Positions 1-64,000 of a stretch of DNA of 64,000 bases are shown piece by piece. Each line of letters starts with the position of its first letter. Position 1 is the first letter of the stretch. The notes below the pieces were generated by a model. That model made no database searches. It was not told the DNA's origin and saw only the letters and a program-made list of their open reading frames with translations. Origin of the DNA: Bifidobacterium breve (GTDB lineage Bacteria > Actinomycetota > Actinomycetes > Nanopelagicales > Nanopelagicaceae); contig CAMAYZ010000007.1 of assembly GCA_945863115.1 (NCBI GenBank), positions 1-64,000 on the forward strand. Direction: 5' to 3'. The translations under genes and the position numbers were made by a program.

Positions 1-132
1 CAAGATGTTTTCGTTCACTACTCAGCAATTCAAGGCAACGGATACAAGTCTCTAGACGAGGGTCAAGCCGTGACATTTGAAGTAGTTCAAGGTCCAAAGG
101 GCCCACAGGCTGACGCAGTTAATCCTGCATAA
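1..132 (+). CDS. cspA: Cold-shock protein, 3' part (truncated by window start)
   Basis: Frame 1 reads [43 protein letters not shown], the CSD C-terminal half with DVFVHYSAI motif. Confidence 0.93.
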
Positions 133-145
133 TCAACCATTAACA

Positions 146-179
146 AAAAAAGCCTCACCTTCGGGTGGGGCTTTTTTAG
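146..179 (+). terminator. Rho-independent terminator after cspA
   Basis: aaaaaaagcctcaccttcgggtggggctttttta: GC stem (gcctcacc/ggtggggc-like) with T tract. Confidence 0.85.
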
Positions 180-192
180 TTGCACAAATTAA

Positions 193-816
193 TCAATAAC
201 CAACGTGCTTAGGAACTTCTCCGACTTTTCTCAATTTCGCAAGAACTTCTTTCGCCGGACTTAAGTCCTTGCCAGCTTTCCATGCATTCAAATATTTCCA
301 CGGAGAAATTTCTCCACGACGAACCCACCAAATTCCAGCTTTAGTCGGCCAAGAAATTCCAAAGTGCACATGTGGCGCTGTTCCTGCCGCATCCCCCGAT
401 GTTCCAACTAGTGCAATCAGTTCGCCAGCTTGAACGCGATAGCCCGGAACTACTTTTGAATAGATCTTTGAAAAGTGTGATCCGTAATATCGAACCCCGT
501 CATCACCAATCATTGACACTGAAAGTCCCCCACGAATTGCGCCATCATTATTTTTCCAAGAGTAAGTATCAATCGCATTCACTTCATCAATCACACCAGT
601 TGTTGGGGCAACAAATTCGCATCCCTTTTTTGCCAAAATGTCAGTAGCGGGATAGTCGTGATGGGCCTGCGAATACGTTGTCTTACAGCCAACAATCGGA
701 AATTCATATTTTGGTGCAGCGCTTACCGGCGTTGCCGTTCCTATTAAAATTAGGCAAATCACTGCGGATATTCGGCGCATCACGCGAGTTAGCATAGACT
801 TACCCAACCCTTGCAA
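193..816 (-). CDS. M23 family metallopeptidase (secreted)
   Basis: 207 aa ORF; N-terminal signal-like segment; HxxxD (HHDYPATD) and HVHFG motifs of LytM/M23 domain; exact start uncertain. Confidence 0.85.
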   Translation of the reverse strand: MQGLGKSMLTRVMRRISAVICLILIGTATPVSAAPKYEFPIVGCKTTYSQAHHDYPATDILAKKGCEFVAPTTGVIDEVNAIDTYSWKNNDGAIRGGLSVSMIGDDGVRYYGSHFSKIYSKVVPGYRVQAGELIALVGTSGDAAGTAPHVHFGISWPTKAGIWWVRRGEISPWKYLNAWKAGKDLSPAKEVLAKLRKVGEVPKHVGY

Positions 817-828
817 GTAAAAAACTTC

Positions 829-905
829 GGGGCGGTAGCTCAGTTGGTTAGAGCCCCGAACTCATAATTCGGTAGTCGTCGGTTCGAGCCCGACCCGCCC
901 CACCA
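829..905 (+). tRNA. tRNA-Met (anticodon CAT), encoded CCA
   Basis: Acceptor ggggcgg/ccgcccc, anticodon arm ccgaa-ctCATaa-ttcgg, T arm gtcgg-ttcgagc-ccgac, acca 3' end; G1:C72 pair argues against initiator. Confidence 0.93.
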
Positions 906-934
906 AAGAATTTAAAGCGAATTAGACTCAAGCC

Positions 935-1774
935 ATGAAACCAATCCTTTGGAACGCTGCGAAAAGTAAGAAGTGTTTAGTCGTTCCAAAATCTTATGAT
1001 CACAAATATTCCAGAGGCGTCCTCGGCGTAATTACGGGTTCTGCGCAATATCCAGGTGCTGCAGTCCTATCGACAAGAGCTTCAGTTGCAACTGGTGTTG
1101 GAATGGTTCGTTTTTATAGTTCATCAGGCTTGGCGCACTTAGTTTTGCATTCATCACCAGAAGTTGTGGTCCAACCAGGTGCTGTAACTGCGTGGGTTGC
1201 AGGGTCTGGAATCGTTGACAAGAAGTTTGATGACTACACAACCTGGCTTCGCCATCGTTGGTTTAAAGTAATTGAAAGACAGAGCGTTCCTACTATTTTG
1301 GATGCCGGTGCTTTACATCTAGCAGAGAAGTTGGAGCAGCCAACTTTGATTACTCCACACGCTGGTGAATTAGCAAAGCTGCTAAAGAACAATGGGATCA
1401 ATACTTCAGCGGATGAGATTTCAGATGACCCGAAGCGTTGGGCGCAAGAGTGTGCAGATATTTTGGGCGTTACCGTTTTGCTTAAGGGATCAAAGACTGT
1501 CGTAGCAAATAATGAAATGATTATTGAATTACCAACTGCTACGCCTTGGCTTGCAACTGCTGGTTCAGGAGATGTGTTGGCTGGGATCATTGGTTCACTC
1601 GCTGCCACTAATGAGATTGAAATTCTAAATTCAGCAAATCGGTTTGCCGAAGTCGCAGCTACCGGTGCATTCATCCATGATCGTGCGGCACGACTTACTT
1701 CAAAGGGTGGGCCAATATCGGCGACATCAATCATTGAATACATTCCTGAAGCTATTCGAAAGATTCTTGGCTAA
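935..1774 (+). CDS. nnrD: ADP-dependent NAD(P)H-hydrate dehydratase
   Basis: 279 aa; GSAQYPGAAVLS, TPHAGE, LLKGSKT, TAGSGDVLAG motifs of the YjeF C-terminal/carbohydrate kinase-like family. Confidence 0.88.
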   Translation: MKPILWNAAKSKKCLVVPKSYDHKYSRGVLGVITGSAQYPGAAVLSTRASVATGVGMVRFYSSSGLAHLVLHSSPEVVVQPGAVTAWVAGSGIVDKKFDDYTTWLRHRWFKVIERQSVPTILDAGALHLAEKLEQPTLITPHAGELAKLLKNNGINTSADEISDDPKRWAQECADILGVTVLLKGSKTVVANNEMIIELPTATPWLATAGSGDVLAGIIGSLAATNEIEILNSANRFAEVAATGAFIHDRAARLTSKGGPISATSIIEYIPEAIRKILG

Positions 1775-1784
1775 GGTTTAGCAC

Positions 1785-2144
1785 ATGGCTAATAAGTATG
1801 AATTGATTTCGAATCAAGCAACGCCAATTGTTTTAGAGCCAGAAAATAGCCTTAAGTTAAAGACTCTGCTTAATTCAGGTAAGTCCTCTGGCGCAATCAG
1901 CGCTACTGAAGTTGAAATATCAGGTGAGCATCGCAGGCTTCGAACTAATTCAATTCTGCGCACATATTATTTAGTTTCTGGAAGCCTTGAATTTGAGATT
2001 GATGGTGAAACCGGAATCAGCATGAAGCCTGGTGACGCTCTTACCTTGCAGAAAAATTGCGAATATAGCCTCAAAGGAAGCGCGAAATACTTGGTTATCA
2101 ATACACCGGCATTTAAAGATGGAGACGACACTTACCTGATGTAA
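1785..2144 (+). CDS. Cupin-domain protein
   Basis: 119 aa; YYLVSGSLEFEIDGETGISMKPGDALTL cupin-like motif. Confidence 0.65.
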   Translation: MANKYELISNQATPIVLEPENSLKLKTLLNSGKSSGAISATEVEISGEHRRLRTNSILRTYYLVSGSLEFEIDGETGISMKPGDALTLQKNCEYSLKGSAKYLVINTPAFKDGDDTYLM

Positions 2145-2899
2145 GTAGCACCGTTTACATCAAATGTCGTGCCGGTCATCTGTTTGTTCTTGCCTGTAGC
2201 GAGGAAAGCGACCAAATTCGCGATTTCACTTGGCGGAACCCACTCGCCCATCGACAGCGTTGCAGTAACTGCATCTTCGCCGCCTAAAGATTTGGCTGAT
2301 GCTTCAGACATTGCAGTTCTCACAATTCCAGGTGAAATCAAATAGGCATAGATTCCATCTTTTGCGTATGCGCGAGCCACTGTTTTTAAGAGCGCAGCAA
2401 TTACAGATTTTGATGCGGCATAGCCACCGAGTTTCGGATTTCCAGATCCGCGATGTGCGGCCCAACTTGAAATACCAATTATGTTTCCTCCACCATTTGC
2501 AAGGAAATGAATTACTGCTTCACGAATCAAAAATGCTGGTGATGTTGCGTTCACCGCTAATGCGTCATTCCAAGCCTTGCCCCAAACTTCGACTGGTTCA
2601 GTGATTGCGGCTTCAGGCATGATCGCGGCATTTGGAATTAAAACGTCAATGCGGCCCTTCCAAGCCAGGGCTTTCTGCCAAAGTTCTAAATAACTATCTG
2701 GTTGACTTAAATCAACGCTGATTAAAAACTTGCGATCCTCTGGAATATTTTTAGTTGCATCCTGTGCGCCTTGCGCATCTTTCCCATAGTGTGCAATTAC
2801 AGATGCACCGCATCGCCCCAGAGTTGCCGCGATTTCACTACCGATGCCCTTTGAAGTGCCGGTAACTAAAATAACTTTGCCAGTTAAGTCTTCGCTCAC
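2132..2899 (-). CDS. SDR family oxidoreductase
   Basis: 255 aa; TGTSKGIG cofactor motif, S..YAASK active site; paralogue of 15548..16315 (shared WGKAW/WDKGW, YAASK, NGATYIR/NGASYIR). Confidence 0.88.
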   Translation of the reverse strand: MSEDLTGKVILVTGTSKGIGSEIAATLGRCGASVIAHYGKDAQGAQDATKNIPEDRKFLISVDLSQPDSYLELWQKALAWKGRIDVLIPNAAIMPEAAITEPVEVWGKAWNDALAVNATSPAFLIREAVIHFLANGGGNIIGISSWAAHRGSGNPKLGGYAASKSVIAALLKTVARAYAKDGIYAYLISPGIVRTAMSEASAKSLGGEDAVTATLSMGEWVPPSEIANLVAFLATGKNKQMTGTTFDVNGATYIR

Positions 2900-3015
2900 T
2901 TTATTTTCCCCCAGAGAAATCCTATAAATCCCAGCTGCATTAACCTATGATAGAGATTATTGAGCGTTATGGAAGAATAATCTATAGATTTATTTATTTG
3001 GTCAGGAGTTGTTAG

Positions 3016-4749
3016 GTGCGAGTCAAGGTTAAGGGTGTAGATGCTTACGGACCTCCTTGCACATTTGAATTTAACGGCAAAAAACAAGATGGCGTAATTG
3101 GCGATTCGATTGCATCGGCGCTGATCAATTCTGGTGAATATGGACTTAGAAATACTGAAGGAACTGAGAAACGTGGAGTTTTCTGCGGAATGGGCGTCTG
3201 TAATGAATGCCTAGTAAATGTAAATGGCGAAGAAGGTTTACTCGCCTGCATGACGCAACTTAAGCCTGAGATGAAAATTACTAATCAGAGACAACATATT
3301 TCAAAACCAAACTTTGAATCCGAACCAGAGATTGAACAATTACCTGAAATTGCGTTATCCCCTGATGTTCTAATTATTGGTGCGGGGCCAGCAGGTATGA
3401 GTGTTGCAGCTAAGTTAGGCAACGCTGGAAAGCAAGTTCTATTGATCGACGAACGTAAAGCATCTGGTGGTCAATATTTTAAACAACCTGCAACTGACTT
3501 CCAGGTTTCAGAAGCGAAGCTAGATTCGCAATATCGCAAAGGTAAGGCGCTAATAAGAAAATTTGAAAAGAGTGGTGCTAAGTCGCTATTCAATATGAAA
3601 ATTTGGGGCGTCTTCGGACCAGAGAAATTTCTAGGTTATGACAACACCAATAGATATGTGATTACTCCAAAGCACATTGTCATCGCTACGGGCGCCTTTG
3701 AACGCGGTTTAGTGTTTCCGGGTTGGACGCTTCCTGGCGTGCTGACGACTGGAGCTGGTCAATCTTTGTTGCGCAGCTACCAAGTATCCGCTGGTAATCG
3801 AGTTGCAATTGCAGGAAATGGTCCCCTTAATTTACAACTTGCAGCTGAATTAATCCGTGCCGGCGTTGATGTTGCAGCGATTGCTGAAAGTGCAAAGTTA
3901 TTTAATGTAAAGAATTTAATCTTGGGTGGGCTGCTGTTTCTTAGATCCCCAAAGCTGGCTTTAACTGGGGTTGGCTATGTTTTAACTATTGCACGAGCGA
4001 AGACCAAGATTTTACCGGGCTATGTAGTCACAAGAGTTGATGGCAAGGAAACAGTGGAATCTGTTGAGTTCAAAAAATTAGATAAATCCTCGGCCAAATC
4101 CTTTAAAATTGATGCAATAACAATTGGCTATGGATTTATTCCTTCAAATGAAATTGCTCGAGCACTTGGCTGCGATCATGAAGTTCACGAGCGCTGGGGT
4201 TATTTAGGTGCGAAGAAGTCTTTTGTTGGTTCTACAAATATTCCTAACGTTTGGATTGCTGGTGACGGCTCAGGAATAAATGGCGCTCAAGTGGCGCAAT
4301 CTAGCGGAAATCTTCTTGCATATGCGCTGCTAGCCCAAGAAGGCGTGCGCAAATCGCTATCGGATCGACTATCTAACCTTGTAAGTAATTTTCAACTACG
4401 AAATCAACTTGGCTTCCAGAAAGTTTTATGGAAGATATTTGATGCTCCGATATTAACGGATGAATTAGCTGAAGAAGAGACTGTGGTTTGTCGTTGTCTA
4501 AGCATTAGTTATTCCCAAATTAAAGCTGGTATTTCTGACGATACTTTAAGTGCTGGCGCTTCGAAGCGTATAAGTCGAGTTGGTATGGGCCGTTGTCAGG
4601 GACGTTATTGCTCGCCGGTAATCCAGAAGCTAATTGCGGAAAATTCTGGTTGCGAAATAGATGAGCGTTCTGGATTCGCCCCTCAGATGCCGATCAAGCC
4701 AGTTGAAATTGGTGTCATTGCATACTCCCAAGAATCTTCAAATGAGTAG
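3016..4749 (+). CDS. Fused 2Fe-2S ferredoxin (HcnA-like) + FAD/NAD(P) oxidoreductase + BFD-like 2Fe-2S protein (HcnB / D-hydroxyproline or opine oxidase alpha-like)
   Basis: 577 aa; N-term CGMGVCNEC..C, then DVLIIGAGPAGM Rossmann motif, second GNGPLN motif, C-term CRC...GRCQGRYC. Confidence 0.87.
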   Translation: MRVKVKGVDAYGPPCTFEFNGKKQDGVIGDSIASALINSGEYGLRNTEGTEKRGVFCGMGVCNECLVNVNGEEGLLACMTQLKPEMKITNQRQHISKPNFESEPEIEQLPEIALSPDVLIIGAGPAGMSVAAKLGNAGKQVLLIDERKASGGQYFKQPATDFQVSEAKLDSQYRKGKALIRKFEKSGAKSLFNMKIWGVFGPEKFLGYDNTNRYVITPKHIVIATGAFERGLVFPGWTLPGVLTTGAGQSLLRSYQVSAGNRVAIAGNGPLNLQLAAELIRAGVDVAAIAESAKLFNVKNLILGGLLFLRSPKLALTGVGYVLTIARAKTKILPGYVVTRVDGKETVESVEFKKLDKSSAKSFKIDAITIGYGFIPSNEIARALGCDHEVHERWGYLGAKKSFVGSTNIPNVWIAGDGSGINGAQVAQSSGNLLAYALLAQEGVRKSLSDRLSNLVSNFQLRNQLGFQKVLWKIFDAPILTDELAEEETVVCRCLSISYSQIKAGISDDTLSAGASKRISRVGMGRCQGRYCSPVIQKLIAENSGCEIDERSGFAPQMPIKPVEIGVIAYSQESSNE

Positions 4750-5623
4750 ACGTGGCTTATTTCTCTTTATAGGTAGCAGCATCGTCGGAGGCTTGCCCTG
4801 GATTTTCACAAAAATTCTTCTGGAAAGATTTCAACCGAGCAGCATCGTTTTAGTTCGCGCGCTAGTTGCTGGATTAGTAATGCTTGTCTATTCAATGCAA
4901 CAGAAGACTTTATTTGCTGCTCTAAGGAAGTGGCCTTGGATTTTGGTATTCGCACTAATTCAAATGACAATTCCCTGGTGGCTAACTAGTTACGCCCAGA
5001 AGAGCATCGACACCACTGTTGTTGGTTTGTTGATGGCGACTATTCCAATTTTCGCTCTACTTTTTGCATTTATCGAACGGGAACATAGCGCAATTACTCG
5101 ACCTCGGATCGCAGGTGTTATCACGGGAATTATTGGCGTGGCATTTCTGATTGGAATTGATGCCGCTATTGGTAAGTCAGAGATAGGGAAAGTTTTACTT
5201 GTTGTTTTATGCACTATGGGATTTGCTTACGGTCCACGAATAGTGCGTCGACATCTTTCGGAAGTTCCAACGTCAGGAGTTCTTGCAGTTGCCCTGATGT
5301 TTTCCGCCGCGATTTGGTTTGTTCCTGGTGCAACAAGTTGGCCTTCAGATAGCCTGCAAACTAGATATGTAGTCGCAGCGTTGGCTGTCTCCCTACTTTG
5401 CACTGCAATCGGTTTCATAATTTACCTTGAAGCAATCAAGGAAATCGGACCACAAAACATCGCGCTACTAGCTTTCACCAATCCAATCGTCTCAATTTCA
5501 ATCGGTGTTCTCTTTGCGCACGAATCAATTTCTCTGGGCTTGATTGTTGGATTCCCAATCATCATGTTGGGCATTTATCTTTCAACATCGAAGAAATTGA
5601 GTACTCAACCCCTGCCAATTTAA
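4742..5623 (+). CDS. EamA/DMT family transporter
   Basis: ORF track starts at 4661, but ATG at 4742 overlaps the upstream stop by 8 bp and begins MSRRGLFLFIGSSIVGGLPWIFTKI; about 10 hydrophobic segments. Confidence 0.82.
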   Translation: MSRRGLFLFIGSSIVGGLPWIFTKILLERFQPSSIVLVRALVAGLVMLVYSMQQKTLFAALRKWPWILVFALIQMTIPWWLTSYAQKSIDTTVVGLLMATIPIFALLFAFIEREHSAITRPRIAGVITGIIGVAFLIGIDAAIGKSEIGKVLLVVLCTMGFAYGPRIVRRHLSEVPTSGVLAVALMFSAAIWFVPGATSWPSDSLQTRYVVAALAVSLLCTAIGFIIYLEAIKEIGPQNIALLAFTNPIVSISIGVLFAHESISLGLIVGFPIIMLGIYLSTSKKLSTQPLPI

Positions 5624-5679
5624 GTATCGTTCTACTATTGCGTTAAGGAAATTGAAACAGGAAACATTTAGGGAGACTT

Positions 5680-6462
5680 GTGGACGAAAAAGACTTAGCT
5701 AGATCTAAAGACTACGTGCAATCTCTGGGGCGCGGTCTTGCAATCATGAAAATATTTAGCGAAGAAAATCCAAGACTTACTCTCTCTGAAGTTGCTGAAC
5801 TAACTGGATACACCCGTGCTACTGCAAGAAGATTTTTACTAACTCTAGAAGCTCTCGGCTATGTAGGCAGCACCGAGCGACATTTCTTTTTGAAATCTCA
5901 AGTGCTGACTCTTGGTTATGCCTATCTATCCTCATTCAGTCTGATCTCAACAACACAGATGCATCTTGAAGAATTGTCAGCAGATTTAAGAGAATCCTGT
6001 TCTGCATCAGTGCTTGAGGGCGAGAATGTAATTTATGTCTGTCGCGTGACTGCAAACCGCATCATGACAATTAACTTGGCGGTCGGTACCCAACTTCCGG
6101 CATATTGCACTTCTATGGGACGAGTCTTACTTGCTTCGATGAAACCAGCTGAAATTGATTCCTACTTCAAGAATGCAAAACTAGAGAAGCTAACTCCGAA
6201 AACTGTAGTTGAAGAAGCAAAGCTTCGAACAATTATTGAAGAAGTCCGTAAAAATGGATATTCAATAGTTTCCGAAGAGTTAGAAGAGGGTCTGGAATCT
6301 GTCTCGGTTCCTATTCATGGGAAAGATGGAAAAGTCTTAGCCGCGGCAAATATCAGTGCTCATGCTGCGCGAGTGAGTATCGATCAACTGCAGAACGAGT
6401 TCCTTCCAAAACTCAAAAAAAGCGTAAAGGACATCGAAAAAGCTCTTGCAATGCAGTCTTAA
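5680..6462 (+). CDS. IclR family transcriptional regulator
   Basis: 260 aa; VQSLGRGLAIMKIFSEENPRLTLSEVAELTGYTRATARRFLLTLEALGYV wHTH and IclR effector domain. Confidence 0.92.
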   Translation: MDEKDLARSKDYVQSLGRGLAIMKIFSEENPRLTLSEVAELTGYTRATARRFLLTLEALGYVGSTERHFFLKSQVLTLGYAYLSSFSLISTTQMHLEELSADLRESCSASVLEGENVIYVCRVTANRIMTINLAVGTQLPAYCTSMGRVLLASMKPAEIDSYFKNAKLEKLTPKTVVEEAKLRTIIEEVRKNGYSIVSEELEEGLESVSVPIHGKDGKVLAAANISAHAARVSIDQLQNEFLPKLKKSVKDIEKALAMQS

Positions 6463-6550
6463 TAGGTGTTTTATCAAAATAGGCTAGACACCTCTTTATG
6501 GAGTCGCTAGATTTGAAGCAGTCTAATTTCCGCATAGCGAACAAATAGGG

Positions 6551-7948
6551 ATGGCAATTTCAATGAGCAAAGATTCGGGACTTTCACTTACCGAAAAAGA
6601 TACGAGCTACTTTTTCCATCCATTTACTGCGCTGAAGTCGCACGAATCAACTGGTGGAAAAATTATCGTTGAGGGAAAAGGTTCGACGCTAACCGACAGC
6701 GAAGGCAATAAATTTCTCGATGCTATGGCCGGTTTATGGTGTGTAAATCTTGGCTATGGCAATACTGAACTTGCTGACACCATTCATGATCAGGTTAAAA
6801 AGCTCTCTTATTACCATACCTTCTCTGGAATGAGCACGGACTTAGCTGCTCAACTTTCAGAACGAATAATTAATATGTGCCCAGTTCCAATGTCAAAAGT
6901 TTTCTTTGGTAATAGCGGGTCAGATGCAAATGACACCCATGCAAAAATTATTTGGTTTTACAACAACGCATTAGGAAGACCCGATAAGAAGAAAATTATT
7001 TCTCGCCATCGTGGCTATCACGGAGTAACTGTCCTATCTGCCGGGTTAACAGGATTATCAAATCTTCATGATGGATTTGATTTACCTCTTCCAATGATCA
7101 GACATGTGCGTCCGCCACACCGACTATGGGAGAAAGCACCTGGTGCAACTGATGCGGAATTCTCACAAACTTTGGCCGATGAATTAGAAGCCCTAATTGT
7201 TAAAGAGGGCCCAGATACCGTTGCAGCATTTATTGCCGAGCCAGTGCAAGCTGCGGGTGGTGTAATTGTTCCGCCAAGTGAATATTTCCCAGCGATTCAG
7301 AAGGTCTTGAAGAAATATGATGTTCTGCTCATAGCCGATGAGGTTGTAACTGCATTCGGTCGTCTTGGAAAAATGTTTGGAACCAGCGTTGTTGGCATGG
7401 AACCTGATCTAATGACAATTGCTAAGGGTTTAACTTCGGCCTACATCCCGCTTTCTGGATCAATTGTTTCCGAGAAGGTTTGGAACGTATTGCGTGACGG
7501 TAGCGAAAAATACGGTGCCTTCGGCCACGGTTATACATATTCAGCACACCCGTTAGCAGCTGCTTGTGCATTGAAAACTTTAGAGATAGTCGAACGCGAT
7601 AACTATGTAGGCAAAGCTGAGAAGCAAGGAAAACTTTTACACCAACTTCTACAAACTCATTTTGCAGATCATCCACTTGTTGGCGAAATTCGTGGCCAAG
7701 GTTTAATCGGCGCCGTCGAATTAGTTGCAAATCGCGATAAGCCAGAGGCCTTTGATCCTTCGCTCAAGATTGCACCAAGAGTTGCTAAGCGTTCAATGGA
7801 GTTAGGCGTTATCACTCGAGCACTTCCAGCGGCAGATACCGTTGCATTCTCACCACCATTCATTGTTACTGATTCTGAACTCGAAACTATGGTGAGAACA
7901 GTTCGCAAGGCAGTCGATGAAATCGGCAAAGAAATCGGACGCATGTAA
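6551..7948 (+). CDS. Class III (omega) PLP aminotransferase
   Basis: 465 aa; GLWCVNLGYG, FFGNSGSDANDTH, LLIADEVVTAFGRLG, MTIAKGLTSAYIPLS (PLP Lys). Confidence 0.92.
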   Translation: MAISMSKDSGLSLTEKDTSYFFHPFTALKSHESTGGKIIVEGKGSTLTDSEGNKFLDAMAGLWCVNLGYGNTELADTIHDQVKKLSYYHTFSGMSTDLAAQLSERIINMCPVPMSKVFFGNSGSDANDTHAKIIWFYNNALGRPDKKKIISRHRGYHGVTVLSAGLTGLSNLHDGFDLPLPMIRHVRPPHRLWEKAPGATDAEFSQTLADELEALIVKEGPDTVAAFIAEPVQAAGGVIVPPSEYFPAIQKVLKKYDVLLIADEVVTAFGRLGKMFGTSVVGMEPDLMTIAKGLTSAYIPLSGSIVSEKVWNVLRDGSEKYGAFGHGYTYSAHPLAAACALKTLEIVERDNYVGKAEKQGKLLHQLLQTHFADHPLVGEIRGQGLIGAVELVANRDKPEAFDPSLKIAPRVAKRSMELGVITRALPAADTVAFSPPFIVTDSELETMVRTVRKAVDEIGKEIGRM

Positions 7949-7951
7949 TAA

Positions 7952-9139
7952 ATGCAAAAGCCTGGTGTTTTGAAGATTGGATTTTTGATAAATCCAATTG
8001 CAGGCATGGGCGGCAAAGTTGGTCTCCATGGAACTGATGATTCATTGGCCGAGCGCGCTAAAGAGCTTGGCGCAAAGAGCGTCTCAACAGAGCGAGCTTC
8101 GAGAGCGATTATGGCCCTGCTCCCCCAACTCGAAAAAATTTCTTTTTATGCACCATCTAAATCAATGGGATCAGATTTGCTTCAATCCTTAAATGTTGGT
8201 CATCAGACAATCTATGAAACCGACAGCCTTAATACTTCCTCGGAAGATACAAAAGCAGCAGCTCTTGCCTTTCAAGCAAATGGTGTCGATTTAATTCTCT
8301 TCGCTGGTGGAGATGGAACTGCACGGGATATTTTCTCAGTTGTTGGTGAATCTATTCCAATCTTGGGAATTCCCGCTGGCGTAAAAATGCGAAGTGGCGT
8401 CTTCGCTAATTATCCAGAAGAAGCGGCCGAGATTATTCTTGATGCGATTGCTTCGATTGAAAACGGTAAAGAAATAGCCTTTATTAGTACTGAGGTTTTA
8501 GACCTTACAGATTCAGAACTCGATTACTCGCAATCTCATTACTTTGGCAGTGCTAAAACTTTTCTCGCACCAAGCAAAATAACTAGCCCCAAAGTTAATT
8601 CCAATGCAAGCAGCGATGTTGCACTAAAGGAATTAACAAGGCATTTGGCTACTGAGATTTCTAAAGATCGGCTCTATTTTTTCGGCCCAGGAAGAAGTGC
8701 CAAGTTAATCTTAAATGAATTAGGCGTTACCGATTTAGATCATTCGCTAGCCGGTGTAGATGCCCTTTTTAATGGCAAACTCATTGGAAAGGATCTAGAT
8801 GAGAGCGAGATTCTTGAACTCATAAGTTCACATTCAAAAGTCGCGGGGCCATTTATCTTTCTAGGCGTTATCGGTGGACAAGGGTTCTTGCTGGGCAGAG
8901 GTAATCAGCAATTGAGCCACGAGGTCATGTCCCGCATTGGGGCAGAGAATGCATTTGTATTAGCGAGTGCCAGCAAAATGACCGGAACCGTGCCAACCCG
9001 GCTTTACGTGGACTTTGAAGATGCACTTTCGGAGAAGCTATTCCCAGATTTTATTCAAGTTCACGTTGCGAAAAATCGCACCCTGGTATGTAAAGTTGTC
9101 TCATCGGGATTAGCTACAACGAACGTTAGAGCTAGTTGA
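7952..9139 (+). CDS. ATP-NAD kinase family / AcoX-like protein
   Basis: 395 aa; IGFLINPIAGMGGKVGLHGTDD and FAGGDGTARDI motifs. Confidence 0.82.
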   Translation: MQKPGVLKIGFLINPIAGMGGKVGLHGTDDSLAERAKELGAKSVSTERASRAIMALLPQLEKISFYAPSKSMGSDLLQSLNVGHQTIYETDSLNTSSEDTKAAALAFQANGVDLILFAGGDGTARDIFSVVGESIPILGIPAGVKMRSGVFANYPEEAAEIILDAIASIENGKEIAFISTEVLDLTDSELDYSQSHYFGSAKTFLAPSKITSPKVNSNASSDVALKELTRHLATEISKDRLYFFGPGRSAKLILNELGVTDLDHSLAGVDALFNGKLIGKDLDESEILELISSHSKVAGPFIFLGVIGGQGFLLGRGNQQLSHEVMSRIGAENAFVLASASKMTGTVPTRLYVDFEDALSEKLFPDFIQVHVAKNRTLVCKVVSSGLATTNVRAS

Positions 9140-9166
9140 TATGTTCGCAGACCTGAAAGGAAACCA

Positions 9167-10585
9167 ATGATGGAGAAGAATAAAGACTTGCCAACGCCTC
9201 ATCCTTTTATGGCGAACTCTGCGGAAGCAAGTTTCAATGAGCTACTCAAGGTTGCAAACGTCACCGACATCGATGAATTATTTGAGCAGATTCCAAAAGA
9301 TCATATTTTTAAGGGCGACTGGAATTTCGATCCACAAATTCCCTCCGAAGCTGCGCTCTACAAACATCTAACAAGAATTCTTCGAAAGAACTCTTCTGCC
9401 GAAGAGAACCTAAATTTTCTCGGAGCCGGTTGCTGGCAACATTACGTTCCAGCTATTTGCGATGAGATGGTCACAAGAACTGAATTCCTGACTCCAGTTT
9501 GGGGAACTCCATCTTCTGATCATGGTCGAAATCAAGTCTGGTTTGAATTCCAGAGCCAGATCGGTGAATTAGTTGGAATGGAATTCGTTGGTCTACCGCT
9601 CTATAGCTTTGGAACAGCTGGCGGTCACGCAATTCGCATGGCAGCAAGAATCAATAAGCGCGGCAAAGTTTTAGTTCAATCTTCAATCGACCCTGAGCGT
9701 CTTGCGGTTTTCAAAACCTACTGCGGTTATCCAGAATTAGATGGTTATCTTGAAATCGTTATGGTCGATACAGATGCAAAGACTGGTCGTATCAACCTTG
9801 ATGATCTAAAGGCAAAGATTTCAAAAGATGTCTCTTCTGTTTACTTCGATAATCCAAATTATCTAGGCGTCATTGAAAGTGAAGCTAAAGAGATCGCGAA
9901 GATTGCCCACGATGCTGGCGCAGAAGTAATTATCGGTGTTGATCCAATTTCACTTGGCGTTCTGCCATCGCCTAGCGAATACGGCGCAGATATTGTGGTT
10001 GGCACGACTCAACCGTTGGGCGTTCACATGAATGCTGGTGGTGGCGTTGGTGGATTCATCGCCACAAGAGATGATGAGAAATATGCTCACGAGTATCCAA
10101 CTCTGCAAGTAAGTTTGACCGGAACTTCCGAGCCAGGCGAAATGGCATTTGGCCTAACACTCTTCGAACAATCTTCATACGGATCTAGAGAGCACGGTAA
10201 AGATTGGACTGGTAACTCGGTCTATCTCTGGACAGTTGCAAATGCAACTTACATGTCTGTGCTTGGACCAAATGGTTTTGCTGAAATTGGTAAGACAATT
10301 CTGCAACGTAGCCACTACGCAGCAAAGAAGATTGCTGAGATTCCAGGAGTATCAGTAACTTGGCCTTCAGGTTTCTTCAAAGAATTTGTTGTGAATTTTG
10401 ATGGGACTAAGAAGAAAGTTTCTCAAATTAATAAATCACTTCTAGCAAAGAAAATATTTGGTGGAAAAGACCTCTCGAAGGATTTCCCTAACTTGGGTCA
10501 ATCAGCGCTCTATTGCGTAACCGAAATTCATACCTTGGAGGATTTAGATTCCTTAGTTAGCGCACTGAAGGAGGTAACAAAATGA
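9167..10585 (+). CDS. Glycine dehydrogenase subunit 1 (GcvPA)-like PLP-fold protein, diverged
   Basis: 472 aa; FLGAGCWQHYVPAICDEMVTRTEF resembles GcvPA FLGAG..HY.P; family-typical downstream motifs altered. Confidence 0.82.
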   Translation: MMEKNKDLPTPHPFMANSAEASFNELLKVANVTDIDELFEQIPKDHIFKGDWNFDPQIPSEAALYKHLTRILRKNSSAEENLNFLGAGCWQHYVPAICDEMVTRTEFLTPVWGTPSSDHGRNQVWFEFQSQIGELVGMEFVGLPLYSFGTAGGHAIRMAARINKRGKVLVQSSIDPERLAVFKTYCGYPELDGYLEIVMVDTDAKTGRINLDDLKAKISKDVSSVYFDNPNYLGVIESEAKEIAKIAHDAGAEVIIGVDPISLGVLPSPSEYGADIVVGTTQPLGVHMNAGGGVGGFIATRDDEKYAHEYPTLQVSLTGTSEPGEMAFGLTLFEQSSYGSREHGKDWTGNSVYLWTVANATYMSVLGPNGFAEIGKTILQRSHYAAKKIAEIPGVSVTWPSGFFKEFVVNFDGTKKKVSQINKSLLAKKIFGGKDLSKDFPNLGQSALYCVTEIHTLEDLDSLVSALKEVTK

Positions 10586-12138
10586 TTAAGTCAAAGATTC
10601 GCAAGTATCACGCTCCGGTTTGGGACGAACCACTTGTTATGCAGATGGGTCAGACCGGTCGCCGTGGATCAATCGCGCCAAAGACTGAGAGCAAAATAGC
10701 TGACGCCGTTGGCAACGCTTTAGATTTATTGCCAGCTGGAATGAAGCGAACTAATCCGCTTAATCTTCCAGAACTTTCCGAGTTTGAAGTGCAGCGCCAT
10801 TACCTCCATTTATCTCAACAAACACTTGGCATGATGGGTATCAGCTTGTTCGGTACTTGCACTATGAAATACAACCCAAGAGTAAATGAGCGAATTGTTT
10901 ATCAACCATTTGTCGCTGAAATGCACCCTCATCAAGATCCGGAGACTATGCAGGGAATTTTGGAAGTTGTTAATCGCTTTGATCACTTGCTTCGCAAGTT
11001 ATCTGGTCTAGATAAGTTCGTATTCCAAGCAGGTGGCGGCGCTGATGCTGCATACACTCAAGCTTGCATGACTCGGGCATATCACGCTTCACGTGGTGAA
11101 CTTGAGCAACGAAATGAAATCATCACAACTGCGCAAGCACATCCATGTAATCCAGCTACTGCAGCTGCAGCTGGATTCAAAATAATCACGCTTCCTCTTG
11201 AAGATGATGGTTTTCCTTCAGTAGAAGCGCTAAAGGCTGTTGTTTCCAATCGCACCGCTGCTCTGATGGTAAATAATCCAGATGATATTGGAATTTACAA
11301 TCCAAATATCAAAGAGTGGGTAAAGATTGTTCATGATGCTGGCGGATTATGTTTCTATGATCACGCCAATTTCAATGGCGTAATGACCCGTATTCGCGCA
11401 GCTGATATTGGTTTCGATGCATGTATGTATATGTTGCATAAAACTTTTGGTGGTCCAAAGGGCGGCGGCGGTCCAGCTGTCGGAGCATATGGTTGCAACG
11501 AAAAATTGATTCCATTCCTGGCCGGTCCAACTGTAGAAACAAATCCTGATGGCAGCTTCTACCTTAAAGAAGGTGGCGAACATAGCGTTGGCCGAATCCG
11601 CGAATTCTTAGGAAATATTCCAACAGTTATTCGTGCTTATTCTTGGACTAGATCTATGGGCATCGAAGGTTTACGTGATGCCGCAAATATTTCTGTGCTT
11701 GCCAATAACTATATGGAAAAAAGACTTCTTGAGATTCCTGGAATCACAAAGGGTATGCCAGATGTTAAAGGTCGTCGCCTAGAAATGACTAGATACAGTT
11801 TGGGCGAACTAACTGCGGACACTGGAGTTTCTGTTTTCGATGTTCAAAATCGAATGACTGACTTTGGCGTAGATGCTTATTGGCTAAGTCACGAACCATG
11901 GTTTATTCCAGAACCATTTACTCCTGAAGCTGGTGAATTGTGGTCGGTTGAAGATATCGATTACTGGATCGATGTTCTGGAGACCGTCTGCAACGAAGCT
12001 CGAACTAATCCAGAGCTAGTTAAATCTTCGCCACATAATCAAGTTGTTCATAAGCAGAACTCAACTAACTTAAGTGATCCTGCGAAGTGGGCTACAACTT
12101 GGCGAGCATATAAACGCAAATACGGAATCTCTAATTGA
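10582..12138 (+). CDS. Glycine dehydrogenase subunit 2 (GcvPB)-like PLP protein, diverged
   Basis: 518 aa; GRRGS, GTCTMKYNPRVNE, MLHKTFGGPKGGGGPAVG (PLP Lys context); ATGA overlap with upstream gene. Confidence 0.86.
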   Translation: MIKSKIRKYHAPVWDEPLVMQMGQTGRRGSIAPKTESKIADAVGNALDLLPAGMKRTNPLNLPELSEFEVQRHYLHLSQQTLGMMGISLFGTCTMKYNPRVNERIVYQPFVAEMHPHQDPETMQGILEVVNRFDHLLRKLSGLDKFVFQAGGGADAAYTQACMTRAYHASRGELEQRNEIITTAQAHPCNPATAAAAGFKIITLPLEDDGFPSVEALKAVVSNRTAALMVNNPDDIGIYNPNIKEWVKIVHDAGGLCFYDHANFNGVMTRIRAADIGFDACMYMLHKTFGGPKGGGGPAVGAYGCNEKLIPFLAGPTVETNPDGSFYLKEGGEHSVGRIREFLGNIPTVIRAYSWTRSMGIEGLRDAANISVLANNYMEKRLLEIPGITKGMPDVKGRRLEMTRYSLGELTADTGVSVFDVQNRMTDFGVDAYWLSHEPWFIPEPFTPEAGELWSVEDIDYWIDVLETVCNEARTNPELVKSSPHNQVVHKQNSTNLSDPAKWATTWRAYKRKYGISN

Positions 12139-12155
12139 TTTCACGGGGTATTTAA

Positions 12156-13097
12156 TTGTCTGATCCAAAGTTTTCAATAATCGGGTCAGGCAGTATCGGA
12201 ATTGGCTGGGCAATTGTTTTTGCTCGGGCAGGCTACAAAGTAAAAGTTTACGATATTGAAGAATCTGCTCTTCGTAACTTTGAAGGCCAGGTAAAAAACC
12301 GCCTTGAGTTACTTGATGAGAATAAGTTGCTAACCAATTCTCCTAAGAAAATCATGGGAAGAATTCAGACCACTCTGGACTTAGCAGAGGCAGTTGCCGG
12401 GGCTGATTATGTTCAGGAATGCGGCCCGGAGAATTTAGAATTAAAGCGAGATTTGTTTACTAAGTTAGTGAGCCTAGCTAAGCCAGATGCAATTCTTGCA
12501 AGTTCTTCATCAGCGCTACGGCCTAGTGAATTCGCTTCAAATATCGCAAGCAACGAGAGATGCCTAGTTGTTCATCCAGGCAATCCCCCTTATTTAATTT
12601 CTATCGCTGAAGTTGTTCCTGCAAAGTTCACATCAGAACAATCAATAAAAACTTGCACGGATTTGCTTAATAAGGTTGGGATTATTCCAATTCGCGTTAA
12701 TAATGAACCTCAGGGTTTTGTTTTCAATCGACTTCAGGGTGCAATCTTGCGTGAGGCTTATTGTTTAGTTCGCGATGGCGTTATTTCACCAACTGATTTA
12801 GATTTGATTGTTACTGAAGGCCTTGGAAAGCGTTGGTCCATCGTCGGGCCCTTTGCTACTTCGGCTTTAAATGTTCGCGGTGGAATAAAAGCTCACGTGG
12901 CCAGAATGGGTAAGAGTTACTTTGAAATGGGCAGAGAACGCGGCCAGAACGATCCTTGGGATGAAGCGCTAGTGGAACGTGTTGCTGCTGATATAGAAAG
13001 TAAATTACCTGACGCTAAATGGGAGAAAAATACCGAGAAGCGTGATCTAGCACTTATGAAATTAAATAAGCTTCTGGCAAAGATAGTTAAACCCTAA
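12156..13097 (+). CDS. 3-hydroxyacyl-CoA dehydrogenase family (lambda-crystallin / gulonate or carnitine dehydrogenase-like)
   Basis: 313 aa; FSIIGSGSIGIGWAIVFARAGYKVKVYD Rossmann, ASSSSALRPSEFA, HPGNPPYLISIAEVVPA. Confidence 0.86.
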   Translation: MSDPKFSIIGSGSIGIGWAIVFARAGYKVKVYDIEESALRNFEGQVKNRLELLDENKLLTNSPKKIMGRIQTTLDLAEAVAGADYVQECGPENLELKRDLFTKLVSLAKPDAILASSSSALRPSEFASNIASNERCLVVHPGNPPYLISIAEVVPAKFTSEQSIKTCTDLLNKVGIIPIRVNNEPQGFVFNRLQGAILREAYCLVRDGVISPTDLDLIVTEGLGKRWSIVGPFATSALNVRGGIKAHVARMGKSYFEMGRERGQNDPWDEALVERVAADIESKLPDAKWEKNTEKRDLALMKLNKLLAKIVKP

Positions 13098-13098
13098 A

Positions 13099-13860
13099 TT
13101 ATTTATCCGAGGTGCTTACTAAGGCCCGAACTTTATCTAGCTCAGATTGTTCTGGGGCTTTTGTAGTTTTCAGATTAGGAGAAACCTTTAACTCCCAGCC
13201 AGTGTTTTCAATTGCCTGGCTGATGTCAACTCCGGGATGAAGATATGTCATCGTAAGTTCTAAAGTTTTAGGATCTGGTTCTAAAATTCCTAAATCAGTA
13301 ATAACTCGACTTGGACCACCACCACGTAACCTATTCTTCTCTCTGGATCCAGGTCCATCTCCAAAGCCCATTGAAGTTACGAAATCTACTTGTTTCACAA
13401 AGGTTCTAGTTGTTTGTCGAATAATTATGGCAACCTCTTTGCAAGAGGCGGCAATTTCTGTTGCTCCCCCGGCACCAGGCAGCCGCACCTTAGGTGAGTC
13501 ATAAGTTTGCCCAATAAAAGTTGTATTTATATTTGCGAATCTATCAATTTGAGCTGCGCCCAAAAATCCAACATCGATTCGACCAGATTGCAGCCAATAA
13601 TTAAAGATTTCTGGCATACCAACAACTGTTAGCGCATGGTTGGCCAATTCGCCATCTCCAATAGAGAGTGGCAATTTTTGTGGGTTGGTGTTTACAGTTC
13701 CAGATTCGTAGATCAAAAATAGACTAGGTGCTTGCATAGATTTAGCCAGGATTGCAGCTGTGCTTGGAATACCAATTCCAACAAAGCAGGTATTTCCATC
13801 TTGCAGTGTTCTAGCTGCGGCAATCGTCATCATTTCATCGGCAGTCCAAGTTGTATTCAT
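13099..13860 (-). CDS. CoA-transferase family I, subunit B
   Basis: 253 aa; IYESGTVNT (catalytic Glu context), LPGAGGATEIA. Confidence 0.85.
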   Translation of the reverse strand: MNTTWTADEMMTIAAARTLQDGNTCFVGIGIPSTAAILAKSMQAPSLFLIYESGTVNTNPQKLPLSIGDGELANHALTVVGMPEIFNYWLQSGRIDVGFLGAAQIDRFANINTTFIGQTYDSPKVRLPGAGGATEIAASCKEVAIIIRQTTRTFVKQVDFVTSMGFGDGPGSREKNRLRGGGPSRVITDLGILEPDPKTLELTMTYLHPGVDISQAIENTGWELKVSPNLKTTKAPEQSELDKVRALVSTSDK

Positions 13861-13861
13861 G

Positions 13862-14722
13862 TTATTTACCTGCCGAACTCTTGTTGTAGATCTCGCTATT
13901 CAACCATTCGGTAAATCGATCACGATCTTTAGAAATATCATCCCAAGCAATGTATTGATTATTGTCGCGCTCATAAAAATCTGATGCATATGAAGGCCAA
14001 GCACCATTTGGCACAACCGAAATTGCATCAATTAGATTGCTTGGAATAATTATTGAACTGAATTTAGGTTCGAATTTTTCAACAACTTCTTCGACAGTGA
14101 CAATTACCTTCGATGCTGCGAATACCGCTTCCTTTGCTACTCCAGTAATTCCCCACATCATTACATTTCCAGCTTTATCTGCTTGCTGCGCATGGAGAAT
14201 CGTTACATCTGGATTGATTGCAGCTACGGCTGTAATAACTTCGTCCGAGAAAGGCGACTTAATCTCTGCGACATTCTGAGTGTGGCTAACTAAATCTGAA
14301 CCTGAGTAACCTTTAAGAACAGCGAACCCGATGCCTGAGGCACCCGCAACATATCTATTTGTGAGACCAGCATGTGTGTGCTCTTCAATTTCGATTTTAT
14401 TTGGCCAACTGTTTTGATAAGCATCTCGGAAGCGATGAAGCGAACCAACTCCAGGATTTCCGCCCCAGGAAAAAATAAGTTTCTTAACGCAGCCGGCACC
14501 GATCATCTGATCATAAATTAAGTCCGGAGTTAATCTCACGGCAGTTAAATCCGTAATCTTCTGGCGAATTATTTCGTGCCCTGCGGCAAATGGAATCAGG
14601 TGCGTGAAACCTTCCATGGCAATGACATCACCATTTTTGACATAACTCTCTATAGCTTGGGGTAGCTCGAGAAATTTTGACACCTTTAACGCTCCATCTA
14701 ATTCGATTGTTGCATCAATCAT
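13862..14722 (-). CDS. CoA-transferase family I, subunit A
   Basis: 286 aa; GDVIAMEGFTHLIPFAAGHEIIRQKITDLTAVRLTPDL; adjacent to subunit B. Confidence 0.83.
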   Translation of the reverse strand: MIDATIELDGALKVSKFLELPQAIESYVKNGDVIAMEGFTHLIPFAAGHEIIRQKITDLTAVRLTPDLIYDQMIGAGCVKKLIFSWGGNPGVGSLHRFRDAYQNSWPNKIEIEEHTHAGLTNRYVAGASGIGFAVLKGYSGSDLVSHTQNVAEIKSPFSDEVITAVAAINPDVTILHAQQADKAGNVMMWGITGVAKEAVFAASKVIVTVEEVVEKFEPKFSSIIIPSNLIDAISVVPNGAWPSYASDFYERDNNQYIAWDDISKDRDRFTEWLNSEIYNKSSAGK

Positions 14723-14796
14723 AAAGGTAGTAGCGCGAAAGGGAAATAATAAGTACGCTTCAAGTTATATTCCGGTAATCGAGCAAGGGAGTTCGG

Positions 14797-15546
14797 ATGA
14801 CGCACACGAACATGGCGAATAAAACTGCCATCGTTACAGGTGGCTCATCTGGAATTGGATCTGCAATTGTTAAGAGATTTGTAGCAAATGGGGCTCAAGT
14901 AATTTCAATTGATTTGAAGAAGCCTGAAGTTGAAATTGGAAGTGTCCATTATTTTGATTGTGATTTGACCAATGAGAGCGAAGTTTCACAGGTATTTAAG
15001 AAAATCTCTGAAAAGCACCCGGTAATCGATGTTCTGTGTGCGAATGCGGGAATTGTTCCAGCATGGAACCGAATAGTTGATACGACTTTTAGCGACTGGA
15101 AAAAAGTTATTGATATCAATGTGAATGCTCTTTTCCTCACGATTGCACAGGGTGCAAAACTACTGAAAAAGGGCTCTGGAACAATCGTGGTTACAGGATC
15201 TATCAACTCAATTAAAGGTGATCCAAATATTGCAGCTTATGTTGCCAGCAAACATGCCGCACTTGGAATCATTAAATCTGCAGCGCTAGATCTTGGACGG
15301 GACGGAATCCGAGTAAATGGCGTTGCGCCAGGACCGATTGCTACTAAAGCGCTGATTTCGCGAATTGAAAATAGGTTAAAGACCAACGGTGGCTCGCTCG
15401 ATGATTATTTAGCAAAGATAGCGGGACAGACCGCACTTGGCAGAATTGCTACTGAAGAGGAAGTTATAAATACAATTGAGTTCTTAGCAATTGAGCTTTC
15501 TTCGGGCATTACTGGTCAGCTTATTTCAGTAGATGGTGGAGCATAA
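14797..15546 (+). CDS. SDR family oxidoreductase
   Basis: 249 aa; TGGSSGIG, CANAG, YVASK, GVAPGPI, SVDGGA. Confidence 0.9.
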   Translation: MTHTNMANKTAIVTGGSSGIGSAIVKRFVANGAQVISIDLKKPEVEIGSVHYFDCDLTNESEVSQVFKKISEKHPVIDVLCANAGIVPAWNRIVDTTFSDWKKVIDINVNALFLTIAQGAKLLKKGSGTIVVTGSINSIKGDPNIAAYVASKHAALGIIKSAALDLGRDGIRVNGVAPGPIATKALISRIENRLKTNGGSLDDYLAKIAGQTALGRIATEEEVINTIEFLAIELSSGITGQLISVDGGA

Positions 15547-15547
15547 A

Positions 15548-16315
15548 ATGACATATGACTTAACTGGAAAAACTGCTTTAGTTACTGGTGCATCTAGAGG
15601 CATCGGTGCTGCTGCTGCTCTGTCACTTGCATCAGCAGGTGCACACGTGATTGCTCATTACAGTTCGTTCGCACAAGGCGCTATCGATAATTTATCCAGC
15701 ATCCCAGATTCTCGTAAGACTTTCATTCAAGAGGATTTAGCGGTTGCTGGTTCTGGTCGAACGCTCTGGCAAAAATCACTTGCAGCGGTGCCCAAGATAG
15801 ATATTTTCGTAAACAATGCTGCAGTTAATATTGAAACTCCCTTTGAAGGCACATCAGAAGTGTGGGATAAGGGTTGGGCAGATACCTTTGCAATCAATGT
15901 TTTTGAAGCCGCGAATATCATGAAGGAAGCAGTTGAGCATTTTCGCAAAATAGAGGGCGGCGTAATAATTTCGATGTCCAGTTGGTCTGGTCAGCGCGGT
16001 TCAGCTCTACCAACTCTTCCTGCATATGCCGCATCTAAAGCCGCAGTAAAAGCCTTGACACAAACTATTGCAAAGAATTTTGCTAAAGAAGGAATCTTGG
16101 CTTACATAATCTCACCTGGAATTGTTAAAACCCGAATGTCAGATTTAGCAGCAGTAGTTCGAGGTGGCGAAGAAGCTATGAAATCTCAGCTAGTAATGGG
16201 CGAACTTGTTAAACCTGAAGAGCTTGGCGAACTTATTGTTTTTCTTTCATCAGGATCCTGCCGTCATCTAACTGGTTCAACCATAGATGTTAACGGCGCC
16301 TCCTATATTCGTTAA
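15548..16315 (+). CDS. SDR family oxidoreductase
   Basis: ORF track start 15533; ATG at 15548 gives MTYDLTGKTALVTGASRGIG; YAASK; paralogue of 2132..2899. Confidence 0.88.
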   Translation: MTYDLTGKTALVTGASRGIGAAAALSLASAGAHVIAHYSSFAQGAIDNLSSIPDSRKTFIQEDLAVAGSGRTLWQKSLAAVPKIDIFVNNAAVNIETPFEGTSEVWDKGWADTFAINVFEAANIMKEAVEHFRKIEGGVIISMSSWSGQRGSALPTLPAYAASKAAVKALTQTIAKNFAKEGILAYIISPGIVKTRMSDLAAVVRGGEEAMKSQLVMGELVKPEELGELIVFLSSGSCRHLTGSTIDVNGASYIR

Positions 16316-16326
16316 AACCTTTTAAG

Positions 16327-16824
16327 CTATTTTCTACCATTCGAGTGCATGGTATTTCTATGGAAATCTTGCATTCCTACGCCGAAAAGTTTTAGATTTT
16401 TTATAAACCATTTGCCTTCTATCTTTACAAATTCATGTTCGTATCCACCCCAAAGGTGACCAATTTCCTCCTTCGAGTGATACTTATGCCAGGCATAAAG
16501 ATAGGAAGTTGAAGTTGCTGAAGTCTCGCTTTTAAAAGAGACCAATACATTACTTATGTGGTGGCTAGTTGCTAGAAAAGTTTCTGCTAATCCTTTTGAA
16601 ACCATTTCAAAAATTTGTTTTCTACTGGTTAAGTTTGCAATTTCTGGGCCATAATCTACAACTGCGTCAACCGTGAATAACTGGGATAATTCTTCCGGCT
16701 GATTGCGATCAAAGTAGTAACAATATTTGTAGATAAGCTCTTCGACAGCTTGTCGGTCAAGTTGGGAATTGGTTTCGCTCACCCCTCTACCCTCCCCTAG
16801 ATTGGTTGAAATTCCTAGACCCAT
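16327..16824 (-). CDS. SnoaL/NTF2-like nuclear transport factor 2 fold protein
   Basis: Up to 165 aa; RQAVEELIYKYCYYFDRNQPEELSQLFTVDAVVDYG typical of SnoaL_4; start may be internal GTG (~16782). Confidence 0.78.
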   Translation of the reverse strand: MGLGISTNLGEGRGVSETNSQLDRQAVEELIYKYCYYFDRNQPEELSQLFTVDAVVDYGPEIANLTSRKQIFEMVSKGLAETFLATSHHISNVLVSFKSETSATSTSYLYAWHKYHSKEEIGHLWGGYEHEFVKIEGKWFIKNLKLFGVGMQDFHRNTMHSNGRK

Positions 16825-17004
16825 ATTTGTGCTTATTTCTGGGTGGTCCGGTGACTGTTGTTCGCAATGAGAACTACTGAGCGGTAAGCGGGAAAAAGTT
16901 ATGGTTTTGTAATGATTAACCCTGTTAAGAAGGGCGCTTTCATGTCAAGATTTCCCTCAGATTTCACCTGAATTTAACTTAACGGACGGAAGGACTAACA
17001 AACG

Positions 17005-17766
17005 GTGCCAGCAAGCGAAGTATTGATGGAGCTTTCCGGCGTTCGTAAAACTTTTGGAACTATTGAAGTTTTGCATGGAATTGATTTACAAATTACCAAG
17101 GGAAGTCATGCCGTAATTTTCGGTCCATCCGGTTCTGGAAAATCAACAGTTCTACGTTGCATGAATTTATTAGAAGAACCAGATGTTGGTTCAATTAAAT
17201 TTTTAGGAAATGAATACGGGCCAGGCAATGGCGCCAAGGCTGAAGGTAAGCGCGGAAAACCAATTGAGCTTCGTCGCAAAGTTGGAATGGTTTTTCAACA
17301 ATTTAATTTATTTCCTCACCTATCGGCGCTAGATAATCTAGCTCTACCGTATAGATCTGTTCGTGGTGGATCACTTAGTGAAGCTCAAGAGCGAGCAGCC
17401 CACGAATTAAATAAAGTTGGACTATTAAAGTTTGCCGCAAATTATCCTTCACAACTTTCTGGTGGACAACAGCAACGTGTAGCCATTGCTCGAGCTCTGA
17501 GTTTGGATCCAGAATTAATGTTATTTGATGAACCTACTTCTGCTCTAGACCCAGAACTTGTAGGCGAAGTTCTTGCAGTTATGCGCGATCTAGCGGAATC
17601 TGGAATGACTATGGTCGTTGTTACGCATGAGATGAACTTTGCGCGTGAGATTGGTGATCTCAATATCTTTATGGAGGCCGGAAATATTGTTACTACCGGT
17701 GGTTCTGACTTCTTCGAAAATTGCACAAACCAACGTGCTAAAGAATTTATTGGATCGGTGTTGTGA
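17005..17766 (+). CDS. Polar amino acid ABC transporter ATP-binding protein
   Basis: Walker A GPSGSGKST, LSGGQQQRVAIARAL signature, LMLFDEPTSALDPE Walker B. Confidence 0.94.
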   Translation: MPASEVLMELSGVRKTFGTIEVLHGIDLQITKGSHAVIFGPSGSGKSTVLRCMNLLEEPDVGSIKFLGNEYGPGNGAKAEGKRGKPIELRRKVGMVFQQFNLFPHLSALDNLALPYRSVRGGSLSEAQERAAHELNKVGLLKFAANYPSQLSGGQQQRVAIARALSLDPELMLFDEPTSALDPELVGEVLAVMRDLAESGMTMVVVTHEMNFAREIGDLNIFMEAGNIVTTGGSDFFENCTNQRAKEFIGSVL

Positions 17767-18530
17767 TGTTTAGACTAGAAGAAGATGGTGTCGCACCGAT
17801 TAACTTTATGTGGCACCTGGTCTGGGATTTCAGATGGGATCTCTTTAAGGGCCTCTTAACTGCAATCAGCGTTTCAATAGTTGCACTAATTCTCTCCATG
17901 GTCATTGGCCTAATTTTTGCGCTAGCCCGTATGAGCCGATTCAAAGTTTTCTCAATTTTTGCAAGCTTCTATGTAAATATCTTCCGGGGAATCCCAGCAC
18001 TTGTAAGTGTGATCTGGGTTTACTTCGGCTGGTCCTTGCTATTTGGTCATAACTTCACTGTTTTTCAAGCCGGCGTGATTGCTCTGACCCTTCTTTACTC
18101 TTCATTCTTCTGCGAAATTTTCAGATCGGCTCTGCAGGCTATTCACAAGGGGCAACGTGAAGCAGGTTTGGCTCTTGGATTAACTCGCGGGCGAATCTTC
18201 AGATCCGTGATGCTCCCCCAGGCCACAAAAATCGCGATTCCTAATATTGGAAGCATGTATATCGGAATGATTAAAGACACCTCGACGTTTGCCATTATCG
18301 GTATGGTTGAGGTAGTTCGTGTCACTCAAAATTTAAACTCAACATACTTCCAGCCCTTCGTTCTTTACACAGCAGCTGCTGGTCTTTATGTAATTATCGC
18401 TTTCCTAGTTGACTTCATTTTTAGAAATGTAGAGCTCAACTTTGCATATCCGCCGCAAGGCCGCATCGCTAAATTTCTCAGCCGAAAAAAGAAAAAGAAA
18501 ATCGAAGAGTTGATGAAGTCAACTTTATGA
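17763..18530 (+). CDS. Polar amino acid ABC transporter permease
   Basis: 255 aa; FRGIPALVSVIWVYFGW, EIFRSALQAIHKGQREAGLALGLTRGRIFRSVMLPQA (EAA loop). Confidence 0.93.
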   Translation: MMFRLEEDGVAPINFMWHLVWDFRWDLFKGLLTAISVSIVALILSMVIGLIFALARMSRFKVFSIFASFYVNIFRGIPALVSVIWVYFGWSLLFGHNFTVFQAGVIALTLLYSSFFCEIFRSALQAIHKGQREAGLALGLTRGRIFRSVMLPQATKIAIPNIGSMYIGMIKDTSTFAIIGMVEVVRVTQNLNSTYFQPFVLYTAAAGLYVIIAFLVDFIFRNVELNFAYPPQGRIAKFLSRKKKKKIEELMKSTL

Positions 18531-18586
18531 TTTTCAATTTCAGCCGAGAAAACCCGGGACGTCCCAAACAAATGAAAGGTATAAAA

Positions 18587-19411
18587 ATGCGCAAAAAGAT
18601 TAGCTTGGCTGCAATAGCTGGACTCGTTGCATCCACAGTAATTTTTGCTGGAGCGAATACTTCGGCAAATGCTGCTTCAAACCCACTAAATCTGGTTAAG
18701 CCGGGTTCATTGGTAGTTGGAATGACACTTCAATTCAAGCCACAGATGTATCTAGATGAAGCTGGAAAGCCAGCTGGATACGATGTTGAATTGGTAAAGC
18801 GTCTAGCAAAGTCACTTCGTCTAAAGCTTGAAATTAAGAACATGGACTTTGCTGGTCTTATTCCTGGCCTAGTGTCAAAGCAATTTGACTTGGTTTCAGT
18901 TGGACTTACAAAGAATCCAGATCGCGAAAAGTCAATCCAGTTCGTGCGTGAATACATGCCTTACACAACAGTGTTGGCTGCACGTTCAGGCGATTCAACA
19001 GGCGCTACAAAAGCCCTTTGGAACGTAGCTGGCAAGAAGATTACTGCGCTTCAAGGTGCTGCTGCATCTAGAATCGTAAAGGCAGATTTCCCTGCTACAA
19101 CACTTGTTGAATTCCCACAACAGAACGATGCATTCCTAGAAGTAGTTTCTAAGCGTGCTGATGCAATTGTGGTAGAAGAGAACCTTCTAAACCAATTCAA
19201 TAAGACTAACCCTGGCCAACTTGCAAAGGTAAAGCTTCCTGCGCCACTTAGCCAAGCATTCGGTCAATGGACAGTTCAACTTGGTAACAATGCACTAGAT
19301 GCAAAGTTAACTCGTTGGCTATGTTCAAACCAAGAGGGTGGATATTTAGCATCAGTATTCAAGAAGACAATGGGATATACCCAGCCAACTCTTCCTGAGT
19401 GCACAGAGTAA
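18587..19411 (+). CDS. ABC transporter substrate-binding protein (polar amino acid, SBP family 3)
   Basis: ATG 18587 MRKKISLAAIAGLVASTVIFAGANTSANA signal; PAGYDVELVKRLAK, SVGLTKNPDREKSIQF SBP_bac_3 motifs. Confidence 0.92.
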   Translation: MRKKISLAAIAGLVASTVIFAGANTSANAASNPLNLVKPGSLVVGMTLQFKPQMYLDEAGKPAGYDVELVKRLAKSLRLKLEIKNMDFAGLIPGLVSKQFDLVSVGLTKNPDREKSIQFVREYMPYTTVLAARSGDSTGATKALWNVAGKKITALQGAAASRIVKADFPATTLVEFPQQNDAFLEVVSKRADAIVVEENLLNQFNKTNPGQLAKVKLPAPLSQAFGQWTVQLGNNALDAKLTRWLCSNQEGGYLASVFKKTMGYTQPTLPECTE

Positions 19412-19426
19412 AAAACGCTATGAGAG

Positions 19427-19452
19427 ATCCCGAAGTGAAATAACTTCGGGAT
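19427..19452 (+). terminator. Perfect hairpin downstream of SBP gene (terminator or 3' stabiliser)
   Basis: atcccgaagt-gaaata-acttcgggat, 10 bp perfect stem. Confidence 0.6.
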
Positions 19453-19465
19453 TTGCAAGAAACTC

Positions 19466-19497
19466 GAACTGGCAACCTTCACAAAGGTTGCCAGTTC
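19466..19497. terminator. Second perfect hairpin, 14 bp stem with 4-nt loop
   Basis: gaactggcaacctt-caca-aaggttgccagttc; no strong T tract. Confidence 0.55.
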
Positions 19498-19546
19498 TCT
19501 TAATTTGAGATTGAAAACTAGCAAATCAGTGGAAGGATAATGGCTA

Positions 19547-20980
19547 ATGAAAACCTTCGACTTGGTTGTTATCGGTGGTGGCCCTGCTGGTATTGCAGCT
19601 GCCGCGACTGCTTCTAAGCATGGGTTGCAAGTTGCCATTATTGATGAGCGACCAACTCTTGGCGGGCAAATTTACAAACGCGTTGGGCCTGGCTTTAAGG
19701 TTAAGAGCGCTAAAGAAGTTGGTAAAGACTATTTTCTGGGCGAAGAATTAATCAATGAACTAGAAAATTCAAGTGTTGAACTATTTTTAGAAACCCTTGT
19801 TGGAACCATTGAGAATTCAGCTGTGGTAATTGTTAGAAATGGCGAAAGCGCCGAGAGGTTGAATTACAAGAAGTTATTGATCTCACCAGGTGCTTATGAC
19901 CGCCCAGTCGCATTCCCGGGCTGGACGCTTCCAGGAGTAATAACTGCGGGTGCAGCGCAATCATTAGTAAAGACTCAACGGGTGAATCCGGGATCTAGAA
20001 TATTTTTTGCTGGTAGCGGACCTTTAGCTCTCGCCTTTCCGGCGCAGTTAAGTGGATATGGCGCAAATATCGTTGGCATAATTGAAGCGGCACCACGACC
20101 AGGAATTTTTAAGGCGCTCCGCATTCTGCTCGCCGTAATCGGTAATTTAGATTTAATGCGTGATGCTGCAAAATACCAATTCCATTTAATTTCTAACCGC
20201 ATCCCAATGACATATCGAAGAATTATCGTCAGCGCCAATGGTAAAGATCGAGTTGAATCTGTTACTCACGCCAAAGTTGATAAAAATTGGCGAGTAATCC
20301 CAGGAACTGAAAAAACGGTTGAAGTAGATGCGCTCTGTGTTGGATATGGCTTCTTCCCATCTGTTGAACTATTCCGGTTATTAGATTGCGAATTAGAATA
20401 TGAAGAGAGCCGTGGTGGGGCTGTCGTTAAATTAGATAACTGGGGCGCAACATCCGTTGCAAATGTATTTGGAGCTGGCGATGGCACCGGAATTTCTGGT
20501 TCATATGTGGCAATCGCTCGGGGCCGACTTGCGGCACTTAAAATTGCAGCCGAACTTGGAAAAATCTCAGATAAAGCTCTGTCAACCCTGGCGGCTGGCT
20601 ATCAGAGAACTTTTTCCCAGAGAACTAAGTTTCAACGTGCTATCAACAACGCTTACGAAATTAAGAGTGGCATTTATGAACTTGCAGATAATGGAACGGT
20701 GATTTGCCGATGCGAGTCCGTTAAATTAGAGAGCATTCTGCCAGTTCTAGAATCAACGATTGATCCTTCGGTTGTTAAGGCTTACACCAGATGCGGAATG
20801 GGACTCTGTCAGGGTCGCAACTGTCAACGACAGATTTCTGCGCTAATCGCTCAAAAGCATGGAATACCAATATCGCAAATCACTCAAGCAACGCCAAGAT
20901 TCCCGACAAAACCAATCAAGCTTGGACAGATTGCTGATGCAACAGTTACCTCTGAGAAATACTTTATCGATGCTGAATAA
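19547..20980 (+). CDS. FAD/NAD(P)-dependent oxidoreductase, HcnB / D-hydroxyproline dehydrogenase alpha-like, with BFD-like 2Fe-2S domain
   Basis: 477 aa; LVVIGGGPAGIAAA, GGQIYKR, FPGWTLPGVITAGAAQ, CRC...CGMGLCQGRNC. Confidence 0.88.
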   Translation: MKTFDLVVIGGGPAGIAAAATASKHGLQVAIIDERPTLGGQIYKRVGPGFKVKSAKEVGKDYFLGEELINELENSSVELFLETLVGTIENSAVVIVRNGESAERLNYKKLLISPGAYDRPVAFPGWTLPGVITAGAAQSLVKTQRVNPGSRIFFAGSGPLALAFPAQLSGYGANIVGIIEAAPRPGIFKALRILLAVIGNLDLMRDAAKYQFHLISNRIPMTYRRIIVSANGKDRVESVTHAKVDKNWRVIPGTEKTVEVDALCVGYGFFPSVELFRLLDCELEYEESRGGAVVKLDNWGATSVANVFGAGDGTGISGSYVAIARGRLAALKIAAELGKISDKALSTLAAGYQRTFSQRTKFQRAINNAYEIKSGIYELADNGTVICRCESVKLESILPVLESTIDPSVVKAYTRCGMGLCQGRNCQRQISALIAQKHGIPISQITQATPRFPTKPIKLGQIADATVTSEKYFIDAE

Positions 20981-22181
20981 TACTTTTCTGCCTGGATATC
21001 TCAGCCAATCTGAGAATTTTGAAGAGCTGCCAACGCAGAGCGATGTTGTAATTATTGGTGGCGGACTTTTAGGAACTGCACTCTCCTACTACTTAGCAAA
21101 ATCTGGTGTCGAAGTAACTCTGCTAGAGCGAAATGATTTAAATCGTGAAGCATCCGGAACTAATGCTGGAAGCTTCCACTTTCAAATTGCACTTCACCAG
21201 CTAACCGACAATATGACTGACGCTGACGACAAGCGTTTAGCCGAAGAAACTAAGTTGATGTTAGATGCCGCAATGCTCTGGGATGATATTGAGAAAGAGT
21301 TAGATGCTGATCTTGGCGTTCACTTCACTGGCGGATTTATGGTTGCTGAGACCCAAGAAGAGCTTCAAGTACTCCGCGATAAACAGCGAATCGAAGAGAT
21401 TGCCGGTCTTGAGACCCAAGTAATGACCGGAAATGAAATGCGAGAGTTTGCCCCGTATTTAGCGCCAGACTTGTCCGGAATCGCTTTCTGCCCACGAGAA
21501 GGACATGCCAATCCACTTCTAGTTGGACCAACTTATGCATATCGCGCACATCAACTTGGCGCAAAGATTCGCACCAATTGTGAAGTCATTCGAATCGAAC
21601 AGATAACTGGAATACCTGGCTTTCGATTTAAAATTCATACTAATCGCGGAACCATTCTTTGCAATCGTGTAGTTAATGCAAGTGGTGCCTGGACTGCTGA
21701 AATATCTTCGCAGCTAGGTTTGAATTTACCAATGGGTTTAAGTGGCCTACATGTAAATGTTACCGAGCCTAGAGAATACTTCTTGGAAGCCATGGTTCAA
21801 CATATCGGGCGCCGGTTAACTCTTAAACAGACTACAAACAATACTTTCATCATTGGTGGCGGCTGGCCTTCTCGCGAAGAGAAGTTTCCGCTGCGCTATT
21901 CGAACTTTTGGGAAAGCGCGGCAGGTAATGCAGCAGTTGCGGTCCGAGTTCTTCCAATGCTTAAAGATGTGCAATTAGTTCGAGTCTGGTCTGGTGTTTG
22001 GGCATATACAAATGACTTCAAACCAATTCTTGGCGAATCTGAAAAAATACCGGGCTACCATATTGCAATGGTCCCAACAGGTTTTACACTAGGTCCTATG
22101 GTCTCCAGAATGCTTGCTGAATATATGTCGCAACCTGGCGCTAAAGGCCTTATTCCAAATGAATTCCACGTTGATCGCTAA
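20970..22181 (+). CDS. FAD-dependent amino acid oxidoreductase (DadA-like, HcnC/D-hydroxyproline dehydrogenase beta-like)
   Basis: Internal ATG at 20970 overlaps upstream gene; DVVIIGGGLLGTALSYYLAKSGVEVTLLE, EASGTNAGSFHFQ. Confidence 0.87.
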   Translation: MLNNTFLPGYLSQSENFEELPTQSDVVIIGGGLLGTALSYYLAKSGVEVTLLERNDLNREASGTNAGSFHFQIALHQLTDNMTDADDKRLAEETKLMLDAAMLWDDIEKELDADLGVHFTGGFMVAETQEELQVLRDKQRIEEIAGLETQVMTGNEMREFAPYLAPDLSGIAFCPREGHANPLLVGPTYAYRAHQLGAKIRTNCEVIRIEQITGIPGFRFKIHTNRGTILCNRVVNASGAWTAEISSQLGLNLPMGLSGLHVNVTEPREYFLEAMVQHIGRRLTLKQTTNNTFIIGGGWPSREEKFPLRYSNFWESAAGNAAVAVRVLPMLKDVQLVRVWSGVWAYTNDFKPILGESEKIPGYHIAMVPTGFTLGPMVSRMLAEYMSQPGAKGLIPNEFHVDR

Positions 22182-22207
22182 CTGAAAAAAATAGGAGCAA
22201 ATAAAAA

Positions 22208-23143
22208 ATGGATAGAAACTCCATCGATTGGAAGGGTTACTGGCCCGCAAGCCCTACCCCTTTTAAAGAGAATGGCGACCTAGACCTTGAAACTTTTGGG
22301 AAGTTAGTCGATTGGTATCTCGAGTGTGGAATGCATGGCATTTTTGTTAATGGAACTACTGGCGAATGGTTTTCCCAAACGATTCCAGAGCGCAAAGAGT
22401 TAATTGAATTTGTATTAGATCGAGTAGCCGGTCGAATTCCAGTAGTCGTTGGTATTACAACATTTACCGCTCGTGATTCAATCCCATTAGGTGTGCATGC
22501 GATGGCAGCCGGCGCCGCTGGTGTTTGTTCATCTGCTCCCGCTTATGCAAAGACACTTCCAGATGAGACCGTGGCTTATTTCTCTGAACTTTCAACTGGT
22601 ATTCAAGGTCCAGTCATGATTTATAACTGGCCACACGGAACCAATATTGAAATCGAGGGCGAACTCGCTGAGCGCTTAGCTGATGTAGAGAACATTGTTG
22701 CAATCAAAGACAGCACAGCGAATGGCGATCAGTTTAGAGATACCGCTCGCCGCGTAAATGACCGAGTCCGAATTTATGGAAATTTCATGGTTCCTGAAAA
22801 TCTAAAGTTCATGCAGCAATATGGTGGTGACGGAACGATTGGTGGCGGAAGTATCTATGGAAAAGCTGATCCATTGTTCTGGGAAAATTACTGGAGTGGA
22901 AACATCGAAGCTGCTCAGAAGCATGCAGTCGAGAATGAAATACTTCTTGGAAAGCTCTGGCAACCAGGTGGTTGGCGTGGAATTTACGGCTCGTATCAGA
23001 GCCAATTAAAAGCAATCATGAAAATTATGGGACTTCCTGGTGGCAGCGTTAGAGCCCCACGTCTTCCACTAACAGATCCAGCTAGCCTTGCAAAAATCAG
23101 AGCAACTTTAATCGAATGCAATATCCCAGTCGGAAAGGAATAG
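22208..23143 (+). CDS. DHDPS/N-acetylneuraminate lyase (DapA) family aldolase
   Basis: 311 aa; NGTTGEW, MIYNWP (Tyr), VAIKDST (Schiff-base Lys). Confidence 0.9.
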   Translation: MDRNSIDWKGYWPASPTPFKENGDLDLETFGKLVDWYLECGMHGIFVNGTTGEWFSQTIPERKELIEFVLDRVAGRIPVVVGITTFTARDSIPLGVHAMAAGAAGVCSSAPAYAKTLPDETVAYFSELSTGIQGPVMIYNWPHGTNIEIEGELAERLADVENIVAIKDSTANGDQFRDTARRVNDRVRIYGNFMVPENLKFMQQYGGDGTIGGGSIYGKADPLFWENYWSGNIEAAQKHAVENEILLGKLWQPGGWRGIYGSYQSQLKAIMKIMGLPGGSVRAPRLPLTDPASLAKIRATLIECNIPVGKE

Positions 23144-23147
23144 TTCG

Positions 23148-24092
23148 GTGCAAAATTTTCGTGGAGTAGACCATGCTGGTATTGGTGTTGGCAATATGGA
23201 CGAGGCACTTCTATTTTGGCGAGATAAGTTAGGTTTCACTGAACTTTATTTTGATTACACCGGACCGGTTCCAGGTCTTGAGGAAATTTGCAAGAAAAAA
23301 GATGTCAAGGCCAGAATTGTTATGCTCGGAAACCGCCATACAACTCGACTTGGACCAGGGAAAGTTAAGTTAGTTCAACGCTTAGATGGAAATGGTGCGC
23401 CTGAATATCCAGCAGGTATTGGATATGGTGAGGTCGGACTTGCTGAAGTTTGTCTTCACACCCTTCACACCGAAAAAATATTTCGCCACTTGGTAGATGA
23501 TCTAAAAATTAAATCTTTAATGGAACCACTAAGTGCAAGCGTTGGTGAACATGGTATTGATTTAGATATTGCATATGTTGCAGACCCTTGGATGGGTAAG
23601 GTTGAATTAATTGATTGGAAGGGGCTTTGGACCTCGCGTCCAGCTGCGCCACGTATCGAAGGCGTAAACCATGTGGCCTTCGGTGTTCATGACATGAAGG
23701 TAACAACTGATTTTTATAAGCAATTAGGTTTCATTGATCAAATCTTTGAATCAAAAGAGTTCTTTGATCCGATGGCCCCTTGGTATCAAGTTGGTCGCCC
23801 ACTTCCAGGACATCACATGACACTCTGGTTGTCTGGTGAAGGCGCTGGAATCGAACCAGTTCGACTTACCCCGCTCTGGGAAGATTGCCGCGGCGAATGG
23901 GGCCATGTCGGGCCAATGGATTTTGGAATCGGCGTGCAGAATATTAAAAAGGCTGTCGCAACGTTGAAAAGTTTAGGAATTGAAACACATAGCGATATTC
24001 AAGTATTAGATGTTGGAAATACTGAATTCAAATATGTATATTTCAAAGATCCAGATGATCAATATGTATCACTTGTGGAGAGCAACTACTAA
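23148..24092 (+). CDS. VOC (glyoxalase/dioxygenase superfamily) protein with two VOC domains
   Basis: 314 aa; VDHAGIGVGNMDEALLFWRDKLGF and VNHVAFGVHDMKVTTDFYKQLGF. Confidence 0.85.
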   Translation: MQNFRGVDHAGIGVGNMDEALLFWRDKLGFTELYFDYTGPVPGLEEICKKKDVKARIVMLGNRHTTRLGPGKVKLVQRLDGNGAPEYPAGIGYGEVGLAEVCLHTLHTEKIFRHLVDDLKIKSLMEPLSASVGEHGIDLDIAYVADPWMGKVELIDWKGLWTSRPAAPRIEGVNHVAFGVHDMKVTTDFYKQLGFIDQIFESKEFFDPMAPWYQVGRPLPGHHMTLWLSGEGAGIEPVRLTPLWEDCRGEWGHVGPMDFGIGVQNIKKAVATLKSLGIETHSDIQVLDVGNTEFKYVYFKDPDDQYVSLVESNY

Positions 24093-24101
24093 TTAGTTCA
24101 A

Positions 24102-24416
24102 TTAGTTAGAAGCTTTTAACCCGTCTTGGGTTCTAATATTCATTCCGGCTTTTACCCAGGTCATACAAGCCCGAGTATTTGGTTTGTCATCGACAACGAC
24201 TAAACAATCGAAACAAACTCCCATTCCGCAAAAAACACCTCGTGACTCCCCCAAGGTAGTTGTTCGCATTGCGAAAACTTCTTCAGAGAGCAGGACTGTG
24301 GCAACACTTTCACCAAGATAGGCAGTTACAGGCTTGCCATTTAAGTCAATTGTTACGGCTGCACCACGTTCGATATTTCCATCGAGTGGAATCCGCCCTG
24401 AAGTATTTTCTTTCAC
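24102..24416 (-). CDS. 2Fe-2S ferredoxin-like subunit (HcnA / oxidase gamma-like)
   Basis: 104 aa; ESRGVFCGMGVCFDCLVVVDDKPNTRACMT cluster motif, like N-terminus of 3016..4749. Confidence 0.88.
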   Translation of the reverse strand: MKENTSGRIPLDGNIERGAAVTIDLNGKPVTAYLGESVATVLLSEEVFAMRTTTLGESRGVFCGMGVCFDCLVVVDDKPNTRACMTWVKAGMNIRTQDGLKASN

Positions 24417-24452
24417 TCCGCTAGTGTGCCAATCTAAGATAGAATTTTCAAT

Positions 24453-25541
24453 ATGACATCAGCACTTTTCACACCAATTAAAATTCGTTCCACTGATTTC
24501 GCAAATCGTGTTTGGGTAAGCCCCATGTGCCAATATTCCGCTAAAGATGGTGTTGTCGGCGAATGGCACAACGTTCATCTTGGGTCATTTGCTACTGGCG
24601 GTGTTGGATTGATAATGGTTGAGGCAACTGGCGTAGAACCTGAAGCACGCATTTCAATTGGTTGTACAGGTATTTGGAATGACAAGCAGGCTGCAGCATT
24701 TAAACCGATCGTAGATTTCGTTCACTCGCAAGGTGTAAAAATTGGAATTCAATTGGCACATGCTGGGCGCAAAGGCTCGACCATGGTTCCTTGGGATGAT
24801 CACGAAATTGCAAGTGCTAGTGAAGGTGGTTGGGAGACTACAGCTCCGAGCCCAATTAGCTTCAAAGATTTTCCCATTCCAAGAGAACTTACGGTTGCTG
24901 AAATTAATGGACTAACAACAAAGTTTGTTGAAGCGAGTCTGCGTTCAATTGATGCTGGTTTCGATGTCATTGAGATTCACGCAGCTCATGGCTATTTATT
25001 CCACCAATTTATGTCTCCAATAACAAATAAACGCAGCGATCAATACGGTGGCAGCTTTGAAAACAGAATTAGATTCCTAGTTGAAACCGCAAAAGCCATC
25101 AGAGAACATATCGGCGATGAAATGCCACTATTTACTCGGATCTCGGCAACTGATTGGGTTGAGGGCGGTTGGGATGTTGAAGAGTCCATTGCGCTCTGTC
25201 GAATTATTAAAGATGTTGGTGTTGATTTAATAGACGTCTCATCTGGTGGCCTAGTTCACGATGCAAAAATTACAACAGGCCCTGGATATCAAGTTCCACT
25301 CGCTGCTCGCATAAAAGCAGAGTCGAAGATATTAACTTCAGCGGTTGGCATTATTACCGAGGCAGTTCAAGCCGAAGAGATTATCGAAAGCAAAAGCAGC
25401 GATGCGGTAATGATTGGAAGGCAGATGCTACGCAATCCACGTTGGGCAATTAGTGCGGCTGAAGAACTTGGCGAGAAAATTCCTTGGTCTCTACAACTAG
25501 AGCGCTCACGTAGGATAGGTGCGAGGAAGTCGCCTCAGTAG
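24453..25541 (+). CDS. NADH:flavin oxidoreductase, Old Yellow Enzyme (YqjM/NamA-like)
   Basis: 362 aa; VWVSPMCQYSA, GIQLAHAGRKGS, EIHAAHGYLFHQFMSPITNKRSDQYGGSFENR. Confidence 0.93.
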   Translation: MTSALFTPIKIRSTDFANRVWVSPMCQYSAKDGVVGEWHNVHLGSFATGGVGLIMVEATGVEPEARISIGCTGIWNDKQAAAFKPIVDFVHSQGVKIGIQLAHAGRKGSTMVPWDDHEIASASEGGWETTAPSPISFKDFPIPRELTVAEINGLTTKFVEASLRSIDAGFDVIEIHAAHGYLFHQFMSPITNKRSDQYGGSFENRIRFLVETAKAIREHIGDEMPLFTRISATDWVEGGWDVEESIALCRIIKDVGVDLIDVSSGGLVHDAKITTGPGYQVPLAARIKAESKILTSAVGIITEAVQAEEIIESKSSDAVMIGRQMLRNPRWAISAAEELGEKIPWSLQLERSRRIGARKSPQ

Positions 25542-25546
25542 TTCGG

Positions 25547-26713
25547 TTAGAAACGTGTTAGCGCGAATGGCTTTAAATCTATTTTTGAAGCTGAGTTAAG
25601 AACTAAATCAGATAGAACTTCCCCTAGAAGTGGCGAAGCAGTAAATCCCATATACGGATACATGCCTACGTAGGCACCAGGAGTGTTTGGCAGTTCCCCA
25701 ATAACTGGATTGTGATCGGGTGTTCCGTTTCCGACTCCAATCCAAGTTCTAATTACTTTAATCTTGGATATCGAAGGGCAGACCTTTAGCGCTACCCGCA
25801 GATTAGATTGCAATGAGTCAAGATTTAATACTGCCTCTCCTGAGTTGTCGTATCTAGCTGGCCAGCCACCACCGATCAATAGCGAGCCAGAATTCGCCTG
25901 TTTAAAGGTTAATTTCTCAGTTGTGAAATAAATCAGATGGTTTACGAATTTATCAACTTGTTCGGTTACCGAAACCTGTACTGGCACATCTGAGATTGGC
26001 AGATCTAAACCTAAAGATTTTGCGAGTTTAGGTAGCCCAGCATTTGCAGTAAGCACCACCTTTTCGGCAAAAAAATCTCCGGCGTCGGTCAGAATCTTAA
26101 ATTTTCCATCTACCTTTTCGATCGCCAATACTTCAACTCCAGTGACAATACTGGCTCCGACTTCTTTAGCTCTCGCCGCAAAAGCAGGCGCTGTAACTAA
26201 TGGATTCGCTTTCCCTTCAATCGGGCAAAAAGCAGCACCTAGCATTTTCTGAGAAATATATGGGGCCATCTCATGTAACTCTTTTTGATCAATTAAACGT
26301 GATGCAATTCCAACTTCATTCTCAAGTTTTACCTTTGCTTCTAGCGCAACCATATCTGAAGCGGACTCAGCGACCATCAATCCACCCTTGCCGCCAACTT
26401 CAAGATCGGTATTTAATTTCTCGCCAAGGGTTTTCCAAATCTCAAGTGAAGAAGCTAAAAATGATAATCCTGGTAGAAAATCTCTCGCCCATTTCATTCC
26501 GAGTTGATGAAATGGTTCGAATTGAATTTGTCCGTGCAAGCTTCCGGCATTTCTGCCTGACGCTTGAGTATTCAAATCAAATTTTTCTAAAAGTGCGACA
26601 TTCGCACCCTTGATTGCGAGGTTGTAGGCAGTAGCGCAACCTGCAGATCCACCGCCAATAACAATTACATCGAAATTTCTTCTCGTAATTGATTGATGTG
26701 AATTGGTAAACAC
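25547..26713 (-). CDS. FAD-dependent amino acid oxidoreductase (DadA-like), paralogue of 20970..22181
   Basis: 388 aa; DVIVIGGGSAGCATAYNLAIKGANVALLEKFDLNTQASGRNAGSLHGQ. Confidence 0.88.
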   Translation of the reverse strand: MFTNSHQSITRRNFDVIVIGGGSAGCATAYNLAIKGANVALLEKFDLNTQASGRNAGSLHGQIQFEPFHQLGMKWARDFLPGLSFLASSLEIWKTLGEKLNTDLEVGGKGGLMVAESASDMVALEAKVKLENEVGIASRLIDQKELHEMAPYISQKMLGAAFCPIEGKANPLVTAPAFAARAKEVGASIVTGVEVLAIEKVDGKFKILTDAGDFFAEKVVLTANAGLPKLAKSLGLDLPISDVPVQVSVTEQVDKFVNHLIYFTTEKLTFKQANSGSLLIGGGWPARYDNSGEAVLNLDSLQSNLRVALKVCPSISKIKVIRTWIGVGNGTPDHNPVIGELPNTPGAYVGMYPYMGFTASPLLGEVLSDLVLNSASKIDLKPFALTRF

Positions 26714-26763
26714 ATTAATATACTAACTTACGAGCTGATGTTTGAGTAGTTGATTGGGGAGAA

Positions 26764-27696
26764 ATGTCTAAGCAATTCCGCGGTAGTTACGGTGTTTTGG
26801 TAACACCATTTACAGAGGGTGGAAAATCGGTAGATACCGCTGCACTTAAGAATCTTCTCGATTGGCAGATCAAAAGTAAATCTCCCGGAGTTATTGTTTT
26901 AGGAACTACCGGAGAATTTTTAACTATTAGCGATGACGAGCGTCGAACAATCGTTGAAACAACTGTGAAGCACATTGATGGCCGGATAGATGTATTGGTG
27001 GGCACCACAAACGCCTATACCCCAAATGCAGTTCGATTTAGCAAAGAGGCTCAAGAGTTGGGCGCCGACGGCTTAATGATTCTTCCGCCCTATTATTACA
27101 AACCAACACTCGATGAGATTTATAACTACTACAAAGCAATCTGTGGTGTGGTTTCAATCCCAATCATGATTTACAACAATCCATTTACATCGAATGTAGA
27201 TATTCCAGCAGCTCTGGTTGCGAAAATAGCAAAGTCTTTCGAGCAGGTTAGGTACATCAAGGAGGCCAGCCAAGATATCGCCCGAGTGCGCGATGTTATT
27301 GAAGAGTCAAATGGTCTGGTCAATGTTTTTGCCGGTGAGCGAGTAGTTGAGTCGTATCAACTGGGCGCCGTCGGATATGTAAATCCTTACGCAAATTATA
27401 TTCCGGAAGCTTCAACGGTCATCTGTGAATACTTGGCGGCTGGTCGCGTTGAAGATGCAAAGAAGATAGATCGATTCATTACAAAGATTGACCATGTAAT
27501 TGCCGAAGGTCACCCACTTTATGGTCACCAGTGTTATTCGAAGGCGCTAGCTGCTGTTCGCGGTTACCCAGTGGGCGATGTAAGACCGCCAATTACAACT
27601 TTCGCAGAACTCGGTCAAGAAGGAAAAGACCGCGTCACGAAGATTTCTAAATTGATGGATGAACTAGATACTTTGCTGGTTCAACTAGCTAAATAG
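26764..27696 (+). CDS. DHDPS/DapA family aldolase, second copy
   Basis: 310 aa; LGTTGEF, MIYNNP, YIKEAS. Confidence 0.9.
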   Translation: MSKQFRGSYGVLVTPFTEGGKSVDTAALKNLLDWQIKSKSPGVIVLGTTGEFLTISDDERRTIVETTVKHIDGRIDVLVGTTNAYTPNAVRFSKEAQELGADGLMILPPYYYKPTLDEIYNYYKAICGVVSIPIMIYNNPFTSNVDIPAALVAKIAKSFEQVRYIKEASQDIARVRDVIEESNGLVNVFAGERVVESYQLGAVGYVNPYANYIPEASTVICEYLAAGRVEDAKKIDRFITKIDHVIAEGHPLYGHQCYSKALAAVRGYPVGDVRPPITTFAELGQEGKDRVTKISKLMDELDTLLVQLAK

Positions 27697-27704
27697 TTTT
27701 TAGA

Positions 27705-28313
27705 TCAATCGAAGATTGGTTTAACTGTTCTGGTTCTCTTGATTTCAAAGAATCCAGGATAACTAGCAACTCCAACTACACCATCAAATAACTTTCCGGC
27801 TTCCTCACCTTTTGGTGCTGGCGAGATTACTGGTCCAAAGAATGCGACTTCACCAACACTAATAATTGGCGTTCCAACATCTTCGCCAACCTTACTTAGC
27901 CCGCGATTGTGGACTTCGATAATCTTTTCATCTAACGATTCATCTTGGGCAAACTTCATTAGATCTTGTGAGAACGAAAATTGAGAAAGAACCTTTGCAG
28001 TTAAATCATCCGAAATCTTCTGCTTCCCCGGATGGATCTCATTACCAAAGGCGGTGTATAAATCGCCCTTGATTTTCTCGCCATACAAAGCCTCAGCGGC
28101 CATAATGACACGAAGTGGGCCTAGAGCCTTCTTTGCATAATCCAGATACTCGGCGCTAATTGATTCGCGACCTTTATTTAAATAGTAAAGACTCATTGGA
28201 TTCCAGACAATTGAAATATCCCTAACTTTTTCTACTTCAACCAACCATCTAGATGTCATCCAAGCCCAAGGACAGAGCGTGTCAAACCACATCTCTACTT
28301 TCTGAGTTGCCAT
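27705..28313 (-). CDS. DsbA-like thioredoxin-fold protein of the mycothiol-dependent nitroreductase (Rv2466c) type
   Basis: 202 aa; DTLCPWAWMTSRWLVEVEKVRDI and GTPIISVG. Confidence 0.85.
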   Translation of the reverse strand: MATQKVEMWFDTLCPWAWMTSRWLVEVEKVRDISIVWNPMSLYYLNKGRESISAEYLDYAKKALGPLRVIMAAEALYGEKIKGDLYTAFGNEIHPGKQKISDDLTAKVLSQFSFSQDLMKFAQDESLDEKIIEVHNRGLSKVGEDVGTPIISVGEVAFFGPVISPAPKGEEAGKLFDGVVGVASYPGFFEIKRTRTVKPIFD

Positions 28314-28318
28314 TTTAA

Positions 28319-29509
28319 TTACAGCTTATTCTCGACAATTTGGCCACCTTGCATTACCAAATCTAATTCTCGTAAGTTCTGTGGGTCATCTAAAGGATTT
28401 CCGCGCATTGCAATGAAATCACCGTAGAAGCCCTTATTAATCTGACCTAATTTATCTTTTTGATTAATCAAACTTGCTGCTGTTGAAGTTATTGATTGAA
28501 GCGACTTCAAGGTGCTTAAACCGGCACCATGCATTAAAAATAGTTCGTGTAGTGCGGCACTTGTTCCTTCAACCTTGTCCCCTGGTGGGTAATCAGTTCC
28601 GTTTGTCATCTTTATCCCAGCTTTGATTGCAAGTTTTGCGCTTGCTAAGTGCCGATCAGCAACCGCTAAACAGTTCTGAATTGATGCCTCTTCAAATCCT
28701 TTTTCACGCATCCAGCTCTCAGACCTTGTGACACATAACGTTGGTGAATAGAAAACATCTTTCGCAGCCATTGCATCTACCGTGGTTTGATCCATTATGT
28801 AGCCATGTTCAAATGAGCGAACGCCAAGACGAAGTGCCTGTTGAATCGCAGCTGATTCACCGGCATGTGCAACAACATAGGTGTTTCGCTCTTCTGCCGC
28901 CTTTACAACTCCTCTAATTTCATCATCGGTCATCTCTGGATCTTCTGGTCGCTCTCCCGCACGGGCTAATCCACCAGTGATAAATATCTTTAAATGGTCA
29001 GCACCATCATCTAATTCGCCAATCGCGGCTTTATAGAAGCCATCGAAATCTTTTGCATAGCTGCATGCAGATCCTGCGCCATGTCCATCTGGAGTTGAGA
29101 GCGCACGACCAGCACCAAAAATTCTTGGACCTTTAAACCAACCTGATTGCGCAGCTCGACGCAAATATAAATCAACTTGATTCTGTTCGTGAACCGAGCG
29201 CAGAGTTGTAATGCCGGAGTGGAGCGCGTCATGTGCTCGCTCTGCCGCACGAAATGCAGTGATCGCAGGATCCTCATTTGGATCTGTCAGCGAGAATGGG
29301 AAGACAACTGACAAGTGGGTGTGGCAAGAGATCAAACCGGGAAATAAGTATCTTCCATCTAAATCGATTATTGCTTCATCAGCGCTGCGATTTAGAGTAG
29401 TTGATTTACCGAGCTCGGTGATCTCGCCATTAGCTGAGACCCGAACCGCATCTTCACTTCTAATTTCGCCAGATACAACATCAACTATTTTTGCATTTGT
29501 AATTAGCAA
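28319..29509 (-). CDS. Metal-dependent amidohydrolase (Xaa-Pro dipeptidase/imidazolonepropionase-like)
   Basis: 396 aa; FPGLISCHTHL, DHLKIFITGG, VVAHAGE, FEHGY, TNGTDYP metal-ligand motifs. Confidence 0.88.
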   Translation of the reverse strand: MLITNAKIVDVVSGEIRSEDAVRVSANGEITELGKSTTLNRSADEAIIDLDGRYLFPGLISCHTHLSVVFPFSLTDPNEDPAITAFRAAERAHDALHSGITTLRSVHEQNQVDLYLRRAAQSGWFKGPRIFGAGRALSTPDGHGAGSACSYAKDFDGFYKAAIGELDDGADHLKIFITGGLARAGERPEDPEMTDDEIRGVVKAAEERNTYVVAHAGESAAIQQALRLGVRSFEHGYIMDQTTVDAMAAKDVFYSPTLCVTRSESWMREKGFEEASIQNCLAVADRHLASAKLAIKAGIKMTNGTDYPPGDKVEGTSAALHELFLMHGAGLSTLKSLQSITSTAASLINQKDKLGQINKGFYGDFIAMRGNPLDDPQNLRELDLVMQGGQIVENKL

Positions 29510-29526
29510 TTTAATCTCCGCGATTC

Positions 29527-30498
29527 TTAATTTAAAGTAATTGTGACTGGTTGGTTTCCAGCTGTTTGAAGAACACAGGCAACATCTCGGCCATCGCCCA
29601 ATTTACGAAGTCCTGGTTCTTGGGTTTTACACTCTTCCTTCGCTAATGGGCAACGTGGATGGAAACGACAGCCACTTGGTGGGCTCATTGGATTTGGAAC
29701 ATCGCCAGGTAAATCTTGTGGCATAAAGGAAGTTCCATCTGCATGTGGGATAGCAGAAATTAATGCTCGGGTATAAGGATGAGATGGGTTATTCCAAATT
29801 TGATCGACGGTTCCGACCTCAACAATCTTTCCTAAATACATAACTGCAACTCGGTCAGAAATTCTGCGAACGATTGATAGATCGTGAGAAATAAAGACCA
29901 TACCCATATCAAATTCATCTACGAGATTCACCAATAGATTTGCGACCTGCGCTTGTGAGGAGGTATCTAAAGCCGAAATCGGTTCATCCGCGATAATCGC
30001 TGTTGGTGCTGCGGCTAGCGCACGAGCAATCGAAATCCGCTGACGTTGACCGCCAGAGAATTGGTGAGCAAATCTATCTACAGCATTTCTTGGTAGGCCA
30101 ACCTTTTCAAGCAAATCTGCGGCCTTAAGTAAAGCTAATTTCTTCGGCATTCCAGCAACAATTAACCCATCTGCAATCTGGACGCCAATTTTGCGTCTTG
30201 GGTTTAGTGAGCCATATGGATCTTGGAAAATCATTTGCAAATTACGGAAATGCTCTGGGCGCTTTCCTCTAGTGAGTTTCTTAACCTTCTCGCCATCAAA
30301 TACAACTTCGCCCGTAACTGGAGCGAGAATTCCTACAATCGCTTTTCCTAAAGTTGATTTTCCGCAACCAGATTCCCCTACTAGACCAAGAATCTCACCT
30401 GAGTTGAGCGTTAAATCTACGCCGGCCACCGCACGGACCTTGCGACCATGGCGATCGTATTCCACCGAGACGTTCTTGATATTTAGGATTTCTTTCAT
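29527..30498 (-). CDS. Oligopeptide ABC transporter ATP-binding protein (DppF-like)
   Basis: Walker A GESGCGKST, FSGGQRQRISIARAL, C-terminal PSGCRFHPRCPLAKEEC. Confidence 0.93.
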   Translation of the reverse strand: MKEILNIKNVSVEYDRHGRKVRAVAGVDLTLNSGEILGLVGESGCGKSTLGKAIVGILAPVTGEVVFDGEKVKKLTRGKRPEHFRNLQMIFQDPYGSLNPRRKIGVQIADGLIVAGMPKKLALLKAADLLEKVGLPRNAVDRFAHQFSGGQRQRISIARALAAAPTAIIADEPISALDTSSQAQVANLLVNLVDEFDMGMVFISHDLSIVRRISDRVAVMYLGKIVEVGTVDQIWNNPSHPYTRALISAIPHADGTSFMPQDLPGDVPNPMSPPSGCRFHPRCPLAKEECKTQEPGLRKLGDGRDVACVLQTAGNQPVTITLN

Positions 30499-31487
30499 GA
30501 TTGCGATCCAGCGCTTGTAACTTCGCTAAAAGGATTTATTGGGCAGAAAATTCGATGAGTTGAATTCAAATTAGTAACTTCTGGAATTGCGCCCTTACAA
30601 CTCTCCTTTGCATAATTGCAACGAGTATGGAAGGCGCATCCGGTTGGGAAGTTTCCAAGTTCCGGTGGCATACCGTCAATCGAAAGTAAGTTCTTAGAAT
30701 TACTTGCAGAATTTCCAGGCAACGCGGCAATTAAACCCTTTGTATAAGGGTGACGGGGATTGCGCAACAAATCTGTTGTTAAGCCAGACTCAACTTCAGA
30801 GCCGGCATACATGATCATGATTCGATCAGTTAGTGAGGAAAGAACTCCTAGATCGTGCGTAATTACCATGACTGAAAGATTGCGCTCTTTTCGAAGTTGG
30901 TGAAGTAACTTCAAAATTCCGGCCTGAACAGTTACATCCAGCGCAGTTGTTGGCTCATCTGCAATTAGTAATTTTGGTTCGCAAGCTAGTGCCATGGCAA
31001 TTGCAATACGTTGACGCATTCCACCTGAGAATTGACTTGGGTGGGCACGAAGCGCAGCTGCTGGTTCTGGAATCTTTACAGTTGCAAGAAGTTCTAGTGC
31101 ACTATTTCTAGCAGCATCCTTACTTACTTTGCGGTGGTGGCGAAGGTGCTCGGTTAGTTGAACTTCGACAGTTAGCATTGGGTGAAGCGATGTCATTGGA
31201 TCTTGAAAGATCATTGCGATTTCTTTACCGCGTAAATCGCGATATTCGCGCTTTGAACTTGTAAGAATTTCGCGACCATCAAATTTTATAGAGCCACTCG
31301 CCTTGCCTTTATAAGGCAGAAGCCCGAGCATGCTGAGCGCAGTCATCGTCTTTCCGCTACCGCTCTCGCCTGCTACTCCTAAAATTTCTCCGTGGCCAAC
31401 ATTGAACGATAAGTTTCTAACCGCCTGGGCATCGCCACTTCCAGTCGCAAGAGTTACCGTTAAATTCTCTACAGTTAAAAGGTTCAT
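30495..31487 (-). CDS. Oligopeptide ABC transporter ATP-binding protein (DppD-like)
   Basis: Walker A GESGSGKT, FSGGMRQRIAIAMAL, PTGCAFHTRCNYAKESC. Confidence 0.93.
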   Translation of the reverse strand: MNLLTVENLTVTLATGSGDAQAVRNLSFNVGHGEILGVAGESGSGKTMTALSMLGLLPYKGKASGSIKFDGREILTSSKREYRDLRGKEIAMIFQDPMTSLHPMLTVEVQLTEHLRHHRKVSKDAARNSALELLATVKIPEPAAALRAHPSQFSGGMRQRIAIAMALACEPKLLIADEPTTALDVTVQAGILKLLHQLRKERNLSVMVITHDLGVLSSLTDRIMIMYAGSEVESGLTTDLLRNPRHPYTKGLIAALPGNSASNSKNLLSIDGMPPELGNFPTGCAFHTRCNYAKESCKGAIPEVTNLNSTHRIFCPINPFSEVTSAGSQS

Positions 31488-32350
31488 TAGTCGCGCAGCG
31501 CCTTTGCAGTTCTTGGATCAAGCGCGTCCCGAAGTGAATCGCCAATGAAGTTAAAAGCTAATACGGCCGTCAAAATTGCTAGCCCTGGGAATAGTCCGAC
31601 CCACCAACGATCAAAGTTAACTGCGCCCATTGAAACCATCGAGCCCCACTCTGCAGATGGCGGTTGGGCACCAAGTCCAAGGAATGAAAGTCCGGATAGA
31701 AGTAATAGGGCATTTCCAACTTCAAGTGATGCCAGAACAAAGACTGGCCCAGAAAGATTTGGGCGCAGATCAACAACTAAAGTTCGAAGTGCAGAAGACC
31801 CAAGTAGCGCTGATGCCGTCACATAATCATTCTGCTTCGCATTCAAAATTAGACCACGAACTAAACGCGCGTATACCGGCCAAGCAACAATTGTTACTGC
31901 AATAACTGCATTTCTAATTTGGGGTCCAAGTGCGGCAGCTACTGCCATTGCCAAAACAATTCCTGGGAATGCAAAGAAGACATCGGTTACGCGCATGATA
32001 AATGAATCAACTTTGCCGCCGGCATATCCTGAAATCGCGCCAATAACTGATCCCAGAGTTGCGGATAGAACTACTAATAAGAGTGAATAAGGAAGTGAGA
32101 TTCGGGCTCCATAAATAATACGGCTCCAGATATCACGGTTTAATTCATCGGTTCCCATCCAGTGCGCAGCTGAAGGAGTTAAAAACTTCTCAGCGTCTTG
32201 GGCATTCGGATCATAAGGTGCAATCCAAGGAGCAAATACCGCAAGGATTGTCCAAGTTGCAATAATTAAAATACCAACAACAGCAAGCGGTTGGCGCCAG
32301 ATAGAATTAACGCTCTTAGAACGCTTCGTCTTTTTAATTAGAGTTGCCAT
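31487..32350 (-). CDS. Oligopeptide ABC transporter permease (DppC-like)
   Basis: 287 aa; FLTPSAAHWMGTDELNRDIWSRIIYGARISL. Confidence 0.93.
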   Translation of the reverse strand: MATLIKKTKRSKSVNSIWRQPLAVVGILIIATWTILAVFAPWIAPYDPNAQDAEKFLTPSAAHWMGTDELNRDIWSRIIYGARISLPYSLLLVVLSATLGSVIGAISGYAGGKVDSFIMRVTDVFFAFPGIVLAMAVAAALGPQIRNAVIAVTIVAWPVYARLVRGLILNAKQNDYVTASALLGSSALRTLVVDLRPNLSGPVFVLASLEVGNALLLLSGLSFLGLGAQPPSAEWGSMVSMGAVNFDRWWVGLFPGLAILTAVLAFNFIGDSLRDALDPRTAKALRD

Positions 32351-33429
32351 TAAGCAGAATCTTTCATTTGCGGATCAATAATGCGATAGAGAATGTCTAC
32401 AAGTAAATTCATGGTGATATAAACCGTTGCGACAATCATGCTAACTCCCATGATTCCTGGTAGATCCAAACCAACTGCGGCGCGATATGCATATTGACCT
32501 AGCCCAGGCCAAGAGAAGACGTTCTCAACTAGAACTGATCCGGCCAGCAAACTTGCAAAAGCCACACCTGCTACCGTAATAATTGAAAGTAGAGCTGGGC
32601 GAAGAACATGTCGTCTAATAACTGTAAATTCTGGAAGACCTTTTGCTCTTGCCGCTCTTACATAATCATTACCCAAAATTTCAAGCATTGAAGCGCGAGT
32701 AAACCGGGTTAAGACTCCGACCGCATAAATCGCTAGAACAATTGCAGGAAGTAATAGATATGAAAACGCCTGTCTAAATGTTTGAAAATCACCTTTAATT
32801 AGCGCGTCAATCGTGAAGAGACCCGTAACTGTTGGAGGTGGTTCTCCGCCTGGTTCAAGGCGGCCAGTTCCCGGCGCCCAACCCAGTACGAAGAAGAAGA
32901 TATAGAAGGCGGTTAGTGCCGTCCAAAATGCAGGCATTGAAACACCAGTAAGACTAAAGACTCTAATAATTTGATCTGGCCAACGATCGCGAGTAACCGC
33001 GGAGATTATTCCAAGAAGTAATCCGACAATTAGCGCAAGAAATACTGCGACAAGTGCAATCTCTAAAGTTGCCGGGAAATACTCTTTCAAATCTTCTGCT
33101 ACTGGGCGCTTACTGGAAAGTGAAACTCCAAGGTCTCCCTGAAGTAAATTTGTGATGTATCTGTAATATTGAACTGGTACTGGCTGATCGAGGCCGAACT
33201 CTTTCTCGAAGGCGGCCACAATTTCTGGATCGCTATATGCGCTCTGACCTAAATTTGCAGCTACGGGGTCTCCCGGAACTAGCTGAGTAATTGAAAAAGA
33301 AATAAATGTAACACCGAAAACTAAGAGAATGCTGGTGAGTAATCTCCGGATTATAAAAGGAGTGAAGCCAGTTCCAGAGAGAGGTCGCTTGCGCGTTTTC
33401 CTCTCGCCTGAAACTGGCTTCACCTTCAC
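32350..33429 (-). CDS. Oligopeptide ABC transporter permease (DppB-like)
   Basis: 359 aa; FIIRRLLTSILLVFGVTFISFSITQLVPGDPVAANLG, RAARAKGLPEF. Confidence 0.93.
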   Translation of the reverse strand: MKVKPVSGERKTRKRPLSGTGFTPFIIRRLLTSILLVFGVTFISFSITQLVPGDPVAANLGQSAYSDPEIVAAFEKEFGLDQPVPVQYYRYITNLLQGDLGVSLSSKRPVAEDLKEYFPATLEIALVAVFLALIVGLLLGIISAVTRDRWPDQIIRVFSLTGVSMPAFWTALTAFYIFFFVLGWAPGTGRLEPGGEPPPTVTGLFTIDALIKGDFQTFRQAFSYLLLPAIVLAIYAVGVLTRFTRASMLEILGNDYVRAARAKGLPEFTVIRRHVLRPALLSIITVAGVAFASLLAGSVLVENVFSWPGLGQYAYRAAVGLDLPGIMGVSMIVATVYITMNLLVDILYRIIDPQMKDSA

Positions 33430-33459
33430 CTATGTATCTTAACTAAATTTAAGTATTAA

Positions 33460-35046
33460 CTACTTAAGTTCAGAAAGATTTACCTTCCAGATTGGATGGT
33501 CTTGAACACCCTTTACTGACTTGTTAGCAACAAGAATTGCTGCTGGCTGAACTAGAGGAATAAGTGGACTGCGCTTATTCATTTCCTTCTGCCATGATGT
33601 AAAGAGAGCTGCGCGCTTCTTAGGATCAGTTGCTGTAGCTGCCTTTGTTTGAAGGTCAGTAATTACAGCATCTTGTCCAGCGACCCAACCCATACGTAGA
33701 CCAACCTTTGTACCTGGGCTAAAGCTTTCGGTGTAGTTGGTTGAATCTGGCCAGTCTGGACCCCAGAGCCATAGACCCATCTCTTCTTTATTTTCGCGGT
33801 AAATTGGTAGTGAAACCGCAATTGGTGCGCCGGCAAGCTTGGTCTTGAAACCAATTGCACGTAGATCTTCATCTACAAGTGCTGCAAGTGAACCGAAGCT
33901 GAGGCCGTTAACTGCGCCGCCATCTCCCCAGTATCCGATTGAAACTGGTGTGTCTTTGATTCCACAAGCATCAAATGCTGCCTTTGCACGAGCTGTATCT
34001 TGCTTGATTGCATCCTTCTGAGTTAATGCACCAGAGAAGAAGCTTGGGATAATTCCAGGAGCTTGGATTGCGCCAAGACCTGCGTAGCGAACTATCTTGT
34101 TGTAGTTGATTCCATAACGAGCTGCTTCTACGCACTTTGGATCAGCAGTGAACTTTGTTGCTCCAGAGAATGTGCTGTTCGCACTTAGGTAGAAGAAGAA
34201 GACGTTTGAAGCCTTACCTGTAACAACATTTACCTTGCTGCCAACACCTGATGCTTGATCTGGTGAAAGGTCAACTGCGATAGATGAAGTTCCCTTAATA
34301 ACGTTTAGACGTTGAACGTTTACAGGAACGTTTCTGACAATAATCTTGTCATATCCTGCTGGGTTTGCGCCCCAGTACTTAGCATTCTTCTCTAGAACAA
34401 CTTCAGTTGTTAGGTTGAATGACTTCAATACGTAAGGTCCGCTACCAACTGACTTAGTCTTTAGGAAATCAAGAGCCTTGTCTGTTTCCTTTGCGTCAGC
34501 CGCATCAGAACCACCGTTAGCTTTTACAACCTTGCTGTTCAAGATTCCAAGAGCTGGTGATGTAACGATTGCTAATACTTGTGGTGTCGCCTTCTCAGTT
34601 GTCAGAACTGCAGTCGATGCATTTGGAGCAGAAACTGTAATTCCGTTCATTAGTGAAGAAGGGTTGCCCTTAACGTTCTTCAAACGGTTAAGTGAGAAGA
34701 CTACGTCTGCAGAAGTTACCTTTGTGCCATCAGCAAACTTTGCCTTTGGATCAATTGTGAAAGTAAATTCGGTTGCTGCAGCGTTAACTGTCCACTTTGA
34801 TGCGATACCAGGAACTGGTGTTGAAGCATCTCCACCCTTGTATGTAACAAGTGTTTCGTAAAGTGTACGGTTAATCATGTTTCCGGTTTGCTCGAATGAA
34901 CGAGCAGGATCTGTTGATGTCAACTGGAATACAGTCTCAACAGTAAGATTCTTAGTCGCAGCATTTGCTGGCAATGCAACAAGGCCAGCAGTTACTACTG
35001 CTGTAGATAGTGCAATGCTGGCAATACTTTTAAAGTTCAACTTCAT
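33460..35046 (-). CDS. Oligopeptide ABC transporter substrate-binding protein (SBP family 5)
   Basis: 528 aa; Sec signal MKLNFKSIASIALSTAVVTAGLVALPANA; SVGSGPYVLKSF, KNAKYWG. Confidence 0.93.
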   Translation of the reverse strand: MKLNFKSIASIALSTAVVTAGLVALPANAATKNLTVETVFQLTSTDPARSFEQTGNMINRTLYETLVTYKGGDASTPVPGIASKWTVNAAATEFTFTIDPKAKFADGTKVTSADVVFSLNRLKNVKGNPSSLMNGITVSAPNASTAVLTTEKATPQVLAIVTSPALGILNSKVVKANGGSDAADAKETDKALDFLKTKSVGSGPYVLKSFNLTTEVVLEKNAKYWGANPAGYDKIIVRNVPVNVQRLNVIKGTSSIAVDLSPDQASGVGSKVNVVTGKASNVFFFYLSANSTFSGATKFTADPKCVEAARYGINYNKIVRYAGLGAIQAPGIIPSFFSGALTQKDAIKQDTARAKAAFDACGIKDTPVSIGYWGDGGAVNGLSFGSLAALVDEDLRAIGFKTKLAGAPIAVSLPIYRENKEEMGLWLWGPDWPDSTNYTESFSPGTKVGLRMGWVAGQDAVITDLQTKAATATDPKKRAALFTSWQKEMNKRSPLIPLVQPAAILVANKSVKGVQDHPIWKVNLSELK

Positions 35047-35269
35047 TGATAGTGCCTTTCTTTTTGCAATCGGAATCGCACATGAAAGCAGAGATTAAGC
35101 TCTACCGATATGGACGACTTTGTGGATGAAGTCTGCCTAAGTTAACAACATGAGTCAACGCAAAAATGAGAAATTTTCTACCTTATTGTGCGTAAATAGT
35201 GCGAATCTCGAACAAAAAATGATTACATTTTGTTATATAAAATTTTGTTACAAACTACCCGCAGGTAAA

Positions 35270-36403
35270 TCAGTTCGCGACTAAATCAGTTGGATGCTGG
35301 TTAATTTTTCGGCCGCCAGTTTCCTCAACAACAATAATGTCCTCAACTCTAACTCCGACTTTGCCGGGCCAGAAAACTGAAGGCTCAATTGTGAAGGTCA
35401 TACCAACTTCCAGAGGCGTGTGATCTTCTTCAGAGATGAATGGGAACTCGTGGACATCTAAACCGATGCAGTGTCCGGTGCGGTGTCTAAACCAATCGCC
35501 ATAACCACCTTCAACGATTACATCACGAGTTGCTTTATGAACCTGTGATGCCGGAACACCAGGTGCAACAGCAGCGATTCCAGCAGCTTGTGCTGCCATC
35601 ACCAATTCATAAACCTTTTGATATTCACCAGAAGGGTCGCCAACAAAAACGGTTCGACCAAAGTCAGCGCAGTAACCATTGATAACAGATCCGAAGTCAA
35701 AGGAGACTCCCATGCCGCCAACAATTGGATTGCTGCTTCTACGATCTGAAGCGTCACGATTATTTTTAGGACCCATTGACCAGACCGCGGTATCGAATGA
35801 TTCAGTTTTTGATCCACGTTCATTCATCTGGAAATTAACTTCAGTCTTTAAATCAAGTTCGGTAACACCGATATTTACGCGACCTTCAACCTGAGCCAAG
35901 ACTTCATCAACTAGATAACAGGCTTTAGTCATTTCAGCAATTTCTTCCGCTGACTTAATGCGACGTAGCTTGTTAACCAATTCTTCAGCGTTAACTATGG
36001 TTGCATCTGGAAATACTTGCATGATGTGCATGATGGTTTCGCCCCAAGTTCTGGAACTTACCGCAATCTTTTTTACCTTGCCGAAGCTCTCGGCAACCTT
36101 TTTAAACTTCGCATGAGCATCATCTAGTTCGCTGACAGTTGTGGTGTTTGGATCAACACCATTTGGGGAGTCGAATTCCACAATCATCCGAGGAAGCACG
36201 AATTTCGGGTCATGCTTTGGATGCAAAAATGCCCCTGCAACCCAATGGTGGGTATATTGAACATTTCCAAATGTAACTACGCGACGTTCGGTGCCGGTTA
36301 AATAATCTAGATCGGCAGAATGCTTTGGAAGGAAGACAAGGTCTACGCCTTCTGCTTCCATAAGCGCATAAAGCTTGGTCCGGCGCTCTTTGTAATCAAA
36401 CAT
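35270..36403 (-). CDS. M24 family metallopeptidase (Xaa-Pro aminopeptidase/creatinase fold)
   Basis: 377 aa; FDFGSVINGYCADFGRT, HRTGHCIGLDVHEFP, FTIEPSVFWPGKVGVRVED. Confidence 0.92.
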   Translation of the reverse strand: MFDYKERRTKLYALMEAEGVDLVFLPKHSADLDYLTGTERRVVTFGNVQYTHHWVAGAFLHPKHDPKFVLPRMIVEFDSPNGVDPNTTTVSELDDAHAKFKKVAESFGKVKKIAVSSRTWGETIMHIMQVFPDATIVNAEELVNKLRRIKSAEEIAEMTKACYLVDEVLAQVEGRVNIGVTELDLKTEVNFQMNERGSKTESFDTAVWSMGPKNNRDASDRRSSNPIVGGMGVSFDFGSVINGYCADFGRTVFVGDPSGEYQKVYELVMAAQAAGIAAVAPGVPASQVHKATRDVIVEGGYGDWFRHRTGHCIGLDVHEFPFISEEDHTPLEVGMTFTIEPSVFWPGKVGVRVEDIIVVEETGGRKINQHPTDLVAN

Positions 36404-36795
36404 TAGAGTGGAAGTTCATCTTCGTGGTTATGGATTATCTGCCAGCCCACTGGGAATTTTTGCCAGATACCAGTATTTCGAACTTCACGAGTTGGTGAAG
36501 ACCCATTCTTGTAAACCACTTTGAAATAATGGCGAGCAATTGCAAAGTCACCATGAATTGAAATTACTGGATCAGTAGCGTCGATTCGTTCTACTTGTGG
36601 CGCGTTTGGATCGGTCGGGCGGCGGCCACGAACTTCATTTAGTCCCTTGATGCCGAAGGCCATATCGCGCTCGGTCGAATCCCAAACGGTGCAATCTTCG
36701 TTAATGAATACGTCAATCTTTGGTCGGTTCTTTTCAATAAATCCTTCATACATGGTGAGAACACCATTCCAGATATATTCTTGATCAGCATTCAT
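36403..36795 (-). CDS. SnoaL/NTF2-like (DUF4440-like) protein
   Basis: 130 aa; VFINEDCTVWDSTERD..., ARHYFKVVYKNG, GIWQKFPVGWQIIHNHE. Confidence 0.75.
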   Translation of the reverse strand: MNADQEYIWNGVLTMYEGFIEKNRPKIDVFINEDCTVWDSTERDMAFGIKGLNEVRGRRPTDPNAPQVERIDATDPVISIHGDFAIARHYFKVVYKNGSSPTREVRNTGIWQKFPVGWQIIHNHEDELPL

Positions 36796-36806
36796 TTTAT
36801 TCTCCT

Positions 36807-38504
36807 TTATATTTTGAGGGTTGATAAATTCTTTGCTTTTTCAATCGATGCAATTTCACTTGCATCATCTAAGTATTCAAAGCGCAGAAGCGAGAGCGGC
36901 ACATTTCCATTTAGCCAGAGGTAGTCATGGAATTCCTTCATGTCGAAATCCTTATTGTTTGCGCGTTGTTTTGAAACCGCATCGGAGAAGAGCTTGATTA
37001 TCTGGGTCTTACCAATTTGGTAGGTAAGTGCTTGACCCGGGCAAGAGGAGAAGAAAACTGCTTCTTCGTAGGCAGTTCCATGGTCCATTGGGACTTTACG
37101 CTCTAAATAGGCAGTTGCAGTTGGAATATCAATCTCGCCAGTTGCTAAAGCAACATCAACGATTACTCGCATCGCACGTAACTTCATGAAGTTATACATA
37201 ACTGTCTTTGAATGGACTGCATCGTCAAATAGACCGGCAGCCAAGAGAAGTTCTTCATTATAGAAAGCGATTCCTTCATTCACGCCAGAGTCATAATAAT
37301 GTCTACGTAATTTACATTCGTGGCGCCATGAAATTGCCAGTTGTTGGTAGTGCGCACCTTCGTGAACAATTCCAGCTCTGGTATCGCGAGCATTTGCTGC
37401 ATAGAAATATGGCAGTTTGTCATGGGGTGTTGGGACATATGAATATCCATCTTCATCAACTCGGGATTGTCCAGTTAAATCATCAGTAACACCAAGCCAC
37501 TTGATTGGTGCCAGATATGTTGGAAGTGGCGCAGTTAGATAGTGCTTCAAAGAGTTTGGTTGAGAAAGAATTCCCTCGTTCTCATAGAAGTCTCTTACTT
37601 GCACTTCTGCTTTCGCTTCATTTGCAACCTGTTCGACATCCGTTTTAGGAATTGGCGGAACTGCAACTTTGCGATACTTATTGGCAGTTAAATGCTCGAG
37701 CGTGACTGCTCGATCCCATTCGATTTCGCCAATCAGACGGAGCTCGGCGGTAGAAAATGGAACCAATGCAATGTTATTGAAGAACCACTCGTATTTCTCT
37801 TTACCGATTGCCTTGATTGGCTTCATTGAACTTAAGTTCTTCTTTAGCCACTCTCTAAATTCGATAAAGGCAGCAATCGCAGGTTCGGCCGCACTCTTTA
37901 ACTCTGCGGCAAGGTTGGCATCTACTAATTTCCCAAGTTCACTTACAGTCGTAGAAACTTGCTCTTCAATGTTTTCGAGTAATTCAATTGCGACTGTGGC
38001 ATATGGCCCAACCGAGTTGCCCTCTAAATTACTACGACCATTATCTAAAATTTCTTTGGTATTTCCCAAGATAAATATCGCTTCTTTTACTTCCTTGGCA
38101 GTAATTTTTAATGGAAGAAGTAGGTCAAATAGAACACCAATTGTTTGATCTATATAGAAGCGAGGTTGTTCCTGCCAGATCTTTATATGGTCGAGCTCCC
38201 AATAAACTCTGTGGATTGCGCTACCGATTAATTGATAATCAATCCAGCTAGCTTTATCAACCTTCAATGAAGCAGATGTTCCAACATCAATTGATTTCCA
38301 GCGACTCTCAAAGTTCTTAATCTCAGTGCGATATTTTGTGACATCACTCGGTGCCCAAGCTGGTTTCCAATTAGCTACTCGCTCAAGTCGAGGAATGTCA
38401 TCATGCGATCTTGGTTGTTGCAAGGTTCGCCAATTCCAGAAATCTGAACCAAGTTTCTCGATTTCGATAGCTAAACTCATCGCTCCCCCAATATCGGCAT
38501 TCAC
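36807..38504 (-). CDS. DUF885 family protein, probable zinc-dependent hydrolase
   Basis: 565 aa; VHEGAHYQQL (HExxH) and downstream Glu (NEGIAFYNEEL). Confidence 0.85.
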   Translation of the reverse strand: MNADIGGAMSLAIEIEKLGSDFWNWRTLQQPRSHDDIPRLERVANWKPAWAPSDVTKYRTEIKNFESRWKSIDVGTSASLKVDKASWIDYQLIGSAIHRVYWELDHIKIWQEQPRFYIDQTIGVLFDLLLPLKITAKEVKEAIFILGNTKEILDNGRSNLEGNSVGPYATVAIELLENIEEQVSTTVSELGKLVDANLAAELKSAAEPAIAAFIEFREWLKKNLSSMKPIKAIGKEKYEWFFNNIALVPFSTAELRLIGEIEWDRAVTLEHLTANKYRKVAVPPIPKTDVEQVANEAKAEVQVRDFYENEGILSQPNSLKHYLTAPLPTYLAPIKWLGVTDDLTGQSRVDEDGYSYVPTPHDKLPYFYAANARDTRAGIVHEGAHYQQLAISWRHECKLRRHYYDSGVNEGIAFYNEELLLAAGLFDDAVHSKTVMYNFMKLRAMRVIVDVALATGEIDIPTATAYLERKVPMDHGTAYEEAVFFSSCPGQALTYQIGKTQIIKLFSDAVSKQRANNKDFDMKEFHDYLWLNGNVPLSLLRFEYLDDASEIASIEKAKNLSTLKI

Positions 38505-38583
38505 TGATTCCGAAATACTAGTTCAAAATTCTTAACTTAAAAAGGGTCTACAAATAGAAATTGGCTTGCGCAATGCGAACAAT

Positions 38584-39663
38584 TTAGTATGGAAGAACTT
38601 TCTTTGGCTTGCCCTGCTTGTATTGATTTAGCCATTCCAATTCAACGCCAAGAGTTGTTGCTGCGCTTAACACCCAGTTAGGGTTTCGGAGAAATTCGCG
38701 ACCCAACATAACTGCATCCGCTTTTCCAGATTCAACAATCTCTTGCGCAAATTTTGGATCAGTTATTACACCAACCGCACAGGTCAACATCTTGCTTGCA
38801 GCTTTAACATCTTCGCTAAATCGAACTTGATAGCCAGGTGCAACTGGATAAGTGATGTCGGATTTGATTCCACCAGATGAGCAGTCAATTAAATCAACGC
38901 CCAATGGAAGTAGAACATTCGCAAGTGCGCTGTTCTCGCTAGTGTCCCAACCGCCGTCAATCCAGTCATGTGAAGAGGTTCGCAAAAAGAGCGGCATACC
39001 TTCTGGAATAACACTTCTGATTGCTTCTACGACTTCGAGTAAGAAACGAATTCGATTATCAAACGAGCCACCGTATTCATCGCCTCTCTTATTTGAAATA
39101 GGTGAGAAGAAAGAGTGAATTAAATAGCCATGAGCGCCGTGTATTTCAATGACGTCAAAGCCAGCTTTTACTGCACGAAGCGCAGCGTTTCTATAATCTT
39201 CAATTATTGATTTGATATCTTCTTTAGTAACCGCTCTTGGTGTTGGTAATTTTCCAAATGCAATTTCACTTGGTGCAACTGCCTGCCAGCCGCCCTCTGC
39301 CGGTGAAACATAATCTTGACCCTGCCACGGTGCTGTAGTTGAACCCTTCTGGCCGGCATGCCAGAGTTGAATTCCAATTTTCGAACCTTGCTCGTGAACA
39401 AAATTAACTATTGGCTTCCATGCAGCAACTTGTTCGTCGTTCCAGATTCCGGTGTCGCGAAGGGTTGATCTAGCAGAGGGAGAAATTCCGGAGGCCTCGG
39501 TCATTACTAAGCCAACTTTGCCCATTGCATATTTACCCAGATGAATCAGGTGCCAATTATTAGGCAGGCCATCCACCGCAGAGTATTGGCACATGGGTGA
39601 GAGCCAGATCCGATTAGGGATTACTAGGTCTCTTATTTTTATTTCGTCAAAAATACTTGGCAT
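38584..39663 (-). CDS. NADH:flavin oxidoreductase, Old Yellow Enzyme, paralogue of 24453..25541
   Basis: IWLSPMCQYSA, GIQLWHAGQKGS, EIHGAHGYLIHSFFSPISNKRGDEYGGSFDNR; ORF track starts at TTG 39669, ATG at 39663. Confidence 0.92.
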   Translation of the reverse strand: MPSIFDEIKIRDLVIPNRIWLSPMCQYSAVDGLPNNWHLIHLGKYAMGKVGLVMTEASGISPSARSTLRDTGIWNDEQVAAWKPIVNFVHEQGSKIGIQLWHAGQKGSTTAPWQGQDYVSPAEGGWQAVAPSEIAFGKLPTPRAVTKEDIKSIIEDYRNAALRAVKAGFDVIEIHGAHGYLIHSFFSPISNKRGDEYGGSFDNRIRFLLEVVEAIRSVIPEGMPLFLRTSSHDWIDGGWDTSENSALANVLLPLGVDLIDCSSGGIKSDITYPVAPGYQVRFSEDVKAASKMLTCAVGVITDPKFAQEIVESGKADAVMLGREFLRNPNWVLSAATTLGVELEWLNQYKQGKPKKVLPY

Positions 39664-39670
39664 TTGCAAA

Positions 39671-39686
39671 TCGTATATCTATACGA
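39671..39686. promoter_or_regulatory. Palindrome tcgtataTCtatacga, candidate operator
   Basis: 7-2-7 perfect inverted repeat in the short divergent intergenic region. Confidence 0.45.
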
Positions 39687-39708
39687 CTAGAAAATATATG
39701 GATATTGT

Positions 39709-40311
39709 ATGGATATGGAAAATTCTTTAAACGCAGGTAGTTGGGTTACTAAAGTTGCAGATGAGCTTGCAAGAGTGTTGCAGCCCACAGTTAATTTAGA
39801 TTGGGAGATTAAAACTCCAGACTTAGATTGGACACAATCTCAGACCGCGATTCACACAATGCGGGCCTGTCTTGAATATTCATATCAGGTTGTTGGAAAA
39901 CGAATTGATACTTATCAACCAGTGCTCTTTGAGAAAAAAGAAAAAGCTACGCCTCCTGAATACTTACCGATGATTGCAACAGCAGCCAGGGTCCTTGAGA
40001 AAGTTGTAAAAGACGCAGATCCAAGTGATCGCGCTTGGCATGCATATGGCATTTCTGATGCAGTTGGATTCGCAGCGATGGGAGTCGTAGAAGTAAGTGT
40101 TCATACCTACGATCTTGCAAAGGGTTTTGGGATTGATTTTGTTCCTAATAATGAAGCAGCGGAATTTGCAATCAATCGAATCTTCTCTGGAACCACTGAA
40201 TATCCAGCTCATAAATCACAAGGTGAACTATTACTCTGGCTTGCAGGAAGAATTGAATTATCTGGTGTTGCCAGACGATCAGGCTGGAAATGGAATGGCG
40301 TTCCTAGATAA
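39709..40311 (+). CDS. DinB/mycothiol-dependent maleylpyruvate isomerase-like protein
   Basis: 200 aa; GFAAMGVVEVSVHTYDLAKGFGIDF resembles the metal-site helix of the MDMPI family. Confidence 0.65.
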   Translation: MDMENSLNAGSWVTKVADELARVLQPTVNLDWEIKTPDLDWTQSQTAIHTMRACLEYSYQVVGKRIDTYQPVLFEKKEKATPPEYLPMIATAARVLEKVVKDADPSDRAWHAYGISDAVGFAAMGVVEVSVHTYDLAKGFGIDFVPNNEAAEFAINRIFSGTTEYPAHKSQGELLLWLAGRIELSGVARRSGWKWNGVPR

Positions 40312-40345
40312 ATTTAGATAAATCTAGATAAGCATTAAAGATTTA

Positions 40346-41503
40346 TTAGCTTCGCCAATACTTGTGGCTGTAAGTGAAGAAGGCTGCAGATAGTCCGAGC
40401 AACGTTGCAAGTGCCACCATGAACCCATTAGTTCCGCCGATTTCCAGAATAAAACCAAGTATCGGCGGGAAAATAAATGCACCTGCCATTATTGAAATCA
40501 TCAAGACCGTTGTTGCTAGTGGAAAACCTGGTGTTTTGCGTGCGATCCAGCTTGAAGAGTTAGGGAAAATTGGACCTAAAAAGAATCCGCAAAGTGCAAG
40601 ACCTAAGCCCATGTGATCTCTGCTAATCATGGCAAATGAGAAGGGCAGAAGAGTTGCCAGGATGCCAACCAGAATTATTGTGTGCGGTTCAAGATATCTC
40701 GCGATATAGACCCCGAAGAATCGGCCAGCTGAGAAAAATAGATAGAAAAATGCACTACTTAGCGCCCCCGACTCTAAAGAGCCATTTGAGGTCTTGATGA
40801 TTGTTGGAAGCCAAGCGCCGATTGAATTTTCAAGTCCGGAATAGAAAATTACTGCCAATAAGATTATTAGTAATTGAAATTGATTCTGCTTAGTCTGTGA
40901 TTTATGTTCATATTTTTCGACTCGCCAATCAGCGCCCGTTAAAAATCTGGTAGCAACGAGGGAACATCCAATAGCAAAAACAATAATTAAAGGAATCTTC
41001 GATGACCCAAGCATTCCAATAGTGAATGGGCCCGCCAGCGCTCCAAATCCTGTCGCTGCACTAGCTAGATTCATGCGAACGTGTGACGCGTTACTACTTC
41101 TAGTAAACAGTTGTAATAGTGCAAGTCCGGTAGCACCATATCCAACGCCAGCGAAGCAACCCGCGAGTGTTAATAGAACAGCGCTATCTAAAGTAACAAC
41201 GCCAATAAATCCGATAAAGGCAATTATTATTCCGCGTCGTATGAACCAAATTAAATCCATCTTTGGGCCAAATACTTGGACCAAGATTGTTCCGATCAAT
41301 GTGTGCAGAGAAAATCCTGCCAAAACCAGTCCAGAGGTTGAGATCGATAAATTATTTCGCTCAGCTATCCACGGCAGCATCGGTCCCCAACACGTTGAGG
41401 TAAAACCCATCATCGCGAATGCGACTGCTGCACAGATAAAGCCCCGACTTGTTAGTTCGCGTTCTCCTGGTTGCGCTAACTTTTCGGTCTTATCGGTTGA
41501 CAT
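40346..41503 (-). CDS. MFS transporter
   Basis: 385 aa polytopic protein; FICAAVAFAMMGFTSTCWGPMLPWIAER..., about 12 hydrophobic segments. Confidence 0.87.
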   Translation of the reverse strand: MSTDKTEKLAQPGERELTSRGFICAAVAFAMMGFTSTCWGPMLPWIAERNNLSISTSGLVLAGFSLHTLIGTILVQVFGPKMDLIWFIRRGIIIAFIGFIGVVTLDSAVLLTLAGCFAGVGYGATGLALLQLFTRSSNASHVRMNLASAATGFGALAGPFTIGMLGSSKIPLIIVFAIGCSLVATRFLTGADWRVEKYEHKSQTKQNQFQLLIILLAVIFYSGLENSIGAWLPTIIKTSNGSLESGALSSAFFYLFFSAGRFFGVYIARYLEPHTIILVGILATLLPFSFAMISRDHMGLGLALCGFFLGPIFPNSSSWIARKTPGFPLATTVLMISIMAGAFIFPPILGFILEIGGTNGFMVALATLLGLSAAFFTYSHKYWRS

Positions 41504-41528
41504 CTTCGTAGCCTAGACTTTTTGAGAG

Positions 41529-42329
41529 TTATTTCCCAGGAAGAATTACCGGAACTTGGATACTTAATCCCCCATCAATGGCAATTGATTGCCCGGTAAT
41601 AAAGGCAGATTCGGCGGAGACTAAGAAAACTGCTAAATCTCCAACTTCCGAACTTTTAGCAATTCTTCCCAATGGGTGTCCAGCTCCCCAATCAGACAGC
41701 ACTTCTTCAACGCTCTTTTCGCCGCGATGCATGTCTGCTGATGTCCGCAACATTGGGGTGTCGACTGAACCAGGCAGAATGGCGTTTACTCTTACATTAT
41801 CAATTGCAAGATCAATTGCCGATGCTCTAGTTAAGGAATTGATTGCACCTTTAGATGCCGCATAGGCAACAACAGTTTTCTGGCTCATTAGTGATTGAAC
41901 AGATGAAATGTTTACTATCGAACCTGATTTTTGGGCAATCATTATTGGGGCAACATGTTTTGCGGTTAAAAACATGGATTTAACATTCACATTAAAAGTT
42001 TTATCCCAAATTTCTTCAGTAGTGTCGACAACGCTGCCATAAGTCTGGATGCCGGCACAATTTATTAAGCCGTCTATTCGGCCATAAGTTTCTTGAACTT
42101 TTGAAACCGCATCTTTTACTTGAGCTTCATTACTGACATCCACTAAGTGCGAAGAGAATCTTGATTCTAATTTTGAATACTTCGATGCTTGGTTTTTTAG
42201 CGATGAACCATCTAAATCGAAGGACACTACTGTTGCATTGGCGTCCACGAATTTTTGGACACAACCTTCGCCAATACCCTTCGCCCCACCTGTAACGATT
42301 ACTACTTTCCCGCTTAAATCGATGCCCAT
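41529..42329 (-). CDS. SDR family oxidoreductase
   Basis: MGIDLSGKVVIVTGGAKGIGEG; NCAGIQ; YAASK; AIDGGL; ATG at 42329 preferred over ORF-track start 42377. Confidence 0.9.
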   Translation of the reverse strand: MGIDLSGKVVIVTGGAKGIGEGCVQKFVDANATVVSFDLDGSSLKNQASKYSKLESRFSSHLVDVSNEAQVKDAVSKVQETYGRIDGLINCAGIQTYGSVVDTTEEIWDKTFNVNVKSMFLTAKHVAPIMIAQKSGSIVNISSVQSLMSQKTVVAYAASKGAINSLTRASAIDLAIDNVRVNAILPGSVDTPMLRTSADMHRGEKSVEEVLSDWGAGHPLGRIAKSSEVGDLAVFLVSAESAFITGQSIAIDGGLSIQVPVILPGK

Positions 42330-42393
42330 TTTTACTCCATTAGATTGAAACCCAAGATGAATCAAAGGATAAGGCATTTAGTATGATTGCCAA

Positions 42394-43776
42394 ATGTCAG
42401 CGTCGGATTTAGTTGCAAAATTAACTGCCCTTCTCGGCAGTGATGTTGTGCGAAGTGATGCGGTATCACTACAGGCCTACAGTCGCGATGCGACTCCAAT
42501 GTTCGAGGGCCTTCCTGAAGTAATCGTGGCCCCTAGGAACACCCTTGGAGTTTCAAAGATTGTTAAATTCGCGCACGATACAAAGACACCAATTATCGCA
42601 AGAGGTGCCGGCAGCAATCTATGCGCTGCAACCGTTCCACTTAATGGTGGAATCGTGATGAGCATGACAAATATGAATAAAGTTTTAGAAGTTTCAAAAT
42701 CTGAAATGATTGCAATAGTGCAGCCAGGTGTCACTAATTTAGATTTAGATCAGCTCGTTGAAAAAGAGGGTCTGCGCTTTGTGCCAGATCCGGGTTCGCG
42801 AAATGTTTCAACTATTGGTGGAAATGTTGCAACAAGTGCTGGTGGGTTGCGGGGTCTCAAATATGGCACGACCCGAAATTACATTCTAGGTTTAGAAGCA
42901 GTTCTTGGGACTGGCGAAATTATTCGCACCGGTGGCCGCTTGGTAAAAGATGTCGCTGGTTATGATGTAACAAGATTATTGGTTGGCAGCGAAGGAACTC
43001 TTGCGGTCTTTACTGAAATTACAGTTGCACTCGCACCTCGTCCAGAAGCATCGAAATATGGTGTCGCCTACTTTGAAGATTTAGCTGCAGCTGCAGAAGC
43101 TGTTGAAAAAATAATTACATCAGGAATTTTGCCAGCGACTTTGGAATTTTTAGATAACACCTGTCTTGTAGCAGTCGAAGATTTTGCCCATCTTGGTTTA
43201 GATACCAAAGCAGGTGCGCTCTTATTGTTTGGCGATGATGGCGATTTAGTTTCAATCGAACAGAGCGTAAGTAAGATGGCTGAAATTGCTAAAGCTTCGC
43301 AAGGTTGTCGCGGTGTAACACTTGCTGCTGATGTAGCGGCGGCTGAAGCACTTCTATATGCTCGTCGTTGTTCACTTCCAGCACTTGCTCGGTTGAGTTC
43401 ACTCTCAATTCTTGAAGATATTGCAGTCCCAAGAAAATCAATGGCTGAAGTCGTTAACCGAATTGAAGCGATCGGCAAGAAACATGGACTTCGCATCGGA
43501 ACTTTTGGTCACGCTGGTGATGGAAATCTGCACCCAACAATTGTTTTAGATAAAGATGATCCACGTGAAGTTGCTGCGGCAGAAGCCGCGCTTGCTGAAA
43601 TCTTTGCACTCCCCCTTGAATTCGGTGGAACTATTACAGGCGAACATGGAGTTGGCTCAGCAAAATTGCCATATCTTGAAGCCAAAATTGGTTCGGTAAA
43701 TATGCAACTACAAAGAAGCATCAAGAAAGTATTTGATCCAGCCGGAATCCTGAATCCAGGACGTATCGGTTCATGA
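42394..43776 (+). CDS. FAD-binding oxidase, glycolate/D-lactate dehydrogenase GlcD-like
   Basis: 460 aa; PIIARGAGSNLCAATVPL, DPGSRNVSTIGGNVATSAGG, GHAGDGNLHP, GEHGVGSAK, ILNPGRIG. Confidence 0.92.
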   Translation: MSASDLVAKLTALLGSDVVRSDAVSLQAYSRDATPMFEGLPEVIVAPRNTLGVSKIVKFAHDTKTPIIARGAGSNLCAATVPLNGGIVMSMTNMNKVLEVSKSEMIAIVQPGVTNLDLDQLVEKEGLRFVPDPGSRNVSTIGGNVATSAGGLRGLKYGTTRNYILGLEAVLGTGEIIRTGGRLVKDVAGYDVTRLLVGSEGTLAVFTEITVALAPRPEASKYGVAYFEDLAAAAEAVEKIITSGILPATLEFLDNTCLVAVEDFAHLGLDTKAGALLLFGDDGDLVSIEQSVSKMAEIAKASQGCRGVTLAADVAAAEALLYARRCSLPALARLSSLSILEDIAVPRKSMAEVVNRIEAIGKKHGLRIGTFGHAGDGNLHPTIVLDKDDPREVAAAEAALAEIFALPLEFGGTITGEHGVGSAKLPYLEAKIGSVNMQLQRSIKKVFDPAGILNPGRIGS

Positions 43777-44819
43777 GAGAGAAATTTAGCCAAGATAAAT
43801 TAGATCGCTGTATTTCTTGCGGATACTGCTTACCTGCTTGCCCAACTTACAAATTAACTGGAAATGAAGAGTCATCTCCACGTGGTCGAATAACTTTGAT
43901 GCGCGCAGTGCAGAACGATAAATTGCCAGCGCTGGATTTATTGCAAGAATCATCTTTCTGTCTTGGATGTAGAGCTTGTGAACCAGTATGTCCTGCTGGC
44001 GTTGAATATGGCGTATTACTTGAAGAGATGCGTGAGATTACTTGGCAAGGAAAGAACCGACCTTTAATCATTCGCGGTTTATTTTTTATTGTCGAAACCA
44101 AGATTGGAATGTGGGCACTTGGTCTGCTCTCGCCATTCGCAAAACGGCGTGAAGCAAGTAAAGATTTACACCTTATGTATGGCTGCTTTGAACGGCGCCT
44201 ATTTCCATCCGTGAGTCGTGCAGTTGCCAAACTTGCGCCCGAAGTTTCTTGTTCTTCTGATCAAGGTTGTTGTGGCGCTCTTCATGCGCACAATGGTGAA
44301 CTTGAAAAAGGTAAAGAGATGGCCAAAGCCTTAGGTGAAAAATTGTCAGGAACAATTCTTACCACCGCTGGCGGCTGCGCAGCACACCTTGCTTCAGTAA
44401 TCGGAAGTGAACGAGTTCAAGAATTTTCTCAATGGTGGGTAAAGCGCGATATCGAGTTAAAGCCAATTAAAAATGCTGGCCGTAAAATCCGAGTGGGATT
44501 ACAAGATTCTTGTCATCTGCGAAATGGAATGGGTGTGTTTGCCCAACCACGAAATATTCTGGCCCAACTTGGTGATTACGTTGAAATTCCTGGGGCTGCT
44601 GATTGTTGCGGCGCAGCTGGAAGTTATGCGCTGCTACAGAAGAAAAATAGCCGAAAGGTTGTAAGCCAGAAGATTGCGGATATTGAAGCGCTTGATCTTG
44701 ATTACATTGCAACTGTTAACCCTGGATGCACCCGGCAATTAGTAACTGAACTTCGTAGAGCCCGAGTGAAAACTAAAGTAATTCACTTAGCCGAATTAGT
44801 TGCGATCTCACAAAACTAA
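43773..44819 (+). CDS. (Fe-S)-binding oxidoreductase subunit, GlcF-like
   Basis: CISCGYCLPACP and CLGCRACEPVCP 4Fe-4S motifs, CCG domains (GCCGAL, DCCGAAG). Confidence 0.92.
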   Translation: MREKFSQDKLDRCISCGYCLPACPTYKLTGNEESSPRGRITLMRAVQNDKLPALDLLQESSFCLGCRACEPVCPAGVEYGVLLEEMREITWQGKNRPLIIRGLFFIVETKIGMWALGLLSPFAKRREASKDLHLMYGCFERRLFPSVSRAVAKLAPEVSCSSDQGCCGALHAHNGELEKGKEMAKALGEKLSGTILTTAGGCAAHLASVIGSERVQEFSQWWVKRDIELKPIKNAGRKIRVGLQDSCHLRNGMGVFAQPRNILAQLGDYVEIPGAADCCGAAGSYALLQKKNSRKVVSQKIADIEALDLDYIATVNPGCTRQLVTELRRARVKTKVIHLAELVAISQN

Positions 44820-45091
44820 TGAACTCAGAATTCTCACTGGAAACTCTAAAAGCATCTTGGAATCAAGTTCTTGATGCAGTATTAGAAGTTGATCGAGTCG
44901 CCTGGTTGCTCTGGTTTGATGCCAGATTAGTAAAACTTGAGGGCAATGTATTGGAGGTGAGCTTTGCCGATAGTGAAAAATTTAGTGGCGACCACAACTT
45001 TAAATCAGCGCGTAAGCCCGAACAAACTGCCAAACTAGTATCTGCAATATTGGAAGTTACCGGACAGAAGTTGGAGGTTATAGAGTCTTGA
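44819..45091 (+). CDS. Small protein resembling the C-terminal domain of DNA polymerase III tau/gamma (DnaX)
   Basis: 90 aa; ASWNQVLDAVLEVDRVAWLLWFDARLVKLEGNVLEVSF matches W..VLDAV......W.LL..A.V..L.G..L.L.F pattern of actinobacterial DnaX tails as I know them. Confidence 0.6.
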   Translation: MNSEFSLETLKASWNQVLDAVLEVDRVAWLLWFDARLVKLEGNVLEVSFADSEKFSGDHNFKSARKPEQTAKLVSAILEVTGQKLEVIES

Positions 45092-46377
45092 AAAGACTAT
45101 TCATCCTCTTAACGCTCTGCCTCACAATGGTTTCAGATAATGTAATTGCAGCCGGTCCCCTTCAACTTGTTACTTCGGGACCAGGAAATCGAATTCACGG
45201 TGTTGACATAAGCAAGTGGCAGCATCCATACGGAAAACCAATTAATTTTGTTAAAATGGCAAAAACTGGCGTCCGATTCGTAATGATTAAGGGCTCCGAT
45301 TCTCAATCTACGGCTGATGCTGAAGCTAAAAAATATCTAATTGCAGATCGCAAAGCTGCACAAGAAGCTGGCATGTATACCGGATTTTATTACTTCGCTT
45401 ATCTACCGGACACTACAAAGAAAACTGAAATTATTGCTGATGCAAAAGCCCAGGCCCAAAAAACTATTTGGCGACTTGCTGAACTTGGTGGTTATACCGA
45501 ACAAGATTTACCTGTGGCTCTTGATTTAGAAACGAATTGTGTCCGTAGAATTTCCGGTATTTGCCAGAAATACGCAAGTCGCGCTCACGTTTCATTATGG
45601 GCAAAAACTTGGTTAGAGGAAGTGACACTTAAAACTAAGCGACTTCCATTCGTTTATTCTTATCCAAATTTCTTGCAGAGCGCTAAGACGCGATCAAAAG
45701 AATTTGCCAAGTATCCGTTATGGATTGCAGCATATGGAATTCATCCAAAAGAGCCAGCAAATCATCCTGGGATGAAGAGTGTTGGCTGTTATGTCCATTC
45801 TTGGACCAAATCAGATTGCACTGCTGATTACACGATTTGGCAATACTCATCATGTGGTAAAGGTTCTAAATATGGTGTTGCAAGTTCGAGAATTGATTTA
45901 AACGTGTTTAATGGTGGCGAAGAGAAGTTTTATGCACTGACCAAGGGTGTTTGGAACCCAAGTGCGGTTGATCTTCTTCCTTACAATGAATCCACGACGG
46001 CAACCTTGCTATCAAGTTCGAGTTCGATAACTACAAACGATAGTGCGAATTTTGTAGTAGATGCGGTTCGACCAAATGGCACTCATGTTGTTACTGGTAG
46101 CGTCAGATTTGTTTCCGCGGATTCGACTGTTAAAACTGGAGATCAACAAGTAATTCGATCTGCATCTGGAAGATGGACTCTCAAAGTTTCTGGACTAACT
46201 GCCGGTACTTATGTTGGCTATATTGAATACTTCGATGAATCAGAAACTCATGCGAGCGCAGTTATGCCAGTGATGTTCGAGGTAACCCAGGGTCCAACCC
46301 CAACGCCTAAGCCAACCCCAACAAAGAAACCAGCACCAAAGCCGGTTGATGCTTGCGCGGGGCAAATTCGTAATTAA
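45088..46377 (+). CDS. GH25 family lysozyme (muramidase), secreted, with Ig-like module and Pro/Thr/Lys-rich C-terminus
   Basis: 429 aa; signal peptide; GVDISKWQHP, FVMIKGSDS, FYYFAY, LDLETN, WQYSS; PTPTPKPTPTKKPAPKP tail. Confidence 0.88.
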   Translation: MKRLFILLTLCLTMVSDNVIAAGPLQLVTSGPGNRIHGVDISKWQHPYGKPINFVKMAKTGVRFVMIKGSDSQSTADAEAKKYLIADRKAAQEAGMYTGFYYFAYLPDTTKKTEIIADAKAQAQKTIWRLAELGGYTEQDLPVALDLETNCVRRISGICQKYASRAHVSLWAKTWLEEVTLKTKRLPFVYSYPNFLQSAKTRSKEFAKYPLWIAAYGIHPKEPANHPGMKSVGCYVHSWTKSDCTADYTIWQYSSCGKGSKYGVASSRIDLNVFNGGEEKFYALTKGVWNPSAVDLLPYNESTTATLLSSSSSITTNDSANFVVDAVRPNGTHVVTGSVRFVSADSTVKTGDQQVIRSASGRWTLKVSGLTAGTYVGYIEYFDESETHASAVMPVMFEVTQGPTPTPKPTPTKKPAPKPVDACAGQIRN

Positions 46378-46405
46378 AAGATAACGAAAGATAGAGTTTG
46401 CCCTT

Positions 46406-47524
46406 GTGAGCAGCAAAGAATCTATCCCATTGAGTCACGGCATCGTCCGCCAAGATCGCAAGTTGAGCGATGGTCGAACTATTTCTTATTACGATTCAAA
46501 GCCCGTTGCCCGCGATGCAGTAGACAGCAGACCAGTTGAAAAGCGACCAGGGCTTGGCGAACTTAGATTAGATGCGCTTACAAATGAGTGGGTCGTTATG
46601 GCGGCGCACCGTCAGACTCGTGCGTTCTTACCTCCAAAAGAATTATGTCCACTCTGCCCAACTAAGCCAGGACTTCAATCAGAGATTCCGGAATCAAATT
46701 ATGAAGTCGCGGTCTTTGAAAATCTTTCACCATCACTTGCACTTGCTGGCAGTGACTGGAAATTGCCATCATATGATGGGTTAAATACACCGATTGTTGA
46801 TGCCGCTGGTTTCTGCGAAGTGCTTTGCTACACCGATAACCATGAAGCTAACTTTGGAACGCTATCTCTAGAACAGATCCGTATTGTTATGGAGGCTTGG
46901 CGCGATCGAACTCGCGAAATTTCTAAACTCCCAAATATTGCTCATATCTTCACATTTGAAAATCGTGGTGTTGAAGTCGGCGTAACTCTTCATCACCCAC
47001 ATGGTCAAATTTATGCTTATTCGTATCTTCCACCAAGAGTTGAAAAGATGTTAAAGATAGCCGCTGACCATTTAGCTAAGCATTCGCGTCCACTTTTAGC
47101 CGACATTATTGCCCGTGAAATTAAGGATGAGGTGCGAATCGTTGCGCAGAATAACGATTGGATTGCCTATGTTCCCTTTGCCTCTAGATACCCCTTTGAA
47201 ATTCACATTGCGCCAAAAGTATTCACAGCCGATCTGGCCGTGCTGTCTGATATGCAAGCAGATTCCTTCGGAGCAGTAGCTAAGGAATCATTACAAAGAT
47301 TAGATGGTGTCTTCGGAATCGAGATGGCCTATATGGCATCTTGGCATCAGGCACCTGTAAATGTAGGAAGAGAAGCACTTGGCCTTCATATGCAAATAAC
47401 AAGTATTCGTCGTGCACCTGGCAAATTAAAATATCTTGCTGGATCAGAATCTGCGATGCAGGCATTTATTATGGATTTAAAACCAGAGCAATCTGCGGCA
47501 CAACTGCGTGATGTAAAAATCTAA
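46406..47524 (+). CDS. galT: Galactose-1-phosphate uridylyltransferase
   Basis: 372 aa; RLDALTNEWVVMAAHRQTR, CPLCP, GVTLHHPHGQIYAY (HPH-Q). Confidence 0.94.
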   Translation: MSSKESIPLSHGIVRQDRKLSDGRTISYYDSKPVARDAVDSRPVEKRPGLGELRLDALTNEWVVMAAHRQTRAFLPPKELCPLCPTKPGLQSEIPESNYEVAVFENLSPSLALAGSDWKLPSYDGLNTPIVDAAGFCEVLCYTDNHEANFGTLSLEQIRIVMEAWRDRTREISKLPNIAHIFTFENRGVEVGVTLHHPHGQIYAYSYLPPRVEKMLKIAADHLAKHSRPLLADIIAREIKDEVRIVAQNNDWIAYVPFASRYPFEIHIAPKVFTADLAVLSDMQADSFGAVAKESLQRLDGVFGIEMAYMASWHQAPVNVGREALGLHMQITSIRRAPGKLKYLAGSESAMQAFIMDLKPEQSAAQLRDVKI

Positions 47525-48489
47525 TGCGCGTTCTTGTTACCGGTGGCGCCGGCTATATCGGCTCGGTCGCAACAGCAATGCTTTTGGAACGTGGATTTGA
47601 TGTAACAGTTCTAGATGATTGTTCTACTGGCCACCGTGATGCAGTTGCAGGTGCCGCGAAGTTTGTTGAAGGTTCAGTTTTAAGCACAGATTCAGTTGCA
47701 TTAGCACTTACTGGCTGCAGCGCTGTCTTTCACTTTGCCGCAAAATCTTTAGTCGGTGAATCAGTTGAAAAGCCTGATCTTTACTTTGATGTCAATGTAA
47801 ACGGAACTAGGAATTTGTTGGACCAAATGTCCAAGGCAAAGATTTCCAAATTGGTTTTCTCCTCAACTGCTGCCACTTATGGCGAGCCAGAAGTAATCCC
47901 AATTACTGAAGAAGCGAACACGAAACCAACTAGCCCGTATGGCACAACAAAATTAGCGGTCGATAAAATGATTACCGAGGAAGCTAAATCGGGCTTGGCT
48001 GCAATTAGCCTTAGATATTTCAATGTAGCCGGTGCTTATAAATCAAAAGCTGGTTGGTTGGCCGAACGTCATAATCCTGAAACCCATCTAATTCCTAATT
48101 TATTGCGGTCAACGAGAGATAAACCAATAAAGATTTTTGGTAATGATTGGCCAACTAAAGATGGAACTTGTATTCGAGATTACATTCACGTAGTTGATTT
48201 GATTGATGCTCATATTTTGGCGCTCGAGAACCTTGCTTCGGGTCAGCATAAGATTATTAATCTGGGCAGCGGTGGCGGCTATTCGGTAACCGAAGTTGTA
48301 AGTGCCGCAAGTAAAGTTCTTGGAAGAGATATTCCGACAGAAATTGCATCTAGACGTTCAGGTGATCCAGCGGTTCTAATTGCCGATATTTCTCTTGCGG
48401 CACAGTGTTTAAATTGGGCGCCAAAACGCGGTATCGAAAATATGGTTCGGGATACTTGGGAATCACAGAATGCATCCACTAGCAAGTAA
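47524..48489 (+). CDS. galE: UDP-glucose 4-epimerase
   Basis: 321 aa; VTGGAGYIGS, SSTAATYGEP, SPYGTTKLAVD, RYFNVAGA, GDPAVLIAD. Confidence 0.95.
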   Translation: MRVLVTGGAGYIGSVATAMLLERGFDVTVLDDCSTGHRDAVAGAAKFVEGSVLSTDSVALALTGCSAVFHFAAKSLVGESVEKPDLYFDVNVNGTRNLLDQMSKAKISKLVFSSTAATYGEPEVIPITEEANTKPTSPYGTTKLAVDKMITEEAKSGLAAISLRYFNVAGAYKSKAGWLAERHNPETHLIPNLLRSTRDKPIKIFGNDWPTKDGTCIRDYIHVVDLIDAHILALENLASGQHKIINLGSGGGYSVTEVVSAASKVLGRDIPTEIASRRSGDPAVLIADISLAAQCLNWAPKRGIENMVRDTWESQNASTSK

Positions 48490-49600
48490 ATTCCAAGAAG
48501 TTTTCGGAACCCCACCTGACGTTATTGCCAGTGCTCCGGGGCGAGTAAATCTCATTGGTGAGCATGTTGATTTTCTAGATGGTTTTGTTCTGCCTTTTGC
48601 AATCTCTGATGCAACCACGGTTGCAATCGCAAAAAATTCAAGTAACAAAATTCGATGTGCATCCATCCAGAAGAAAGGCGCAGTTTCCACTATTGATTGT
48701 GCAAATATTGCACCAAAGAGTGGAGAGGCTTGGGCGCGTTATCCAATTGGAGTTCTCTGGTCACTTGGGATTGATACTGGCCTAGATATTTTGGTTGATG
48801 GCCAAGTGCCGTTAGGTGCGGGTCTTTCATCGAGTGCTGCACTTGAGTGCGCAGTAGCAACTGCAATAAATGAGTTATTTAATTTAGGTTTGACGCTTCC
48901 AGAGTTAGCGCGAGCCGCACAACGTGCTGAGAATATTTATGTGGGCATGCCGTGCGGAATCATGGATCAATCAGTTTCACTTATGGCAACCGAAGGAAAT
49001 GCGCTGCTTCTCGATACCCGAGATCTTTCAATCGAACAGATACCTTTTAATATCGCACCACTTGGTCTTGAACTATTAGTGATTGATACTCAGGTGCATC
49101 ACGCGCTAGTAGACGGTGGATATGCCGAACGACGTGCTTCGTGTGAAAAGGCGATTGCAGATTTAGACATCACCTCTCTTCGTGACATTTCAATCTCAGA
49201 ATTTGTAGCTAGAAAGCCTGAATTAGATGAGAAAACTTATCTTCGCGCTTTTCATGGTGTAACTGAGATGCAACGCGTTCTAGATGCAGTTACCTTATTA
49301 AAGGCCGGTGATTTTGTAGGATTTGGTGAGATTGTTACTGCAGCTCATATATCGCTCCGAGATTACTACACCGTCTCGTGCCCCGAATTAAATTTAGCTG
49401 TCGATACTGCTCTGAAATTCGGCGCCCTTGGTTCGAGAATGATTGGCGGCGGCTTCGGCGGAAGCGCAATCGCTCTAATTAAAGCTAAAGATTCTGATTT
49501 GATTAAGAACGAAATTAAGAGTGGCTTTATGAAGGCAAGATTTAAGAGTCCAAGATTTTTCTCTGCGCTACCAAGTGCTGGTGCACGGATTATCAATTAA
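48470..49600 (+). CDS. galK: Galactokinase
   Basis: 376 aa; APGRVNLIGEHVDFLDGFVLP, PLGAGLSSSAALE, GGGFGGSAIAL. Confidence 0.95.
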   Translation: MHPLASKFQEVFGTPPDVIASAPGRVNLIGEHVDFLDGFVLPFAISDATTVAIAKNSSNKIRCASIQKKGAVSTIDCANIAPKSGEAWARYPIGVLWSLGIDTGLDILVDGQVPLGAGLSSSAALECAVATAINELFNLGLTLPELARAAQRAENIYVGMPCGIMDQSVSLMATEGNALLLDTRDLSIEQIPFNIAPLGLELLVIDTQVHHALVDGGYAERRASCEKAIADLDITSLRDISISEFVARKPELDEKTYLRAFHGVTEMQRVLDAVTLLKAGDFVGFGEIVTAAHISLRDYYTVSCPELNLAVDTALKFGALGSRMIGGGFGGSAIALIKAKDSDLIKNEIKSGFMKARFKSPRFFSALPSAGARIIN

Positions 49601-50475
49601 ATCTGGACGATATTTATACCCTTAATTGCAACTCTAATTTTAGGTAACGCAATTTTGGTTGGCCCACTAATCGCAGCACCATCTTTTGTTGGATCAAATC
49701 GAGCATTGTGGCAAGGACAGATCAAAACATTACTTGCCGCTTCATAACTAACACTGCATCCTTGGTGTGTACAGATTCGCGAATAGGCAAAGACGCCAGA
49801 TTTTGTTCTAAAGAGAACGGCTGGACTTCCATCGGCAGCCACAAATTCTTTAGAGGAACCAATTGGAAATTCCGCTTCCTTAACTATCGAAGTTCCAGTT
49901 TCTGGAGTTGGATTCGAAGTCTCAAATCTCTTGCCAACAAATACTGCTGCTACTGAAGCGGCTGCAACACCAAGAATACGAATAACCTCTCGGCGATCAC
50001 GCAAATCTGGCAAGAGCGCAATTACGCGACGCCCCTTGGTATTTTGGCGAACCAAAAAGAAAAGTGCCAACCAGAGAACTGCATATGCGGTATCACTTCC
50101 CAAGAAATATGGTTTTACAGTCCAAGTTGCGGTGAGCCAGAGCGTGATTGAAAGAAAGAAACCACCAAGTGCCGCAAGTTCGAGCGCTATGCCCGCTAGC
50201 GTTGCAATTCCGATTGCAAATTCAGTAATAATTATCGACCAGCCAAATACGGTTGCATGTTCGATCATTGGTTTTAAAGCGAAAGATATTGGAGAGGTAT
50301 CGAGATAACTTGTAATTTGGGCGCCGATATAACTGGCTGATTGCGGATTTAAAAATCCTGGGTCTGTTGCTTTGTTCCAGCCACCATAAATAAAAGTAAC
50401 TCCAAGAAAGAGTCGAATTAATCGCGCACCAACCGGGATGTTCTGCCAAGATTTCGCAAAACTATAATTTGCCAC
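49597..50475 (-). CDS. DoxX/DoxD-like membrane domain fused to Rieske 2Fe-2S domain
   Basis: 292 aa; LIRLFLGVTFIYGGWNKATDP; C-terminal CTHQGCSVSY...CPCHNARFD. Confidence 0.88.
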   Translation of the reverse strand: MANYSFAKSWQNIPVGARLIRLFLGVTFIYGGWNKATDPGFLNPQSASYIGAQITSYLDTSPISFALKPMIEHATVFGWSIIITEFAIGIATLAGIALELAALGGFFLSITLWLTATWTVKPYFLGSDTAYAVLWLALFFLVRQNTKGRRVIALLPDLRDRREVIRILGVAAASVAAVFVGKRFETSNPTPETGTSIVKEAEFPIGSSKEFVAADGSPAVLFRTKSGVFAYSRICTHQGCSVSYEAASNVLICPCHNARFDPTKDGAAISGPTKIALPKIRVAIKGINIVQI

Positions 50476-50506
50476 CGAGTGGTCCCTTCGTGACTTTAAG
50501 GTAAAG

Positions 50507-50579
50507 CTCCCTCACTTGGACTCGAACCAAGAACCTGCCGATTAACAGTCGGCTGCTCTGCCAATTGAGCTATGAGGGA
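50507..50579 (-). tRNA. tRNA-Asn (anticodon GTT)
   Basis: Reverse complement TCCCTCATAGCTCAATTGGCAGAGCAGCCGACTGTTAATCGGCAGGTTCTTGGTTCGAGTCCAAGTGAGGGAG folds as cloverleaf; CCA not encoded. Confidence 0.95.
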
Positions 50580-50623
50580 TTATTTAGTTATTGAACGTGC
50601 GAACTATATCTGAAGCGCGCGAG

Positions 50624-52459
50624 CTATCCCAACTCGCCTAAAGCGGCATCTTTCTGAACTCGACGCTCGGCTTCCATCGCTACCAAAGCCCCGAAAGTCT
50701 CGTTGTATTGGGCCTCATTCTCTGTTGGATTTAAGCGCTGCAAAGTTGATTTAATTTCCGCAATTGATCGACTGAGTGCGACTTCGCGAAGTCTGGCAAA
50801 GATTGCAGCGATATAGCGTTCGGAGATTTCGCGATCTGTGCGAATTGGTTCAACTGTAAGTTCGGTAATCAGCGCACGAATATCTTCGCTCTCACTGCTC
50901 TCAAGTAATTTTTGAATATTTAATTCTGGTGAACTATCGATTTGAGTGCGAAGTTGGTGATACGCCCAATAAGAGAATGCATTCTTCTCTAGCAGCGCCC
51001 AATCCTTTGCCATCTCTGGATGCTGCAACTTAATCTTTAGAACTTCCCGTTCCATCATTAAAATTGGGTCTCTCAAATTCACTTCAGATTGAACAGCAGG
51101 TTCTAGGTTCTGCGAAGGCACACTTCTCGTAGCAGTTTTTTTAATTGCACTTGTGACAATATCAACTTCCATGCCTAACCAACCGGCAACTAAGCGCGCA
51201 TACTCTGGTCGCAGAGATGCATCTCGAATTTTTCCGATTAATGGGGCGACTTGATTCAGGGCCGAAACTCTTCCTTCTGCTGAATTAACATCATATTTAG
51301 CAATCTCACTCTTTATGGCAAATTCAAATAGTGGTACTCGGCGCGCAATTAAATCTCGGACTGCGGCATCTCCGGAAGCGATTCGCAAATCACATGGGTC
51401 CATTCCTGAAGGTTCAACCGCAACAAAAGTTTGGGCAACAAATTTCTGATCATCGCCGAATGCGCGAAGCGCTGCTTTCTGTCCAGCAGCATCGCCATCG
51501 AAGGTAAAAATCACTTCACCACGAAAAGCGTCGTCATCCATTAATAGTCTTCGGATTACTCGGATGTGATCGTCACCAAATGCGGTCCCACAAGTTGCGA
51601 CCGCTGTTGTTATTCCAGCTAAGTGCGCCGCCATTACATCGGTATACCCTTCAACGATTACAACTTGGCGCTTCTTTGCAATCTCTTTCTTAGCCATGTC
51701 GAGGCCGTAAAGTATCTGGCTCTTCTTGTAAATTGGAGTCTCTGAAGTATTTAAATACTTAGGACCTTGATCAACTTCATCGCTTGCAAGTTTGCGGGCA
51801 CCAAAACCAACTACATCACCTGAGATATCTTTGATTGGCCAGACTAAACGATTTCGATATCTGTCAATCGGGCCCTTAGTTCCATCCTTACTTAAGCCAG
51901 CGAGCGAGAGTTCGTTGTCGGTAAAACCTAAAGTTTTAAGATGCTTATACAAACCATCCCACTCATCAGGTGCATATCCAACGCCAAAAGTTTCAGCTGC
52001 AGCCTTATCAAAGCCCCGCTTTTGAAGAAAATCTCTGCCCACTTGGGCGCCACCTGGAAGATTTAATTGTTCACGGTAAAAATTCATTGCGGCAACATTC
52101 GCTGCAACTAACCGTGAGCGATTAATGCTTGGGCCAGTATTTGTATTGGTGCCGTCATAGCGAAGTGTGTAATTCATTCGATCGGCTAAGCGCTCGACCG
52201 ATTCTGAAAATGATAAGTGATCCATTTTCATTAGGAATGCAATTGCATCACCACCGACACCGCATCCAAAACAGTGAAAGTAACCTTTGCTTGGCGTTAC
52301 GTGAAACGAAGGACTTTTCTCGTCATGGAAAGGGCAGAGGCCTTTCTTCTGTCCCCCACCAGCACTTTTTAATTGAACGAAATCGCCAACAACATCATCG
52401 ATTGCGCTGTTATCGCGCACATAGGTGACATCTTCATCGCGAATTCGACCGGAAGCCAT
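50624..52459 (-). CDS. dnaG: DNA primase
   Basis: 611 aa; zinc-binding CPFHDEKSPSFHV...CFGCG, VEGYTDVMAAH TOPRIM, FTFDGDAAGQKA. Confidence 0.96.
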   Translation of the reverse strand: MASGRIRDEDVTYVRDNSAIDDVVGDFVQLKSAGGGQKKGLCPFHDEKSPSFHVTPSKGYFHCFGCGVGGDAIAFLMKMDHLSFSESVERLADRMNYTLRYDGTNTNTGPSINRSRLVAANVAAMNFYREQLNLPGGAQVGRDFLQKRGFDKAAAETFGVGYAPDEWDGLYKHLKTLGFTDNELSLAGLSKDGTKGPIDRYRNRLVWPIKDISGDVVGFGARKLASDEVDQGPKYLNTSETPIYKKSQILYGLDMAKKEIAKKRQVVIVEGYTDVMAAHLAGITTAVATCGTAFGDDHIRVIRRLLMDDDAFRGEVIFTFDGDAAGQKAALRAFGDDQKFVAQTFVAVEPSGMDPCDLRIASGDAAVRDLIARRVPLFEFAIKSEIAKYDVNSAEGRVSALNQVAPLIGKIRDASLRPEYARLVAGWLGMEVDIVTSAIKKTATRSVPSQNLEPAVQSEVNLRDPILMMEREVLKIKLQHPEMAKDWALLEKNAFSYWAYHQLRTQIDSSPELNIQKLLESSESEDIRALITELTVEPIRTDREISERYIAAIFARLREVALSRSIAEIKSTLQRLNPTENEAQYNETFGALVAMEAERRVQKDAALGELG

Positions 52460-52463
52460 GGCG

Positions 52464-53699
52464 TTATCTTAATCGCGCAGCAAGCGCGATTGCTCCCGGA
52501 TCAGTTAGCGAGGCCACTTGGTCAATAACTACCCGCAATCTTGCGGCATCAGTTGTTGCGCGCTGCCAATCTTGGAGAAAGAAGGACTCTAAAGTATTTG
52601 GGGCGTCCTTTAGAACCGCAGCCACTAACTCGTGAATTAGCGTTTGCTCATTGTCATAACGTTTAACCGAACGCTCTGAATTAATAATATAAAAACCAGC
52701 AAGTGATTTTAGGAATGCGACCTCAACATGTTGAGCACGTGGAACCACCAAGTTAGCGTTATATCTAGTTAGTTGGCCAGTGCCATATTGCGCTCGAGTT
52801 TCCTCTTCTGCTGCACGTGCAAAACGTCCGACCAATTGGCTTGCTAAATCTTTTAATCTGGCAAGCGCACGATGGCTGCCATCATAATCTTTGGGCCAAC
52901 AAGAGAGTTGTTGTAAATTCTCTAGTGCAATTCTCGCTTCATCAATAGTGATATCAGCTAAATTATTTGATTGCGCATCTTTGTAGATATCTACAAAATC
53001 ATTAGTTAAGTCATGGAGCTTTACTTGGCCCGAGACTAAGGCATCCTCTAGATCGTGAACGCTGTATGCAACGTCATCAGACCAATCCATAATCTGAGCT
53101 TCAAATGATTGGCTACCAATTGGTGCATCCTTACGGACCCAATTGAAGATATCTAGATCATCATCGTAAACGCCAAACTTATGCGCATTCGTTGCACGTG
53201 GCCATGGATATTTTGTTGCGGCATCTAAGCTGGCACGAGTTAAATTCAATCCCAGAGAAATTCCATCTGCATCAACAGTCTTTGCTTCTAGCCGAACTAA
53301 TAATCTAAAACTCTGCGCGTTACCTTCGAATCCCCCACAACTAAGTGCGGTCTGGTTTAAAGCTTCCTCACCATTGTGTCCAAAGGGTGGATGGCCAATG
53401 TCATGCGCTAAACATGCACCTTCCATTAAATCTGGATCTGCGCCAAGTGCTGCGCCGAGTTCGCGACCAACCTGGGCACATTCAAGTGAGTGCGAAAGTC
53501 GGGTTCGTGGAAAATCAGTTGCCCAGGGAACTGCTACTTGAGTTTTTGCTGCTAGGCGACGAAGTGCAAATGAGTGAATGATTCGTGCCCGATCGCGCGC
53601 AAATTCTGTGCGTCCCAATCGCTTTGCTGGCTCATCAATAAAACGGGCACGATCGAACTCGTTGTATCCCGAGTGTTCAACCGCTGCTTTTAACACCAT
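52464..53699 (-). CDS. dgt: Deoxyguanosinetriphosphate triphosphohydrolase-like HD protein
   Basis: 411 aa; RTRLSHSLECAQVGRELG, CLAHDIGHPPFGHNGEEAL. Confidence 0.93.
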   Translation of the reverse strand: MVLKAAVEHSGYNEFDRARFIDEPAKRLGRTEFARDRARIIHSFALRRLAAKTQVAVPWATDFPRTRLSHSLECAQVGRELGAALGADPDLMEGACLAHDIGHPPFGHNGEEALNQTALSCGGFEGNAQSFRLLVRLEAKTVDADGISLGLNLTRASLDAATKYPWPRATNAHKFGVYDDDLDIFNWVRKDAPIGSQSFEAQIMDWSDDVAYSVHDLEDALVSGQVKLHDLTNDFVDIYKDAQSNNLADITIDEARIALENLQQLSCWPKDYDGSHRALARLKDLASQLVGRFARAAEEETRAQYGTGQLTRYNANLVVPRAQHVEVAFLKSLAGFYIINSERSVKRYDNEQTLIHELVAAVLKDAPNTLESFFLQDWQRATTDAARLRVVIDQVASLTDPGAIALAARLR

Positions 53700-53723
53700 A
53701 GTGTCGTAACCCTAACTCTTTAA

Positions 53724-54353
53724 TTAATTCTTAACTTGGTCGGTCAAGTGAATACCATGCCGGCCAAGGGTGACATAGGCCAGATAAGCGCCGGTTTCCC
53801 GCACTAAATAGCGAAGGCTCGAATTGGTTGTAGAGGCCGGTCCAGTCTTAGTTGGTGCGCAGGTAGCAGATATCTTTAAATCTTCGGCCATCGTTACTGC
53901 ACGAAGACAGTGATATTGATCGGTAACAATAATTGCCGATTTTAAATTCAACTTTTTCATGACACTGACATAACTCTCGGTGCTTGCAAAGGTATCTCTT
54001 CCATAGGGAATTGAATCAACAAATTTCTTTCCAACGCCATGATCAACTAACCAATAGAAACCACTTGCTGCTTCAGTTGTTCGATCACCAGGGGCTTTAG
54101 AACCTACAGTAAGAATTCTGGGAGCTAACTTCTTTTCAAATATTCGCTTTGCTTCCAACAATCTGGCTTCCAAAATTGGGCTAGGAACGCCATCAAATTG
54201 CGCCGCACCTAAAACAATAATTGCATCACTCTTTACCGGTTCGGTGTGATTGGCGGTATACCAAACTCGGCCGCCCACATATAACGGCAGAACAATTACT
54301 ACTAATAAAATTAAAGCGATTACACGCTTAACTATTTTGAAAATCAGAAACAA
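53724..54353 (-). CDS. SanA/YdcF family (DUF218) membrane-anchored protein
   Basis: 209 aa; DAIIVLGAAQFDGVPSPILEARLLEAKRIF, SAIIVTDQYHCLRA. Confidence 0.88.
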   Translation of the reverse strand: MFLIFKIVKRVIALILLVVIVLPLYVGGRVWYTANHTEPVKSDAIIVLGAAQFDGVPSPILEARLLEAKRIFEKKLAPRILTVGSKAPGDRTTEAASGFYWLVDHGVGKKFVDSIPYGRDTFASTESYVSVMKKLNLKSAIIVTDQYHCLRAVTMAEDLKISATCAPTKTGPASTTNSSLRYLVRETGAYLAYVTLGRHGIHLTDQVKN

Positions 54354-54355
54354 AG

Positions 54356-55549
54356 TTAGCCACCCGAGACTGAATCATCAATTGTTATTTCTGGAATTTC
54401 AAAAGGATCATTTAGCCAGCCATCAGGAAGATGAACCGGGCGGCCATGGCTAGTTCTTCCTCTTGGTGACTCGCCAACTTCAACTGGATATGGTTGATCT
54501 TCAAGTTGGCTAAGTAAGTATTCCAATTCGCCAAGTGAGGCAACCATTCCAAATTTGCTGCGCAGTTCGCGCGGAACTCTAAAGCCCTTTAAATACCAGG
54601 CCATATGTTTACGTAAATCTCGCATTGCGCGACCCTCGGCTTCGAAGAATTCAATCAGTAATTCACCATGTCTAAAAATTATGTCGCGAACTTCGAAGAG
54701 TGTTGGCGTAATTCTGGAATCAGATCCGTTAAATGCCGCAACTAAATCTCCAAATAACCAAGGGCGTCCCAAGCAACCGCGGCCAACTACAACGCCAGCA
54801 CAGCCGGTTTCATTCATCATTCGAACCCCATCAGCGCCCGACCAAATATCACCATTACCTAATACTGGAACACCAGTTGGAGCAAGATGTTCAACAAGTC
54901 TAGAAATTGCTGACCAGTCAGCTTGGCCTTCATACATTTGCGATGCAAAGCGCGAATGCAACGCAACCCAAGCAACTCCGGCATCTGCAGCGGCTTTGCC
55001 GGCCGTTAAATAAGTTTCATTCATCGGATCAATTCCGATTCGCATCTTTACCGTTACTGGAACTCCAAATGGCTTTGCCGCATTCACTGCTGCACTAACT
55101 ATTTGTGAAAATAACTTCTGCTTAAATGGAAGAGCCGATCCACCACCACGTCTTGTAACTTTAGGAACCGGACAACCAAAATTTAAATCGATGTGATCCG
55201 CTAAGTTCTCTTCCATCAATAACTTAACGGCTAGTCCAGTTACATTTGGATCAACTGCATAAAGTTGAATTGATCTTGGGGTTTCACCTTTTCCAGGAGT
55301 GATTAAACGCATGGTCTCTGGATGTCTTTCAATTAGAGCGCGTGCAGTCACCATTTCAGAAACAAATAAGCCGGCACCTTGTTCGCGACAGAGCGTGCGA
55401 AATGCTGAATTTGTTATGCCCGCCATTGGCGCAAGAACAACCGGTGTATTTAAAACCACCTGATTATTCTCAAATTGGCCATTGGCAATTGGAAGAACCA
55501 GTGGTTTATGAGATGTAGTTAGCAACCCAACAACCGTGGCGCGAGCCAA
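54356..55549 (-). CDS. dusB: tRNA-dihydrouridine synthase
   Basis: 397 aa; [65 protein letters not shown]. Confidence 0.94.
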
Positions 55550-56898
55550 TTTTGAACTTGATCAATACTTATTCGCTCTTGCGCCATTGAATCGCGTTCG
55601 CGGATTGTGACTGCGTTATCTTCTAAGGTTTCGAAATCGATTGTTATGCAATACGGAGTTCCGATTTCATCTTGGCGACGATAGCGACGACCAATTGCGC
55701 CAGCATCATCGAAATCAACTGACCAATTTTGGCGAAGTTGCGCTGCTAAATCGCGTGCCTTTGGTGAGAGATCTGCATTTCGAGATAGCGGAAGAACTGC
55801 AACTTTGATTGGAGCCAAGCGATAATCCAATTTCATTACGGCCCGCTTCTCCATCTCGCCTTTAGCATTAGGAGCTTCATCTTCAGTATATGCATCCATC
55901 ATGAAGGTAAGTGCGCAGCGATCAACACCGGCTGCTGGTTCAATTACAAATGGCACCCAACGTTCGTTCTTCTCTTGATCAAACCAAGATAAATCTTTTC
56001 CAGATGCAGCGCCGTGTGCTTTCAAATCGAAATCAGTGCGGCTTGCAATGCCTTCAAGCTCGCCCCATTCGGTTCCGTTGAATTCAAATTTGTATTCGAT
56101 ATCAACTGTGCGCTTTGAATAGTGTGACAGCTTCTCTTTTGGATGTTCAAATAAGCGAAGTCGATCAGGATTGATTCCTAAATTCTTATACCAATCAAGG
56201 CGAGTATCAATCCAGTACTGGTGCCAATCTTCATCAGTTCCTGGAACAACAAAGAATTCCATTTCCATCTGTTCGAATTCACGAGTTCGGAAAATAAAGT
56301 TTCCAGGTGTAATTTCATTTCTAAATGATTTACCAATCTGGCCAATACCAAATGGTGGTTTCTTACGTGAAGTGGTTGCTACGTTCTCGAAGTTAATGAA
56401 AATTCCTTGTGCAGTTTCAGGACGTAGATAAGCCATTCCAGATTCATCTTCAACAGCGCCGAGATAAGTTTTAAGTAGACCAGAGAATTGTTTTGGCGCA
56501 GTGAACTTTCCTTTATTGCCACAATTTGGGCAATTTACTTCAGCCATTGATTCTGGCTTGCGCTTATTCTTGGCTTCGAAAGCTTCTTCTAAATGATCTG
56601 CGCGATAACGCTTATGGCACTCGGTGCACTCGGTTAGTGGATCAGTAAATGTCTCAACGTGGCCTGATGCTTCCCAAACTTCGCGGGCAAGAATTACGCA
56701 AGAATCTAAACCAACAACATCTTCTCGACCTTGAACCATTGCACGCCACCATTGGCGCTTCACATTGTTCTTTAATTCGACTCCCAGTGGGCCGTAATCC
56801 CAAGAGGCGCGAAGTCCGCCGTAAATTTCTGATGAGGGATAAACGAAACCTCTACGTTTTGCGAGGCTAACTATTGTTTCTAAACGATCTGCGGCCAT
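55519..56898 (-). CDS. glyS: Glycyl-tRNA synthetase (dimeric type)
   Basis: [48 protein letters not shown] at 56898 preferred over ORF-track start 57051. Confidence 0.95.
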
Positions 56899-56996
56899 TA
56901 AATTCTCCATCCGGCTGGCTGTCGGCGAAAGGCAACGAACGTTGCAATCGTGGCCCAAGTTTAACGCCCTAATACGCCTGAATCTGGCCTTTGATT

Positions 56997-57017
56997 TGGA
57001 AATGATAATCATTTCCA
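56997..57017. promoter_or_regulatory. Zur/Fur-box-like palindrome tggaaatgat-a-atcatttcca
   Basis: Perfect 10-1-10 inverted repeat, 22 bp before the ATG of the ZIP transporter, which is followed by a Fur-family gene. Confidence 0.82.
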
Positions 57018-57038
57018 TTTTTGTGATACTGTCCTGAC

Positions 57039-57908
57039 ATGAACATAGCAATCATTCTCGCAGCACTTACCGCACTATCAACTTTTGCAGGCGGGGCTTT
57101 GGCCCTGAAAGCAAAAGATCGCCTACATCTAGTCCTTGGACTATCAGCCGGACTTTTACTTGGTCTCGTTGCATTTGATCTATTGCCTGAAGTCTTTGAA
57201 CTTGGAAACCAAGAGTTCTTGCATGCCCCCGTTGTCTCAATTGCTTTGATCGGTGGTTTCTTACTACTCCACTTCTATGAACGAATCTTTGGTTCTCATG
57301 AGCCAGCTGAATCAGATTATGGTCATGATCACGAGCATTCACATAACTTTGCCGGAGCCTTTGGCGCAATCGCAATGGGCGGTCACGTTTTCCTTGATGG
57401 CTTGGCTCTTGGCGTTGCATTTAAAGTCAGCTCGGATTTAGGACTTGTTGTTTTTGTGGCCCTACTTGTTCACGCATTTAGCGATGGACTTAACACCGTT
57501 TCCTTCATGATCAAATCTGGTCTTTGGGGCAAAAAGAGTATTGGCCTGCTTGGTGTCGATGCCTTGGCTCGTATCAGCGGCGCCGCTCTTGGTAGCACCC
57601 TTGTCCTAAGTGACAATGTCATTGCTATTTATCTGGCTGCATTTTCGGGAATTGTTATTTACCTTGCGACTTCGCATATCTTGCCTGAAGCACATTCACG
57701 TCATTCGTCACGATTGACCATGGTTGCAACTATTTCGGGTGTATTAATTATGTGGGGCTTAGTTGCTTACCTTCATTCCGGAGATGCTCATGCACATGGA
57801 ACCGGTCAAGAGATTCATCAAGAAGATAAGCACGATCACGAAGAAGAGCACGATCACGAAGAAGAGCATGCTCATGAGGATGAGCACAATCACGCAGAGA
57901 ATGAATAA
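57039..57908 (+). CDS. ZIP family metal (zinc) transporter with His-rich C-terminus
   Basis: 289 aa; [27 protein letters not shown]; terminal [21 protein letters not shown]. Confidence 0.88.
57831..57902 (+). repeat. 18-bp degenerate tandem repeat (4 units; first two identical) encoding a His/Glu tail
   Basis: cacgatcacgaagaagag x2, catgctcatgaggatgag, cacaatcacgcagagaat. Confidence 0.9.
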
Positions 57909-58266
57909 ATCTGACCTTAAGTTGATAGCAGTTCTTGAGCGAACTGGTGGATTTGCAAGCGCTCAAGAGCTGCATCAAATTCTACGCCGGGAAGGCGATG
58001 GGATTGGTTTAACAACGGTTTATCGCGCCCTGCAATCACTTGTAGACGACAAGATTGTGGATCTTCTACGTCGCGAAGATGGCGAAGCAATTTATCGTCT
58101 CTGTGGAGACAACCATCATCATCACTTGGTGTGTAAGAGCTGTGGCGATACCGTTGAAATCGAAGGTGGAGCTATTGAAAAGTGGGCGAAGACAATGGCT
58201 GAAGAATTTGGTTTCCGCGAAGTTGGGCATACCGCGGAGATCTTCGGAATCTGCTCCAAGTGTTGA
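57901..58266 (+). CDS. Fur family transcriptional regulator (probable Zur)
   Basis: ATG 57901 [68 protein letters not shown]; the ORF-track 57763 start is too early. Confidence 0.92.
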   Translation: MNKSDLKLIAVLERTGGFASAQELHQILRREGDGIGLTTVYRALQSLVDDKIVDLLRREDGEAIYRLCGDNHHHHLVCKSCGDTVEIEGGAIEKWAKTMAEEFGFREVGHTAEIFGICSKC

Positions 58267-58267
58267 T

Positions 58268-58990
58268 TTAAGCTTTACCAAACCTGCGATCGCGCTCGGC
58301 ATAAATCTCAATCGCTTTCCAAAGTGTATTTCGATCAACATCTGGCCAGAGCACATCCATGAAGACAAATTCTGCGTAAACCGATTGCCATGGCAAGAAA
58401 TTAGATGTGCGTTGCTCGCCAGAGGAGCGCAGAAATAAATCAACATCGCTCATCTTTGGGTTATATAAGTGCTTGCTAATTAACTTTTCGGTGATCTGAC
58501 CGGGCTTTAACTTTCGTTTTGCTACTTCGGTTGCAATCTGCGTGACTGCATCAACGAGCTCTGCTCGGCCACCATAATTTACGCACATATTTAGCGTTAA
58601 AATCTTATTCTTTTTAGTTAGTTCTTCAGCTTCTTGCAATTCATTAATTACACTCCCCCACAATTTCTGCGGTCTACCAACCCAGCGAATCCGAACTCCG
58701 AGATCATTCATTTCATCTCGTCGTCTGCGCAGAACATCGCGGTTGAAACCCATCAAGAATTTAACTTCTTCGGGTGAGCGACGCCAATTCTCAGTTGAAA
58801 ATGCATATGCACTTAACTCTTTAACTCCAATTTGAATTGCACCTTGGACCACATCAAAGAGCGCAGCCTCGCCTGCTTCATGCCCTGCAGTTCTTGGCAG
58901 CCCGCGCTTCTTAGCCCAACGACCATTTCCATCCATGACCACTGCAACATGGTTTGGAATCTGTTCCGGCTTTAGCTTTGGAATTGCCAT
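58268..58990 (-). CDS. uppS: Undecaprenyl diphosphate synthase family (cis-prenyltransferase)
   Basis: 240 aa; [42 protein letters not shown]. Confidence 0.95.
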
Positions 58991-58992
58991 AG

Positions 58993-59724
58993 TTAAATTC
59001 TCTCAACAAGAGGCAGACTTCGTAAACCCCGTTCGATGTGCCACTGCAAATAAGCAGCGATCAATCCAGAAGCTTCGCGGCGAGAGCGCAGATCACTTTC
59101 GACTGCGTTATTCCAATCCCCAGTCATTAAGTTGGCCATGAGTTCTAGAGTTTCAGGCGAAGGTGTTGCCGCGGCCGATGGCTTGCAGGTAACGCAAACA
59201 CTGCCACCACCGACTAATGAGAAATATTTATGTGGCCCCGGTTCGTCGCATTTCGAACATGTTGTCATTGACGGAGCGAAACCCGCAACGCCAAGTGAGC
59301 GAAGTAAATAGGAATCCAAAATGAGTGAAGAATCATAAGTTCCGTGTGCAAGTGCGCGAAGCGCGCCAACTACTAAATTAAATTGCTGCAGCGCTGGTTC
59401 GTGTTCGTTCTCAGTAAAACGTTCGGCTGCTTCGAGAATCGAATTCGCAGTGGTCCAATTCTTATAATCCATAGCCAGCGCATCACCAAAGTTTTCAATC
59501 CCTTCAGCCTGCGTGACAATGTCGAAAGTTTTACCCGCATAAAGTTGTAGGTCTACATAAGAAGTGGGCTCTAAGCGAGCACCGAATTTAGACTTTGTGC
59601 GGCGAACGCCCTTTGCAACTGCGCGAAGTCGGCCATGATCTTTTGTAAAAAGCGTGATGATGCGATCTGCTTCGCCAAGTTTCTGGGTGCGCAGAACAAC
59701 TGCTTGATCACGGTAGACGGCCAC
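58993..59724 (-). CDS. recO: DNA repair protein RecO
   Basis: 243 aa; [45 protein letters not shown]. Confidence 0.94.
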
Positions 59725-59744
59725 GGTGGTTACCGTAGCGATAA

Positions 59745-61481
<1,737 letters not shown>

Positions 61482-61491
61482 TTACCGCAAG

Positions 61492-62805
61492 TTATAGGAC
61501 TGGCAGATACCGGTTTAATTCGTAGGCGCTAACTTGGCGGCAATATTCAGCCCACTCGGCCCGTTTATTGCGCAGAACATATTCAAATACATCCTCGCCC
61601 AGAGCTTCTCGCACCAGTGAACTTGTCTCCATCGCAATGATCGCTTCTTCCAGATTTGTAGGAAGTAGTTCTGGATTCTGCGTTGCTTTAAGTTCGTATT
61701 TCTCTTCGATACCTTTTAAGCCAGCTGCCAAAATTACTGCGAATGCTAAATATGGATTGCAAGCAGAATCTGGTGAGCGAACTTCAACTCTTGTGCTGTT
61801 CTCTTTCTTTGGTTTGTAAGCTGGAATACGAACAAGTGCGCTTCGATTGTTGTGGCCCCAATCAACAAGTGCTGGTGCTTCTCCCCCACCACTTAAACGC
61901 TTGTAAGAATTAACCCACTGATTTGTGATCGCAGTAAATTCGCGTGCATGCTTCAAGATGCCAGCGATAAATGAGCGACCTTCCGCTGAAAGTTGCAGAT
62001 CTGCGCCCTCTTCGTGAAAGGCATTTTCCTCACCTTTGAATAATGAGAAGTGAGTATGCATTCCTGAACCAGCATGATCGGTAAATGGCTTTGGCATAAA
62101 GGAAGCATGGAAACCTTGATCAAGTGCAATCTCTTTTATTACATGGCGAAATGTCATGATGTTATCTGCAGTTGTAAGTGCATCAGCATCGCGCAAATCA
62201 ATTTCTTGCTGCCCTGGTGCACCTTCGTGATGTGAGAACTCAACTGAAACACCCATTGCTTCAAGCATTGTGATTGCTTGGCGACGGAAATCATGTCCAA
62301 CTGCTGACGGTGTTTGATCAAAATAGCCAGCAGAATCAACTGGAATCGGTGCGACATTACTTTCTGGTGCATTCTTAAATAAGAAGAATTCCATCTCGGG
62401 ATGTGTGTAACAGGTGTAACCCATATCTGCGGCCTTGCGCAAAACTCGCTTCAAAACATTTCTTGGATCAGCGGATGATGCGCTTCCATCCGGCATTGCA
62501 ATATCGCAGAACATTTTTGCCGCGCCTGGATTTGCAGTGCGCCAAGGAAGAACAGTGAAGCTTGCGGCATCAGGTTTTGCCAACATATCTGATTCAGTTA
62601 TGCGCGCAAAGCCTTCAATCGATGAACCATCAAATCCGATTCCTTCTTGAAAAGCATTCTCTAATTCAGCTGGTGCAATCGCAACTGATTTCAAGAAGCC
62701 GAGAACATCGGTAAACCAGAGTCTGACAAATCGAATATTGCGCTCTTCTAGAGTGCGCATTACAAATTCTTCTTGCTTGCTTATTTCATCACTGTGGGAA
62801 GTCAT
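61492..62805 (-). CDS. glnA2: Glutamine synthetase, GlnA2-type
   Basis: 437 aa; RFVRLWFTDVLGFLKSVAIAPAELENAFQEGIGFDGSSIEGFARI resembles mycobacterial GlnA2; MPKPFTDHAGSGMHTH. Confidence 0.9.
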   Translation of the reverse strand: MTSHSDEISKQEEFVMRTLEERNIRFVRLWFTDVLGFLKSVAIAPAELENAFQEGIGFDGSSIEGFARITESDMLAKPDAASFTVLPWRTANPGAAKMFCDIAMPDGSASSADPRNVLKRVLRKAADMGYTCYTHPEMEFFLFKNAPESNVAPIPVDSAGYFDQTPSAVGHDFRRQAITMLEAMGVSVEFSHHEGAPGQQEIDLRDADALTTADNIMTFRHVIKEIALDQGFHASFMPKPFTDHAGSGMHTHFSLFKGEENAFHEEGADLQLSAEGRSFIAGILKHAREFTAITNQWVNSYKRLSGGGEAPALVDWGHNNRSALVRIPAYKPKKENSTRVEVRSPDSACNPYLAFAVILAAGLKGIEEKYELKATQNPELLPTNLEEAIIAMETSSLVREALGEDVFEYVLRNKRAEWAEYCRQVSAYELNRYLPVL

Positions 62806-62840
62806 GTCCCAGATACTGCCAAAGTCTTGTTACGGGATTG

Positions 62841-63923
62841 TTACAAACCGTGCGCGGTGGCCACTGCCTCATACTTAATCTTGCCTTCGTGAACGTTTAA
62901 TCCCTTTGCTAAGCCAGCATCATCAGCGCAAGCCTTCTCCCAACCCTTATTTGCAAGGGCTAGTGCATATTTAATCGTGGCATTTGCAAGTGCGGCAGTT
63001 GATGTTGCTGGAACTGCGCCCGGCATGTTTGCAACACAATAATAGAGTGAATTGTGAACTTTAAATGTTGGATCAGAGTGTGTTGTTGCCTTTGAACCTT
63101 CAAAGCAACCACCTTGATCGATAGCAACATCTACCAGAACTGAACCAGGCTTCATCTTTGCAACAAGGGCATCGCTAACTAATTTAGGAGCCTTTGCACC
63201 ATGAACTAGAACCGCACCAATTACTAAGTCAGCTGCCATGCATTGCTCTTCAATTGCGAAAGCAGATGATGCGATTGTTCGAACTTGACCATTAAATAGA
63301 TCATCTAAATAACGCAGACGATTTAAATCTAAATCTAAAATTGTTACATCAGCGCGCATACCGTGTGCAATTGTCGCTGCTGAAACTCCAACAACTCCGC
63401 CACCAAGAACTACAACCTTTGCAGGTGCAACACCAGGAACGCCGCCGAGTAGAACACCTCGGCCACCTTCTGGCTTCTGAAGTGCGGTTGCACCAACTTG
63501 AATTGACATTCGACCCGCAACTTCTGACATCGGAGCAAGAAGTGGAAGCTGGCCGTTTACTTCTACAGTTTCAAAGGCAATTGCAGTTGTGCCTGATTTG
63601 ATTAAAGCATCTGTGCACTCACGAGAAGCTGCTAAATGTAGATAGGTAAAAAGAATTTGGCCCTTGCGCATCTTTGGATATTCCACTGCAATCGGCTCTT
63701 TAACTTTAAGAATTAAATCTGCTTTCGCCCAAACTTCATCAGAAGTTGAAATGATCGTTGCACCAGCGGCAACATAATCAGCATCGGTAATTGCTGAACC
63801 AAGACCAGCAGAAGTCTCTACTAGAACACTGTGTCCGGCTTTTACAAGTGCGTGAACTCCGGATGGTGTAGCTGAAACCCGGAATTCATTGTTTTTAATC
63901 TCTTTGGGAACACCAATAATCAT
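62841..63923 (-). CDS. ald: Alanine dehydrogenase
   Basis: 360 aa; [64 protein letters not shown]. Confidence 0.96.
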
Positions 63924-64000
63924 GGATTCAGATTACTCGCTAAAGAGCGCGGCACAAACCTTTGGATGTAAATCTTTTCTCATTGTGGCAAAACTCTCAG

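What the first reader, a model, noticed from the sequence alone, without database searches (positions are those of the whole stretch)
9167..12138. Diverged GcvPA/GcvPB-like PLP pair without GcvH or GcvT: possible new P-protein-derived enzyme
Two translationally coupled genes (4-bp ATGA overlap) have the architecture of split glycine decarboxylase P-protein, but no H-protein, T-protein or lipoamide gene lies nearby. Motifs that I recall as conserved in glycine-cleaving P-proteins are changed. In the A subunit, the segment after FLGAG..HY.P reads WGTPSSDHGRNQVWFEFQ instead of a YTPYQPE(I/A)SQG..Q..FE.Q-type motif, and LYDGATA becomes LYSFGTA. In the B subunit, AHGTNPASA becomes AHPCNPATA, DGANLNA becomes DHANFNG, and KTFSTPHGGGGPGSG becomes KTFGGPKGGGGPAVG. 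The PLP-lysine context (LHKTF) and CTMKYNP are kept. The changes cluster around the substrate/lipoyl pocket, so the pair is probably catalytic but may act on another amino acid or without H-protein.
Basis: partly seen in the sequence, partly recalled or inferred. Interest (0 to 1): 0.75.

Follow-up and report, generated by a model that had tools for sequence, protein, structure and literature searches.

The report
Glycine-decarboxylase-derived enzyme family, unknown substrate
Two coupled genes encode a vitamin-B6 enzyme built like the glycine-cleaving P-protein but with a rebuilt substrate pocket and no H-protein partner; it belongs to a widespread family, hidden under the label 'glycine dehydrogenase', that almost always sits beside an uncharacterised kinase in catabolic gene clusters.

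Summary
In detail: two genes overlapping by ATGA (9167-10585, 10582-12138) encode a split P-protein-like pair with the stated motif changes. The genome has its own full-length GcvP (975 aa) plus GcvH and GcvT elsewhere, so the pair is a paralogue. It is accessory (3 of 27 genomes of the genus).

The pair defines a clade outside canonical GcvPA/PB sampled from the same phylum (100/100 support, both subunits). Relatives occur in Actinomycetota, Alpha-, Beta- and Gammaproteobacteria and haloarchaea, labelled GcvPA/GcvPB where annotated. PLP residues are kept. The glycine-site motif YTPYQPExSQG becomes VWG-TPSSDHG, one residue deleted. Two modelled H-protein contact positions are lost; a Lys and an Arg are gained in PB where canonical proteins keep His and Glu. 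No gcvH lies near any of 87 loci.

An AcoX/NAD-kinase-like kinase lies beside the pair in 81 of 87 loci (median gap 96 bp). Class III aminotransferase, succinate-semialdehyde dehydrogenase, gulonate-dehydrogenase-like enzyme, SDRs and SoxB-type oxidase are frequent.

Best reading: a PLP decarboxylase or lyase for a larger acidic amino acid, perhaps phosphorylated by the kinase, working without lipoyl-H. Substrate and reaction are not shown.

The parts
9167..10585 (+). A subunit (GcvPA-like, 472 aa), lacking the canonical YTPYQPExSQG motif
10582..12138 (+). B subunit (GcvPB-like, 518 aa), with PLP lysine K287, H187, D260; family-specific K293 and R404
7952..9139 (+). AcoX/ATP-NAD-kinase-like kinase (395 aa), GGDGT motif at residues 119-123; beside the pair in 81 of 87 related loci
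6551..7948 (+). class III aminotransferase, nearest solved relatives 4-aminobutyrate/omega transaminases
12156..13097 (+). 3-hydroxy-acid dehydrogenase, nearest solved relative lambda-crystallin (L-gulonate 3-dehydrogenase)
5680..6462 (+). IclR-type regulator of the PcaR/PcaU/PobR subfamily
13099..13860 (-). CoA-transferase subunit B-like
13862..14722 (-). CoA-transferase subunit A-like
14797..15546 (+). SDR oxidoreductase
15533..16315 (+). SDR oxidoreductase, overlapping the previous gene
17005..19411 (+). ABC importer (ATPase, permease, solute-binding protein) of the same cluster
19547..22181 (+). SoxA-like and SoxB/ThiO-like FAD oxidoreductase pair (two ORFs)
22208..23143 (+). DHDPS-family lyase/aldolase

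Best explanation
The pair is a heterodimeric (PA-PB) PLP fold-type-I enzyme that descends from the P-protein but is no longer the glycine decarboxylase of the glycine cleavage system. It most likely still forms an external aldimine with an amino acid on Lys287 of PB and generates a Calpha carbanion, probably by decarboxylation. Its pocket has been rebuilt for a substrate other than glycine, probably larger and carrying a second anionic group, and it works without lipoylated H-protein. It is one step of a mobile catabolic pathway that includes an AcoX-like kinase (possibly phosphorylating the substrate or product), an omega-transaminase with succinate-semialdehyde dehydrogenase, and a 3-hydroxy-acid dehydrogenase. 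Shown: family, conservation, cluster. Inferred: PLP catalysis, altered substrate, H-independence. Hypothetical: the kinase-then-PLP-enzyme order.
For: Clade outside canonical GcvPA and GcvPB with 100/100 support in both subunits (larger PB tree). PLP residues kept: K287, H286, H187, D260. Pocket: canonical YTPYQPExSQG becomes [VF]WG-xPSSDHG with one residue deleted; human Y161 and Y164, which I place in that motif, are listed as active-site residues (PMC7259800; alignment). H->K at PB 293 (100% in each group) and E->R at PB 404. Positions that I equate with human R373/K376, modelled as H-protein contacts in PMC7259800, are R and K/R in all 28 canonical rows but mostly S/L/M/A and D/E/N in the family. 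No gcvH in any of 87 loci; one distant GcvT-like hit, in L057. Canonical GcvP+GcvH coexist in the own genome and in 19 of 20 hosts. Kinase beside the pair in 81/87 loci, median gap 96 bp; in 0/20 random 20-kb stretches from host genomes. Neighbour enrichment over the same control: transaminase 31/55, HCDH 34/55, SSADH 27/55. AlphaFold PB model matches GcvPB structures best.
Against: No biochemical data. Active-site residues were mapped by alignment, not on a heterodimer model, and the PB monomer model is only moderate (mean pLDDT 77, low near several active-site loops). The H-protein contacts come from a docking model in the cited paper. Several subclades lack the transaminase and HCDH nearby, so the pathway role is not uniform. 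One host (Actinomadura, G304) showed GcvH but no second GcvP in the held contigs. Neighbour counts are not corrected for shared ancestry.
Confidence: 0.62

Rival explanations
1. Kinase-coupled lyase: the AcoX-like kinase phosphorylates a hydroxylated amino acid and PA-PB then decarboxylates it or cleaves/eliminates the phosphate through the PLP carbanion, as sphingosine kinase and S1P lyase act in sequence. K293 and R404 would bind the phosphate. This is a specific version of the best explanation.
For: Kinase adjacency; GGDGT invariant in 56 of 56 kinase homologues; one AcoX-like kinase, in Peptoclostridium, overlaps a HisC/CobD-like PLP gene, a class that acts on phosphorylated substrates; DAGK-type catalytic domain detected.
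Against: The kinase substrate is unknown; AcoX-like genes also occur without the pair; six loci lack the kinase, some of them truncated contigs; nothing shows order of action.
Confidence: 0.28
2. The pair is still a glycine decarboxylase, a second P-protein borrowing the genome's GcvH and GcvT.
For: Passes NCBIfam GcvPA and GcvPB cut-offs; the genome has GcvH and GcvT; PLP site kept.
Against: Glycine-site Tyr motif and the modelled H-contact residues replaced family-wide; a canonical GcvP is already present; linked to a kinase and catabolic genes, never to gcvH.
Confidence: 0.1
3. A P-protein-derived PLP enzyme that does carbon-carbon bond chemistry without net decarboxylation (retro-aldol or retro-Claisen on a 3-hydroxy or 3-oxo amino acid), fed by the HCDH and SDR dehydrogenases.
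For: HCDH related to L-gulonate 3-dehydrogenase and SDRs in the cluster; CoA-transferase and thiolase in some clusters.
Against: HCDH absent nearby in many loci; CoA-transferase only 8/55; P-protein chemistry is natively decarboxylative.
Confidence: 0.17
4. A catalytically dead or regulatory paralogue.
For: Long stem branch.
Against: PLP residues invariant, pocket under strong conservation, cluster conserved across phyla.
Confidence: 0.03

Closest known systems
Glycine cleavage P-protein, split form GcvPA/GcvPB (T. thermophilus 1WYT/1WYU; NCBIfam NF001696, NF003346)
   Same: Two-subunit architecture, fold, PLP lysine and PLP-contact residues; about 30% (PA) and 35% (PB) identity.
   Different: Glycine-site motif replaced with a one-residue deletion; modelled H-protein contacts lost; 22 PA and 41 PB positions differently fixed; outside the canonical clade; never beside gcvH; beside an AcoX-like kinase.
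AcoX / ATP-NAD kinase family (PF01513, PF20143, PF00781)
   Same: The neighbouring kinase matches these domains and keeps GGDGT.
   Different: No NCBIfam equivalog and no close solved structure; the genome has a separate NAD kinase; substrate unknown.
Sphingosine kinase plus S1P lyase
   Same: Analogy only: a DAGK/NADK-superfamily kinase supplying a phosphorylated substrate to a PLP fold-type-I lyase.
   Different: No orthology; S1P lyase is a generic fold match at rank 37.
G204 pair (locus L009) from a deep relative in the same phylum
   Same: 48% identical PB, also beside an AcoX-like kinase.
   Different: Keeps parts of the canonical pocket (STPHGSGGP, EPTES), so it looks intermediate.

Membership tests
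Glycine cleavage P-protein (GcvPA/GcvPB) | PLP fold type I, PLP lysine in LHKTF, H and D of the PLP site | tested here: met
Glycine cleavage P-protein (GcvPA/GcvPB) | Score above the curated NCBIfam cut-off | tested here: met
   431>364 and 488>441 bits
Glycine cleavage P-protein (GcvPA/GcvPB) | Glycine-site motif YTPYQPExSQG (human Y161, Y164) | tested here: not met
Glycine cleavage P-protein (GcvPA/GcvPB) | H-protein contact residues (human R373, K376, from a docking model) | tested here: not met
Glycine cleavage P-protein (GcvPA/GcvPB) | Falls inside the canonical clade | tested here: not met
   separate clade, 100/100; canonical sample from the same phylum only
Glycine cleavage P-protein (GcvPA/GcvPB) | Linked to gcvH/gcvT or sole P-protein of the genome | tested here: not met
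Glycine cleavage P-protein (GcvPA/GcvPB) | Decarboxylates glycine and loads lipoyl-H | not testable with these tools
   needs enzyme assay
AcoX/ATP-NAD-kinase-like kinase (neighbour gene) | NAD_kinase N- and C-domains and GGDGT motif | tested here: met
   N-domain in 56 of 56 homologues, C-domain in 53 of 56 (not scored in the window's own copy), GGDGT invariant
AcoX/ATP-NAD-kinase-like kinase (neighbour gene) | Phosphorylates NAD, or a known substrate | not testable with these tools
   no characterised close relative found

The most novel reading that the evidence does not exclude
A previously undescribed catabolic pathway, shared by bacteria and haloarchaea, in which an AcoX-like kinase phosphorylates a hydroxylated amino acid and an H-protein-independent P-protein derivative removes CO2 with loss of the phosphate. 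The internal leaving group would take over the role of the lipoyl disulfide as electron acceptor.
Probability: 0.14. Interest if true: 0.85.

Novelty: new variant of a known kind. Interest (0 to 1): 0.64.

Why it matters
P-protein is a textbook one-reaction enzyme. A large, horizontally spread branch of it that dropped the H-protein and changed its substrate would be a new PLP activity, with a concrete partner kinase whose function is also unknown. All its annotated members seen here are called glycine dehydrogenase, so glycine-cleavage and reductive-glycine-pathway predictions from genomes may be wrong where only this pair is present.

Tried and rejected
Canonical P-protein with missing neighbours: rejected as the main reading, because a full GCS exists elsewhere in the genome. 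Chance or pseudogene: rejected by conservation. Gene fusions that might reveal function: long PA, PB and kinase ORFs looked like unfused 5' read-through in GC-rich genomes. Fold search with the kinase model (pLDDT 90) gave no significant match, best sensible ones diacylglycerol kinases. Paper searches for the pair, for AcoX with PLP enzymes and for H-independent P-protein found nothing relevant. Neighbours of AcoX-like genes outside the family gave no clear function. Specific substrates considered and left open: hydroxylysine or 2-aminoadipate type, 3-hydroxyglutamate, opines, hydroxyproline-type peptides.

Full report
Observation. The two ORFs and all quoted motifs are as described, and the stop of the first gene overlaps the start of the second as ATGA. 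PF02347 hits PA, and NCBIfam glycine dehydrogenase models hit both subunits above cut-off, as do the T. thermophilus P-protein subunits. An AlphaFold model of PB matches GcvPB structures best.

Genome context. The genome (1.32 Mb, 93.5% complete) also carries a 975-aa canonical GcvP and GcvH on contig C3 and GcvT on C13. The canonical GcvP keeps YTPYQPEISQG, QHIRRDKATSNICT, AHGTN and LHKTFCIPHGGGGPG. Only 3 of 27 genomes of the genus have the pair, whereas canonical matches occur in nearly all of them. The pair is therefore an accessory paralogue.

Family. tblastn on plasmid records found seven bacterial and one haloarchaeal relative at 52-62% identity, annotated GcvPA/GcvPB where the record has annotation. 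One scan of species genomes returned 80 loci from Actinomycetota and Alpha-, Beta- and Gammaproteobacteria. In PB and PA trees the family is a clade apart from canonical proteins of the same phylum, with 100/100 support (a larger, quicker PB tree agrees, where one row labelled canonical, L130, is in fact the Rhodococcus jostii RHA1 member of the family). Caveat: the canonical sample is limited to that phylum, plus T. thermophilus in the alignment.

Pocket. 22 PA and 41 PB positions that are at least 90% conserved in canonical proteins are differently conserved in the family. The canonical PA motif YTPYQPExSQG becomes [VF]WG-xPSSDHG, with one residue missing in essentially every family member; REQHIRREKATSNICT becomes QxSYGxRExGKDWTGNS. 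PMC7259800 lists human Y161 and Y164 as active-site residues and models R373 and K376 as H-protein contacts. The mapping to human numbering is my inference through the shared motifs. In PB, PHGGGG becomes PKxGGG (K293, fixed), MHEF becomes MTRY (R404, fixed), and the HPPT-YFP/EPTETE segment becomes DAxWxSHEPW/PEAGE. K287, H286, H187 and D260 are kept. Two new basic residues in motifs where the canonical protein keeps His and Glu suggest a substrate with an extra acidic group; that step is inference.

Cluster. The AcoX/NAD-kinase-like gene is near the pair in 81 of 87 loci, with a median gap of 96 bp and 28 divergent arrangements. Several of the six loci without it are truncated contigs. It is absent from 20 random 20-kb stretches of host genomes. 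Its GGDGT motif is invariant in 56 homologues, and the genome has a separate NAD kinase. Class III aminotransferase, SSADH, IclR, HCDH, SoxA/SoxB-type oxidases, SDRs and, less often, DHDPS-type lyase and OYE are enriched over the same control. These counts are not corrected for shared ancestry. The Paracoccus plasmid pAMI4 and a Natronosalvus (haloarchaeal) plasmid carry much of the same gene set. No GcvH gene lies in any family locus; the only GcvT-like hit is a distant one in L057.

Coexistence. Of 20 further host genomes, 19 have a separate canonical GcvP and all have GcvH. The exception, an Actinomadura draft, may reflect missing contigs.

Mechanism. The pair very likely remains a PLP enzyme and very likely does not serve the glycine cleavage system. 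The most probable reaction is decarboxylation or lysis of another amino acid via a PLP carbanion that does not need lipoyl-H. The kinase next door suggests a phosphorylated substrate or product. The Peptoclostridium case, where a related kinase overlaps a HisC/CobD-like PLP gene, and the sphingosine kinase/S1P lyase precedent (general knowledge) make this plausible but unproven. The transaminase-SSADH pair suggests that the carbon leaves as a semialdehyde and dicarboxylic acid; this too is inference.

Novelty. I found no paper describing the family (open-access library only). I rate it a new variant of a known kind, with the substrate as the open question.

Noticed in passing
window 2132-38504: The pair lies in a catabolic region of about 36 kb: SDRs, SoxA/B-type oxidases, two DHDPS, OYE, DAO, amidohydrolase, Opp-type importer, M24 peptidase, DUF885. 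Beyond it lie housekeeping genes such as dnaG, a Dus gene and leuA. GC content is flat.
   Followed up: partly
L126, L133, L134 (Natronosalvus halobius plasmid, about 52-150 kb): A haloarchaeal plasmid carries the pair, the kinase, DHDPS, SDRs, CoA-transferase and class III aminotransferases, with Xaa-Pro peptidases and oligopeptide importers.
   Followed up: partly
L125:8992-11068: In Peptoclostridium acidaminophilum an AcoX-like kinase gene overlaps a HisC/CobD-like PLP gene.
   Followed up: partly
L047 (CAMCVO010000004.1): A record titled Bifidobacterium breve MAG is syntenic with, and 89% identical in PB to, the window's actinobacterial locus; the name is probably wrong.
   Followed up: no
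L048, L049 (contigs JAQCKU010000054.1 and JAQCKU010000012.1) and G350: One MAG carries two copies of the pair, each with transaminase, kinase, HCDH and CoA-transferase; G350 also has two copies.
   Followed up: no
NCBIfam NF001696, NF003346: Both equivalog models accept the window's pair above cut-off, which explains why annotated relatives are named glycine dehydrogenase subunits.
   Followed up: yes
L009 (G204): A deep relative with a partly canonical pocket and an AcoX-like kinase next to it: a possible evolutionary intermediate.
   Followed up: partly
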